NCBI GenBank assembly: GCA_019038695.1
Contig: JAHOYZ010000002.1
Span: forward strand, 1-53,228
DNA: 53,228 nt
DNA from: Candidatus Zixiibacteriota bacterium
Lineage (GTDB): Bacteria; Zixibacteria; MSB-5A5; GN15; FEB-12
Direction of reading: 5' to 3'
Under the pieces are notes generated by a model. The model was given only the letters and a program-made list of their open reading frames with translations. It searched no databases and was not told the origin of the DNA. Shown here piece by piece: positions 1 to 53,228 of the stretch. Position numbers and translations under genes: made by a program. Numbering within the stretch: position 1 is the first letter of the stretch; every line of letters starts with the position of its first letter.

Positions 1-1433
1 GGGTAGCGACCATTACGGCGCCGAGCGCCAACTGGAACGGATCCGAAACGATCACTTTCACAGCGACTGATCCAGGTGAGTTGTCTGATTCCGACCAGGC
101 CATTTTTACTGTAGTAGCTGTCAATCAGCCGCCACAGTTTTCCCAGGTCCCTCGAGACACGATTGTTACTGAAGGACAGGAATGCGTTCTCACAATATCT
201 TGTCACGACCTTGACGGCGATGATGTTACTTTTGAGTGTCTTCAATGTCCCGAAGGAGCTTATCTTGTCGACCAGGTCAATCAAACCGACTTTGTGTTCA
301 TACCGGACTATTCCGATGTCGACCAAAGCTATGTTGTGCAGATAGGAGCCTCTGATGGAATCGACGATATCGATACGTCATTTGGCCTTGATGTTGTTAA
401 CAGCCTTCTCCAGGTTATCAAAGACGCGGACACCCAGGGACCAACCCCTCCAGGTGATTGCCGTGAAAATCTTGTGACCGACACACTTGAGGTCTGGTTC
501 AATGAGAATGTAAGTACCAGTTCGTTGGTGAATCGAGTCAGTATGATTAGCAGACTAGGTGAACCAATGCCCATCTACCTCTACCAGGACAATCAGGATT
601 TCTTCAGGGTCGTCCCATCTGATGGTATGTTCACTCCCCTCGACAGGATTGGTTTGATAATTGACGCAGACGTGATGGATCTCAATGGCTACTCAATGGG
701 GACAGATGACACGGTGTGGGCGCATTTCGGTCCAGTTGTCTATCCGGGTGATGCCGACAACAACGGGATAGTTGATGAACGCGATATTCTTCGTCTGGGA
801 GTCTTCTGGGCCGAGACCGGTTGTGATCGCCACCAGAATCCGGAAGTTATTTGGACCATGAACGCAGCTCACGCCTGGGAGGAGCTACGTGCAACCTACG
901 CCGACATGGACGGCGACGGGGATGTTGACGCCGACGATATCTGTTGTGTTTCTGCAAACTGGGGAAAAACACCGCATGATGTTGCTGGCAGGAACGAAAT
1001 TGAAGAATCCCTAATGCCGGCACTCAAGAAGTTGGATGAGCGTTTCGTCGAACAAATATACAAGGCTTTAGCAGATTGCCCTGAAGGTGGAGCCAAGATG
1101 TCCCTCCTCGAGACTTTTGAGGCATTGTTGGATGAAGAATCGCCTTCTCTTCCATACTCATTTGCGCTGGCTCAGAATTACCCGAATCCATTCAACCCAT
1201 CGACAACAATCGAGTATTCGGTTTTGGTCGGCTGCCACGTTGAGATTGCGGTGTATGATCTCTTGGGGAAGAGAGTGAAATCATTGATTGATGAACCTGT
1301 GGAACGGGGGTTGTACACTACCGTCTGGGACGGAGCAGATGAGACCGGAACACGTGTTGCAAGCGGTATCTACTTCTACCGTATGCAGGCTGGTGACTAT
1401 GATTTCACCAGAAAGATGCTAATGCTTAAATAG
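1..1433 (+). CDS. Secreted Ig-like/dockerin protein with C-terminal sorting domain (5' truncated)
   Basis: The reading frame is open from base 3 to the stop at 1431-1433, so the N-terminus lies outside the window. About 476 residues are visible. The order is a cadherin/Ig-like repeat (with 'NWNGSETITFTA' at the left edge), a second beta-rich domain resembling bacterial Ig-like Big_5 (about 480-720), then a dockerin-type pair of calcium loops, 'DADNNGIVDERD' near 750 and 'DMDGDGDVDADD' near 903. The last ~90 residues are a type A sorting/FlgD-like domain: 'NYPNPFNPST', then 'YDLLGKRV' and 'GIYFYRM'. In Bacteroidetes-Chlorobi and relatives this domain directs export by the type IX system. The protein is therefore probably cell-surface or secreted. 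Its ligand cannot be told from the visible part. Confidence 0.85.
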   Translation, partial: VATITAPSANWNGSETITFTATDPGELSDSDQAIFTVVAVNQPPQFSQVPRDTIVTEGQECVLTISCHDLDGDDVTFECLQCPEGAYLVDQVNQTDFVFIPDYSDVDQSYVVQIGASDGIDDIDTSFGLDVVNSLLQVIKDADTQGPTPPGDCRENLVTDTLEVWFNENVSTSSLVNRVSMISRLGEPMPIYLYQDNQDFFRVVPSDGMFTPLDRIGLIIDADVMDLNGYSMGTDDTVWAHFGPVVYPGDADNNGIVDERDILRLGVFWAETGCDRHQNPEVIWTMNAAHAWEELRATYADMDGDGDVDADDICCVSANWGKTPHDVAGRNEIEESLMPALKKLDERFVEQIYKALADCPEGGAKMSLLETFEALLDEESPSLPYSFALAQNYPNPFNPSTTIEYSVLVGCHVEIAVYDLLGKRVKSLIDEPVERGLYTTVWDGADETGTRVASGIYFYRMQAGDYDFTRKMLMLK

Positions 1434-1857
1434 GCTAACCTGGCCAACTGATTGCCGACTTTGTTGCCGGGTCCGGATAATGCCCCTCGATCCTGGCCGA
1501 GCGGAATTCGTGCAGTTCTCTACGGGTCTCTGGTTGAGCGTAGATATTCGTCTGAATAGGGTACAACCTCAACTTGTGCCAGGTCTGGATAGGGCGCCCT
1601 TTCCTTGTTGGCCAGATGATCATCGGCAATCGACAAGGAAAACAATATTACCAAAAGTGCAATCGAAAGAACTATGTGTCGCCCTATCGTTGTTACTCCT
1701 CATTAACTGTTAACTATTTTTCAAATGTCGCCCACATCCTGTTTCACGTAATGAAGTAATGACTGCACAAACACGATTTTGTTCCCAACTGGAGATCGTG
1801 GGAATGCAGCAAAACCCTACGCTATATAATTTATAATATTATCCAAGAGCATAAATG
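1434..1857. other. Gene-free stretch between secreted protein and symporter
   Basis: No convincing gene is present in these 424 bases, which separate two converging genes. The only coding-like signal is a disrupted minus-strand secretion leader (see the entry at 1520-1703). AT-rich sequence near 1820-1850 holds no clear terminator hairpin. Confidence 0.5.
1520..1703 (-). pseudogene. Possible frameshifted remnant of a small secreted protein
   Basis: Read on the minus strand, an ATG at 1703 overlaps a purine-rich AGGAG and opens a short frame. A one-base frame change a few codons later gives a hydrophobic stretch, 'IVLSIALLVILFSLSIA', followed by a hydrophilic segment up to a TAG at 1522-1520. 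This looks like a signal peptide whose gene has decayed. The frame break is assumed rather than shown, and chance is a real alternative. Confidence 0.15.
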
Positions 1858-3234
1858 TCAAGGCATACTCCGATCTTTCGCCAGCGTCAGAAACAACACT
1901 ATCGAAAGAATCAACCCCGGAAAGATCGGTTCCACCCCGAACCAATAGGAGCCATCTTCTCGAAAATACTTCGCCGCCAACCACACCGCTGAGAGCGATC
2001 CACTTGTTAGAATCGAAATAAACGCCCACATAGCTGGGAGCCTTCGGCTACCTACGAACGAGGAAAAGACCGGCACTAACAACGCAGGGGTTCCAATCGA
2101 TCCGAAGGTGTGCCAGATATCCACGACTGAACGAAAGAACAGCGCTACCCCCACCGCCAGCATCGCCGAAAAAACCAAACCAAGCCGGGTCCATCGGATA
2201 ATTCCTTCCTCCGACATTTTCCGAAGTCGTCCTACTATGTCATTGCCAAATGTCGAAGCGGCAATGAACGAATACGAATCAACTGTGGACATCACCGTTG
2301 CCAGTAATGACAACGCAAACAGACCCAACAATCCGACCGGTAAAACCATCATGGCCAGCGCCGGGTATGATCCCAACGGATCAGACAAATCCGGCAACAA
2401 TGCACGAGCATACAAACCGCAGGATGTGGTCATGAAATCAAACACCATCCAACAACCAATAGAAATGAAAATGCCCGTCCGGGCGGTATTAGCGTTGCGA
2501 GCGGCATAGCATCGTTGATAGAACGCCGGTTCAATAAGCGTCGCCAGCGCGATCACATACCAGATTGCGATATACCAGCCGGAGTTACCGCCATGCCAGG
2601 TGAAGTGATTGGCTGGCACATTGGCCTGAAGAAAAGAGAGTCCACCGTAGGTCGAGACCACGGTAATCACAAGAACCGCAAACCCGACAAACATCAGACC
2701 GAACTGCAACAGGTCTGTTCTCACAACAGCGCGAAAACCACCAATGAACACATAGATTATCGAGAACAGCGTTCCCAATAACACCCCCACCCAGAACGGC
2801 CAACCGAAGAGAAACTCCCCGAGCACGCCAAGCATCAGAATGTACGCCGCCGGCACGGTCATCAGATAGATAACGACCGATCCGGCGATGGCTGTCTTGG
2901 TATCATAGGTCTGTGCGAGACGGTCGGGGATTGTGAGCAGCTCCGATTGCCGTGCTTTCCGCGCCAGGAACAGCGCAAACATTAACGCCGCAAGGTAATA
3001 GGGTACTCCAAATACGAGCCAATTAGACACACCGTGTCTGAACGAGTATTCGCCAACACCGAGTATACCACCATACCAGGTTGATACGAGGCTGGCAACA
3101 AAAGCGGGCAGAGTGAGCATCCGCCCACCGACGATCAGATCGCTGGCAGATTTGTCCTTTCGTCGCCTGAGCACTCCGATGTACAGCAGAACAATCAGGT
3201 AAAGGACGATTATTGTGTAGTCAACAATGTGCAT
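1858..3234 (-). CDS. Sodium:solute symporter (SSS family)
   Basis: This 458-residue membrane protein belongs to the SSS (SLC5-like) family, which couples substrate uptake to the sodium gradient. Hydrophobic segments run along the whole length, consistent with 12-13 transmembrane helices. Family-like motifs include 'GGFRAVVRTDLLQ' in the middle and 'LLATVMSTVDSYSF', the helix that carries the serine/threonine sodium ligands in family members. The start is the ATG at 3234; no strong ribosome site precedes it. It stands alone, converging with the secreted protein gene, so the substrate (sugar, amino acid, pantothenate or other) cannot be inferred from neighbours. Confidence 0.9.
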   Translation of the reverse strand: MHIVDYTIIVLYLIVLLYIGVLRRRKDKSASDLIVGGRMLTLPAFVASLVSTWYGGILGVGEYSFRHGVSNWLVFGVPYYLAALMFALFLARKARQSELLTIPDRLAQTYDTKTAIAGSVVIYLMTVPAAYILMLGVLGEFLFGWPFWVGVLLGTLFSIIYVFIGGFRAVVRTDLLQFGLMFVGFAVLVITVVSTYGGLSFLQANVPANHFTWHGGNSGWYIAIWYVIALATLIEPAFYQRCYAARNANTARTGIFISIGCWMVFDFMTTSCGLYARALLPDLSDPLGSYPALAMMVLPVGLLGLFALSLLATVMSTVDSYSFIAASTFGNDIVGRLRKMSEEGIIRWTRLGLVFSAMLAVGVALFFRSVVDIWHTFGSIGTPALLVPVFSSFVGSRRLPAMWAFISILTSGSLSAVWLAAKYFREDGSYWFGVEPIFPGLILSIVLFLTLAKDRSMP

Positions 3235-3523
3235 GGGTTATAGAGCATTTAGCATTGATAAACCGTCTGGCATATCCAAGAATCCCCTTTTCTAAGCTTT
3301 TTGTCAAGAGCATTCAACTTATGGTCCAGATCAATCGACGACAATTATCTGCCTGCTGGCGCGTTTGATGGTATTACAATGTGCGGAATAATACGTATTT
3401 ATCCTGCTACTAGGTTCTTTCAGCCAACTTGGGAGTTTCATTTTTGCACACCCCCTAATCATTGATCTCTAATCGACCGAAATATTGAATTAGCGGTCGC
3501 TTTTTGAAGGAAAGGAATAACGA

Positions 3524-3946
3524 GTGTACAACATTGAGAAGAAGGACTACGGCTACAAACTTATTTTCGCAGGGGAACTGCATAAAGATGAAATGGATCA
3601 ATGGCTGAAGGAATCCGAACAGATTCTCTCCAGTCAGGAGGGAAACTTCGCAGTGTTTGTCGATATGCGGAAAATGCAGCCCGCCTCGCAAGTAGTACAG
3701 AAATTCTTCCAACGAGGACAGAGCCTCTATTGCAGGAAAGGTATGGAACGGTCAGCAGTGATCCTGAGTAGTCCTGCCCTCTCAATGCAATTCAAACGAA
3801 TCGCGGTTCAGTCCGGAATCTTCGACGGTGAGCGTTATATCGATGCGTCAACAACCTCCGATTGGGAGGAAATAGGACTGAGCTGGGTGTCTGATAGTAT
3901 CGAACCAGGCTCCATCACCAGGACAATTCTCACCGACTGTCGCTAA
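3524..3946 (+). CDS. STAS/SpoIIAA-like small protein
   Basis: A 140-residue soluble protein starts with GTG at 3524, preceded by a purine-rich GAAGGAAAGG ribosome site. The pattern of short beta strands and helices ('YKLIFAGEL', 'FAVFVDMRKM', 'RSAVILSS', 'RYIDASTTSDWEEI') resembles the SpoIIAA-like STAS/SEC14 family (about 120 residues), whose members are usually monomeric regulatory or lipid-binding domains. There is no signal peptide. A hairpin with pairing arms at 3474-3479 and 3494-3499, followed by five T residues, lies 18 bases before the start and could end upstream transcription or act as a leader structure. The family call rests on overall pattern only, so function is unassigned. Confidence 0.55.
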   Translation: MYNIEKKDYGYKLIFAGELHKDEMDQWLKESEQILSSQEGNFAVFVDMRKMQPASQVVQKFFQRGQSLYCRKGMERSAVILSSPALSMQFKRIAVQSGIFDGERYIDASTTSDWEEIGLSWVSDSIEPGSITRTILTDCR

Positions 3947-3984
3947 TCTCGGACGAAGCACGCCCGTACGTTCGACTCTGGCTG

Positions 3985-4677
3985 TCAAAACTGAACGCCA
4001 AAAATATACACTGCTGAGTAGTAGATCCCCACTACAACGAAAATTACTCCGGTGATACGTCTGGTCCAACGTTCGATGATCGTTAGTCGGTCAAACGCTG
4101 CCCCCACATACTTCGTCCCTACGGCCATGAGAAAAGCGAAGAAAAGAACCGGCAAACCAGTGCCTATCCCGTAGATAGCTGGAATCAGCAATCCTGAATG
4201 GTGCTTTATTCCCAACGGAATTAGACTTCCAAAAAAGAGCGCCGCTGACACCGGACAAAATGAGAGAGCGAATAGTAGACCCAACAGGCCCGCACCCCAG
4301 ATTCCCCATGTCTCGGCTCTTTTCTGTACTCCTTCCCCAACCAGAGCTCGAGAAAATCCAAATCTCAGCATCTCCAGCAGAAACATCCCGACCAGAATAA
4401 GAAGCGGCCCCAGGAATTTGTTCAAATGAAGCTGGAGGAAATGAGAAATCGCCGGAGCCGATAACAGGCTGCTTACGGTCAGGGAACCCAATAACACATA
4501 GGCTAGGGTTCTACCGGCAGTATAGAGCATTCCGGCCACTAGAACAAGGCGTGGATTCCCTACGCGGCGGCCAACAAATGATATGGCGGCAATATTAGTG
4601 GCCAGAGGACAGGGAGAGATGGAAGTCATAATGCCCAGCCACAAAGCAGAAAATATCCCCAAGAGCAGGGTGTCCAT
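3985..4677 (-). CDS. ArsG-like / CcdA-type membrane thiol-redox permease
   Basis: The chosen ATG at 4677 shares one base with the stop of the upstream gene (TGATG), so the two are translationally coupled; a longer reading upstream overlaps that gene and is unlikely. The 230-residue product has about six transmembrane segments. It carries two isolated cysteines in prolines-rich helix caps, C23 in 'SISPCPLATN' and C141 in 'LSFCPVSAALF'. This is the CcdA/DsbD-like arrangement that passes electrons across the membrane. The motif matches the ArsG family, described as an efflux permease for aromatic arsenicals in an arsEFG operon. Whether this copy moves a metalloid or only reducing equivalents to the neighbouring ArsF-like protein is open. 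Confidence 0.75.
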   Translation of the reverse strand: MDTLLLGIFSALWLGIMTSISPCPLATNIAAISFVGRRVGNPRLVLVAGMLYTAGRTLAYVLLGSLTVSSLLSAPAISHFLQLHLNKFLGPLLILVGMFLLEMLRFGFSRALVGEGVQKRAETWGIWGAGLLGLLFALSFCPVSAALFFGSLIPLGIKHHSGLLIPAIYGIGTGLPVLFFAFLMAVGTKYVGAAFDRLTIIERWTRRITGVIFVVVGIYYSAVYIFGVQF

Positions 4678-5144
4678 CAACGCTCCCCTATGAAGTCTGA
4701 TATCTCTGTCTGGACATAGGCCATAAATGCCTCTTCGTCGCCGACAAGGTCCCAGATTTTGTCCAGGTTTCTCCAACGTATGACCGAGTCAGTTTCCACT
4801 AAAGTAATCACTACTGATTGGTGAGTGATGTCATAGTTGCTAAGGAAATGTTCATTCTCCGGTAAATCATAATTGAGTACCCGCCATTGAAGTTGCCCCG
4901 ACTCAAGCTCCTTAGCAAACCCGGATTGGACCGCCTTGATCGAATACGACTCGAGCTTCTCGCAGGTGGCGCATCGACGCATGCCGTGGAGATAGTAGGC
5001 AACGAAGCCATCTTCGGCAGAAGTTGTAGCCAATTCTTCTAATGGCGTCGTCTGCTCTATGCTACCCTTACCAGATACGAGCCAGGCTACCGAAGCAGCA
5101 ACAAAGAGCAACAGAATGATTGTAAGAATATTCTTGCCGTTCAT
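4677..5144 (-). CDS. ArsF-like membrane-anchored thioredoxin-fold protein
   Basis: This 155-residue protein has one N-terminal hydrophobic anchor (about residues 6-24) and a periplasmic thioredoxin-like domain with a CxxC pair at C58/C61 ('RRCATCEKLES'). The later segments 'WRVLNYDLPENEHF' and 'WRNLDKIWDLVGDEEAF' match the family named nitrophenyl-compound nitroreductase subunit ArsF. It is coupled to the ArsG-like gene by a TGATG overlap and follows the mini-thioredoxin by 34 bases. In Shewanella, ArsF works with ArsE to reduce nitroaryl arsenicals. Here the safest reading is a periplasmic dithiol protein that receives electrons through the ArsG/CcdA-like partner. Confidence 0.75.
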   Translation of the reverse strand: MNGKNILTIILLLFVAASVAWLVSGKGSIEQTTPLEELATTSAEDGFVAYYLHGMRRCATCEKLESYSIKAVQSGFAKELESGQLQWRVLNYDLPENEHFLSNYDITHQSVVITLVETDSVIRWRNLDKIWDLVGDEEAFMAYVQTEISDFIGER

Positions 5145-5178
5145 AATTGAAATGATTCCTCTCTACTTATCAGCCTTT

Positions 5179-5412
5179 TCAGACCAGCATATCTTTGAGT
5201 TCTTCGACCGAGGGTACTTTGCCCGTTACCTTGACGACCCCATCGACCACCAGAGCTGGAGTCATCATCACACCGTAAGCCATGATTTTCTTAATGTCAC
5301 TAACCTTCTCTACCTGACAGTCAAGCCCCATTTCTGCTGCCACTTCGTCAACCTGACACTTGAGCTTGTCACACTTGGGACAGCCGGTGCCAAGGATTTC
5401 GATCTTTTTCAT
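5179..5412 (-). CDS. Mini-thioredoxin/glutaredoxin-like redox protein (TM0996/MTH895 type)
   Basis: A 77-residue cytoplasmic protein with the fold and size of the short archaeal-type thioredoxins. The active-site pair is C11/C14 in 'GTGCPKCDKL', and the cis-proline loop is 'MTPALVVDG'. A further cysteine falls near residue 19 and another near 32. Members of this family are often encoded beside ArsR regulators and ArsP-type permeases, as here: 13 bases separate it from the permease gene. It may take the place of ArsE in an ArsEF-like reductase, but that is inference from order alone. Confidence 0.85.
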   Translation of the reverse strand: MKKIEILGTGCPKCDKLKCQVDEVAAEMGLDCQVEKVSDIKKIMAYGVMMTPALVVDGVVKVTGKVPSVEELKDMLV

Positions 5413-5425
5413 ACTCCATCTCGCC

Positions 5426-6727
5426 TTATAATAATGTTCCGAATATCATACCACTAATGGTAGCCATAGTAATGACCAGTACAACAAACACGACTGTTTT
5501 CTTCGTTCCCATTACAGACCGTATCACGAGCATGTTCGGTAACGACAGCGCCGGCCCGGCCAGAAGCAACGCCAACGCCGGCCCTTTACCCATCCCACTA
5601 CCAAGTAAGCCCTGGAGGATCGGCACCTCGGTCAGCGTAGCAAAGTACATGAAGGCTCCTATCACCGATGCAAACAGGTTGGCTCCCAGCGAATTCCCTC
5701 CTACTGACTGGCTGATCCATTCCGAGGGAATCAATCCCTCTTGATCAGGCCGACCCAGCAACAATCCTGCCATCAGGACACCGAAGAACAACAATGGCAG
5801 AATCTGTTTGGCAAATCCCCACGTCTGAGAAAACCAATCCTCGCCCTCTCCCTTGCTGGTTGCGGTTATTACTGAAAGGCCAACTACTGCTACTGCATAA
5901 GCAGCTACCGGTCCGGCTGGTGAAAAGCCAACGCCGGCGGTTATAACACCCACACCAGTAACCAGCCACCATCTCAATCGGAACCATAATACCAGCATCA
6001 CGCCCAGCAGAGTAGAGCATAAACCGGTTGCCACCCACTTAAATGAATAAACATTGTACCAAAAACTGACTTGTCGGTCCGGTTCACTCCAGGTAGCGAA
6101 AACCAGAATAGCAATCATCGCCGCAAAATACGATGCCGTCTGCCACAACGGGCGTGGGACATCTTCCTCGGACTCAGCTTCCTGAGCTTGAATCTTTGAT
6201 TCCTCTTCAGAGCGGAAGATCAATTGCATCAGTAATCCAATGACAATACTGAATACTACAGCTCCAACTGCTCGTGCGATACCCAGCTCAAGTCCCAGAA
6301 TACGAGCGGTCAGGATTATTGCCAGCACATTGATCGCCGGTCCGGCGTAGAGAAACGCCGTCGCTGGTCCCAATCCTGCGCCCATGCGATAGATCCCGGC
6401 AAAGAGGGGTAGAATCGTGCAGGAGCATACCGCCAGAACTGACCCTGAAACGGAAGCTACCCCATAAGCCACGATACGGTTGGCCCTGTCACCCAGATAT
6501 TTCATCACAGACTCGTGTCTGACAAAAGTGCCTATGGCACCGGCTATAAAGAAGGCAGGAATCAGACAAAGTAAAACATGTTCGCGAGCGTACCATTGCG
6601 TCAGCAGAAGAGCTTCGCCAAGAGACCGCTGAAGGTGTTCACTGTCGAAGGGCAGATAGTAGAAGATAAGGAACACACCTGTAATGAGAATTAGGCCTTT
6701 CCACTCGTTCCTGAAATTCACAATCAA
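5426..6727 (-). CDS. ArsP-type permease (DUF318 family)
   Basis: The 433-residue polytopic protein has two similar membrane halves separated by a charged cytoplasmic loop ('EEESKIQAQEAESEED'). The signature of the predicted-permease family PF03773 is clear: 'CSCTILPLFAGIYRMG' followed by 'GPATAFLYAGPAINV', and again near the C-terminus 'GKGPALALLLAGPALSLPN'. Characterised members include ArsP, an exporter of trivalent organoarsenicals, while others may carry copper, zinc or unknown cargo. The start overlaps the arsR stop by four bases (ATGA), tying expression to the regulator. The CSC pair could bind a soft metal or metalloid. Confidence 0.8.
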   Translation of the reverse strand: MIVNFRNEWKGLILITGVFLIFYYLPFDSEHLQRSLGEALLLTQWYAREHVLLCLIPAFFIAGAIGTFVRHESVMKYLGDRANRIVAYGVASVSGSVLAVCSCTILPLFAGIYRMGAGLGPATAFLYAGPAINVLAIILTARILGLELGIARAVGAVVFSIVIGLLMQLIFRSEEESKIQAQEAESEEDVPRPLWQTASYFAAMIAILVFATWSEPDRQVSFWYNVYSFKWVATGLCSTLLGVMLVLWFRLRWWLVTGVGVITAGVGFSPAGPVAAYAVAVVGLSVITATSKGEGEDWFSQTWGFAKQILPLLFFGVLMAGLLLGRPDQEGLIPSEWISQSVGGNSLGANLFASVIGAFMYFATLTEVPILQGLLGSGMGKGPALALLLAGPALSLPNMLVIRSVMGTKKTVVFVVLVITMATISGMIFGTLL

Positions 6728-7056
6728 TCCTTACTCTTCAGTAGTTGTACCTGTTGCACGACGTTGGATTTGATAACCGATTCGACGCACTTAAAGAAAT
6801 CCATCACGCACGGTACCCGAAGCGAGTAGAATACTTGCAGACCTTTCTTTTCACTCTCCACTATGCCCACTGCCCTGAGAATGGAAAGATGACGGGAAAC
6901 GGTTGATGCGTCTGCGCCGATTATGTCAGTCAGTTCCTGTACGCAACGATCATGGCGGGCCAGTTCGTCGATGATGATAAGTCTCGTGGCGTGGGCCATC
7001 GCTTTGATCACGGCCGCCCGCGCCTCGAACAGAGCCTGTGTCCTTCTATCAACCAT
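6724..7056 (-). CDS. ArsR/SmtB-family metalloregulatory repressor
   Basis: The start was set at the ATG at 7056 because a strong AAGGAG site sits seven bases upstream; a longer frame extends to 7119 but would run through the operator. The 110-residue product is a winged-helix repressor. The recognition region is 'GADASTVSRHLSIL' (about 48-60) and the wing is 'SEKKGLQVFYSL'. Possible sensing cysteines are C38 before the recognition helix and C83/C90 in 'VPCVMDFFKC' at the C-terminus, a set seen in ArsR proteins encoded next to DUF318 permeases. It heads the operon that contains the permease, mini-thioredoxin and ArsF/ArsG-like genes and probably represses it. Confidence 0.9.
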   Translation of the reverse strand: MVDRRTQALFEARAAVIKAMAHATRLIIIDELARHDRCVQELTDIIGADASTVSRHLSILRAVGIVESEKKGLQVFYSLRVPCVMDFFKCVESVIKSNVVQQVQLLKSKD

Positions 7057-7085
7057 TAAATCTCCTTGTTTCCACCTTTCGGCTA

Positions 7086-7103
7086 TTTGGCAATATAGCC
7101 AAA
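7086..7103. promoter_or_regulatory. Palindromic operator of the arsR operon
   Basis: A perfect inverted repeat, TTTGGC-AATATA-GCCAAA, lies 30 bases upstream of the arsR start. On the minus strand a possible promoter, TTGTTT then 16 bases then TATATT, places its -10 box in the centre of this palindrome. Position and symmetry fit ArsR/SmtB autoregulation, where metalloid binding releases the repressor. Confidence 0.65.
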
Positions 7104-7211
7104 CAACTGAATAAAACAATGTCTATTTCATGCCTTCCGACTGGATTCGTTCGCCCTGTCAGTCTGTCACTTTTCTACAGTTACCGCTCGGTCGAGCCCC
7201 AGACTCTTCAA

Positions 7212-8891
7212 CTATGACGCCGGGTCGACCCACCATTCCGGCGCCAAGCGGCGGGTGATGTCCACAATCTCGCGATCAACTTCGGCCAAAGCGCCACGTT
7301 CAATCAGTCCATCAAGCGCACCGCCTAGTAGAGCCAGTTTATCCCTGATTGGGACCGAAGCCGGGTAATACTCGTTGTTGAAGAAGATACGATACCGATC
7401 TCGCTGAGCTTTATCATCAAGCATTCGTCCGATAGCCGCTTCAAGCTGTTTCCCCCTCAACGCACTTATGTCCACTTTTGGGGAGCACAATTTATTCATG
7501 GTGTGCTTGAGCCCTTTATTGCACTTAAACTTTAACTGCCAACATTCGGTCACGCCCAAAGAGTTGATGACCAATACCGTAACAGTAATCGTTCCGGCTT
7601 CTTCGTCGGCTTTCACACCCTTGAGGAAGGGGAGGTAGTAGCTATCGGTGATGGATCCGAAAGCACTTATTCCGCCAGAATATGGATTCTCGATAATGTC
7701 ATGGATGGTGAAGTAAGGCTTCTGCTGGAAACGTGCATCCTGGATCATTATCAGTTCTTCTTCAGTGTAGTGGAATCGATCGTTCCAGAGTTCCTCGGCC
7801 GTGGCGCCCCTTCGAGTCAGGGATGAATGACTGGTGATCATTCCCAGCGCCTGTCCGCCCCGCCACACCAGCGGCAATACCCCGACGGCCCATTCTGCCG
7901 AGCCGCCAACTTCGCCGATCATAGCATTGAGGCAGCGACCATTGGGGAAATCTACTCCGTCCAGCCCCAGAACAAGCGAAGGGAAAAGGTCACCATCGGT
8001 ATCATATGGGATAGCCACGCCAGCATCGTTGAGGGCATCCATTGCAGGGTGGTGACGTTTGCGATCAATGAAAAAAGAACTAAGTTGATTCAGGTCAGAA
8101 TGTCCGTAGGAGTCGGCGATAATCTTGGCAGCATCAATGACCGATGCTTCCCGAGGATTGAACTCGTCAAAATGAGCACCGCTCATCCACCTCTGAACAT
8201 AGATGTCCGGTAGATGGCGTTTGACTTGCGACTCGATCAGGAACATTGCTGTCAGGCTCGAATGCAGTCCTTTGACCGACTTGGTAGTTCCATCGATTAC
8301 GTCATTACCCATAGAAAGGAGAGAGACGTTTTTCGGCATATCCCCACCATAGGTTGCTCGGTGGTGAGCCTTTCCAAACAACGCCCCCACAGCAATAGTC
8401 GGATTGCCGCCAACCTCTTTGCCAGGCTTGGCCCGCACGCCTTCGGTTATTGTCGATTCGATTAATACTTCTTCGCCTATTGGTAACGTCTCGGTGGTCA
8501 CCTGCAGGACTTCCGACATAACCTGTGCTGCAGTACGGTCGTTGACCCGCTTAAGTTCGTTGATTACTTGTTTGGTGCGTTGATCTTCGGGTATGTCGTT
8601 GAGACTTCCGCGACCGTGAACACCAACTGCTACGGCCGAGAGCGCTGCCGAAAATATGGCCGACTCGCGTACCTTGCGATTACGAAGCGCTCCCAGATTG
8701 GAAGCCCTGTTGATCTTGTCGTCAAGCAACAGGACATTGGATTCAAGAAGTGATACGTCGTAGAGATCGAACACAGGTCGATGACGATGGTTGAACTCGA
8801 TAATCCGGTCTTTGCTGGCCGGGTATTCTTTCTGCATTCCCTTGTATGCGATACGCTGAACGGCAATATCAAAGCGTAATTCGTTGGTCAT
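7212..8891 (-). CDS. Divergent GlpX-like (class II fructose-1,6-bisphosphatase superfamily) protein
   Basis: The 559-residue product is much longer than a usual GlpX (about 320-340). Recognisable landmarks of the Li-sensitive phosphatase superfamily are 'DVIDGTTKS' (family DPIDGT metal site), 'DTDGDLFPSL' (family DGD) and 'GEVGGSAEWAVG' (family GGAPEG, with the glutamate kept), then 'FHYTEEEL' before a C-terminal region of roughly 130 residues with no clear match. The usual N-terminal GEGExDEAP segment is replaced by 'GEEVLIESTITEG', so one metal ligand may differ. Gluconeogenic FBPase activity is therefore likely in fold but not certain in substrate. It is monocistronic, with an AGGA site about ten bases before the ATG. 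Confidence 0.65.
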   Translation of the reverse strand: MTNELRFDIAVQRIAYKGMQKEYPASKDRIIEFNHRHRPVFDLYDVSLLESNVLLLDDKINRASNLGALRNRKVRESAIFSAALSAVAVGVHGRGSLNDIPEDQRTKQVINELKRVNDRTAAQVMSEVLQVTTETLPIGEEVLIESTITEGVRAKPGKEVGGNPTIAVGALFGKAHHRATYGGDMPKNVSLLSMGNDVIDGTTKSVKGLHSSLTAMFLIESQVKRHLPDIYVQRWMSGAHFDEFNPREASVIDAAKIIADSYGHSDLNQLSSFFIDRKRHHPAMDALNDAGVAIPYDTDGDLFPSLVLGLDGVDFPNGRCLNAMIGEVGGSAEWAVGVLPLVWRGGQALGMITSHSSLTRRGATAEELWNDRFHYTEEELIMIQDARFQQKPYFTIHDIIENPYSGGISAFGSITDSYYLPFLKGVKADEEAGTITVTVLVINSLGVTECWQLKFKCNKGLKHTMNKLCSPKVDISALRGKQLEAAIGRMLDDKAQRDRYRIFFNNEYYPASVPIRDKLALLGGALDGLIERGALAEVDREIVDITRRLAPEWWVDPAS

Positions 8892-9208
8892 GACGGAATC
8901 ATCCTTCGTGTTGTGGTCTTCACAATCATACTGAACCTCGCGGTTGATCTTACGGTCGCCTGAGCTACGGTCATCATCTGGTCAAATTAGGGAAGCAGGC
9001 GACGATGGCAAGTGAAATCGTGCCGTCTGTTTTCAAACGGAATTAGAGTGATAGCGCTTTGAATTGGGTACATGCTTCTCATGCGCGTGGGGGAGTGATT
9101 CTTTGAATGTTCGTGAATTGTAGTAGCTTGGGAAAAAGAAACCGCCCCGTCCCGAAATGTGTATCGGGAGCGAGGCAGACTCTCATTTTAATGCAATCGT
9201 ACCTTAGG
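8892..9208. other. Intergenic stretch between tldE and the GlpX-like gene
   Basis: This 317-base gap is downstream of tldE and upstream of the GlpX-like gene, both minus strand. It carries the terminator of the tld pair (9132-9177) and presumably the GlpX-like promoter. No RNA gene or further reading frame was found. Confidence 0.6.
9132..9177 (-). terminator. Rho-independent terminator after tldE
   Basis: On the minus strand a GC-rich hairpin with arms at 9164-9176 and 9144-9155 (GCC.CG.TCCCGA pairing) is followed by TTTCTTTTT. It lies about 30 bases after the tldE stop. Confidence 0.75.
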
Positions 9209-10531
9209 TTATAGACCGGCGAACTGAACATCCTTAAAATGAAATGATGGACGTCTCAGAGAAGAGTACAGATAAGGATCATTGCCAACGGCAACGAGAT
9301 TTCCCCACAATCCTTCGAGATTACCGGAAATGTTCATTTCGTTGACCGGTTTGACGATTTTTCCGTCTTCAATCAGCATACCGATCAGACCCCACGAGAA
9401 ATCTCCGGTGGTACCGTTCGTGTTGCCACCAATGAAACTGGTGACAAGGATGCCCTTGGAAACTCCCGCAATCAAGTCATCCAGCGACTTGTCGCCGTAG
9501 GTGAAGATAACATTGGATGTCGAACCGCCAGTCGGATCGACTCCAAGCTTGCGACCGTAGTAGCAATCGATAAGGAACTCCTTAAGGACACCTTTTTCGA
9601 TCAGAGTGCGCTTTCGAGCTGCCATACCCTCACCATTGTAATGCCTTGATCCCAACCCACGCTCGATAAAGGGATCATCAATCACAGTAAGCTGATCAGA
9701 AGCGATCTTCTCACCCAGCTTTCCTTCGAGGAATGAGCGTTTCTGCTGCAAGGCTCTCCCTCCCATCGGTCCATAGAGCGCATACAACGGATTACCGGCG
9801 GCCCGATTGACCACAACCATATCCATCTGACCGGACTCGATCTTGGCTTGCCCAACTTTCGCCACCACTCTGTCAACCGCAGCCTGAGCCTGCGTTTCAG
9901 CATCAGGTATATTACTCAGGAAACGCGTAGTAGCGTAGTCCCAATCGGTTGGACGGCCGCCATTACCGTCGTCGATTGTCACCTGGACGCCAACTGAGAA
10001 CACAGTGCTCTGTGTGATACCCTCAAAACCGTTACTGTGAACCTTGATGGATTCATTGTCGCCATCATAGTATCCTGCGGTGGAAGATATGATCTTGTCG
10101 CTTTTGCCTGCTGTCAGTTCTTGTAAGTTCCTCGCCATCTTGACTCTCTGAGCAGCCTCGACACTGTCATAGCTATCATCAACCAGCTTCAGATCTATCG
10201 CCTTGATATCCTTATAGTACTTCGGATCGGGAAGTTTGCGGAATACATCCTTCCCGAGGTACTTGGTCATTGCCACGGCCTTCTTGATAAAGCTACCCAG
10301 TGAATCACGGCGAAGGTCATTGGTCGAATGTCCCGAGAACCTGTCATCGACATAAACATCGATATTGAGCGAGTTCTGGGTCGATTCCTTAACCAAATCG
10401 AGCTGCCCATCGCGAAATTCAACTTCAACACTGCGAGACCGGTAAATGTCTACAGCCGCATCTGCGGCACCAACGGCTCTGGCCGTTTTCGCTACCCAGT
10501 GAGCCAGTTCCAATCTGCCTTTTGTATCCAT
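9209..10531 (-). CDS. TldE/PmbA-type metallopeptidase subunit
   Basis: The 440-residue protein is the TldE/PmbA partner of TldD: it has the two-domain TldD/PmbA fold but no HExxxH zinc motif. N-terminal 'VEVEFRDGQLDLVKES' and C-terminal 'GTTGDFSWGLIGMLIEDGK' plus 'NEMNISGNLEGLWGN' are typical of the family. TldD/TldE form a heterodimeric protease that trims peptides such as microcin B17 precursor and CcdA. No signal peptide is visible, in contrast to the partner TldD encoded 56 bases upstream in the same operon. The ATG at 10531 has an AAGGAA site about eleven bases before it. Confidence 0.88.
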   Translation of the reverse strand: MDTKGRLELAHWVAKTARAVGAADAAVDIYRSRSVEVEFRDGQLDLVKESTQNSLNIDVYVDDRFSGHSTNDLRRDSLGSFIKKAVAMTKYLGKDVFRKLPDPKYYKDIKAIDLKLVDDSYDSVEAAQRVKMARNLQELTAGKSDKIISSTAGYYDGDNESIKVHSNGFEGITQSTVFSVGVQVTIDDGNGGRPTDWDYATTRFLSNIPDAETQAQAAVDRVVAKVGQAKIESGQMDMVVVNRAAGNPLYALYGPMGGRALQQKRSFLEGKLGEKIASDQLTVIDDPFIERGLGSRHYNGEGMAARKRTLIEKGVLKEFLIDCYYGRKLGVDPTGGSTSNVIFTYGDKSLDDLIAGVSKGILVTSFIGGNTNGTTGDFSWGLIGMLIEDGKIVKPVNEMNISGNLEGLWGNLVAVGNDPYLYSSLRRPSFHFKDVQFAGL

Positions 10532-10587
10532 ATCTCAATTCCTTGTGTCAGTTCTATCGGTTATTGTCCAGGTCATGGTCTGGCTGC

Positions 10588-12129
10588 TCACGAAATACCG
10601 CCAACCGTTATTGATGACACCAGAATCGTGGGAAGTCCCATCGATACCGGCACTCCCTGACCACCCTTACCACAGGTCCAGCCGCCTTCAGCCATGGCCA
10701 TATCGTTGGCGACCATAGTTACTTTTTTCAGGCAGTTTGGACCGTTGCCTATCAGATTGATGTCTTTGATGGGCTTCGTTATCTTCCCATCTTCAATCAA
10801 GTTTCCTGACTTCACATAAAAAGTGAAATCGCCTGCTCCGATATCTACCTGACCATTAGTGAACTGTGAGACAAAGATGCCTTTCTTGACATTGCCGATT
10901 ATTTCTTTGACCTCGTGAGGACCGTCCGTCATGTAGGTATTGCGCATACGCGGTATCGGTGCAAAGCGGAAGGATTGGCGTCGCCCACTCCCGGTAGGTT
11001 TGACTCCGTAGAACTTGGCGCTGATTCTGTCATGCAGGTAGCTTTCGAGAATGCCGTCCCTCACGAGATATGTCTCCTGACTGTCCTGACCTTCATCATC
11101 AATATTGATTGATCCTCGAACATTGGCATTCTTACCGTTATCCACAATGGAAACGAATTTCTCGGCTACCGGCTTGCCGATCTTATCAGCGAAGATGGAC
11201 GTCCCTTTGCGATTGAAGTCTGCTTCCATCCCGTGACCAATGGCTTCATGCAATAAAATCCCGGAGCTTCCGGCTGCCAGTACAACTGGCATTTCGCCTG
11301 CTTCGGGCATAACCGCATCAAAAAGATTGACTGTGCGATTGACCGCCTCAGAGCCAATTCGATCCAGAGATTCGTTGGTCACAAACTCAATACCACGTCG
11401 GCCAGCCAGATCGAATCCGTTGCTCTCTCTTTTCCCATCCTGCTCTGCAGTACAGTAGCCGGAAACTCGAAGCATCGGTTGATAGTCACAGGCAATACGA
11501 CCATCGGAAGTTGCCACCATAATGTAGGAGTTATTATCGGAGAAACTGACACTGGTTTTGATCACCCGTTTATCGGCAGCATGCATGGCAGCATTGATCC
11601 GGTTGACCGCCGGGATACGCTGGTCGATACCGACATCTTCCCATTTCGTCTTGATTGGGTAGTAATCGGGAGTCGGATACAGAGCAAGGCTGGCAATAGT
11701 TCCCGGTGCAGTTCCCGCAGAAATACTGGCCGCTGTCTTGGCTGCCAGTTTCATCGCTTCGGGAGTGATTTCCTCGGTAAATGAATACCCGGTCTGGTCT
11801 CCCTTAACAACTCGGATGCCAACTCCAAAATCGACATTCGTATACGACCGATTGACAATGTCGTCTTCCAGAGCGACATAGCTGCTGGATGAATGCTGGA
11901 AGAAGAGATCGCAATAGTCTCCGCCGTTTTCAAGAGCGAGACCCATTGTCTTTCGGATCAAGTCTCTATCAACTCCAAAATGGCGCATGTAATCGTCAAG
12001 ATCTGAGCTCTCACTGAGACCTGGTGAAAAAGCCATAGCGGGATTGATCCTGAAGATTGCAGGGATTGTCGCCAATGCAACACCCTGAGCCCCCATCCTA
12101 ATGAATTTCCGCCTTGTGATGTTATCCAT
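10588..12129 (-). CDS. TldD-family metalloprotease with Tat signal
   Basis: The ATG at 12129 is preceded by a good GGAGG at seven bases. The 513-residue product begins with a twin-arginine signal, 'TRRKFIRMG' followed by a hydrophobic stretch to 'NPAMAFS', so it is probably exported folded. The zinc site HEAIGH is at 294-299, in the motif 'LLHEAIGHGMEADF'. The C-terminal domain ends with 'QFTNGQVDIGAGDFTF' and 'NGPNCLKKVTMVANDMA', normal for TldD. TldD is the catalytic subunit of the TldD/TldE protease. The E. coli enzyme is cytoplasmic; the exported form differs from it and suggests an envelope substrate. Confidence 0.88.
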   Translation of the reverse strand: MDNITRRKFIRMGAQGVALATIPAIFRINPAMAFSPGLSESSDLDDYMRHFGVDRDLIRKTMGLALENGGDYCDLFFQHSSSSYVALEDDIVNRSYTNVDFGVGIRVVKGDQTGYSFTEEITPEAMKLAAKTAASISAGTAPGTIASLALYPTPDYYPIKTKWEDVGIDQRIPAVNRINAAMHAADKRVIKTSVSFSDNNSYIMVATSDGRIACDYQPMLRVSGYCTAEQDGKRESNGFDLAGRRGIEFVTNESLDRIGSEAVNRTVNLFDAVMPEAGEMPVVLAAGSSGILLHEAIGHGMEADFNRKGTSIFADKIGKPVAEKFVSIVDNGKNANVRGSINIDDEGQDSQETYLVRDGILESYLHDRISAKFYGVKPTGSGRRQSFRFAPIPRMRNTYMTDGPHEVKEIIGNVKKGIFVSQFTNGQVDIGAGDFTFYVKSGNLIEDGKITKPIKDINLIGNGPNCLKKVTMVANDMAMAEGGWTCGKGGQGVPVSMGLPTILVSSITVGGIS

Positions 12130-12484
12130 CCTTAATCCTCCGAGCACTTGACTCTATAGTTATTCGCTTGAAATTTCTGACACATCGGAAGTGTACTACT
12201 CTGTGAATTATTCGCTTCCACACATAATTGGACGAACAAATGAGCAGCTTGTTTCATCTCTTTACGAGTATTCCCATTCCCAGGCAACTGAGTGTACCGA
12301 TCCCTCCTTCACGGGCACGAAGGGACATTAAGAGAGGCGGATCGCACAATGGCAACTGATCCACTAATCGGCGAGGATAGAATCCGGGCGGTGCAACAGT
12401 GAACCCTTTTTCCTTGTCCGGTTAAGAAATCGACCTTTATTACTGACAGGAAACAGGTTTCTTCTGGTCAGGGATGTTGCGACT
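12130..12484. other. Divergent intergenic region between tldD and the TPR glycosyltransferase-like gene
   Basis: These 355 bases separate divergently transcribed genes and should hold both promoters. A nested imperfect inverted repeat sits near 12298-12346 (outer CGATCC/GGATCG, inner CCTTC/GAAGG). It lacks a T-run and might be a regulator site or a chance cruciform. No gene was found. Confidence 0.5.
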
Positions 12485-14380
12485 ATGCGATCTTACTTGA
12501 AGTCGATTGGCAAAGTGTGTAATACTGTTTCTTCTCATGCTTGGTATCCAACCGGACTGCACCTGTTGCTGATCGCAGGTGCCGGTGTTTTAATTCGAAT
12601 AGCATACGCCCGGGGACTTGAGGCAAGTGGTTTCATGGGCGCTTACTCCGCCGACTGTCTTGTGTTGCACACGTGGGCAACCAGTATACTGTCCGGTGAT
12701 ACCACCTCCACTGCGTTTTTCCGAGCACCTCTCTATCCGCATCTTCTGGCTCTGTGGTACCACATATCAGGTATTTCATCCTGGACGGTAATTGCATGGC
12801 AGGGTGGTATTGGTTTGCTCACGGGATTTACCAGTTACTTCCTCGCTAGACACCTGTTTGGCTCGACCATTGCTTTGTACTCGGCCCTGGTTGTAGTCGC
12901 CTACCCCACACTTGTATATTACGAGGGGGAACCCCTTATAACATCGTTATTTGTTCTGCTCTTTACCTTGACTGTATACCTTCTTGTCCGGGCGGTGACG
13001 GACAACGATCTTAAATACGTTGTGCTTGCTGGACTGGTTTTGGGAATCGGAGCCATTACCCGCCCGACTATTATCCCGCTTGTAATCGTGTATCCACTGG
13101 TGTCCATAATACAGTTCGGTCGAACCGGACTTAAACGCACTGTTCGTCGCAGCTTTCTATTGGTGCTCGCGATGCTGATTCCGGTTCTGCCGGTCACTGC
13201 TTTCAACTACTTCGTCGGCGGGGAATTCGTACCTATTTCAACTCAGGGGGGAATCAATTTCTACATCGGCAATTCGGCCTCCAGTGATGGCTTGACGGTT
13301 CGTGCTCCGGGACCAAACCTTCGGATTGGTGATTATAACGACAACATCTGGACTTCGTCCCTTGATGAGGCCGAGTTTCAGATCGGCCGTGAACTTTCTC
13401 AGGGGGAAGTCTCAAGCTACTGGTACACCAGTGCATACCAGGACATATTCCATGAACCTCTGAGGTGGCTGACACTCATGGCCAAGAAATTCTATATGTT
13501 TTGGCACGGTTCTGAGATATTTAACAACCGTCCTCTCTACTATGCCCGGCAATATAGCTCTTACATGTCCATCACGCTTTGGTCATTCTTGATTAATTTC
13601 CCTTCCGGATTGTTGTTCCCATTAGCACTCGTAGGTGGTGTTCTCGGTTATAGGAATCGGAAAAATATCGTGGTCCCGATTCATGCCATAGGTTTGTATG
13701 CATTGGTAATCAGCGCTTTTTTTGTTTGTGCCAGGTTTCGGCAGCCGGTCATCCCCGTAGCTGTCATGTTTGCTGTTTATGCGATAGGTCGGTTGGGATC
13801 AATGGCCGTTCGAAACAGACGACGTTTTTGGGGGGGTATCGGTCTTTTTGGTTTACTTGTAGTTGTTCTAAACTGGGGAGGCCAAGTCGATTCGACTGGC
13901 AATCGCTCTCAGTTTCATTCACTGGTGGGTCAGACGTTACTTCAGCACGGCAAGTATGGACCCGGTGTTATGGAACTCGAGAAAGCTTTGGATATCCTGC
14001 CGGATAACTTAATGGTTTACGATGAACTGGGCCAAACTCACCTGTGGCACAATCGCCCTCAGGAAGCAAAACAGATTTACTTGCGTGGCATGGAGGTGAA
14101 TCCGACCCATCCAATATTTAATTATAATCTGGGACGGATTGCTCAGTCTGAAGGTCACCTGAACGACGCACTCAATTATTACCGCCAGACAATTGAGTAT
14201 TCCATCGGATTTGATCGCGCAATATATGGTATTGCCTCCGTCTTTGAACAAAAACAACAATACGACTCCGCCCTGTTTTACTATGAGCGAACTAAAGAAC
14301 TAAACGGTTATGAGGGCGAAGATGCGAGGCGTCTTGACACTCGCATTGAAATCATGAGACTCAAACTCGATCTGGATTAG
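12485..14380 (+). CDS. Polytopic glycosyltransferase-like membrane protein with C-terminal TPRs
   Basis: The 631-residue protein has roughly ten or more membrane segments in the first 470 residues, in the style of the GT-C/PMT_2 (ArnT-like) glycosyltransferases. An early periplasmic loop carries 'FFRAPLYPHLLALW', matching the R-x-P-x-Y/H-P motif common in that group. The last ~150 residues are soluble TPR-like repeats ('KYGPGVMELEKALDILPDN', 'RPQEAKQIYLRGMEVNP', 'HLNDALNYYRQTIEY'). It probably transfers a sugar from a polyprenyl-phosphate donor on the outer face of the membrane, with TPRs docking a partner. Substrate unknown. It is a single gene facing away from tldD, and resembles the protein at 31993-34050 in overall design. 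Confidence 0.7.
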   Translation: MRSYLKSIGKVCNTVSSHAWYPTGLHLLLIAGAGVLIRIAYARGLEASGFMGAYSADCLVLHTWATSILSGDTTSTAFFRAPLYPHLLALWYHISGISSWTVIAWQGGIGLLTGFTSYFLARHLFGSTIALYSALVVVAYPTLVYYEGEPLITSLFVLLFTLTVYLLVRAVTDNDLKYVVLAGLVLGIGAITRPTIIPLVIVYPLVSIIQFGRTGLKRTVRRSFLLVLAMLIPVLPVTAFNYFVGGEFVPISTQGGINFYIGNSASSDGLTVRAPGPNLRIGDYNDNIWTSSLDEAEFQIGRELSQGEVSSYWYTSAYQDIFHEPLRWLTLMAKKFYMFWHGSEIFNNRPLYYARQYSSYMSITLWSFLINFPSGLLFPLALVGGVLGYRNRKNIVVPIHAIGLYALVISAFFVCARFRQPVIPVAVMFAVYAIGRLGSMAVRNRRRFWGGIGLFGLLVVVLNWGGQVDSTGNRSQFHSLVGQTLLQHGKYGPGVMELEKALDILPDNLMVYDELGQTHLWHNRPQEAKQIYLRGMEVNPTHPIFNYNLGRIAQSEGHLNDALNYYRQTIEYSIGFDRAIYGIASVFEQKQQYDSALFYYERTKELNGYEGEDARRLDTRIEIMRLKLDLD

Positions 14381-14492
14381 CGGCTGCGACGGTTTCATCG
14401 ATTCGATAGCCAGATAGTTCACTCAACAGACCGGTCAACTTCCCTGCTAGTGATCGACTCCCCAAACAAGCACGTAGGTTGCTGGATAGTGG

Positions 14493-14696
14493 TTAAGGGA
14501 GTAACTTGTTGAAATCACTTATCAGATCCATAAGGCGGTTTTCATCCCACCCTTTCTGGTCGGCCAGTTCAGCCAGGGTGCCCCAGAATGGTTCCCCACA
14601 CACGACACAGGGAAGGTTGTGCTGGATCAAGAAACCTACCAGATCGGGGTGGTCCTGAATGTAGTCTTCAATCCGTGTTTCAGGTCTTAGCACCAT
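14493..14696 (-). CDS. DUF1858 domain protein
   Basis: A 67-residue protein matching the DUF1858 family, often found with or fused to hybrid-cluster and other redox proteins. 'IEDYIQDHPDLVGFLIQH' is the typical helix pair and the CxxC at C30/C33 ('LPCVVCGEPFWGT') is the likely redox or metal site. The family is almost always about this length, so it looks complete. The ATG at 14696 follows GGATAATTT. It is downstream of the isomerase gene on the same strand but separated by a 214-base gap with a palindromic repeat, so it may be its own unit. Confidence 0.85.
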   Translation of the reverse strand: MVLRPETRIEDYIQDHPDLVGFLIQHNLPCVVCGEPFWGTLAELADQKGWDENRLMDLISDFNKLLP

Positions 14697-14852
14697 AAAT
14701 TATCCAACATACACCTCATCCCTTTGTTCCCAGGTACTCCGCGATTTGATGTTCTGAGGTCGAAATCTTCTTCGGTCTCGACAGTCGGTACCTGTTTTTT
14801 CATCCAGTTAGGGAAGCAGCTCTGCGCGTTAGCCAGAAAGCAGGCGATGCGT

Positions 14853-14878
14853 GCCGGCCCAAACGAATTTGAGCCGGC
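14853..14878. repeat. Palindromic repeat, family C (GCCGGC..CAAA / TTTGAGCCGGC)
   Basis: An imperfect palindrome whose minus-strand reading is GCCGGCTCAAA, five bases, TTTGGGCCGGC. Related sequences occur at 22082-22153 (interrupted) and 50851-50875. It lies in the gap between the isomerase and DUF1858 genes. Confidence 0.6.
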
Positions 14879-14910
14879 TACACAGATTGTCAAAAAGCAA
14901 GCAACGCCTG

Positions 14911-15999
14911 CTAATGGCTGTTCCTGAGCGCCTGTTTGAGGGCTTCGATAACAGCTACCGGCGTGGGATCGACTTTGTTGATAATGGCCAGATAGTACGA
15001 AGTGAAATCACCTAACTGGACAAGGCTCAGTATTCGTTCCAGTAGCCGTTCGCCACGCGAATGAACATCAATAACTTCTACTTCCTGTTGCAGGATTATG
15101 TCTTTGACGATGTTCATCCGAGCTCTGATCTGTGGATGATCATTCATATCACGGAGCAGGATTACGACCAGATGATCCTTGTGCGGTGCGATGTTGTCCG
15201 ACCAGGCCACCAATTCATTGTGGTTGAGTTCGGCGAATTGATTGATATAGGCTAGCGTCTTGGAATTTTCACAAAACTGCCCTTTCCAGCGTAAGGCCAC
15301 CGCATCGGTGATAGTCGGTCCGGAGTATATAATTGGAATCTTGCCACACAACTTTTCTGCCAGGAGCTTGGCCGGGTTGGTTGTAGTGTCGTTGTCCTCG
15401 ATGTATTTCTCGCGATATTCCTGAAGGGCGGTGATGGTATGCTCGACTTCCTTGATCATGTCCTTCACCAGGCCTATTTTCTCAAAGAATATCAACATCG
15501 GAACGATCGAGTATCCCAGGGCGGCGCGTGGTTGGAAACCAGTCTGTAATTTGGCCATAGGGATTTCATTGAGCTTGGCCAGGTCCGCGAGCATACCACC
15601 GGTCGTTATGGTCGCCAGCATAGCTTTGCGTTCGATCGCATCCTCAATCGCTGCCAGAGTTTCTTCAGTGTTGCCACTGTAGGAGGAGGCAATAACCAGG
15701 CTTTCATCATCGACATATTCCGGGAGCACATAGTTCCGGCAAATATCAAAGGGCACCATGAGCTTGGAAGCGAGGAAGCTGCGCAGGATTTCCGAACCAA
15801 TGGCGGAGCCACCCATGCCGACCACTACTATGTTTTTGATCCCGTAGAAATCAACCGGGTCCACTTTCCACATTTTGCCGATCTTAAGAGCGTCAGCCAT
15901 CTGCTCGGCAAAGTCGAAGATGCTATTGTACATATTACTCGGATCCATCGCCCTGATCTGATCAACGTCGTCGAGAATACTCAATGTATCAATCCTCAT
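14911..15999 (-). CDS. Bifunctional phosphoglucose/phosphomannose isomerase
   Basis: The 362-residue protein fits the short PGI/PMI family of Archaea and many uncultured bacteria, which interconverts glucose-6-P or mannose-6-P with fructose-6-P. Two SIS domains are visible; the first holds 'VVVGMGGSAIGSEIL' and 'SSYSGNTEETLAAI', the classic sugar-phosphate site. It begins eight bases after the PTS enzyme I stop and is probably the last gene of the obg-dprA-ptsH-ptsI operon. Its mannose-6-P product could feed GDP-mannose for the gmd/rmd genes elsewhere in the window. Confidence 0.9.
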   Translation of the reverse strand: MRIDTLSILDDVDQIRAMDPSNMYNSIFDFAEQMADALKIGKMWKVDPVDFYGIKNIVVVGMGGSAIGSEILRSFLASKLMVPFDICRNYVLPEYVDDESLVIASSYSGNTEETLAAIEDAIERKAMLATITTGGMLADLAKLNEIPMAKLQTGFQPRAALGYSIVPMLIFFEKIGLVKDMIKEVEHTITALQEYREKYIEDNDTTTNPAKLLAEKLCGKIPIIYSGPTITDAVALRWKGQFCENSKTLAYINQFAELNHNELVAWSDNIAPHKDHLVVILLRDMNDHPQIRARMNIVKDIILQQEVEVIDVHSRGERLLERILSLVQLGDFTSYYLAIINKVDPTPVAVIEALKQALRNSH

Positions 16000-16006
16000 A
16001 TGTATT

Positions 16007-17761
16007 CTATGTCTTGATTTGTCTATTATTTTGTGCCGCTTCCAGATCGTAAAGACGATCCATCAGCGCGTTTGGTGACTCGGCCGCAAGTATTGATCTG
16101 GTCATATGACGCATAACGGTTGAGTCGATTGTTTTTATTGTCCGACAAACATCTACGATACGGTTGGGACTCATGGAGAGGGTATCAATTCCCATCCCTA
16201 TCAGAAGCGGTACGGCCAATATTTCTCCAGCCAACTCGCCACACACTGCTACCGGGACACCATCATCGTGACAGGCATCCACTACCATTCGAACCATGCT
16301 CAGCACAGCCGGATGGAGGGGGTTGTACAGACCGGCGACGCGGCGGTTCCCACGATCGGCAGCCAGGACATACTGGGTCAGGTCGTTGGTTCCAAGCGAA
16401 ACAAAATCTGCTCTCTTGATAAGTGTCGCAGCTGTCATCGCCGCCGAAGGAACCTCTATCATGATACCAATCTTTATGTCAGAGTCATGATCGATACCTT
16501 TGCGGCGCAACCCGAGCCTGACTTGAGAGATAAGCCTCCTGGCCCGGTCAATCTCAGAGCGATCTGATATCATCGGCAGCATAATCCTGAGATTGCGGCG
16601 CGTGGAGGCACGCAGTATGGCCCGTATCTGAGTCTTGAAAACGGTGCTCATATCCAGTAAAGCGCGAATGCCACGCCAGCCCAGAGCCGGATTGTCCTCA
16701 GTCGGCCAATTTGATTCTGGCGAAAGTTTGTCATATCCGAGGTCAAAAACGCGCAGTGTTACCGGCGCTGGTGCAAATTTCTGGGCAATGGCACTATAAT
16801 ACTGGTACTGTGTCTCCTCGTCTGGCATCTTGCGATGGGCCAAACAGAGAAACTCCGTCCGATACAAACCAACCGGAATCTGTTGTTCGGCCAGAAGGTC
16901 GTCGGCCGGTCCGGGTAAGCTCAGGTTGGCGGCGATGCCGATCTCACGACCGTCGGTGGTTACCGGAGGAAATACCTTGAGTTTTCTGATTCGTTTCAGA
17001 AGGGTTGGTCCCTGACGTTTGCGACGCCGCTGATATTCGCTCCATTCTTCACTGGTCGGAGAGACAATAATCTCGCCGGAAGTACCATCAACAATCAAAC
17101 GACAACTGTTGGGGATCGCTTTCAGGTCGTCTCGTGCCAATACGACCGGTAGGGTGAACGACCGAGCAATAAGGGCCATGTGCGAATCCGTGCCTCCTTC
17201 ACCGGCGACGAATCCTACGGCTTTCATCTCACGATATGCTATGATATCGTTGGGAGTAATAACCCGGCTGACAACGATTGTGTTGGGCGGGAGTTTCCTT
17301 AGCTTTGTTTCACTACCGCAAAGGTGCGAAAGTACTTTACTTGCAACCGCCTCGATATCGATAGCCATCTGACTCAAATAGTGATCGGATGATTGCTTCA
17401 ACGGGGCAGTGGCTTCGCTGATCGCCTGGTTGTATACAAATGCGGCATTACGTTTATCGGAGCGGATACGATTCTTGACTGATTTTAGGAATTCGTAGTC
17501 GCCAGCGATAAGCAATTGGGCATCAAAGATTTTCGCCACCGGGCCACCTGCCTTGCGCAGGGCCGATGCCCGCATCTGGCGTAGCTCTTCGATAGTTGCT
17601 TCGATGGCTTGGTCAAGAGCGTCGGTCTCGGCGGTTACTCGGGAGACTGGGACAGGTGTTTTTGTGACATGAAAATCACCCGGCAATACTACAAAGGATG
17701 TCCCCAGCACGATACCGCTGGAAATCGACACTCCTTCTATGACCTTTCTCTTGCCGCTCAT
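16007..17761 (-). CDS. ptsI: PTS phosphoenolpyruvate-protein phosphotransferase (enzyme I)
   Basis: The 584-residue length is normal for enzyme I, which takes phosphate from PEP and passes it to HPr. The phospho-histidine is H194 in 'EGGTDSHMALIARS' (family GGxTSHxAI), and the C-terminal catalytic cysteine is C507 in 'VCGELAGE'. 'SLGTNDLTQYVLAADR' marks the PEP-binding barrel. Domain order is HPr-binding helices, swivelling His domain, PEP-utilising barrel. It follows ptsH by 83 bases. No sugar-specific EII component is seen in the window, so the role may be regulatory or the EII genes lie elsewhere. Confidence 0.95.
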   Translation of the reverse strand: MSGKRKVIEGVSISSGIVLGTSFVVLPGDFHVTKTPVPVSRVTAETDALDQAIEATIEELRQMRASALRKAGGPVAKIFDAQLLIAGDYEFLKSVKNRIRSDKRNAAFVYNQAISEATAPLKQSSDHYLSQMAIDIEAVASKVLSHLCGSETKLRKLPPNTIVVSRVITPNDIIAYREMKAVGFVAGEGGTDSHMALIARSFTLPVVLARDDLKAIPNSCRLIVDGTSGEIIVSPTSEEWSEYQRRRKRQGPTLLKRIRKLKVFPPVTTDGREIGIAANLSLPGPADDLLAEQQIPVGLYRTEFLCLAHRKMPDEETQYQYYSAIAQKFAPAPVTLRVFDLGYDKLSPESNWPTEDNPALGWRGIRALLDMSTVFKTQIRAILRASTRRNLRIMLPMISDRSEIDRARRLISQVRLGLRRKGIDHDSDIKIGIMIEVPSAAMTAATLIKRADFVSLGTNDLTQYVLAADRGNRRVAGLYNPLHPAVLSMVRMVVDACHDDGVPVAVCGELAGEILAVPLLIGMGIDTLSMSPNRIVDVCRTIKTIDSTVMRHMTRSILAAESPNALMDRLYDLEAAQNNRQIKT

Positions 17762-17844
17762 ATCCTATCGCACTCCAAGCTTTCACTAACATTTTCACAG
17801 CCATGCAGTATAACCGAAGGGTCAAAAGAAAGGCAAGGGGAATA

Positions 17845-18114
17845 TCAGTCCATTTCGCCGAAGCCGGATGCGATCACATCTAAAATCGCTTGCATCGCTT
17901 CCTCTTCGTCAGGTCCATCGACTTCGATTATCAGCTCCGAGCCCAATTCGGCCGCGAGAGTCATAACCCCCATGATCGATTTGCCGTTGACTGAATGATG
18001 ATCTCTGGTCAGAAAAACGGTCGCTTCATACCGCGAGGCAGTGCTGACCAGAGCCGCTGAGGGGCGGGCGTGCAGACCAAGGCGATTAACAATGGTAGCA
18101 GTCTTCTTTAGCAT
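17845..18114 (-). CDS. ptsH: Phosphocarrier protein HPr
   Basis: An 89-residue HPr. The phosphorylated histidine is H15 in 'RLGLHARPSA', and S46 in 'NGKSIMGVMTL' is the site that HPr kinase modifies in Gram-positives and many other phyla. The conserved serine makes HprK-type control possible, though hprK is not in this window. The start overlaps the dprA stop by seven bases (ATGCTAA), so translation is coupled to dprA. Confidence 0.95.
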   Translation of the reverse strand: MLKKTATIVNRLGLHARPSAALVSTASRYEATVFLTRDHHSVNGKSIMGVMTLAAELGSELIIEVDGPDEEEAMQAILDVIASGFGEMD

Positions 18115-19223
18115 GCGAACTCTTCGGCCAGGACAAAGCGCTTTCCCGACAGTTCCCGAATGACTCCCTTCAGCTCCAACGCCAGAAGATATTGGGTTAT
18201 TTCTTCAATGGGTATCTGTGCCGTCCGGGAAATCTGGTCAATTTGAATAGGATCGGATGTAACCAACTCCATAATCCTGCGTTCGGGTTCGGTCAAGTCC
18301 GGCAGCGTCTTGAATTGTCGCGCCACTACTTCACCGCGCAGAGTTGGCAATTCGCTATAGATGTCATCCACGGAGGTGATCAAGGACGCGCCTTTCTTGA
18401 TGAGTTCGTTGGTTCCAATGCTGGTGCCTACTCCCGGTGAACCAGGGACAGCGAAAACCTCTCGGTTCTGCTCCAGCGCAAGGGTAGCCGTAATCAGGGC
18501 ACCGGATTTCCGTCCCGCCTCCACGACGACGACTCCTTCGGAGAAACCCGATATGATCCGGTTGCGCTCGGGAAAGTGAGCACGGTCAGGACGGGTACCT
18601 GGGAAGTACTCGGAGTAGGTGGCACCGGAGGTAGCAATATCCATAGCCAGCTGCTTGTTGGTGGTCGGGTATACATGATCCAACGAGCTCCCCCAGATTG
18701 CTACCGTACGCCCTCCGGCTTCGATTGCCCCCATGTGAGCAGCGGTGTCGATACCTTCAGCCATGCCCGAAATGATCACAATACCGTCGGCAGCCAGCCG
18801 TTTGGCGAAATTGAAGGCGAACAAACGTCCATTCTCGCTCGGATGGCGGGTACCGACAATTGCTATCATGTGGTCATCAGGTTTGGCCGGTAGACCCTTG
18901 CGAAACAGCAAAGGGGGTGCGGAAGCGATAGTGCTCAGGGCGTGTGGATAGGTATCATCATCTGGAAACAGTACCGACCATCCCAGGCGCTCTACCCGTT
19001 TTGCAATCTCGGCTGCCTTGCTTTCGTCAAATTGTGCCGCAATCACTTCCGCCAGTGAGCGGGATATTCCATTTACAGAGCAGAGATTGGTAAATGATGC
19101 CTTGCGCACCTCTGATACCGATCCGAAGACACGGATCAGTTTACCGAAACGCCCGCGTCCTACACCGGGAATCGACAGCAACCCAATGGTTTCGATTAGT
19201 CGTTGTTGCCGCTTACTGTCCAT
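18108..19223 (-). CDS. dprA: DNA-processing protein DprA
   Basis: The ATG at 19223 is preferred to a TTG one codon earlier. The 371-residue protein has an N-terminal helix-hairpin-helix/SAM-like part ('LLSIPGVGRGRFGKLI'), the Rossmann-like DprA core with 'IAIVGTRHPSENG' and 'ISGMAEGIDTAAH', and a C-terminal winged helix (about 300-371). DprA loads RecA on incoming single-stranded DNA in natural transformation. The 5' end overlaps obg by eleven bases and the 3' end overlaps ptsH by seven. Confidence 0.93.
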   Translation of the reverse strand: MDSKRQQRLIETIGLLSIPGVGRGRFGKLIRVFGSVSEVRKASFTNLCSVNGISRSLAEVIAAQFDESKAAEIAKRVERLGWSVLFPDDDTYPHALSTIASAPPLLFRKGLPAKPDDHMIAIVGTRHPSENGRLFAFNFAKRLAADGIVIISGMAEGIDTAAHMGAIEAGGRTVAIWGSSLDHVYPTTNKQLAMDIATSGATYSEYFPGTRPDRAHFPERNRIISGFSEGVVVVEAGRKSGALITATLALEQNREVFAVPGSPGVGTSIGTNELIKKGASLITSVDDIYSELPTLRGEVVARQFKTLPDLTEPERRIMELVTSDPIQIDQISRTAQIPIEEITQYLLALELKGVIRELSGKRFVLAEEFAC

Positions 19224-20190
19224 CAAGGGCTCGCTCTATCGTTTGAAGAAACCGGTCGGCTCCCTTTCGTGCAACGGCCGATAATGGAATATAGTCATTC
19301 GGCCACTCGTTGCAAATCTCTTTTAGGTCCTCGTCGCTGACTGTATCCGATTTTGTGATAACGACTATCGAAGGACGCCGGAGCAGGGCCGGGTCGAAAC
19401 TTCTCAGTTCCTGCTTGAGCAATTCAAGTGTTTCCTCGATAGATTCATCATTGATATCAATGATATATACAATGAGGCGTGTTCGCTGGATATGTTTGAG
19501 AAACTGATGCCCCAATCCTTTTCCATCAGATGCCCCTTCGATCAATCCCGGAATATCAGCCATCACAAACGACTTGAACTCGCGCAACCTGACAATGCCA
19601 AGATTGGGTACCAGGGTTGTAAACGGATAATCGGCAATCTTAGGACGGGCCGCCGAAAAAGAAGCGAGAATCGTAGACTTACCAGCGTTGGGCAGTCCTA
19701 CCAGACCAACATCGGCCAACAGCTTGAGTTCCAATCCGAGATGGAACGCCTGACCCGGTTTGCCATTGGTCGCTTTACGCGGTGCCTGGTTGGTGGGTGA
19801 CTTGAAGTGGTCGTTGCCGAGACCGCCTTTGCCGCCTTTGGCCAGCACAACCTGCATTCCCGGTTCGTCGAGGTCAAGTATCAGCTCATCGGTTTCGAGA
19901 TTCTTGACGAGCGTCCCGACCGGCAATCTCAGTACGGTATGTTGTCCGGATTTGCCTGTTTTTAGTCCGCCCGATCCGGGTTTGCCGTTGATGGCTTTGT
20001 ACTTTCGCTTGTACCGGAAGTCGAGCAGGGTGGTCAATTGCGGATCGGCCACAACAACGATATCTCCCCCCCGACCACCATCACCCCCATCGGGACCACC
20101 CTTGGGGACAAACTTTTCGGTATGGAAAGAGACGCATCCATGACCGCCGTTGCCGGCTGCCACCTCAATTTTGACATAATCCACGAACAT
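19213..20190 (-). CDS. obgE: GTPase Obg/CgtA
   Basis: The 325-residue protein has the glycine-rich Obg fold at the N-terminus ('GGPDGGDGGRGGDIVVVAD') and a GTPase domain with G1 'GLPNAGKST', G3 'DIPGLIEGA' and G4 'TKSD'. Obg proteins act in late 50S assembly and stress signalling. The C-terminal extension found in some bacteria is absent. It heads the minus-strand run obg-dprA-ptsH-ptsI-isomerase and its stop lies inside the dprA start region. Confidence 0.95.
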   Translation of the reverse strand: MFVDYVKIEVAAGNGGHGCVSFHTEKFVPKGGPDGGDGGRGGDIVVVADPQLTTLLDFRYKRKYKAINGKPGSGGLKTGKSGQHTVLRLPVGTLVKNLETDELILDLDEPGMQVVLAKGGKGGLGNDHFKSPTNQAPRKATNGKPGQAFHLGLELKLLADVGLVGLPNAGKSTILASFSAARPKIADYPFTTLVPNLGIVRLREFKSFVMADIPGLIEGASDGKGLGHQFLKHIQRTRLIVYIIDINDESIEETLELLKQELRSFDPALLRRPSIVVITKSDTVSDEDLKEICNEWPNDYIPLSAVARKGADRFLQTIERALDGQ

Positions 20191-20320
20191 GTCGCAATAT
20201 CTGGCTATGTTGATGCAAAGTCAATTTCAGAGTGCGCTGGTTTGTGCTTGCGTACAAGCCCTGAAAGCCCTGGTTGCTTGCTTGCAACCTGACCGGCGGG
20301 CGGGATGTTTACCAATATTC

Positions 20321-20356
20321 AAACATAGAAAACAGCCACTCATGTTACAGAGTGGC
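20321..20356 (-). terminator. Terminator after enolase
   Basis: The minus strand shows GCCACTC, an eight-base loop, GAGTGGC (arms 20350-20356 and 20335-20341), then TGTTTTC. It is 53 bases past the enolase stop. Confidence 0.7.
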
Positions 20357-20409
20357 CATTTCAATCCAACCCAATTTTCACGGTCGAAAATATCGATACC
20401 GGTTGCCTT

Positions 20410-21735
<1,326 letters not shown>

Positions 21736-22006
21736 TCATATTCTTGGGCCGAAGCTATCAGGCGTCGTTTGAGGAATCAAGTTTGAAACCGACTCTGCCT
21801 GATTTTGTCTTCTCTTCCAAAACAGGAAAGGAGAATTTGTCCAAAAAAGTATGGGGTACAACCCATACGTTCGACACAAACGTTGAACCTTATGTTGGTG
21901 ATAGACTGCCACTTACGCTGCCGGCACATAATTTGATACTGTTCTGGTTAAGAGGACAACATCCTCGCACGACATCAGGTCAGCGGATTAAAACAGGCTG
22001 ACTTTG

Positions 22007-22031
22007 GGCCGGCTCTGTCCGGCCTTTTTTT
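22007..22031 (+). terminator. Strong plus-strand terminator with no obvious gene
   Basis: GGCCGG, loop CTCTGT, CCGGCC, then seven T residues. It implies a plus-strand transcript starting somewhere between the enolase promoter and 22000. No gene that it would serve is recognised. Confidence 0.7.
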
Positions 22032-22081
22032 ATGCTTATCTTAACACCTCTGCCTGTTTGCTTGCGGCTTTCCCATCGAGT

Positions 22082-22186
22082 GCCCGGCTCAATCATGCTA
22101 ACACTATTCCTTGTTACGTTTCATGGGTGCCCTTTCATAGGTGTTTGGGCCGGATCTCATGGGCGGCAGACGCCCTCGTCTGCCGC
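22082..22186. repeat. Composite palindromic repeat (families C and B)
   Basis: Family C half GCCCGGCTCAA (22082-22092) and half TTTGGGCCGG (22144-22153) are separated by an insert of about 50 bases. Nine bases further is a perfect 10-bp-stem palindrome GCGGCAGACG-CCCT-CGTCTGCCGC (22163-22186), family B. The same C-then-B order occurs, inverted, at 50821-50875; B alone is at 24782-24797. Confidence 0.65.
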
Positions 22187-22521
22187 TACATAATTCATAA
22201 TTAGGTGCTTGGCTCAAAATGGCTTTGTTTGGTAATATGCGTTTTGTGTTATGGTGTAACTCCCTGGCATTGGGTGCGTAAGACGAATTTGCTTATAGTT
22301 TCAAGCGGTGAAATTGTAGTGAATATGGGGCACTTTTCGTATTGCTTTTGGATATGAATTGGTTTTTGTCTGTTTGGTGCTTGTGTCATACCGAAGGGGA
22401 TGGGGAAAGAAACAAGGGTGAAGCTGTAGGGGAAGTGTGGACAGGCAAGCCTGTTTTTTCAGTGATAACCTACATCCTAGGTGTTTATGCCGATCCCAAT
22501 GTAGGAGGTGAAGTATCTAGA

Positions 22522-23877
22522 TTACTTGTTCTTCCGTTCATCCCCCACCAATAGTTCAACTTCCTCCTGAATAACCCTTCGACACATCCTCTGCAGATGA
22601 GTGAATAATTCTCGTTCGCGCATATTCAGGTTGCTCTTGCCGGAATGCACAATTTTAGACCGAACATCGTAGATATCCTTAAACATAACCTGAATATCCT
22701 CTCGCTGCTGGTGAGTTTTGCTAATCAGGTAGGCGCAGCGATTCCTTAGCAGGGCACCGAGGCCCGTTGCTTCGGAATCTGTTTTGCTGCCGAGTAGAAT
22801 TTCCAGTACTACCATAGCCTGTACGAATGATAGTAGTTCGTTAGTCCCGCCCAAACTATCAAAGAGCCACTGGCTCGCCAGCAAGAGCTTCCGAGCTCTT
22901 TCCGGGTTCTCAAATGCGCATTTTATTTTGTCTAACCTCCCCTTTACCCATTCGACCCATTTGCTGTCAAGTTGTTCATCTTCACCAGCATATCGAAAAC
23001 ACAAGTCACGATAAGTATCCGATACGGTCGCCTCCAGTACACCGCTCCGATCCATTACCCATATGCCAGTTTCAGAATGATGAATAGTATACCGTAATTT
23101 GGTTGGAGCAAGTCGATAGGTATGTTTCACCTCGAACAACTGCAAGGCAATCCCCATTCCACAGAAAGCCTTCAACAGAGAGGTAGCCCTAGAGATCGCT
23201 CCAGTCGTCAGGAATGATCCCATGAAACCATCTACACTTACTTGAATATAGGTAGATGATTGATCCCACTTTCGGGGACCTGTCCCAGGGATGCCAACAA
23301 GGTCACCAAGGGACGGAGCATCGTTTGTCCCTACATCATCGCCGAGGGGAAAATCTCTCTCAAAGGTGTCATCCGGGCTTACTAATCGGACAGAATCTCC
23401 GAGCGAATACTCCTTTAATGTACGCGCAAAGAAATCACCAAAACGATTATCGAACTTTATCGTCAGACAATAATCCCAAGGTAATGACTCAAAATCGGAG
23501 ACCAACCGTTGTGCGATTGCTGTGAGATCTTCATATCCCTTTAGCTCTTGTAGCAATAACGATAGTGAGCTCGAGTCGTATTCTTGGGTCTTGGCAAGCC
23601 GCTCTGATAGATGATTATAGAGAAAACTGAAGAGAGGTGTCTCACCCACGTATTCTTCCAACACCCTTGTCAAGTCGCCGCTCTTAGGCATTATTGACTC
23701 AGCCCGAATCAAAGTTACGGCAGACTCCCAGTCAAGAAACACCCGATTCTTAACTTTCACCTGTGCGAGCAAATCTGCTATCTTCTCTGAAAGTCGCTTT
23801 ACGCAATCTCTATGTAGACCAAGACTCATCGTTTTCTGCCCCTGTAATATGCGACCGACACTATTTCTTTTAGTCAT
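22522..23877 (-). CDS. ApeA-like HEPN-domain protein
   Basis: The ~451-residue protein has no recognised N-terminal domain, but its last ~130 residues resemble the Apea-like HEPN family. After 'FVQAMVVLEILLGS' comes a helical block ending with 'DVRSKIVHSG', which carries the R-x4-H motif of HEPN ribonucleases, then 'LQRMCRRVIQEEVELL'. HEPN proteins of this type include anti-phage ApeA, which cleaves tRNA or shuts translation on infection. Starts are unsure: ATG at 23877, TTG at 23886 or ATG at 23829; none has a strong ribosome site. It stands alone in a repeat-rich patch between enolase and CYTH genes, which suggests acquisition. Defence is inferred, not shown. Confidence 0.6.
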   Translation of the reverse strand: MTKRNSVGRILQGQKTMSLGLHRDCVKRLSEKIADLLAQVKVKNRVFLDWESAVTLIRAESIMPKSGDLTRVLEEYVGETPLFSFLYNHLSERLAKTQEYDSSSLSLLLQELKGYEDLTAIAQRLVSDFESLPWDYCLTIKFDNRFGDFFARTLKEYSLGDSVRLVSPDDTFERDFPLGDDVGTNDAPSLGDLVGIPGTGPRKWDQSSTYIQVSVDGFMGSFLTTGAISRATSLLKAFCGMGIALQLFEVKHTYRLAPTKLRYTIHHSETGIWVMDRSGVLEATVSDTYRDLCFRYAGEDEQLDSKWVEWVKGRLDKIKCAFENPERARKLLLASQWLFDSLGGTNELLSFVQAMVVLEILLGSKTDSEATGLGALLRNRCAYLISKTHQQREDIQVMFKDIYDVRSKIVHSGKSNLNMRERELFTHLQRMCRRVIQEEVELLVGDERKNK

Positions 23878-23880
23878 GTG

Positions 23881-23948
23881 GGTCAAGCCGCCTGTCCACT
23901 TGACATTGACAACATCGTCGAGATAATCAAGAGGCAGGCCGCTTGACC
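23881..23948. repeat. Imperfect inverted repeat, family D
   Basis: Arms 23881-23903 and 23927-23948 share GGTCAAGC.GCCTG..CTTGA in opposite orientation around a 23-base centre. It abuts the 5' end of the HEPN gene. The sequence is loosely like the GTCAGGAGG palindrome at 49502-49524. Confidence 0.55.
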
Positions 23949-23990
23949 TACAAAATTCTATTCATCAAGACAGTCTATATGCTCACTGAT

Positions 23991-24008
23991 CCCACAGCAA
24001 GCTGTGGG
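23991..24008. repeat. Palindromic repeat, family E (CCCACAGC-AA-GCTGTGGG)
   Basis: A perfect 8-bp stem. With its flanks (GATCCCAC...GTGGGCCACC) it matches copies at 49545-49562, in the opposite orientation, and 50108-50125. It lies between the HEPN and CYTH genes. Confidence 0.65.
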
Positions 24009-24024
24009 CCACCAACACCCCCTG

Positions 24025-24663
24025 CTAAAACTCCCCCACCCTTTTCAGCGCCCTGGCGAATTTGGAGGTGGTCTGGTGTGTAAACGGAATCGACAAAGAA
24101 GAAAACATGCGGCGGAGATCATTGAGCACACCATCAAGGCGGTCTTCATCCGGTAACTCGACCTCAAGTTCATAACCTACCGAACCATCAGAATAAGTCG
24201 TAGTGTCTACTTCAAGCGTGTACGTATGATCACCCAACTGGAACTCTTTACGCTGACGATGATTCTCAAACCGTACCAGTCGAGCCAGGCTGATCTGTCC
24301 GAATTTCTCTTTGACATAAACAATCGGAGCAATATCGAGATCAAGGATGTCGTGTTTGAGAGCTATCACATCGCCGGCAATTTCAAACGGAATCGACGCT
24401 TCTATTTCATCCCTGATCGCGACTTTGTCCGACCCTGAATTGTCACCTTTGAGTGTGACCAGCCCGGTCTGGGCTTCGGTCCGTACTCGCAACGCCCAAC
24501 CACTGCCCGACAAGACACCATCTTCGGTATCAAAGAAGCAGTTGACCTGACGCACCTCATTGTCCAACTGCCCGATAAACCCGACGAATTTCAGGTAATT
24601 GGTGAACGATTCGAGATCGAGTTTGACCTCAATCTCCCGTTGTAATTGATTCTTCGAATTCAT
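24025..24663 (-). CDS. CYTH-domain (triphosphate tunnel) protein
   Basis: The ATG at 24663 is used; a GTG three codons earlier is possible. The ~212-residue protein starts with the CYTH signature 'REIEVKLDL' (ExExK) and shows the alternating charged strands of the triphosphate tunnel: 'CFFDTEDGVLSGSGWALRVR', 'LVTLKGD', 'YELEVELPDED'. CYTH enzymes include class IV adenylate cyclase, thiamine triphosphatase and inorganic triphosphatase, and need a divalent metal. No neighbour fixes the substrate. It lies 199 bases after the RNase G stop, with repeats between, so it may be separately transcribed. Confidence 0.82.
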   Translation of the reverse strand: MNSKNQLQREIEVKLDLESFTNYLKFVGFIGQLDNEVRQVNCFFDTEDGVLSGSGWALRVRTEAQTGLVTLKGDNSGSDKVAIRDEIEASIPFEIAGDVIALKHDILDLDIAPIVYVKEKFGQISLARLVRFENHRQRKEFQLGDHTYTLEVDTTTYSDGSVGYELEVELPDEDRLDGVLNDLRRMFSSLSIPFTHQTTSKFARALKRVGEF

Positions 24664-24746
24664 CCCAGTCACAATATAGCAACATTCGGGGTCGAAACGC
24701 CACTCTTTTGTGGGGGCAAGGGTCTCTTTTTTGCTTTATGCGAAGG

Positions 24747-24855
24747 ACGCCGTAGCGTGGAGTGACCGGGAACAAATGGGGCAGACGAGGGCGTCTGACG
24801 CCCACTGAAACGCCGTAGCGTGGAAATACCGGGAGCAGCGTGAGCCACTCCCGGT
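24747..24855. repeat. Composite repeat: 28-bp direct repeats around a family B palindrome
   Basis: Two copies of ACGCCGTAGCGTGGA, three variable bases, ACCGGGA (24747-24774 and 24810-24837) enclose CAGACG-AGGG-CGTCTG (24782-24797). The second direct copy runs into another palindrome, ACCGGGAG/CTCCCGGT (24828-24855), eight bases past the RNase G stop. Confidence 0.65.
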
Positions 24856-24862
24856 GTGATAC

Positions 24863-26395
24863 TTAGCTGAGGTATTCTTCCGTGATATTCTGATTTGTTT
24901 CCGCGTCGAAAACACGGTATTCCTGGACCGGGATAGTGGTATCGCGCACGACATTGATCTTGAATTTGTTTATTTTCATAACGCGCTCGATACGATTGGT
25001 GCCGTTGTCAACCATTGCCTCGGCCAGATGCGGACTGACGACGAGGTTGAAACGATGGTATTTGGCCCCAGCTTTTGCTCGCAGGAACCAGCGTTCGATC
25101 TTGGTCGCCAGGGTTTCTTTCGAGACAATACGCCCCCGACCACCACAAGTAGGACAGGGATCGGAGAGAGCCTGCATATGCGAAGGGCGTACACGTTCCC
25201 GAGTCATTTCTACCAGCCCGAATTCGGTAACCGGGTTTATCGCACCCTTGGCTCGATCCGGCTGGAAGTACTTCTGGAATTCTTCGTGTAGCTTGCGCCG
25301 GTTCTCCCGACTATACATATCAATGAAATCACAGACAATCAAACCTCCAATGTCGCGCAGACGAATCTGACGCGCGATCTCTCGGGCGGCGTCGATATTG
25401 GTCTGAAAAATCGTCGTCTCCTGGTCTCTACCACCCGTGTAGCGACCGGTATTGACGTCAATAGTTACCATCGCCTCAGTCTGGTCAATAATCAGATATG
25501 CTCCGCGTTTGATCCAGACTTTATTGTCCATCATGCGGTCGATCTCGGTTTCCAGATCGTACATATCAAACAGCGGCTGAGCACCTTTGTATAACTCAAC
25601 CCTGTCCTTGAGATGGGGCATTACCTGGCGGGTGAAGCTGATGACTCTTTTGTAATCCGCTTTGTTGTCGATCAGAACACGCTCGACGTCGTCGGTGAAC
25701 ACATCGCGTATCATCGATACCACAATATCGGCTTCTTTATGGATCAGAGCGGGAGCGGAAGAACTATCGGCTTTTTTCTTGAGCTTGGCCCAGAGCTTAA
25801 GACCGCGCTTGATATCAGCCCGTAATTCACGCTCCTCCTTGCCCTCAGCTTCAGTGCGGATAATCAGGCCAAATCCTTCCGGTCTGTCCGGCGCGGCAGC
25901 TTTTTTCAGCCGACGGCGTTCACCCCAGTTGGTGATTTTCTTGGACATTCGGATATGGTCATCATTCGGCACCAGGACGGTATAGCGACCGGGAATAGAT
26001 ATCTCCGATGTAATCCGGGGGCCTTTGGTGGAGATTGGTTCTTTTATGACCTGAACCAGAAGCTCCTGGTTTCTCTTCAGGACAGCTTCGATTCGCTCCC
26101 GTTTGCGTTTGCGCACGATTTCGGCAGGAGCCTCTTCTTCACCGTCAGGATCGTAGGAAGAACCGTAGTCTTTGCCTATGTCGGACGAGTGAAGGTAAGC
26201 CGCTCTTGGCAGTCCGATATCGACAAAGGCGGCGCCCATTCCGGGCAGAACGGTTTTGATAATGCCTTTGTAAATATCACCGACCATACGGTCGCTGTCT
26301 GGGCGTTCAACTTGTAACTCAACCAGGAGGTCATCCTCGATCATGGCGACTCGTCGCTCATAGTCGGTTGAGTTGATTAGAATCTCTTTTTTCAT
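24863..26395 (-). CDS. rng: Ribonuclease G/E family
   Basis: The ATG at 26395 overlaps the fmt stop (ATGA) and is chosen over an upstream frame. The 510-residue protein has an S1 domain ('GDIYKGIIKTVLPGMGAAF'), the RNase E/G catalytic core with metal aspartates in 'TIDVNTGRYTG' and 'GLIVCDFIDMYS', and a zinc-link-like 'CPTCGGRGRI'. It lacks the long C-terminal scaffold of RNase E, so RNase G is the better name. The enzyme processes 16S rRNA 5' ends and decays mRNA. Cotranscription with fmt and def groups RNA processing with translation initiation. Confidence 0.92.
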   Translation of the reverse strand: MKKEILINSTDYERRVAMIEDDLLVELQVERPDSDRMVGDIYKGIIKTVLPGMGAAFVDIGLPRAAYLHSSDIGKDYGSSYDPDGEEEAPAEIVRKRKRERIEAVLKRNQELLVQVIKEPISTKGPRITSEISIPGRYTVLVPNDDHIRMSKKITNWGERRRLKKAAAPDRPEGFGLIIRTEAEGKEERELRADIKRGLKLWAKLKKKADSSSAPALIHKEADIVVSMIRDVFTDDVERVLIDNKADYKRVISFTRQVMPHLKDRVELYKGAQPLFDMYDLETEIDRMMDNKVWIKRGAYLIIDQTEAMVTIDVNTGRYTGGRDQETTIFQTNIDAAREIARQIRLRDIGGLIVCDFIDMYSRENRRKLHEEFQKYFQPDRAKGAINPVTEFGLVEMTRERVRPSHMQALSDPCPTCGGRGRIVSKETLATKIERWFLRAKAGAKYHRFNLVVSPHLAEAMVDNGTNRIERVMKINKFKINVVRDTTIPVQEYRVFDAETNQNITEEYLS

Positions 26396-27363
26396 AATTT
26401 GCTTTCTATCTGTTCCGGCAACTCGCCGAAACATTCCCCTTCTGCGGGATGGTAGCCATTGACAAACGACGTACCATCCATCGTTTTCTTGCCCTGGGGC
26501 ATAATTTTTGATATCTCAACCACCGATCCGGCGCACCGAACCAGCAGCTTTCTCTTGTGTTTAATGATCGACCCCGGCCTCTCTGACGAGCCCTTCTCGT
26601 CGATCATACTCATGTCGGTGCTTGAACACTCCAGCACCTTCATCCGTCTACCGCGGAAAAAAGTATAAGCACCCGGCACCGATGACAACCCACGCACAAA
26701 ATTGGTGACATTGTGGGCGGGAAATCCGAAATCGATCATGGCGTTTTCGGGGGTGATCTTTGGCGCAGGACTGGCCAGCGAATGATCCTGTATCACCGGC
26801 ACGAAGTCGCCCTTGTCCAGCATATCGAGTGTCTGGAGCAGGAATGGCCCACATCGGTCCGACATCCGAGCATAAAGGGAATCAAAGTTGTCGTCCGGCT
26901 CAATCGCCACTCTTTCCTGCAGAATGATGTCTCCAGTGTCCACAGTATCGTTGAGGACAAAACTGGTCAAGCCGGTTTCCTTTTCACCGTTAATCAAGGC
27001 CCAATTGATCGGGGCGGCACCGCGATATTTGGGCAACAGGGAACCATGAATATTGATCGAGCCCAGACGCGGCAGCGTATAGAGCTTCTGCGGCAGAATC
27101 TTGAAGGCCACCACTACAAACAAGTCCGGTCGCAATTCTGCCAGCGACTCCCTCAGCTTTCTGCTCTTGAGCTTTGCAGGTTTGAACACCGGCAATCCGT
27201 GCTCAATCGCTTCGCAACAAACGGCTGTCGGGAGCGTTTTTCGACCTCGCGATGTTGGTTCATCAGGACCGGTGACCACAGCCACAAGCTCGTGTTTACT
27301 TTCTGCCAGACAGGCCAGTGGTTTGCAGGCAAACCCCGGCGTGCCCATGAAAACAAGTCTCAT
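26392..27363 (-). CDS. fmt: Methionyl-tRNA formyltransferase
   Basis: The 323-residue enzyme formylates initiator Met-tRNA. The formyl-transferase core shows 'VFMGTPGFACKPL' at the N-terminus, 'NIHGSLLPKYRGAAPI' with the catalytic Asn and His, and 'VDTGDIIL' with the Asp. The C-terminal OB-like tRNA-binding domain (about 210-323) is present. It follows def by 73 bases and overlaps rng by four. Confidence 0.96.
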   Translation of the reverse strand: MRLVFMGTPGFACKPLACLAESKHELVAVVTGPDEPTSRGRKTLPTAVCCEAIEHGLPVFKPAKLKSRKLRESLAELRPDLFVVVAFKILPQKLYTLPRLGSINIHGSLLPKYRGAAPINWALINGEKETGLTSFVLNDTVDTGDIILQERVAIEPDDNFDSLYARMSDRCGPFLLQTLDMLDKGDFVPVIQDHSLASPAPKITPENAMIDFGFPAHNVTNFVRGLSSVPGAYTFFRGRRMKVLECSSTDMSMIDEKGSSERPGSIIKHKRKLLVRCAGSVVEISKIMPQGKKTMDGTSFVNGYHPAEGECFGELPEQIESKL

Positions 27364-27436
27364 TGGGTATGTCTACTGTGATGCTGAGCGTCCGTAGTGG
27401 GACGGAAACAGCCGATGCGGAAGTGTGAAGCGATCC

Positions 27437-27946
27437 TCAGGAAACTTCTTTGAGTTTTCTCAGGCGGCCCTTTGCCATCGTCCGGGCCAAAGACGACATA
27501 CGATCAATAAACAGGGTTCCCTCAAGATGGTCATACTCATGCTGTATGGCCCTGGCACTCATGCCTTCGGCTTCCATTTCAAACTGGTTGCCTTCAAGAT
27601 CCGTCGCCCGCACTTTCACCTTGGCAGGGCGGAAAATCTTCTGATACAATCCCGGAAAAGACAAACATCCTTCTTCATATTCAGCCTCTTCTTCGCTGAC
27701 TTCCACAATTTCCGGGTTAATAAAAATTTTGAGGGAAGCGGTAATGTCAATCGTTGTTAAATCCACAATGAATACACGCTTCAATACACCGATCTGAGGC
27801 GCTGACAGCCCCAGACCTCGAGCTTTTTTCAGGGCGTCGGTCAAATCCGACACCAGGTCTTTGATTTCCTGGTTGATCTCGTCAACCGGATCGCAGACTT
27901 TCCGCAATACCGGGTCGCCGTAAATGACGATCGGTCGCTCGGCCAC
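27437..27946 (-). CDS. def: Peptide deformylase
   Basis: The start is GTG at 27946, supported by AAGGAG five bases upstream. The 169-residue enzyme removes the N-formyl group from new proteins. All three motifs are present: 'GLGLSAPQIG', 'EEGCLSFPG' with metal ligand C94, and 'QHEYDHLEG' with H136 and H140 and catalytic E137. Motif 1 has Ser where many enzymes have Ala, a mild variation. It pairs functionally with fmt downstream. Confidence 0.96.
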   Translation of the reverse strand: MAERPIVIYGDPVLRKVCDPVDEINQEIKDLVSDLTDALKKARGLGLSAPQIGVLKRVFIVDLTTIDITASLKIFINPEIVEVSEEEAEYEEGCLSFPGLYQKIFRPAKVKVRATDLEGNQFEMEAEGMSARAIQHEYDHLEGTLFIDRMSSLARTMAKGRLRKLKEVS

Positions 27947-27965
27947 AGTAACTCCTTAAACTACC

Positions 27966-28274
27966 TCAGGTGTCTACTCGGGCGGCAATCGACGATTTGA
28001 GGAACTCGAACTTGGTTTCGCCGATTTTTATGACGACTCGTCCGCGCTCTTCATCGATGGCGAATATGGTTCCAAACATACCGCCGCTGGTTACCACCTT
28101 GTCACCTTTCTTTAACTCTTGAAGCAGGGTCTCATGCGCCTTCTGCTTCTTTCTTTGGGGTCGGATCAACAGCAGGTACATCAGGACAAAAATGAGTCCG
28201 AACCATACCAGCGTAAACATCCCACCGCCACCGCCGGCGCCCTCGGCACCGGTCATAAGTATTGGCCAATTCAC
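27966..28274 (-). CDS. yajC: Preprotein translocase subunit YajC
   Basis: A 102-residue protein starting with GTG at 28274. It has the single transmembrane helix followed by a basic cap, 'VLMYLLLIRPQRKKQKAHE', and 'LKKGDKVVTSGGMFGTI', the YajC hallmark. YajC associates with SecDF and SecYEG. secD and secF are not adjacent here; yajC instead leads the def-fmt-rng run. An AGGAGAG site lies about ten bases before the start. Confidence 0.93.
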   Translation of the reverse strand: MNWPILMTGAEGAGGGGGMFTLVWFGLIFVLMYLLLIRPQRKKQKAHETLLQELKKGDKVVTSGGMFGTIFAIDEERGRVVIKIGETKFEFLKSSIAARVDT

Positions 28275-28601
28275 TATATAACATCTCTCCTGTTTCTATC
28301 GGCCTGCTGCTCAAAAACTGAACAGGGCCAATTCTGTTAATTCACAAAAAATATAACCGATCAGAATCGCGGTGCAAGGTATATTTCGGATAGTCGGGAG
28401 TGAGGTTTTGCTGCTGTTGGGCAGGATTTTGCTCAATGCACATAACTTTCGGTAGAATATTCACTTGTAGATTTCGCTTGCGCTCGGTGACAATTTGTGT
28501 ATCATATAAGGCTGTTGTCGTGCTGTCACTGGCCGATAACAGTTGGTGGGTGTAGACCCAGACTGAAAACGAAAACAAATGAGTTTCTTTAGAGGTTCGT
28601 T
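28275..28601. other. Divergent intergenic region between yajC and rpmA
   Basis: These 327 bases hold the start regions of two divergent genes. No rplU or other reading frame with credible sequence is found. A possible plus-strand promoter (TTGCGC, 16 bases, TATCAT around 28475-28510) is a weak match only. Confidence 0.45.
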
Positions 28602-28853
28602 ATGGCACACAAAAAAGGTGTCGGTTCTTCCAAGAACGGCCGTGATTCAAATGCCCAGCGTCGCGGGGTCAAAGTCTTTGATGGCCAGGCGGTTCCAGCG
28701 GGATCGATCATTGTCCGCCAGTGCGGCACAAGACTTAAGCCTGGATACAATGTCGGATTAGGCTCGGACAATACTTTGTTCGCTAAGATCACCGGCGTCG
28801 TGAAGTTTGAACGGGTTGGCCGCAGCGGTAAACGCATTTCCGTTTACGAATAA
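28602..28853 (+). CDS. rpmA: 50S ribosomal protein L27
   Basis: An 83-residue L27 with the typical N-terminus '[15 protein letters not shown]', which reaches the peptidyl-transferase centre, and the body motif '[15 protein letters not shown]'. There is no N-terminal extension of the kind cleaved in Firmicutes. The AGAGG site sits five bases before ATG. Unusually, rplU (L21) is not next to it; the gene stands alone with its own terminator. Confidence 0.97.
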
Positions 28854-28882
28854 CCACTGCCAACAAAAAATCTACCGAGAGG

Positions 28883-28909
28883 CCGCTGTGATATTCGCAG
28901 CGGTTTTTT
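28883..28909 (+). terminator. Terminator after rpmA
   Basis: CCGCTG, nine-base loop, CAGCGG, then six T residues, 30 bases after the rpmA stop. Confidence 0.85.
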
Positions 28910-28944
28910 CGTTGCGTACAGTTTCTCTTGACGATTATAGCACT

Positions 28945-28982
28945 GAAAAAGAGAAGGTCAGTCCGCAGTAGCGAACTGACCT
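28945..28982 (-). terminator. Terminator after the heme-binding-type lipoprotein gene
   Basis: Minus-strand reading: AGGTCAGT, twelve-base loop, ACTGACCT (arms 28975-28982 and 28955-28962), then TCTCTTTTT. It serves the convergent gene ending at 29037. Confidence 0.75.
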
Positions 28983-29036
28983 CTTTATGCGTCTTTTGAC
29001 GTAGATAATCTTAGCAGAATGCACTGCAAAGCGGTC

Positions 29037-30074
29037 TTAGAACTTGATCCAGAATTCTTCAGAGAAGCCACGGTTGGCACTACCGGTTATCAGATATCTC
29101 TCGTCATTTAGAATACCTAACCGAACTTTGACCGAATCTACAGCAGAGAGATCAATATCTTCGTTGTAGTCCGTATCCAGTTTCCGATGAAGGACGAGCG
29201 TATACTGGGTAGACGAGGAATCGTAATGTGAGACCGTGCGGATATCCCAGCGACTGCCAAGGTTTCCCTCGGTAATCCCGGGAGCGTTAATGGAGTTGTC
29301 AATATAGAATCCCGGTATTTTCTGACCGATTTCCCATTTACTTGTCTCATGCCAGAAAACCGTATCTTCATCAGCAGTAATAATAGTATCGCTTCTACTG
29401 ATCTTGGCCGTGTCGAAAAGCAAGTATCCATGGAAATCGCTTGTATCTTCGTGAGCATAGGTTGGATCGTCTCCGGCAATCGGTTGATTCTCTCTGGCGA
29501 TCACAAACGATGCTCCGGTTCCTTTTGCATCGTTAGTTAAAGCACTGCCGCTCCAACTGGCTCCTTCAGCAAAATGAGCTCCCCCGGTCGTTACTACTCG
29601 CCAATTCCAGACATCCCAATTGCCACCGGGGGCCCCATCAAACATCACATACATCTGATCTTCCGCACCTTCGTCCAAGGGCGACCTTTCATTGAAACGA
29701 AGAGGGACAGCCGAGTTGATGGTATAGACGCTGGGCCATACCGAATGCGTTGTATCCGTCCACCGCAGCCACAGGAATAGAGTATCATCGCGCTGTACAG
29801 CCTTTACGGTCACTTCAGGAGTGTAAACCAGGGCCTGAGATGGCACAACTTTGGATGGTGGCTTGCTACCGGAAACATCAACAATCAGGGAATCGACTGT
29901 ATTCCATGCAGCCGCCAGAGCATTACCGGTCAGATCGGCGGTTACCGTTGTATTCACCTGAAGGCTAGGGATGGTGGTGGTAGGACCAGTGCCGCCGCCG
30001 TTGTCATCATCTCCACCGCAGCCGATGTAGAGAACGACCGAGAACAGAACCAGAATCGGAAAGAGTCTCTTCAT
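29037..30074 (-). CDS. Lipoprotein with ethylbenzene-dehydrogenase-like (heme-binding) domain
   Basis: The 345-residue protein begins with a lipoprotein signal, 'LFSVVLYIGCGG', with the lipidated cysteine at about residue 19, followed by an acidic/glycine linker. The rest matches the ethylbenzene dehydrogenase-related family (gamma-subunit-like beta sandwich that binds heme b): 'VTVKAVQRDDTLFLWLRWTD' and 'DQMYVMFDGAPGGNWDVWNW' are typical. The partner molybdo- and iron-sulfur subunits are absent nearby, so it is a stand-alone member, perhaps a periplasmic cytochrome-like electron carrier. It is monocistronic. Confidence 0.7.
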   Translation of the reverse strand: MKRLFPILVLFSVVLYIGCGGDDDNGGGTGPTTTIPSLQVNTTVTADLTGNALAAAWNTVDSLIVDVSGSKPPSKVVPSQALVYTPEVTVKAVQRDDTLFLWLRWTDTTHSVWPSVYTINSAVPLRFNERSPLDEGAEDQMYVMFDGAPGGNWDVWNWRVVTTGGAHFAEGASWSGSALTNDAKGTGASFVIARENQPIAGDDPTYAHEDTSDFHGYLLFDTAKISRSDTIITADEDTVFWHETSKWEIGQKIPGFYIDNSINAPGITEGNLGSRWDIRTVSHYDSSSTQYTLVLHRKLDTDYNEDIDLSAVDSVKVRLGILNDERYLITGSANRGFSEEFWIKF

Positions 30075-30153
30075 TATTGGAATCTCCGCGTAAACACTGT
30101 TTATTTTACTTCAGTTCAAAATAATAGATTAGGCACAAAATCAAAGGAGAATC

Positions 30154-31917
30154 TTATTCATTGCGCTTGAGAACAACCATCGTGAAGTCATCAAAGATGT
30201 GATCGGGAGCAGCGAAAGCCTTGACAGCCTTGTAAGTGATTGTTTGTATTTCCTCGGCCGGCTTGTTGCGATTGGCCTTGATAAGTTCGATCAATCGGTC
30301 AAGGCCAAACTGTTCTCCGCTACGATCAAACACCTCGGTCACGCCATCGGTGTAGAAAACAACAATCTCTCCGGGGTTGAGAAAAACGGGCCGTTCTTCG
30401 TACTTGGCATCCTGGGAAACACCAAGGACCGGTCCACCTTCTCGCAGGAATTCCACTTTTCCATCCGCGCGCAAAAGAATAGGGAGATCATGGCCGCAGT
30501 TGCAGAAAGTCAGGATGTGATTGCGTGAGTCCAGAACACTGTAGATAGCTGTAACAAAATTGCCCGAGGTGATTGATTCATACAGAAGATTGTTGACTTT
30601 ATGGGCTATGGCACGTATGGCGTAGTTGTTGCGAATCTCGGCGATCAGCGAAGCCCGAAACGAGGCCATGATCAGCGAGGCCGGAACTCCTTTACCGGAA
30701 ACATCGCCGATGGCGATCCCGGTTTGAGTGTCCAGGATAGTGATAAAGTCGTAGTAGTCTCCGCCCACCTGACCGGAAGAAATGTTGATGCCGTCAATAT
30801 CATATCCCGGCAAATTGGGGTTGGCGCGAGGTAGGAAAGTGCGTTGAATCTCGCGTGCGACATTGAGTTGTTCCTCGATCTTTTTGCCGCTGAGAATTTC
30901 CTCATGGAGTCGGGCTCGCTCAACAGAAATAGCCGCCTGAGAAGCAAAGACCTGGATCAGCGCCAACTGGCGTCGGTTGAAAGCTCGCAGTTTGTCCGAT
31001 TCGAGATTAAGTACTCCAATGACTTTGCCGTCAGGACCGTTGGTCCCCAGAACCATCGGCACGACAATCTCGCTGTTGGTTCGCGCACGCGCCGGGATGT
31101 AACGCTCATCCTTAGAAACATCGCCTACAATAACCGGTTCGCCGGTCGTCACCACCTGGCCAATGACACCCTGACCGATCTTGAGGGCCAACTCGGAATC
31201 CTTGCCGGGCTGGTAGCCTTCAGTCATGATTGACCCGATCTCCCCTCGCTCGGGATCGACCAGGAACACGCCGCCGGCATCGAAGTCGACTGCCTTATTG
31301 AGTGATCGTATTATTTCCTGAAGTACTTCATCCAGATTGAGAGAATGGGATAGCTTGATACCAATCTCGAAAAGCAGGTTTTTTTCGAAAGCTTCTCGTT
31401 TCATTTCGCGATAGAGATGGGCGTTGTCAATAGCTACCGCAATCTGGTTAGTGAGACCAATCAAAATGTCCTGATCGACGGCTGTAAACTCCCCCTCGCT
31501 TTTGTTGATGGCCTCAATGACCCCGATCATCTGACCTTTGCCAATAAGCGGCACACTCACCAGCGAGTTGATCTTAATTTCACCGCGAGTTTCGATTTCC
31601 GGATCGACCCGTGTATCACTGGTCGCATCGTTGATCAGCATTGGCTTTCTAAAGTTGGCTACCCAGCCTACTACTCCGCTGCCCAACTCCTGTCGGAAAA
31701 CACATAGCTTATCCTGTCCCCGTTTGAGGAGACGAATTTTCATATCGGTTCGATCGTGATCTACACGAAAAACGAGAGCCGCCTCTGCCCCAACGGCGGT
31801 CATGACCAACCGCAGAACACGAGTGATGAGTTCCTCGTATTCTAGGGTAGTGTTAAATGTCCGAGCCGCCTCAAGCAGGAGTTTCTCGGTACGCGTATGT
31901 TGAATCGAATCAGTCAT
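30154..31917 (-). CDS. GAF-GAF-PP2C (RsbU/SpoIIE-type) serine phosphatase
   Basis: ATG at 31917 is used; a TTG four codons upstream is possible. The ~587-residue soluble protein has two GAF domains (about 15-175 and 185-345), a short coiled linker 'EEQLNVAREIQRTFLP' and a C-terminal PP2C phosphatase. The metal sites are visible in 'GGDYYDF', 'GDVSGKGVPASL', 'FYTDGVTEV' and 'DDFTMVVL'. Such proteins read a small-molecule or redox signal and dephosphorylate STAS-domain antagonists in partner-switching cascades. The matching anti-sigma kinase is not nearby. It is probably cotranscribed with the TPR membrane protein 75 bases upstream. Confidence 0.93.
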   Translation of the reverse strand: MTDSIQHTRTEKLLLEAARTFNTTLEYEELITRVLRLVMTAVGAEAALVFRVDHDRTDMKIRLLKRGQDKLCVFRQELGSGVVGWVANFRKPMLINDATSDTRVDPEIETRGEIKINSLVSVPLIGKGQMIGVIEAINKSEGEFTAVDQDILIGLTNQIAVAIDNAHLYREMKREAFEKNLLFEIGIKLSHSLNLDEVLQEIIRSLNKAVDFDAGGVFLVDPERGEIGSIMTEGYQPGKDSELALKIGQGVIGQVVTTGEPVIVGDVSKDERYIPARARTNSEIVVPMVLGTNGPDGKVIGVLNLESDKLRAFNRRQLALIQVFASQAAISVERARLHEEILSGKKIEEQLNVAREIQRTFLPRANPNLPGYDIDGINISSGQVGGDYYDFITILDTQTGIAIGDVSGKGVPASLIMASFRASLIAEIRNNYAIRAIAHKVNNLLYESITSGNFVTAIYSVLDSRNHILTFCNCGHDLPILLRADGKVEFLREGGPVLGVSQDAKYEERPVFLNPGEIVVFYTDGVTEVFDRSGEQFGLDRLIELIKANRNKPAEEIQTITYKAVKAFAAPDHIFDDFTMVVLKRNE

Positions 31918-31992
31918 GTTGCGACTCAAGGTAAGAGGAATGAAAGATTTGTCAATGGAGTTTCCGGAGGATTAGGCGAAGTTCCGTAGGGA

Positions 31993-34050
31993 TCAATCTG
32001 CCTCGCCTGTCTCCACCAGACTCCGCAAGGTGGCCTTGATCCGGCGAACGTAGATACTGTCGGCAGCAGGCTGTATGTGAAGTCGATGGATATCCAGCGC
32101 TTTAGAGAAGTCCCCGGTGTACAGATAATAGTCCACCAATTCCACCGCTGAGCCCAGAGGCGGCTCCGGTCGGGCCATAAGTCGCAGTAACATCCTAACG
32201 TATTCAACAGTCCGCTGCTGCACCAGGTACACTCGAGTGATACCCACCATAGGCAACAGCTGAGTGGAATCGTATAACATGGCATTCCGGCAATAACACT
32301 CGGCCTCCCTGTATTGCCTGAGTTGAACCATGGCAAAACACAGATTGCTGAGGATTGCAGATTGATACGGATTCAACCCGTCGGCAATCCTCAGTACAAC
32401 GAGAGCACTATCATAGTGTCCCAGCTTGTTAAGGCAATGTCCAAGATTGGCGTAGCCACCCGAGTACATCGGATTAAGACGGATCGCCTGTTCATTGAGA
32501 TCGACAGCTTCTTCAAAACGGCCCTCCATAGCCAGATCTTTGGCTTGTAGACCAATACTCTCCTCAGGGTATTCCCGGAAGTAGCGATCATACTCTTCGT
32601 AGGCAGCGGGGATATTATGGACTGATTCATAGTACTCACCCAAAACCTGCGTTACCGCTCGGCTCTTGGTATGATCCAGCTGCATGTAATCTCGAAGATG
32701 GCTGATGGCCATCTCGGGTACAACTCCGGCGGCGACTCTGGGAACAAGGACCAACAGACCAAGAACCACAGACAACGCCGCTGCTTTGAGATCATGTCTG
32801 TGAGGGTCGGGGCCAGACAACAGCAACCAGTACACCATAACGGTGAGAGGTATGCCGGCAAAGGAGAACAGATCCCAGTCACGGGGCATCCCCAATTTGG
32901 GGTCAAACATGAAGACCGCTCCCAGACAACAGACTGTTGCGATCATCAGAAAGCGGAACCACGGTTCCGTTAGCTTCTTCCACACCGACCGCCTGGCAGA
33001 TACAGCTACCATCAGAGGAAGCCCAGGGAGCAGGAGAAAGACAAGGTTGGCAAAATCGGCCAGATGATTCAGCGAAAATAGAGTATAGCCTTCAACCGTA
33101 AACCGGGTCGCGATCGGTGATACCAAGGCAAAAAGGGCATAGTAACTTTGAGAACAGGCATACCATAGAGCCATAAGTGCGAAAACCACAGTCAGAGCAA
33201 CGGCGAGCACTCTGGTGGCCCTTCTCGTACGGATCACATAGGAGGCAAACGGGGTTTTCAGAAAGAGCAAGTACCCGGCGGCGGGAATCAGGAATATCCC
33301 GAAAAAATGCAACCAAATTGCCATCGCTAGCGGAAGAAGGATTGTCCATCGGTTGAGTCGCAACTTACAAACTGCAATACCAATGAGACAGAATAACATA
33401 ACGGAGACCGTAAAGAACGAGTAGTGCTCAACATATCCGAAAAACAGGAGCATATACCCTGATGAAATCAGGCCGAGCAACAACAGCAGGCGGAAGAATA
33501 TGTTTTTTGCAATAAGCATGGCACCCCACACGCTGCATATGAGTAAAACCAGACCGGCTATGATCGATAGCGTCTGGTAGGTGACCAGAGATCGTTCTCG
33601 CATCGTTTCTGGCAGAAGTGAGAACACCGATGTGTGGATTATGGTTTCGCCGATATTGCTCAGCTTGACAATCAGGTTACCCGATTCGAGCAACCCCAGC
33701 AACAGGTAACCGTCCCCGAGGAAATGAGTCTGCGCCCGGAAGACATAGAATGATAAACCATAGACACCCAGCAGCAGAACTGCCACTGCCATGAATCTCT
33801 TGCGATCAGTAGCGATGCCGCTGTCTGCGGTCCCCACATGTCCAAATGGCCACCTGAGGATTAGTATCCCGGCCAGAATTCCCAACCCAAGCAGCGCCAG
33901 CCGAACCCACAGTGGGAAATAGGCCCAATGACTGATGCCCCAGATACGATACTCAGGGAAAAACGAAGCCACAAACAGGGAGACCACAACGACCGCATAC
34001 AGGATCGGAACTAAGGCTGCGCTGGTCGTCTCGCTGCTTCTATCTGCCAT
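31993..34050 (-). CDS. Polytopic membrane protein with C-terminal TPRs
   Basis: ATG at 34050 with GGAAGG seven bases upstream is preferred to TTG one codon earlier. The 685-residue protein has about eleven or twelve membrane helices over the first ~450 residues and then TPR repeats ('ESIGLQAKDLAMEGRFEEAV', 'YSGGYANLGHCLNKLGHYD', 'LSNLCFAMVQLRQYREAE'). It resembles GT-C-type integral membrane glycosyltransferases in style and in its similarity to the protein at 12485-14380, but I see no diagnostic catalytic motif. The function is unassigned. It follows the TPR protein gene by 21 bases. Confidence 0.6.
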   Translation of the reverse strand: MADRSSETTSAALVPILYAVVVVSLFVASFFPEYRIWGISHWAYFPLWVRLALLGLGILAGILILRWPFGHVGTADSGIATDRKRFMAVAVLLLGVYGLSFYVFRAQTHFLGDGYLLLGLLESGNLIVKLSNIGETIIHTSVFSLLPETMRERSLVTYQTLSIIAGLVLLICSVWGAMLIAKNIFFRLLLLLGLISSGYMLLFFGYVEHYSFFTVSVMLFCLIGIAVCKLRLNRWTILLPLAMAIWLHFFGIFLIPAAGYLLFLKTPFASYVIRTRRATRVLAVALTVVFALMALWYACSQSYYALFALVSPIATRFTVEGYTLFSLNHLADFANLVFLLLPGLPLMVAVSARRSVWKKLTEPWFRFLMIATVCCLGAVFMFDPKLGMPRDWDLFSFAGIPLTVMVYWLLLSGPDPHRHDLKAAALSVVLGLLVLVPRVAAGVVPEMAISHLRDYMQLDHTKSRAVTQVLGEYYESVHNIPAAYEEYDRYFREYPEESIGLQAKDLAMEGRFEEAVDLNEQAIRLNPMYSGGYANLGHCLNKLGHYDSALVVLRIADGLNPYQSAILSNLCFAMVQLRQYREAECYCRNAMLYDSTQLLPMVGITRVYLVQQRTVEYVRMLLRLMARPEPPLGSAVELVDYYLYTGDFSKALDIHRLHIQPAADSIYVRRIKATLRSLVETGEAD

Positions 34051-34071
34051 CAACAGGCCTTCCGTCGAGTG

Positions 34072-35055
34072 TTACTTTTCCGCTTCAGCAATGCGCTTAT
34101 TGATATTCTCCCAGATTTCAGGCCAGGATTTATCGTAGCCCTCAAGCTTGTATTCTTCGCGGGCACGTTTGAGCATTTGTAGCCCGGAGTCCTTTTTCCC
34201 CTCAGCAATGTCCGCTTCGCCAAGGTCTTCACATGCCTGCCCGATTGCTCCGTGGTTTTCAAGGCGTTCGGCCCAGGCCAATACCGGGCGCAGCCACTGG
34301 CGGGCTTCGTCGTAGTTTCCAAGATGACGATGTGTCATGCCCACATGATAATCGGCGAACAGCTTGGCTATTTCGCCCGAAAATCGCCAGTGGTATTCTC
34401 GCGCCTTCACGTAACAGGTCAGGGCAGTGTCAAATTTCTTGATGTCCCAGTAGGTTCCGGCCAGGTTGTTCCACAGCGGTCCCAACCATGATTCGTTGTC
34501 GGCTGCCTCGGCCGCTTCGATTCCCTTGCGTCCCCACTCGATCTGCTCCTCTGGTGTTTCGGCCACGATAGCTATCATGTGGGCGGCATCAACAGCCCGT
34601 CCCCATAGCGCACTGGCATTGCAGAAGTCAAACATCTGTTCGAATGTAGCTCGCGCTGCTTTGAGATCATCGTCCTGCCATTCAAACCGACCGCGTACCC
34701 CGAGGTACCGCGACCAACCCATAGGGTCAGACTGCCGCGCCTTTTCTTCAGCTTTGACGAGCCAGGTGCGCCCTTCGTCCTTGTTCCCCTGGATCAGATT
34801 CATCCGAGCCATCTGGGCCAGAGCCTCAGTTTCTACTGAGACGTTGAATTCCTTTTGCGAAACATCGAACGTCTTCTGATAGAGTTTTTGGGCAGCCTTG
34901 TAGTCGCGGGCTTTGAACGTAGCGTCCGCTTCGTTGAGCAGCGAGTCAGCACTCTGTTGGGTATCAGTCACTTGGTATCCTTTGCCTTTTGGTTCGATGG
35001 CCCATGCCGCAAATGGCAGGGAAATGGCTATCAATATGGAAATGAGCTGTCTCAA
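34072..35055 (-). CDS. Exported TPR protein
   Basis: The start is set at TTG 35055 because GGAGG lies four bases before it and the next residues form a clean signal peptide, 'MRQLISILIAISLPFAAWA'. The longer frame upstream lacks such features. The mature part (~308 residues) is a string of helical TPR-like units: 'DATFKARDYKAAQKLYQKTF', 'WNNLAGTYWDIKKFDTALT', 'MTHRHLGNYDEARQWL'. It is likely a periplasmic scaffold. It heads a probable operon with the TPR membrane protein and the PP2C phosphatase. Confidence 0.65.
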   Translation of the reverse strand: MRQLISILIAISLPFAAWAIEPKGKGYQVTDTQQSADSLLNEADATFKARDYKAAQKLYQKTFDVSQKEFNVSVETEALAQMARMNLIQGNKDEGRTWLVKAEEKARQSDPMGWSRYLGVRGRFEWQDDDLKAARATFEQMFDFCNASALWGRAVDAAHMIAIVAETPEEQIEWGRKGIEAAEAADNESWLGPLWNNLAGTYWDIKKFDTALTCYVKAREYHWRFSGEIAKLFADYHVGMTHRHLGNYDEARQWLRPVLAWAERLENHGAIGQACEDLGEADIAEGKKDSGLQMLKRAREEYKLEGYDKSWPEIWENINKRIAEAEK

Positions 35056-35339
35056 TAAACCTCCAACGTGTTTTCGGATTTTATCTACGGCCCGAAAAAA
35101 GCATACTATCAATAATCTCATGTCTACCATGCGAATATACAACGGTAACGATTCGGAAACCATAAGAATATACTGATCAACCAGATGTGCGGCGCAGTGT
35201 ATAACCAACGTTAAAGCCGGACCAATTGTGTTTGACCGGTTCGTTTGGCGAACCTATATTTTGGGTTATGATTATTGGCAGTGCCGTTTCGGAATGAACC
35301 GATACTGTTACCACTATTACTTGAGAAAGCGTGTTTTCT

Positions 35340-36302
35340 ATGAAGGCTCTTATTACCGGTATCACCGGGCAAGATGGATCGTACTTAGCTGAACTTCTTC
35401 TGGAACAGGGATACCAAGTGATTGGGATGGTTCGTCGTGCCTCGACCGAATCCTTTGAACGAATAGAACATATCAAGGACAAGATCACATTCGCACAGGC
35501 GGACTTGCTCGACCAGTTGTCAATCATCAGGATTCTGGAGGAATATAAACCCGACGAAATCTACAACCTGGCCGCCCAGTCGTTTGTTCCTACCAGTTGG
35601 GATCAGCCGCTACTGACGGCGGAGTTTGACGCACTTGGAGTTACCAGAGTGCTCGAAGCTATTCGCCATGTGAACCCCAGCATCCGTTTCTATCAGGCAT
35701 CATCATCAGAAATGTTTGGCAAGGTGCGTGAAGTGCCTCAAACTGAGGAAACGGCGTTCTACCCTCGGTCACCCTATGGAGTCGCCAAAGTTTATGGTCA
35801 CTGGATTACGGTCAATTACCGCGAGAGCTATGACCTCCATGCTTCATCGGGGATCCTGTTCAACCACGAATCCCCACGCCGGGGACTTGAGTTTGTTACC
35901 CGCAAGATCACCGACGGCGCAGCCAAGATTAAGCTCGGATTGACCGACAAACTGGCCCTGGGAAACCTGGACGCCAAACGCGACTGGGGCTATGCCGGCG
36001 ACTATGTACGAGCCATGTGGTTGATGCTTCAGCAATCCAAACCTAAGGATTATGTCATTTCCAGCGGTGAGACGCATTCGGTTGAGGAATTCGTCCGGCT
36101 AGCGTTCGGACATCTTGACCTGGACTATAAAGATTATGTAGTAGTTGATCCGCGCTTCGTTCGTCCGGCCGAAGTCGATCTGCTGCTGGGTGACTCGTCC
36201 TTGGCCCGGAAGGAACTCGGTTGGGAATTGTCAGTGTCATTTGAGGGATTGGTCAAAATGATGGTCGATTCCGATTTCAAACGTTTGTCGGAAGCTGGGT
36301 AA
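35340..36302 (+). CDS. gmd: GDP-mannose 4,6-dehydratase
   Basis: The 320-residue SDR enzyme starts at ATG 35340 with the NADP-binding '[18 protein letters not shown]'; a GTG three codons earlier has GAGAAAG just before it and cannot be excluded. Catalytic residues are Y146 and K150 ('SPYGVAK') and the S-S-x-E-M-F-G motif. 'NHESPRRG' and '[16 protein letters not shown]' are diagnostic for Gmd. It makes GDP-4-keto-6-deoxymannose from GDP-mannose. It is the first gene of the nucleotide-sugar run. Confidence 0.95.
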
Positions 36303-36306
36303 ACCT

Positions 36307-37275
36307 TTGCCGGTACGACGAGCCTTTATAACCGGGATTGGTGGATTCGCCGGTTCATTCTTAGCTGAGGAGCTATTGGCTAAGGGCTATCGCGTAGGCG
36401 GAGCTTTGATGAAAGGCGAACCAACGGCGAATATCTCTTCCATAAAGAGAGACCTGGATTTGGTCCGGCTTGACATTCTTAACCCCGACCGTACCCGACA
36501 GACGCTAGTGAAATTCAAACCTGACTACATATTTCATCTCGCCGCAATGGCTTCGGTAGGGAAATCATTCTTACAGGAACGATTGACCTATCGCGTTAAT
36601 GTCGAGGGAACACTGAGCATTTTGCAGGGCGCAGAGGCGCTTCCTCGGCTCAGGAAAATGGTTTTTGTTAGTTCTGCCGATTGTTATGGTTCGTTTTCAC
36701 CGAGGAATCGAACCCTGACCGAAAATGACCCTCTCAATCCGGTGTCACCTTACGGTATCTCAAAAACGGCTGCCGAGCAGTTGTGCCGGTATTACGCCCG
36801 TCAACGCAACGTACCAGTAACGATTTCTCGATCTTTCAATCATTGCGGCCCGCGTCAGGCGGAGAGCTTTGTTGTACCAGATTTTGCGCGTCAGATTGCG
36901 GCCATTGAACTCGGACTACGGAAGCCGCGTATGGCGGTGGGCGACCTCGGTGCTCGCCGGGATTTTAGTGATGTACGAGATATTGCAGTGGGTTATCGCT
37001 TACTGGCGGAGAAAGGCCGTTCCGGAAGATGCTACCAGTTGAGTTCGGGAAGGGCTATCACGATTCAAACGGTACTAAATATGCTACTGGGCCTGACTTC
37101 AAAAAAGGTCCGTGTTGTTACGGATCGGTCACGTCTCCGTAAGAGTGATATTCCGGTTCTGCGCGGCAATAATAAGCGAGCAATTCAAGAGCTGGGTTAC
37201 AACCCCCGATATAGTATCAAGACGACTTTGCGTAACACCTTCGAATATTGGATCACAAGATTATCCTCCAGTTAG
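36307..37275 (+). CDS. rmd: GDP-4-dehydro-6-deoxy-D-mannose reductase (Rmd-type)
   Basis: A TTG start at 36307, four bases after the gmd stop, gives 322 residues beginning 'MPVRRAFITGIGGFAGSFLAE'. It is an SDR with 'SPYGISKTAAEQL' (catalytic Tyr and Lys) and 'RSFNHCGPRQ', then 'GDLGARRDFSDVRDIAVGYR'. This matches Rmd, which reduces the Gmd product to GDP-D-rhamnose, a donor for surface polysaccharide. A fucose synthase (Fcl) or a talose-type reductase is less likely from the sequence pattern. Confidence 0.82.
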   Translation: MPVRRAFITGIGGFAGSFLAEELLAKGYRVGGALMKGEPTANISSIKRDLDLVRLDILNPDRTRQTLVKFKPDYIFHLAAMASVGKSFLQERLTYRVNVEGTLSILQGAEALPRLRKMVFVSSADCYGSFSPRNRTLTENDPLNPVSPYGISKTAAEQLCRYYARQRNVPVTISRSFNHCGPRQAESFVVPDFARQIAAIELGLRKPRMAVGDLGARRDFSDVRDIAVGYRLLAEKGRSGRCYQLSSGRAITIQTVLNMLLGLTSKKVRVVTDRSRLRKSDIPVLRGNNKRAIQELGYNPRYSIKTTLRNTFEYWITRLSSS

Positions 37276-37300
37276 CCACTGAGATGGCAGGAGAACAAGG

Positions 37301-38641
37301 ATGGCCAGGAAGACAAAAGGAAATGTTGATGCCTATCAGAGGCTGATCAAGAAACTGCAAAACCATTCAGCACAAGTTGGTGTTGTAGGGTTGGGTTATG
37401 TCGGTTTACCCCTCTCTATGGAGTTGGCTCATGGTGGCTTTAGAGTTACCGGCTTTGATATATCAAAATCAAAGGTCAAGCTGCTCAACGATGGAAGGTC
37501 TGATATTGATGATATCCGACACGATACAGTCAAGCGGGAGGTTTCATCTGGTCGTTTCAAGGCTACCACAGATTTCAAGCAGATTTCCAAAATGGACACT
37601 ATATCTATCTGTGTACCCACCCCCCTGTCGAAAACCAAGGATCCCGACGTTAGTTACATTCTGTCGGCTGTAAGAAGCGTCAAGGCAAACCTGAAGAAGG
37701 GTGCTCTGGTGGTGCTGGAATCAACTACCTACCCCGGCACAACTGAGGATCTTATCCTGCCTTTGTTGCAGGATGGCGGCAAAAAGGTAGGCAGAGATTT
37801 CTTTCTGGCTTTTTCGCCGGAGCGGGTCGATCCCGGAAACCCTCGTTATACTACTAAGAATACTCCACGAGTAGTAGGTGGAACAACACCCAATTGCACC
37901 AAAGCTGCCAAGATATTCTATGAACAGACTATGCCCAATATTCATTCTGTCTCCTCTACCCAGGCGGCAGAGATGGTCAAATTGCTCGAAAATACGTTTC
38001 GTTCGGTGAATATCGGACTGGTCAACGAAGTGGCCCTGATGTGCGACCGGCTCAAACTGGATGTGTGGGAGATCATTGACGCCGCCGCTACCAAGCCGTT
38101 CGGATTTATGCCGTTCTATCCCGGCCCAGGTCTGGGTGGACATTGTATTCCTATCGACCCCCATTATTTGTCATGGAAACTCAAGTCGCTCAACTACTAC
38201 GCACGGTTTATTGAGTTGGCCGGCGATATCAACTCCGGGATGCCGGAATGGGTGACCCAACGTATTGCCTCAATGATGAACCAGCGCTTTGCCAAAGCTC
38301 TCAACAAATCCAATATTCTGGTACTGGGCGTGGCATATAAGCCAGACATCAAGGATGTGCGAGAATCTCCGGCTCTTGATGTCATCACGCTGTTGGAAAA
38401 GAGTGGGGCCAAGGTGGTCTATAACGATCCGCACGTGCCTGAGATAGCGTGGAACAACACCTCTCGCAAGTCTGTCAGATTAACGGCAGCACTGGTCAAG
38501 AAAGCGGATCTCACGGTTATTCTGACACACCATTCGTCTTATAACTACCAGTGGATAGTTGATCACGCGCGAGGCGTTTTCGATGCCCGCAATGCTACTC
38601 GATCGGTTCGGAAAAACCGCGATAAGATCGAATTGCTCTAA
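37301..38641 (+). CDS. UDP-N-acetylglucosamine/mannosamine 6-dehydrogenase (WbpA/WecC type)
   Basis: The 446-residue nucleotide-sugar dehydrogenase has the NAD-binding 'VGVVGLGYVGLPLSM', a central dimer helix with K227 and N231 ('EMVKLLENTFRSVNI') and catalytic C282 in 'GPGLGGHCIPIDPHYLSWK'. These match the WbpA/TuaD-like HexNAc branch, oxidising the C6 hydroxyl of a UDP-HexNAc to a uronate. CAGGAG seven bases before the ATG gives a strong start. It ends the gmd-rmd run and is followed by a terminator. Confidence 0.88.
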   Translation: MARKTKGNVDAYQRLIKKLQNHSAQVGVVGLGYVGLPLSMELAHGGFRVTGFDISKSKVKLLNDGRSDIDDIRHDTVKREVSSGRFKATTDFKQISKMDTISICVPTPLSKTKDPDVSYILSAVRSVKANLKKGALVVLESTTYPGTTEDLILPLLQDGGKKVGRDFFLAFSPERVDPGNPRYTTKNTPRVVGGTTPNCTKAAKIFYEQTMPNIHSVSSTQAAEMVKLLENTFRSVNIGLVNEVALMCDRLKLDVWEIIDAAATKPFGFMPFYPGPGLGGHCIPIDPHYLSWKLKSLNYYARFIELAGDINSGMPEWVTQRIASMMNQRFAKALNKSNILVLGVAYKPDIKDVRESPALDVITLLEKSGAKVVYNDPHVPEIAWNNTSRKSVRLTAALVKKADLTVILTHHSSYNYQWIVDHARGVFDARNATRSVRKNRDKIELL

Positions 38642-38665
38642 GCTTCACTGCCTCTGATACGAGAT

Positions 38666-38694
38666 AAGCCCGACCTGATGGTCGGGCTTTTTTT
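38666..38694 (+). terminator. Terminator after the nucleotide-sugar operon
   Basis: A perfect 10-bp stem AAGCCCGACC/GGTCGGGCTT with loop TGAT, followed by a T run, 25 bases after the stop. Confidence 0.93.
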
Positions 38695-38760
38695 CTGATA
38701 AGATTCACTCCAGGGTGGAATCTGCCGAAAAGAAAGAAATAGCATATAGGTCAGAGGATT

Positions 38761-40539
38761 ATGACGATTCTTACGAATACTGAGCAGAACGCCGAACTAA
38801 AAGCGATCCTCAAGGATTTCCTGAAGGTCATCAAGGTTGTCTCGATGTACCCGGAGGATAACACCCTACCACAATCCTTGAGGCAGTCGTTTGCAGAACG
38901 GTTATCTGAGTTTGTCTACGATCATGGTGCCTTGGCAGTAGGAGTCGAGAAGGACAGCCTACTGGTGGACGACGAGCCTATCCTGCAAAATGTTCAGGGG
39001 GAGGATGGGTTAACCAACCTATTTTTCCAAAACGGTATTCAGAATTTCACATTCGAGTCCGAACTCGAAATAGGTACGGTTCTGAAGTTGCTTTCTATCT
39101 TCAAGATACACCTCAATCGAGAGAATGATAGCGAGGACATGGCCGAATTGCTCTGGCAAGCTGATCTGCCAGGGTTCTCCTTCGAGACCATTGAGGACTA
39201 CGACCTGTTGTCTTTTGACAGCACGTCACTGGAGATGATGGAGATGGGGCGATGGTCGCGGCCAGATATTCCTGACGATGCCTTCCCTGCCGTGGCTCCC
39301 TATGAGAACATCTTCACTGACTCCGGCATTCCGGAAGAGAATACTGCGGAGGATGAGGACGTCCTCAATATGATTGGACTTTCGGGACCCGAGGAGACTG
39401 GCCCCGCGATACCGTCGCTATTTGACTTCAATACCGAGGCGGAATTCTCCAGGGCTGAGGAGCGCGAAATCGAAAAGCTTCTGGCTGAGGATGCCAGGTT
39501 TGACTACGCTACATCAGTTGTCGAGTTGCTCAAGGAAATGTTACTTCAGGATTCGGAATTGACCAGATTCAGCGAGACGATCATGATATGTGAAAAGGTG
39601 CTTATCGAACTTGTTCAGGCCAACTTGCTGACCTCGGCAAGCGATCTTCTCAAGTATCTGACAGAACTGGAAGAGAAGCTTGAGTCTGAACAATCAGCCC
39701 ACAGCAATCGTCTCAAAGACGCTCGGGTTACAATGGGAAGCCGTGAGAGCATGGCGTTGCTGGGCGAAACCCTCAACAAGAACAAAGACGTGGACAGGAA
39801 CTCTTTGCTGTCAATTCTGAATTGCTTTAATTGGGAAGCACTGAGCTCTATTGCCGATCTCCTGGGTGAATGCGACCATCGCCACCACAGAGAGGCTCTA
39901 TGTGATTACCTGGCTCAGAAAGGCCGCGAAAGACCAAACCTGCTGGCCAAAGGAGTCTATGACAAGCGGTGGTACGTCGTGCGCAATACGGTCGCAATTC
40001 TGGCCAGGATTGGGAACGAACAATCGATTCGAATATTGCAACATGCCGCAGGACACGAGGAACGGCGGGTCAGACTGGAACTGGTAAGCCAATTGTACCA
40101 GACCAACCATCCTATGGCATTCGAATTGCTCGGTCAGGCGGTTTTTGATGCCGACCCCGAAATCAGACACAAGGCAATCGACACGCTTACATCCCAAAAG
40201 GCGGAGGAAGCCTTCGATACCATTGCCGAGATTATCGAAGATCCCGATTTTCTACTCATCGACCAACACGACCAAGGAAGTTTGATGAAGACATATTCCC
40301 GTTTGGGTGGTGAGCGAGCCGTTCATCTCCTACTCAAATTGATTCGCCCGCTCAATCCCTTTCGACTACAGATCAAATCATTCAATCGGCAAGCCGCTTT
40401 TGAAGCCCTGTCACATAACAAAAGCGAGAAAGCAGAGAAACAACTCCAGCGGTTGCTTTCCAGCTGGCGCCCGGACATCCGACGTCGAGCCCAGCTTGCC
40501 CTGCAAGTCCGGACAGAGCTTGTCGAGGAGGATCGCTGA
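38761..40539 (+). CDS. HEAT-repeat protein, coupled to an HD-GYP gene
   Basis: The 592-residue protein has an N-terminal ~110-residue alpha/beta domain ('VIKVVSMYPEDNTLPQSL', 'LAVGVEKDSLLVDDEPIL', 'NGIQNFTFESELEIGTV'), an acidic low-complexity middle (about 150-230) and C-terminal HEAT-like repeats from about 380 ('RWYVVRNTVAILARIGNEQS', 'RVRLELVSQLYQTNHP', 'EIRHKAIDTLTSQKAEEAF'). No enzyme motif is seen. The stop overlaps the next ATG (TGATG), and the N-terminal domain resembles that of the HD-GYP partner, which suggests a scaffold acting with it. Confidence 0.65.
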   Translation: MTILTNTEQNAELKAILKDFLKVIKVVSMYPEDNTLPQSLRQSFAERLSEFVYDHGALAVGVEKDSLLVDDEPILQNVQGEDGLTNLFFQNGIQNFTFESELEIGTVLKLLSIFKIHLNRENDSEDMAELLWQADLPGFSFETIEDYDLLSFDSTSLEMMEMGRWSRPDIPDDAFPAVAPYENIFTDSGIPEENTAEDEDVLNMIGLSGPEETGPAIPSLFDFNTEAEFSRAEEREIEKLLAEDARFDYATSVVELLKEMLLQDSELTRFSETIMICEKVLIELVQANLLTSASDLLKYLTELEEKLESEQSAHSNRLKDARVTMGSRESMALLGETLNKNKDVDRNSLLSILNCFNWEALSSIADLLGECDHRHHREALCDYLAQKGRERPNLLAKGVYDKRWYVVRNTVAILARIGNEQSIRILQHAAGHEERRVRLELVSQLYQTNHPMAFELLGQAVFDADPEIRHKAIDTLTSQKAEEAFDTIAEIIEDPDFLLIDQHDQGSLMKTYSRLGGERAVHLLLKLIRPLNPFRLQIKSFNRQAAFEALSHNKSEKAEKQLQRLLSSWRPDIRRRAQLALQVRTELVEEDR

Positions 40540-41987
40540 TGACAACTGCAGCTTCATTGGCTGAATCGGGACGAGCCTTCGCCAGCGAGAAGGACCAGGG
40601 ACTTGTCAGTCTGCTCTTCGCTCTCTACAAGAATATCCGCATCGTTGGTTCGGATCACCCAACATTTCACGATCAGTGCCGCAAGTTCGTGGAGCTGGTA
40701 GACGAGATGGCCGGCTCGACCGGCGAGATCGCGATAAAAGTAATCGATGAACATCTGTTTGTGAATGAGAAACTGGTGCGCCAGGAACGGCTGGGGCAGG
40801 CCGTGGCGAGGGACGTCGTGAAGGAATGGTATGGTTTGGGTATTGGTGGAGTGAGAACGCGTGTCGGAACCTCCACCGACGAATTGGTACATTTTCTGTC
40901 GCGGGTTACAACGTTTACAAGAGAATCGCTTGCTCCGGGCCAGACAGCCCTCGACATTGAGCACCCGGGTGGGGGCAATATTGAACTGCTCGCTTTGCAC
41001 GAATCAGAGCCAGATGAGCCGGAGGATGATCGAGAACGTCGGCAACAACTCCGTGTTGCCGCCCGAAGGACGTTTTTCCGAGCTGTAGCAGCGGTGGAAG
41101 ATGTCGTCGTCTGCGCCACCAAGAGCCGCGAGATGAACATTACCCGGATACGACGGGTTGTACACTCATTGGCTGATCTTATCGAGGAGGACTTTTCGTC
41201 ACTTATTGAACTAACCGCCATTCGTGATTTCGATGACTATACCTATGCTCATTCTACCAACGTCTGCGTGTATGCTCTGGCCCTGGGTGTCACGTTGGGT
41301 ATGGACCGTCCCCGCCTGTCCCAATTGGGGTATGCGGCGTTGTTTCATGACATCGGCAAGGTCAAGCTTTCACAGGACCTCATCCGCAAGCCGGATGCCT
41401 TCGACGAAAACGACTGGATGCAAATACAACAGCATCCCATTCTGGGAGCCAAGACTATGCTCCGTGGCCTGAAGCTCGATACACATTCGGTGCGTGCAGC
41501 ACGCAGTGCCTTTGAACATCATATCAATCTTAATTTCACCGGCTATCCACAATTGAAATACAAAAATAATCAGCCCGGACTCTTCTCCAGAATAATCTCC
41601 ATCGCAGATACTTTCGATGCAATGACTTCAGGTAGGATATACATCAAGAGAACCATCGCTCCCGACGGGGTACTGAAGAAGATGCGCTACCAAATGCAAC
41701 CTAAGTTCGATCCACTCCTGCTGAACGTTTTTCAGGATGTCATCGGGTCGTATCCTCCCGGAACGCTGGTGCTACTCAGCACTGATGAAATTGCGTTGGT
41801 GCTGACGAACAACGATGATTGCGCGGAATGCCCGTCGGTGCAGATAGTAGGCAACCGCGAGGGATTATTAGCTGAACCCGAGTGGGCCGATCTAAGGCTG
41901 ACTGAAAATGAACAGCGACGGATCATTCGCCGGATTGAGCCTGAGCAGTACGGTCTTGATCTGCGTCAGTTTATCCTCAATGATTAG
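40539..41987 (+). CDS. HD-GYP-type phosphohydrolase
   Basis: The 482-residue protein has an N-terminal domain (about 20-125) like that of the HEAT protein, then an HD-GYP phosphodiesterase domain. Metal and catalytic residues are H238, the HD pair H270/D271 with K274 ('LFHDIGKVKL') and the GYP motif in 'HHINLNFTGYP' (about 327-337). The family usually has HHExxDGxGYP, so the residues between HH and GYP differ. HD-GYP proteins hydrolyse c-di-GMP or cGAMP. Four bases overlap the convergent DUF5683 gene, with no terminator between them. Confidence 0.85.
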   Translation: MTTAASLAESGRAFASEKDQGLVSLLFALYKNIRIVGSDHPTFHDQCRKFVELVDEMAGSTGEIAIKVIDEHLFVNEKLVRQERLGQAVARDVVKEWYGLGIGGVRTRVGTSTDELVHFLSRVTTFTRESLAPGQTALDIEHPGGGNIELLALHESEPDEPEDDRERRQQLRVAARRTFFRAVAAVEDVVVCATKSREMNITRIRRVVHSLADLIEEDFSSLIELTAIRDFDDYTYAHSTNVCVYALALGVTLGMDRPRLSQLGYAALFHDIGKVKLSQDLIRKPDAFDENDWMQIQQHPILGAKTMLRGLKLDTHSVRAARSAFEHHINLNFTGYPQLKYKNNQPGLFSRIISIADTFDAMTSGRIYIKRTIAPDGVLKKMRYQMQPKFDPLLLNVFQDVIGSYPPGTLVLLSTDEIALVLTNNDDCAECPSVQIVGNREGLLAEPEWADLRLTENEQRRIIRRIEPEQYGLDLRQFILND

Positions 41988-42643
41988 AATGGCATAGTCA
42001 GGGCGGCTTTGATACCACCTTCGAAATCCGGTCTCACTTCCAAATCTATATTGCCAAGACGTTGTTTGTCGGGGAAGCCTGATAGGTGGGCATCAACATA
42101 AGCATCGAACATTGACAAGAACGAGACAATAAATACAAACCAGGTGTATTTATTGCGGCTGTCTTTGCGGTTTAAATAGAGATCATAGAATGAATTGCGA
42201 CCGGCTACAGTGGTATCGGCTTCATAGCTCGCATAGAAATCGGACGCCTCTGAACCATACTTGATCGCCGAACTGATCAACCAGACCTCCAGCCCAACAC
42301 ACAGCGCCGCTTTGAAGTAGCTCCTGTTTCCATACTGCCCCCAACCGGGTAGCACCATTGACTTGAACAAAGCCTTAGTTGGATTCTGAGTCAATCGATC
42401 CTCTAAGTTGATTGAGTCGGATGCCAGTGTATAGGCGGTCAACTGCGGCCCGAGGTGAAACAGAACTGTATCTCTGGCGGGTACCTCCTCAACACTGGCA
42501 GTGTCGCGTGTCAAAGCGCTGTCAATCCCGGTGGAATCAAACACAACTTCATTTTCAGTAGTATTCGAGGAAACCTCGCCGTTGGTAGCGCCGAATCCCA
42601 CTGCGGGTAGAAGAGTCAAAAGAAATAAAACCAGTAATCGCAT
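41984..42643 (-). CDS. DUF5683-type exported/membrane protein
   Basis: The 219-residue protein has an N-terminal signal peptide ('RLLVLFLLTLLPAVGFG'), a threonine/serine-rich acidic linker and then the DUF5683 core: 'KSMVLPGWGQYGNRSYFKA', two hydrophobic helices and 'WFVFIVSFLSMFDAYVDAHL'. This domain is common in FCB bacteria near the cell envelope, without known function. It follows the lipid-kinase gene by seven bases. Confidence 0.75.
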   Translation of the reverse strand: MRLLVLFLLTLLPAVGFGATNGEVSSNTTENEVVFDSTGIDSALTRDTASVEEVPARDTVLFHLGPQLTAYTLASDSINLEDRLTQNPTKALFKSMVLPGWGQYGNRSYFKAALCVGLEVWLISSAIKYGSEASDFYASYEADTTVAGRNSFYDLYLNRKDSRNKYTWFVFIVSFLSMFDAYVDAHLSGFPDKQRLGNIDLEVRPDFEGGIKAALTMPF

Positions 42644-42650
42644 CTTTTTC

Positions 42651-43592
42651 TCAGCAGAATATCTTCAGGCTCTGGTTGCTTACCTGCATTTCCACTTCGT
42701 TGGTCGACAGATGAACTTTCTCGCCGTCAATCAAGACCTGTTGCTGGCGTACTGAATGCAGATGAATAACCGACCCCCGAAACAGGCGCACTTCATTCCC
42801 ATACAGGTATTTACCTTTATACACCTGGCGCACATAATTCCCCAAATCTCGGTCATCGCATTCGACATCGAAAATTACCTCGGCCTGTTGATCGTCCAGG
42901 ATAGAAGCCGGAGAAATATCAAGCCCCATAGTATACCGCAACAGGTTGATATTCAAAACTGTCGGTCGGATTTCAAAGCGGAAGGCATCCAGTTTCAGAA
43001 TCAAGCGCCGTAGCTTGACCGCTTCGGCTACCCTGGTTCCGAGAGACTTCCAACGAAAAGCAAATCGGGGGCCATTTCTGTCGGTGAGTTCCTCTCGCAA
43101 CTGAGCCAGGAGACCCATAGACAGGGATCCGACGACCAGATTCCCATCAACATGTATGGTGTCAATCTGTCGATACTTGCGCTTCGCAATAGCAGTGGAG
43201 ATCCGGTCTATGTCCAGTGATGGATCCAGCGATCGAGCTATGTCGTTATACCTGCCCATCGGGAGAACTCCCATCGGTAACCCTGCCGCCAGAGCTACCC
43301 CGGCAACCTTGTTGGCCGTGCCATCGCCACCAGCCGCCACCAGAGCCGTTACTTTTCCACGGCGTGTCATATAGGATGGAAGCCGACGATGACTGCGCCG
43401 AACGCCACAGATGACTTCGGTCATACGCACCAGTTCTCCCGCCGAGCGAGGTTCCTCAATGGTGTATAGTCCGTCCTCAGACCGGATAGTCTCAGTCAGA
43501 CACTGGACTGTGTCTTCGCTGAAATTCGTCGCCTGTCTGTTCAGCAGTATCAGGAAGTGCGGGCGTGGTCCTTTTTGTTGTCTGTGTCTCAT
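42651..43592 (-). CDS. Diacylglycerol kinase-type lipid kinase
   Basis: A 313-residue member of the DAGK/YegS/BmrU family. Nucleotide binding is marked by 'VAAGGDGTANKVAG' (GGDGT at 88-92) and 'GLPMGVLPMGRYNDIARSL', where many relatives have G-T-x-N-D; here Arg-Tyr replaces Thr-Ala-type residues. The C-terminal beta-rich domain (about 190-313) is present. It phosphorylates a lipid alcohol such as diacylglycerol or undecaprenol-like substrates; which one is unknown. It leads a two-gene run with the DUF5683 gene. Confidence 0.82.
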   Translation of the reverse strand: MRHRQQKGPRPHFLILLNRQATNFSEDTVQCLTETIRSEDGLYTIEEPRSAGELVRMTEVICGVRRSHRRLPSYMTRRGKVTALVAAGGDGTANKVAGVALAAGLPMGVLPMGRYNDIARSLDPSLDIDRISTAIAKRKYRQIDTIHVDGNLVVGSLSMGLLAQLREELTDRNGPRFAFRWKSLGTRVAEAVKLRRLILKLDAFRFEIRPTVLNINLLRYTMGLDISPASILDDQQAEVIFDVECDDRDLGNYVRQVYKGKYLYGNEVRLFRGSVIHLHSVRQQQVLIDGEKVHLSTNEVEMQVSNQSLKIFC

Positions 43593-43763
43593 TGCGGAAC
43601 ATTATAGTCAATAGTAAGGTGTAGGAAAACAATTTATCTTCCAGCATTTGCTGGAGAATCGCCGAGGCAATGTAACATCCCAACTCAATACCATCACTTC
43701 AAACGCCGATTACATATTATAAAGGATGTGCCTCAAAGAATAATACTGTATCTTAATAAAATT

Positions 43764-44609
43764 ATGGAACCAAAGAGTAATACAATCACCGCAGACACTT
43801 CCTATCGCTGGAGTCTGATTCCTCTGACTGGACTCATTATCGTTTATATACCAGCCTTGATCGACCTGGTTAACGATTGGTGGAATGACCCCAACTACTC
43901 CCACGGCTTTCTGATCCCAATCGTCTCTGCCACATTGATTTGGCAGAAAAGAGACGTCCTGAAAACACTTCCCCGAACATCTGATTGGCGCGGTCTGGTA
44001 TTACTGGCGCTGGCCATGATCATGTTTGTGGTTGCCAATGGTGCTGCGGAATATTTTACTCTGCGTTTTTCCTTTGTCATGGCTCTTCTTGGCCTGACGC
44101 TCTACCTTTTTGGTTCCCAGGTCATTCGGACCACCTGGTTCGCCTTCTTCTTTCTATTGTTCATGATACCACTTCCTTATGTGATCTACTACGCTGCCAC
44201 CTTTCCCATGCAGGCTCTGGCCACCAAGGTTGCCGTCGACACTCTTAACGTACTCGGCATGAATGCTATTCGTCAAGGGAACATCATCCACGTCACCGGA
44301 CACACTCTGGAAGTTGCCGAAGCATGTTCGGGGATCAGATCACTGGTTTCTCTATTGGCTCTGGGAGCAATCTATGCCTATTCCAGTCAGAAACGCTTCA
44401 CAGCCAAGACCCTACTTTTTCTTTCCACTATCCCCATCGCCGTGGTAGGCAACGTATTTCGGGTATTGGTAACATCAATTATAGTGGTTATGGTCTCTGG
44501 GCAAATAACCGAAGAGCCTTTCCATTCGATTATGGGGCTGCTGGTTTTTGTGGTCGCCTTCACTCTGCTTTTCCTGTTCGGGGCTATTCTCAGGAGGGTG
44601 TTCAAGTGA
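43764..44609 (+). CDS. Exosortase family transpeptidase
   Basis: ATG at 43764 is used; GTG at 43728 is in frame and possible. The ~281-residue protein has about eight membrane helices. The exosortase catalytic set is complete: C188 in 'VAEACSGIRSL', R233 in 'GNVFRVLVTS' and H254 in 'EEPFHSIMGLL'. 'DPNYSHGFLIPIVS' near the N-terminus is also typical. Exosortases cleave PEP-CTERM-like sorting signals and anchor proteins to EPS-linked lipids. No substrate with such a tail is seen in this window. It overlaps the EpsI gene by four bases. Confidence 0.9.
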   Translation: MEPKSNTITADTSYRWSLIPLTGLIIVYIPALIDLVNDWWNDPNYSHGFLIPIVSATLIWQKRDVLKTLPRTSDWRGLVLLALAMIMFVVANGAAEYFTLRFSFVMALLGLTLYLFGSQVIRTTWFAFFFLLFMIPLPYVIYYAATFPMQALATKVAVDTLNVLGMNAIRQGNIIHVTGHTLEVAEACSGIRSLVSLLALGAIYAYSSQKRFTAKTLLFLSTIPIAVVGNVFRVLVTSIIVVMVSGQITEEPFHSIMGLLVFVVAFTLLFLFGAILRRVFK

Positions 44610-45247
44610 AGACGGCAGCGTTGATATCTATGGTTATAATTGTTCTGGGTGGAGCCATTGGAAACTTCCTGCGTCTCAGTGAGCAGAAACCTGATCGACC
44701 AGCCGATTTCGGAGTCCTGGCTTACAATTCCGGTGAGTACACTGGTGAGGAACAGCGTTTCTCTGAACTCAGCTATGACGTTCTTAAGGCTGATACTACT
44801 ACGCTAAGACGGTACGTTGATGCCGAGGGCACAGTTTACTGGTTGTTCATTGCTTACTTTGAATCTCAGAAATACGGTAGCCAGATTCATTCGCCAAAGC
44901 ATTGCCTGCCGGGTGGGGGGTGGAAGATTGACCGGCTGGAAGTTTTCTCGCTTCCTCTCCCTGATGGCCGAACGAAGAGCGTAAACCGCGTTAGTATCCG
45001 AACCCAGACCAGTCGACAGTTGATGTTCTACTGGTTCGAGACTCGCAGCGGCAGTATTCGCGAAGAGTTTGGGATTAAGTTTGATCTGATGAAAAATTCG
45101 CTTCTGCTACGACCGACCGATGCCGCTTTTGTGCGTCTCACTGTACCGGTCAAGGACGGTGACATTGATGCGGCCACAGATAAAGCCATTGAGTTTTTTA
45201 ATGTTTTCCATACTGACATTGAACGCGCCCTTCCTTTTGGCGATTAA
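44606..45247 (+). CDS. EpsI-type exosortase-associated protein
   Basis: GTG at 44606 is the start, with AGGAGG (44592-44597) nine bases before it and a GTGA overlap with the exosortase stop. The 213-residue product has one N-terminal membrane helix and a periplasmic EpsI domain with the signature 'SQIHSPKHCLPGGGW' (C100). EpsI domains are often fused to or paired with exosortases. In this gene order the exosortase and EpsI act together in EPS or anchor-lipid export. Function of the conserved cysteine remains unknown. Confidence 0.85.
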   Translation: MKTAALISMVIIVLGGAIGNFLRLSEQKPDRPADFGVLAYNSGEYTGEEQRFSELSYDVLKADTTTLRRYVDAEGTVYWLFIAYFESQKYGSQIHSPKHCLPGGGWKIDRLEVFSLPLPDGRTKSVNRVSIRTQTSRQLMFYWFETRSGSIREEFGIKFDLMKNSLLLRPTDAAFVRLTVPVKDGDIDAATDKAIEFFNVFHTDIERALPFGD

Positions 45248-45284
45248 CACTTGAGTGTCAGGAAGAGGTTTAGTATTCTTCGAC

Positions 45285-46154
45285 ATGCTATTCGATATTC
45301 TCAGACTGATCCGACCTGCGCAGTGGCTGAAAAACGGTATCATGGTGCTGGCGCTGGTGTTTGCCGGAGAACTCAACCATCCCGAGAAAGTTGGCCTTAC
45401 ACTCCTGGCAATCGCCATCTACTGCCTGTTATCATCGGCTGTATATACATTCAACGATCTGATTGATATCGAACGGGACCAGAAACATCCACGCAAAAAA
45501 AATCGACCGTTGGCCGCTGGCCGGGTTACTCCCGGAACGGCCATTGTTTTGACCTTATTTCTGGCAGTGGCGGGACTGGTCAGTGCCTGGTTCATGAATC
45601 TGGCATTCTTTTACTCTGCCATTGTATTTCTTACGCTCAATGTACTGTACTCCCTGCACCTCAAGAACCTGATCATTGTTGACGTTTTGGCAGTGGCGAT
45701 GAGCTTTGTTGTACGGGCGTATGCCGGAGCGTTTGCCATAGATGTCCCCGCTTCAACCTGGATGCTGATAAACACGCTGTTGCTGGCTCTCTTTCTAGGC
45801 TTGGGCAAGCGGCGATACGAGTTGGTTTGGCTCGAAGACTCCGCCGCCCACAGGAAAACACTCAGCATGTATTCCTCTGCTTTGCTGGACCAGTTCATCG
45901 CGGTTGTGACTGCGGCTATCATAGTGATTTATATGCTGTACAGTTTCTCAACCGAGGTCTCAGTCAAGCTTGGCACCGACAACCTGTTTGTGACAATTCC
46001 GTTTGTGATCTATGGCCTGTTTCGGTATCTGTATCTCATCCACCGGGAAGATCAAGGCGGCTCGCCTACACAAGTGCTGATAAGCGACAAACCAATATTG
46101 CTCACGGTGATGCTATGGCTAATTACGGCCAGTCTCGTTCTATATGTCATTTGA
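45285..46154 (+). CDS. UbiA-family decaprenyl-phosphate phosphoribosyltransferase-like protein
   Basis: Start chosen at ATG 45285 ('MLFDILRLIRPAQWLKN'); a GTG at 45255 in frame is the alternative. The ~289-residue membrane protein has about eight or nine helices and the two aspartate-rich sites: 'NDLIDIERDQKHPRKKNRPLAAG' (quoted here only as ND..D...D..HP..K.RP) and a second cluster near 'LGLGKRRYELVWL'. The first resembles decaprenyl-P phosphoribosyltransferases (Rv3806c type), which attach PRPP to a polyprenyl phosphate. Its place in an exosortase operon suggests a lipid-linked pentose is made for surface anchoring; this is inference. Confidence 0.78.
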   Translation: MLFDILRLIRPAQWLKNGIMVLALVFAGELNHPEKVGLTLLAIAIYCLLSSAVYTFNDLIDIERDQKHPRKKNRPLAAGRVTPGTAIVLTLFLAVAGLVSAWFMNLAFFYSAIVFLTLNVLYSLHLKNLIIVDVLAVAMSFVVRAYAGAFAIDVPASTWMLINTLLLALFLGLGKRRYELVWLEDSAAHRKTLSMYSSALLDQFIAVVTAAIIVIYMLYSFSTEVSVKLGTDNLFVTIPFVIYGLFRYLYLIHREDQGGSPTQVLISDKPILLTVMLWLITASLVLYVI

Positions 46155-47095
46155 AGATAGTCCTTCTCCTTACATGCACAATATTCGCTGCAGCGCTGCT
46201 TTCCTGTGATGATAAGGAAAGCAGCAGTGCACCGCCTATCAAAGAAGCTGGTCCCAATCTGCAAACTCTGGCTGATTGGCCCTTTGATGCCGACGCGTTA
46301 TTTCCCGATGCAGTAGATTCGATCAATGTCAAACGCACAGAATCAATACAGGTCATGCGGCTCGGCGAAATGCCTGAATTCCTGGGGGAAATGTCAGATC
46401 ATTATATTTCGTACAATTGTGTTGGGGTGGCCGTAACCACATTTGATGTGGGCGGAGTGTCCGTTGATGTGCAAATCGCTCAGTGTGCCGAATTGCAGGA
46501 CGCCTATGGTCTCTATGCCAGCCACAGGCCTCATGGAGTATTGCTTACACCGCCGGGAGCAGAATCGTATGTCGTTGGTAGTACCCGCTATTTCACTCAC
46601 TTCGAATATTTCATTACCCTGTCAACTAAGCAGGTAGCAGACAGCATTGCAATTACTACTCTGGCCTGGCTGATCGACCGAAACATTGAGTCAATCCCCG
46701 AAACGCCACCGTTCTTCATTGTTTTTCCGTACCGCAACCGGATAGCTGCCTCGGCTCATTATTATCCGTACAACTACCTCGGTATTCCTAATTTCAACAG
46801 CGTCTACACAATCGACTACTTGTCCGGAGGCGATACTATCACCGTTTTCCTGGCGCCGGACCCAAGCGGTAAGCAGTATATATCACTGCGTAGCTATGCC
46901 ATGGACATCGGCAACCTGTATGAAGTGTCTACCACGATCAGATTCGAAGGTGGGCATGGGCTGTCTTTTGAACATCCTCAGGCTGGTCAGATCGTCGCCG
47001 GACTGGCACGTACTAATATTGTGGGGATAGTCGGCTATGGGACATTACCCGATGAAGCTCTGCTGTCGAAGTGGGTGGACGGGTTGATCAAGTAG
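46115..47095 (+). CDS. DUF6599-like lipoprotein of the exosortase operon
   Basis: Start at ATG 46115 overlaps the UbiA-type gene by 40 bases; a TTG at 46151 would give a neat stop/start overlap and a cleaner signal, so either may be right. The lipobox is 'AALLSC' in 'LLLTCTIFAAALLSC'. The mature part contains 'MGEMPEFLGEMSDHYISYN'-type and 'LQDAYGLYASHRPHG' segments resembling DUF6599. It is probably a periplasmic lipoprotein acting with the exosortase/EpsI/UbiA module. No catalytic motif is recognised. Confidence 0.65.
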   Translation: MANYGQSRSICHLKIVLLLTCTIFAAALLSCDDKESSSAPPIKEAGPNLQTLADWPFDADALFPDAVDSINVKRTESIQVMRLGEMPEFLGEMSDHYISYNCVGVAVTTFDVGGVSVDVQIAQCAELQDAYGLYASHRPHGVLLTPPGAESYVVGSTRYFTHFEYFITLSTKQVADSIAITTLAWLIDRNIESIPETPPFFIVFPYRNRIAASAHYYPYNYLGIPNFNSVYTIDYLSGGDTITVFLAPDPSGKQYISLRSYAMDIGNLYEVSTTIRFEGGHGLSFEHPQAGQIVAGLARTNIVGIVGYGTLPDEALLSKWVDGLIK

Positions 47096-47299
47096 TAAGA
47101 AACGGTATCAAACAATGTGTGGATGATACGTAGTTTTCACCAATCTGCCGGCCTGGTCAATAGTTGGTTGACAAACGAAGCGACAGCCCTTACCTAATAT
47201 GCTCAAACAGAGACGCGCCGGTAGACGAAGTTTAATAATCGGCTACCAGTCGCGTAGGTGCAGTTGAGTACGAATTGTACTTCAAACCCGGAGTTGTGA

Positions 47300-47824
47300 A
47301 TGGCTGCAAAACGTGCCGGGGACATCATGATTCCCCTGAACAAGTATCCGCATATCCCCCATTGGTTCACTCTGCGACAGGCTGTTGCTGAACTTGAGAA
47401 ATCTGTCCTGGAGATCAACGGACGTAGCTCTCTACCGCGAGCCTTACTTGTCTTCGACGAGAAATACCGCCTGCTGGGAGTCGTCCGTCGGCGTGACATT
47501 CTTAGCGGTCTGGAACCCAATTTCCTTCATCATTTGTCGGTCCATTCTGAGCGTTCTCCGCTGGAGCTGGACGTTGACCCCAACCTGGCTGAGGTCTCCT
47601 CTGGTACACTATCTCATACGATGCAGAAGCAGGCTGAGATAGTGATCAGCGAAGTGATGCAACCCATAGGAGCTTCAGTAGCAAGTGACGACCACCTGGT
47701 CAAGGTTATTCATGTGATGATAGAGCGTGATCTCAACCTGATTCCCGTCTTAGAAGACGGGAGGGTCGTCGGAGTAGTGCGCAGTGTCGATGTTTTTCAC
47801 GAAATAGCCAACATTCTCCTCTAG
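47300..47824 (+). CDS. CBS-domain-pair protein
   Basis: The 174-residue soluble protein has two CBS domains (about 5-75 and 110-172): 'AGDIMIPLNKYPHI', 'LLVFDEKYRLLGVVRRRDIL', then 'VISEVMQPIGASVASDDHL' and 'IPVLEDGRVVGVVRSVDVF'. CBS pairs bind adenosyl nucleotides and tune partner proteins. It lies 43 bases upstream of the DASS transporter, which it may regulate. GGAG sits seven bases before ATG. Confidence 0.88.
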   Translation: MAAKRAGDIMIPLNKYPHIPHWFTLRQAVAELEKSVLEINGRSSLPRALLVFDEKYRLLGVVRRRDILSGLEPNFLHHLSVHSERSPLELDVDPNLAEVSSGTLSHTMQKQAEIVISEVMQPIGASVASDDHLVKVIHVMIERDLNLIPVLEDGRVVGVVRSVDVFHEIANILL

Positions 47825-47867
47825 TAAGGGGTGGATTCTCAATTGGAAGAATTGACAGGAATAGAGA

Positions 47868-49442
47868 ATGATTAGAAGATATCTGATGCCAGGCGACACC
47901 GGTGGAAAGAACGGCGACCTGGGACCGATGCCGCATGATGTTTTTATGGCAGGCAAGAAGCGAGGGATAGACTGGAAGAGAATCGGTCTGATGCTGCTCG
48001 GGGTTGGCCTTTTCTGCGGCGTCAATTTCTCGCCTCCCTGGCCGGATGTAATTGACCCGGCGGGAGAGGTTTTTCAGCTGTCTTCGCAGGGCAAAGCGGC
48101 GCTTGGACTTTTCCTATTGGCGGCTACCTGGTGGGTTTTTGAAGTAGTACCAATCGGCGTAACGAGTATTTTAATCGGCGTCACCCAGTGTCTTTTCCTC
48201 ATCAGACCCCCGGTCATCGGCATAGAAGGCAACGAAATCTTGAGTTCGGCCAAACGCGCCCTCGGTGATTTCATGGACCCATCGGTGTGGTTTATTCTTG
48301 GTTCTGTTGTCATTGGTATGGCCTTTTCAAAGACGGGCTTGACTAATCGCATGGCCTATAAAATGCTCATGATGGTTGGTGAGAAAACCAGCAGCATCTA
48401 CCTCGGAACATTTGTAATGACGGCGGCGCTGACAATCATCATGGCTCACACAGCCGTGGCTGCGGCTCTCTATCCCCTGCTGGCGGCCATTTATGCTCTG
48501 TATGATGCCGACAACAAACCGAGCAAATTTGGCAAAGGCCTGTTTATCGGAATGGCTTTTGTGGCCGGGGCTGGCAGTATTATCACGTTACTGGGTGCCG
48601 CACGTGGAGCAGTAGCGATCGGATTTTTCCGTGACATCGTGGGACGCGAGGTCGGGTTCTTCGAATTGTCGTATTACATGGCTCCGGTGGGGATACTCAT
48701 GACTTTCCTGTTATGGGGATTCATAATGGTTTTCTTCAAGCCGGAACACAGTACTATTCCCGGCCTGAGGGAACGAGCATCTGCGTTGAGCAAGAAACTG
48801 GGACCGATGAGCAGGCCCGAAATACTTACTTTGGTGGTTGTTGGTCTGACGGTCATTACTCTAAGTTGTCGCTCCTTTATCCCCGGCCTTGAGAACCTCA
48901 ACAAGAGCGCTATTATCCTGATTTCGACGATACTCTTTTTTGTTTTCAGGATTCTATCTATTAAGGATCTGGAATTGATTCCCTGGAACATCATCCTGCT
49001 GTTTGGTGGTGCTATGAGCATCGGATTCTGTCTGTGGCAGACAGGTGCAGCAAGCTGGATGGCCATCAACTGGTTGGGCTTGTTGGAGACGGCCCCGTCT
49101 TTTGTGTTCATCATGGGAGTGTCAATATTTGTACTGTTGATGACCAATTTCATAATGAACGTAGCCGCCATCGCCATTTCTTTACCGGTGGCACTGGTTA
49201 TCGCTCCCTATCTCGGTGTATCACCGGAAGTCATACTGTTTTCCTCACTGGTTATGGCAGGAATGCCATTCCTTCTCCTGGTAGGTGCGGCACCGAATGC
49301 CATTGCTTACGAGAGCAAGCAGTTTACCAGCGGTGAATTCTTCACTGCCGGTATTCCAGCCAGCGTGTTGCTAACGGTAGTTCTGGCCCTGTTCGTGGGA
49401 GTTATCTGGCCGATGATGGGCATGCCGGTGACGCTGCCCTAA
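47868..49442 (+). CDS. DASS-family (SLC13) sodium:anion symporter
   Basis: The 524-residue protein has a ~40-residue hydrophilic N-terminus and about twelve membrane helices in two inverted halves. 'IIMAHTAVAAALYPLLAA' and 'TNFIMNVAAIAISLPVALV' correspond to the two substrate/sodium-binding SNT-like tips, and 'GAAPNAIAYESKQFTSGEFF' is the C-terminal family signature. Relatives move dicarboxylates, citrate, phosphate or sulfate with sodium. A DNA stretch inside (48689-48743) is exactly repeated at the contig end. AGGA seven bases before the ATG supports the start. Confidence 0.9.
   Translation: MIRRYLMPGDTGGKNGDLGPMPHDVFMAGKKRGIDWKRIGLMLLGVGLFCGVNFSPPWPDVIDPAGEVFQLSSQGKAALGLFLLAATWWVFEVVPIGVTSILIGVTQCLFLIRPPVIGIEGNEILSSAKRALGDFMDPSVWFILGSVVIGMAFSKTGLTNRMAYKMLMMVGEKTSSIYLGTFVMTAALTIIMAHTAVAAALYPLLAAIYALYDADNKPSKFGKGLFIGMAFVAGAGSIITLLGAARGAVAIGFFRDIVGREVGFFELSYYMAPVGILMTFLLWGFIMVFFKPEHSTIPGLRERASALSKKLGPMSRPEILTLVVVGLTVITLSCRSFIPGLENLNKSAIILISTILFFVFRILSIKDLELIPWNIILLFGGAMSIGFCLWQTGAASWMAINWLGLLETAPSFVFIMGVSIFVLLMTNFIMNVAAIAISLPVALVIAPYLGVSPEVILFSSLVMAGMPFLLLVGAAPNAIAYESKQFTSGEFFTAGIPASVLLTVVLALFVGVIWPMMGMPVTLP
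48689..48743. repeat. Internal copy of the 55-mer found at the contig end
   Basis: Identical, base for base, to 53174-53228. It lies within the DASS gene and encodes a normal part of it ('MTFLLWGFIMVFFKP'), so this copy is genuine coding sequence and the end copy is the odd one. Confidence 0.95.
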
Positions 49443-49464
49443 GCGGAGAAAGTTAATGTTGCTA

Positions 49465-49490
49465 GATGCCGGATCAAGCCCGGCATGACA
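49465..49490. repeat. REP-like palindrome, family A, left copy
   Basis: ATGCCGG, loop, CCGGCAT inside GATGCCGGATCAAG.CCGG plus CATGACA. An inverted copy with one change is at 50913-50938. The two flank the RAYT and methyltransferase genes. Confidence 0.8.
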
Positions 49491-49501
49491 AGGCTTGGTA
49501 G

Positions 49502-49524
49502 GTCAGGAGGCTTGTCCTCCTGAC
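49502..49524. repeat. Palindrome GTCAGGAGG/CCTCCTGAC (family D-like)
   Basis: A perfect 9-bp stem with loop CTTGT, twelve bases after the family A copy. Part of the repeat cluster before the RAYT gene. Confidence 0.7.
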
Positions 49525-49544
49525 AATTGCATCAGGCTGGGTGG

Positions 49545-49562
49545 CCCACCGCTTGCGGTGGG
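49545..49562. repeat. Palindrome family E (CCCACCGC-TT-GCGGTGGG)
   Basis: A perfect 8-bp stem; with its flanks GGTGG... and ...GATCAG it is the counterpart, in opposite orientation, of 23991-24008. Confidence 0.7.
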
Positions 49563-49587
49563 ATCAGCAAATACATAGATTACCTCA

Positions 49588-50094
49588 ATGACTAAGCTGC
49601 GTCACATAGATGATGGCGGTACAGCCCGCTTTGTGACTTTCAGTTGCTATCGCCATCTTCCCTGCCTTTCCACTCCGCGCATACGGGATATTGCGGTGGA
49701 AGAACTTCGCCGCGTCGCACAGAAATACGATATCCGTATTCTGGGCTTTGTTATCATGCCTGATCATGTGCATCTCGTTCTGTGGCCACCGGACGGTACA
49801 CAACTTGGGCGAGTAATCGGAGAAATGAAATCGTTGTCGGCGAGGAGAGTTTTTTCGGAGCAAACGTCGATTCAGTCAGGGAAGAAACGGGTACTGTGGC
49901 AGCGCCGTTGTTATGATCACAATTGTCGGACGCCGGAAGTAGTTAAGGAGAAAATCAAGTACTGTCATGGCAATCCAATGAGAGCAGGTCTGGTATCATC
50001 TCTGGCAGATTGGCGTTGGTCCAGTTATAACTGCTACGAGGGCAACAAAGATGTACTTCTGGATATAGACATAGTAGAGTTTAGGGGAAGGTGA
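49588..50094 (+). CDS. REP-associated tyrosine transposase (RAYT, Y1_Tnp)
   Basis: The 168-residue protein is a single-domain Y1 transposase. The HUH site is H60/H62 in 'IMPDHVHLVLWP' and the catalytic tyrosine is likely Y125 in 'KYCHGNPMRAGLV'. RAYTs are single-copy relatives of IS200/IS605 transposases that act on REP palindromes. Both sides of this gene carry such palindromes (49465-49562 and 50108-50125), which supports the assignment. It seems intact; no ribosome site is obvious. Confidence 0.92.
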   Translation: MTKLRHIDDGGTARFVTFSCYRHLPCLSTPRIRDIAVEELRRVAQKYDIRILGFVIMPDHVHLVLWPPDGTQLGRVIGEMKSLSARRVFSEQTSIQSGKKRVLWQRRCYDHNCRTPEVVKEKIKYCHGNPMRAGLVSSLADWRWSSYNCYEGNKDVLLDIDIVEFRGR

Positions 50095-50107
50095 GATGCT
50101 AAGGGAA

Positions 50108-50125
50108 CCTACAGCAAGCTGTGGG
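50108..50125. repeat. Palindrome family E (CCTACAGC-AA-GCTGTGGG)
   Basis: A slightly degenerate stem fourteen bases after the RAYT stop, in opposite orientation to the copy ahead of the gene. Confidence 0.65.
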
Positions 50126-50158
50126 CCACCCAGCCATTGGTACGAGTGAGATAAGAGC

Positions 50159-50785
50159 ATGACGAAAATCAATAAAGACATTGTCAAAGCCGGGTACAAC
50201 ACTATCTCCAATGAGTATCTTGCGGCTCGTACCAAGAACTCCAGAGATGTACAACTACTTGAGGAGCTGGTCCAGCGACTGCCACGAGGTGCACGTATTC
50301 TCGATGCTGGTTGCGGTGCCGGCGTACCCATTACCCGGTTGCTGAGTCAGCACTTTGAAGTAGTGGGTGTTGACTTCTCCGAAGCACAAATCAAATTGGC
50401 GCAGCAACTCGTGCCCGAAGCCCAATTCGTCTGCGAAGATATGACTGAACTTAGTTTTCAGGATGCTACCTTCGACGCGATCTGTTCTTACTATGCGATC
50501 ATCCATGTGCCCCGGCAAGAACACAAGACTATCTTTAGGCAGTTCTTTCGTCTCCTTAAGCCATCCGGGCTGGCTCTTCTGTGTTTGGGAGCGGATGATC
50601 TGGATGATGACATTGTCGAGGACTATATGGGCGTGAAGATGTATTGGAGTCATTACGATGTCGAGACCAATTTGGCTATGTTGGCAGACTGTGGATTCGA
50701 GCCAATCTGGTCACGAGTAGTGGAGGATGCCTCATGTCCCGGGTCCGGCCATTTATTCGTTCTGTTACAGAAGAAACGGGCCTAG
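50159..50785 (+). CDS. SAM-dependent methyltransferase (class I)
   Basis: The 208-residue protein has a Rossmann-type methyltransferase fold: motif I 'ILDAGCGAGVPITRLL', motif II 'VVGVDFSEAQIKLAQ', 'FVCEDMTELSF' and 'FDAICSYYAIIHVPR'. The substrate is not evident; the small size and tail suit small-molecule or metabolite methylation. It sits between RAYT and the right family A/B/C repeats, so it may be cargo of, or simply bounded by, the repeats. Confidence 0.85.
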   Translation: MTKINKDIVKAGYNTISNEYLAARTKNSRDVQLLEELVQRLPRGARILDAGCGAGVPITRLLSQHFEVVGVDFSEAQIKLAQQLVPEAQFVCEDMTELSFQDATFDAICSYYAIIHVPRQEHKTIFRQFFRLLKPSGLALLCLGADDLDDDIVEDYMGVKMYWSHYDVETNLAMLADCGFEPIWSRVVEDASCPGSGHLFVLLQKKRA

Positions 50786-50820
50786 TGCCGGCACACTGTC
50801 ATGCAAGCAATTTTATAAAG

Positions 50821-50875
50821 GGTCAGACGAGGGCATCTGCCGCCCTCCGAACCGGCCCAAGTTTGAGCCGGGCAC
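50821..50875. repeat. Composite palindromic repeat (families B and C)
   Basis: GGTCAGACGAGGGCATCTGCC.. (50821-50845, family B) followed at 50851-50875 by ACCGGCCCAAG/TTTGAGCCGGG (family C). This is the inverted form of the C-then-B unit at 22082-22186. Confidence 0.7.
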
Positions 50876-50912
50876 CCGGTAACAAAGTTCAACCGCCCAC
50901 CAATCACAATCT

Positions 50913-50938
50913 GTCATGCCGGACTTGATCCGGCATCC
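50913..50938. repeat. REP-like palindrome, family A, right copy (inverted)
   Basis: ATGCCGG-ACTTGAT-CCGGCAT; reverse complement of the left copy with a single base difference over 26 bases. Confidence 0.8.
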
Positions 50939-50995
50939 AGTTCCGGATTCGAAGACTGGATTCCCTAACTTCACAAACGAAGTGCAACACCATTA

Positions 50996-51029
50996 ATAAG
51001 AAAACGGCTCCTTCAAACTGAAGGAGCCG
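50996..51029 (-). terminator. Terminator after the binding-protein gene
   Basis: Minus-strand stem CGGCTCCTTC/GAAGGAGCCG with loop AGTTT, followed by TTTTCTTATT, 29 bases past the stop at 51058. Confidence 0.88.
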
Positions 51030-51057
51030 CGTTGTATTTCAACGTTTGATGTCGTTC

Positions 51058-52335
51058 CTATTCCCCAGCATACGCTTCGAGTGGCTCAAGGCTGGTCGAT
51101 AGGCCAGCCCGCTCTCTCTGCAGGTTCCACTCCTCACGTGTCGCAACAACGGATTGTCCCGACACTTTGTCCAGAATATTGAAGAAGTCGAGCTGGTAAC
51201 CATCGGCAAGCACTTCATTCTTCGGCTTGCCCTGGACAACGTAGACCGACTGCACACACTGGTGGTCCCAACTACGCCACTGCTGCTGATCCTTCAGTGA
51301 TGAGAACTGGCGTCCCTCAAGATTCTCAATCACAGCCGGGGCATCGAACGAACCAACCTGCTGGACAGCAATCTGATATTCTTTGAGACAGGTATAGGCG
51401 TTGGCCGCCAGACTGCTCGGGTAGCGACCGAAACGCTCAGAGAAGCGGTCTACAAAGCCGATGCCCTCAGGGTGATTATACTTGTAGGGAACACACCAGG
51501 TCCAGTCGGTACAACCGACAACACCCGCCATAGCATCGGCCCCGACGGCTTCGGCCAGATCTAAAGTGACAACTGGCGCAACTACCTCAAGTTTATCTTT
51601 CAGGCCATTGGCTGAGATCATCTTGAGGCTCGCGACCAGATCATCACCCAACTGGACCAAAATCAGAGCCTTTGGTTGACAGGCACGAACTTGATCCAGG
51701 ATGTTTTCAAGGGCTGGTCCGTTGGTCCCCGGAGGAATGAGAAATCTTTTATGATCGACTTCATCCCTGGTCTGGGTCCAGTTCCGGAGATTGCTCTCAG
51801 TTGACCATCCCCATCTTTGATCAGTTACGAGATAGCAGAGCTTCTGGCCGGACAAATTTTGGTTCATGTAGTCAGCTGTAGCTCGGGCCGCCATCCTCGG
51901 GTTGAAACCACCCTGAAACGAATAACGGTGAGATTTCTTGCCGCCATCGGTATTGGCAAACGCAACCGGAGCCATGAAGACTACTTCGCTACGTTGACAG
52001 ATATCGGATACGATCCCGGTAGCCTCGCCGGAGACACCGCCAAAGACAGCCTCGACCCTCTGATTCTTGATGAGTTCAAAAACACTTTCGGCCGACACAT
52101 CCGCTCTTGATTTTGAATCCATGATGATGAGTTCAACCTGGTGTCCCAGAATGCCACCGTCGGCATTGATTTCTTCGACCGCCATCACAGCAGCACGTTG
52201 CTGATCTTGTCCGTAAACCGAGTAGGAACCAGATTGCGGGGAGATCAAACCGAGTTTAACGGTCTGCTCAGCAGCGGCCACAGTTCCCAGTACGATCAAA
52301 ATTGCGACCAGACTGATGGTGTAAATTGTCTTCAT
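51058..52335 (-). CDS. Branched-chain amino-acid/amide-type ABC substrate-binding protein
   Basis: The 425-residue protein has a signal peptide ('MKTIYTISLVAILIVLG...AAA') and the periplasmic-binding type I fold of the LivJ/UrtA family: 'KLGLISPQSGSYSVYGQDQ', 'AVEEINADGGILGHQVELI' and 'VEAVFGGVSGEATGIVSDI'. It would bind amino acids, urea, amides or similar ligands. No permease or ATPase genes are nearby, so it is an orphan component or a sensor. GGGAGG sits about ten bases before the ATG. Confidence 0.88.
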   Translation of the reverse strand: MKTIYTISLVAILIVLGTVAAAEQTVKLGLISPQSGSYSVYGQDQQRAAVMAVEEINADGGILGHQVELIIMDSKSRADVSAESVFELIKNQRVEAVFGGVSGEATGIVSDICQRSEVVFMAPVAFANTDGGKKSHRYSFQGGFNPRMAARATADYMNQNLSGQKLCYLVTDQRWGWSTESNLRNWTQTRDEVDHKRFLIPPGTNGPALENILDQVRACQPKALILVQLGDDLVASLKMISANGLKDKLEVVAPVVTLDLAEAVGADAMAGVVGCTDWTWCVPYKYNHPEGIGFVDRFSERFGRYPSSLAANAYTCLKEYQIAVQQVGSFDAPAVIENLEGRQFSSLKDQQQWRSWDHQCVQSVYVVQGKPKNEVLADGYQLDFFNILDKVSGQSVVATREEWNLQRERAGLSTSLEPLEAYAGE

Positions 52336-52541
52336 GGATTTAGTACCTCCCGTTTATCTTGTTCTGTTCCGATCTTATTGATCCTGTTATCATTCTATCT
52401 TTTAACCAGGGTGCAGGAGACGACCTGCAACCCCCATTTGAGTTGTCGGTAGCCCGGCAGCCGGCAATCATCGATTGGATTTTGAGTTCCATATTCAAGC
52501 CAGTCTTTGGTCCATTCTGTGCAACTGCTGAGCAACTTGAA

Positions 52542-53006
52542 TTATGGTTCATACGATACATGGTTCATTGGCCTTAGCTTGCTCCGGCGAGGATGTTTCA
52601 CCGACGGAATGAAAAAATCACGTCCTTCTGGACGACGTAAACGGATCGTGTAATCCTGACATGCCCGACAGCGGCGAATCTTTCCAGCCGCCTCGACCTT
52701 GATGCGTCGGCGCGGTTTGTGGTTCGGAGAGTAGATAGCCTTTCCGACTATCTCGTAACCCTGGCTGGCATCATCGTCATCAATCCACTTGACGCCTTCG
52801 GTTACCTCACCAGTTTCGGAGTCATAAATCGTGGCCCCGGGGCATTCGATGAAGACATGCTCGCTGGTCTCAATATCATCTACAAAGATATTGGTAGTAT
52901 CAATTGCCCTGGGATTGCATTTGGCACAAAGCCAGACTCCTTTATGGCGGATCAGAGGTCGGCCACAATTGATACATAGTTTCCGGTCTTCAGGCTGCTT
53001 ATCCAT
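52542..53006 (-). CDS. Small zinc-ribbon protein of unknown function
   Basis: The 154-residue protein starts with a two-CxxC zinc ribbon, C11/C14 and C27/C30 ('KLCINCGRPL', 'LCAKCNP'), then an acidic domain and a basic C-terminus with a further CxxC-like pair ('RRCRACQDY'). The C-terminal part is rich in Arg/Lys, suggesting nucleic-acid contact. I do not recognise a family. AAGGAG lies two to three bases before the ATG, closer than usual. Confidence 0.6.
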   Translation of the reverse strand: MDKQPEDRKLCINCGRPLIRHKGVWLCAKCNPRAIDTTNIFVDDIETSEHVFIECPGATIYDSETGEVTEGVKWIDDDDASQGYEIVGKAIYSPNHKPRRRIKVEAAGKIRRCRACQDYTIRLRRPEGRDFFIPSVKHPRRSKLRPMNHVSYEP

Positions 53007-53173
53007 GACTCCTTCTTTGTTTATCCTGGGTCAGGGTCATTTACTGTCTTGTTTCAGTATTAATCTATGCAAGCTCGTTGCCAACCTGGTCTGTCAGGCG
53101 TTATTGACATAGCATTCATGCAGTTACGGAAATATTTCTATCCTTGAGACGGAGGAAAACAAAATCAAATGGG

Positions 53174-53228
53174 GGGGATACTCATGACTTTCCTGTTATG
53201 GGGATTCATAATGGTTTTCTTCAAGCCG
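53174..53228. other. Terminal 55-mer duplicated from the DASS gene (probable assembly end)
   Basis: The last 55 bases equal 48689-48743 exactly and then the sequence stops. The preceding base run is GGG against GGT in the internal copy, so identity begins exactly here. A 55-base exact overlap at a contig end is what a de Bruijn assembler with k = 55 leaves at a graph branch. Confidence 0.9.

Follow-up and report, generated by a model that had tools for sequence, protein, structure and literature searches.

Genes and repeats at the right end of the contig

The window analysed here is a complete contig (C2; 53,228 nucleotides) of a 58-contig, 3.28 Mb Candidatus Zixiibacteriota MAG. Towards its right end, a gene at 47868-49442 encodes a 524-aa transporter of the DASS family (Pfam Na_sulph_symp, E 5e-45), and further to the right lie a binding-protein gene and a zinc-ribbon-like gene, the latter on the reverse strand (Table 1). 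Between the transporter gene and the binding-protein gene, positions 49588-50785 hold a Y1-type (REP-associated-like) transposase gene and a methyltransferase gene, both of which are missing at this place in a same-genus MAG (L014, about 12000-12090). A palindrome-bearing repeat of 35 bases (50096-50130) follows directly after the transposase gene and is 86% like 23979-24013.

Direct comparison within the window established that 53174-53228 is identical to 48689-48743 over all 55 bases, that the bases preceding the two copies are unequal (G at 53173 vs T at 48688), and that the later copy finishes where the contig does, at 53228. No 55-base match was obtained in 100 dinucleotide shuffles, and the only other exact direct repeat of at least 20 bases in the window is one unrelated 20-mer pair (23994/50111). 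The G at 53173 belongs to a run of seven (53171-53177), and its last four Gs, 53174-53177, fit either side of the join; the foreign tail is therefore 53178-53228. Beyond these shared bases the window reads ATACTCATG, on the transporter side; the putatively false path runs from the G-run into ATACTCATGACTTTCC.

Table 1. Features bearing on the right end of contig C2, in window coordinates
Feature	Position	Strand	Remark
Left terminal 55-mer	1..55	+	Same sequence as the C25 terminus (last 55 bases, 115803-115857); shows k = 55
Internal 55-mer copy (graph vertex)	48689..48743	+	Inside the DASS-family transporter gene 47868-49442
Zinc-ribbon-like gene, 154 aa	52542..53006	-	Genes for its conserved upstream neighbours (123 and 111 aa) located on C23
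54 bases (k-1) shared with C23	53124..53177	+	Exact match to the reverse-complemented C23 right end (156980-157033); judged genuine, putative true join site
Seven-G run	53171..53177	+	Putative branch point; would supply the microhomology for the false join
Terminal 55-mer	53174..53228	+	Second occurrence of the vertex; would close a self-loop of 4,485 bp
Putatively misjoined tail, 51 bases	53178..53228	+	Identical to 48693-48743 of the transporter gene

Terminal k-mers across the assembly

All 116 contig ends of the assembly were fetched for comparison, of which 114 were readable, the two of C18 being masked. Among these, 50 matched another contig end exactly over at least 55 bases, most often over exactly 55, so that a repeat as long as the assembler's k, as an artefact would give, is found here, at the other end of C2 and at many further ends. 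Both the exactness of the copy, taken from mid DASS gene and broken off at 53173, and its interpretation as a node of a k = 55 assembly graph had been proposed in the earlier note, and both are borne out. The left contig end (1-124; L007-L009, C25) sits inside a repeat of 288-base period at the C25 end, which probably explains the break on that side.

Contigs from metaSPAdes and MEGAHIT have end sequences of length maxK in common (PMC10914622), and the exact 55-base end overlaps across this assembly, including the one at the left end of C2, are of this kind. The copied 55-mer at the right end differs in that its other copy belongs to the interior of the same contig rather than to the end of another, and the shape of the graph is therefore a self-loop (lasso), not a plain branch. 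In being an exact repeat of one k-mer at the end of a contig, the feature also resembles the direct terminal repeat of length k that is taken for circularity; here, however, its counterpart lies 4,485 bp upstream in the interior, and C2 as a whole is thus not circular.

One further contig shows the same pattern. The last 55 bases of C26 occur identically 497 bases further upstream within that contig (L193; C26:170033-170087 and 170530-170584), and the left flanks of its two copies are unrelated (25/120 bases identical). It was the sole further self-copied end among the 44 searched, in three pools, of the 48 other ends that had no good end-to-end partner (all but C3R, C5L, C7R and C40L), and a self-loop is accordingly uncommon in this assembly, yet not unique to C2.

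The right neighbour of the contig

A search of the MAG's own sequence with 52900-53228 hit three places: the query region, the copy in the transporter gene, and one end of contig C23. The C23 match is exact over 53124-53177 and then diverges, so that another contig does continue from just before the copied k-mer, as would be expected if the copy were an artefact; past the shared 54 bases, the reverse complement of C23 reads GGG AGGCTATAGATTGAGGGGC, and past the G-run it continues as GGGAGGCTATAG. Such a 54-base overlap with a tail occurs in five contig pairs of the assembly, C2-C23 being one.

The same-genus MAG (QNAG01000001.1; L014) reads AATGGGGGATGTCGGCTATTGATTGATGGGGC at the corresponding place, giving AATGGGGGATGTCGGCTATTGATTGATGGGG where C2 joined to C23 would give AAATG(10)AGGCTATAGATTGAGGGGC. 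The length of the G-run at the join is seven in C2, ten in C23 and five in this congener. In local alignment to the congener beyond the branch, the C23 continuation scored 88, against a shuffle mean of 20 and maximum of 30, whereas the transporter continuation scored 20 (shuffle mean 20, maximum 27).

Gene order in the relatives agrees with this. Candidatus Zixiibacteriota / GN15 MAGs were located with the zinc-ribbon protein, and 26 of their loci were examined, two of which (L013 and L035) end too near the zinc-ribbon gene to tell, leaving 24 informative. The gene for the 123-aa protein at the C23 end stands upstream of the zinc-ribbon gene in 24/24 of these loci, and that for the 111-aa protein does so in 23/24, L016 having the 123-aa gene only; because certain genomes are represented twice, once in each of two collections, fewer than 24 independent genomes stand behind these counts. 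Neither small protein has a Pfam match. The zinc-ribbon-like protein and the two small proteins (123 and 111 aa; 52542-53006 and L004:6231-6924) form a gene order conserved across the family.

The alternative continuation is thus the conserved chromosomal one, both in its congener homology and in the relatives' gene order, and on these sequence comparisons C23 is the true right neighbour of C2. From the C23 overlap, the congener homology past the junction and the relatives' gene order taken together, we judge that 53007-53177 is genuine and that the misjoined part is only the 51 bases 53178-53228. The suggestion that the ~170 bases after the zinc-ribbon gene were a false join consequently survives for 53178-53228 and falls for 53007-53177, the last 54 bases of which recur at the C23 end.

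Proposed origin of the contig end

We propose, with a probability of roughly 0.87, that the contig end is an assembly-graph self-loop made via a false link at the G-run, the true link to C23 having been cut. Under this proposal, the path from the zinc-ribbon side in the k = 55 de Bruijn graph would have had two continuations at the G-run 53171-53177, a true one leading to C23 and a false one leading in 51 steps, through the common GGGG, to the vertex 48689-48743 of C2 itself. The C23 link would then have been cut, leaving an overlap of k-1 = 54 bases, and the contig would have followed the false link to the already-used vertex and halted there with one k-mer copied. The last 51 bases are most likely, then, an assembly error that looped the contig into its own transporter gene, and the contig end is an ordinary artefact, not a real feature.

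When two places that have m bases in common are joined, a de Bruijn graph gains k - m new steps, and the length of the tail, 51 = 55 - 4 (GGGG), fits this exactly. The C23 overlap, being 54 bases and not 55, indicates that the cut between C23 and C2 came a single step past the branch. A chimeric read or molecule, formed at the shared GGGG, may have supplied the false link. Chimeric reads formed through short microhomology in library end-repair, as described for fixed tumour samples (PMC8674242), similarly join distant places via a few shared bases (GGGG here).

That the assembler should have cut the true link while keeping the false one is odd and is the main unexplained point of the proposal, which would require coverage to have dropped locally at the G-run. 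A literature text search for a metaSPAdes weak-edge rule found nothing, and the cutting step is thus one that we infer. The genome has runs of at least 10 G only at C23:156977-156986, C30:45-55 and C40:1-28. None is farther than 60 bases from a contig end, a zone that accounts for ~0.2% of the total length (116 x 60 / 3.28 Mb). Given that the long G-runs are all at contig ends and that the G28 of C40 looks like failed base calls, sequencing trouble in the long G-run is the likely reason why the true link would have been weakened, and the G-run probably caused the break at the right end of C2. A simple poly-G read tail was considered as the whole cause and rejected: it might explain the weak true link, which the G28 of C40 would fit, but it cannot by itself run on into transporter sequence, so a chimeric molecule would still be required. 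A literature search on poly-G in two-colour sequencing gave nothing usable.

Alternative explanations

The tail could instead be real. Part of the sampled population might carry the 4,485-bp stretch 48689-53173 as a tandem duplication or amplification, or as an excised circle, formed at the GGGG microhomology, in which case the junction would be true minority sequence and the graph loop real. The anatomy of the junction, with its direct orientation and short distance, fits a microhomology-mediated duplication, and it would suit a real junction that error removal by the assembler spared the false-side link and not the C23 link. The unit concerned, with its binding-protein, methyltransferase, Y1-type transposase and zinc-ribbon genes, nevertheless runs from the middle of the transporter gene to an intergenic G-run, and its limits are therefore not gene or mobile-element boundaries. 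The relatives, moreover, have the single-copy C23 arrangement, and the same signature at an unrelated place in C26 favours a common technical cause, so that we regard a minority duplication or circle as unlikely.

Far less probable still is the earlier note's suggestion that a second, related transporter sequence lies beyond the zinc-ribbon gene, with only its first 55 bases assembled. The tail can be read as an 18-residue transporter fragment, but the identity covers exactly 55 bases, the k of the graph, and the true continuation is supplied by C23 and is homologous in the congener. Searches of the MAG's own assembly for a second copy found just the 55-mer and distant paralogues, and no homologous stretch longer than k; the nearest of these DASS-like genes, located inside C43 and C55, show 27% and 25% identity. 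Because every informative locus in the relatives also carries genes of C23 type on the upstream side of the zinc-ribbon gene, we set this suggestion aside and retain the self-loop reading.

Consequences for curation and a further pair of contigs

The significance of the finding is mainly for curation. We recommend removing 53178-53228 and linking C2 with C23 into a sequence of about 210 kb. Long G-runs break this assembly, and any contig whose end repeats a k-mer of its interior is best trimmed before its ends are used for joining or its repeats are analysed.

The terminal G28 of C40 stands where the overlapping end of C30 suggests a C-run (L194/L195: C30:1-71, C40:1-71), and it likely consists of failed base calls written as G. 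The two ends share a 44-base overlap containing two differences, and the contigs probably adjoin in the genome.
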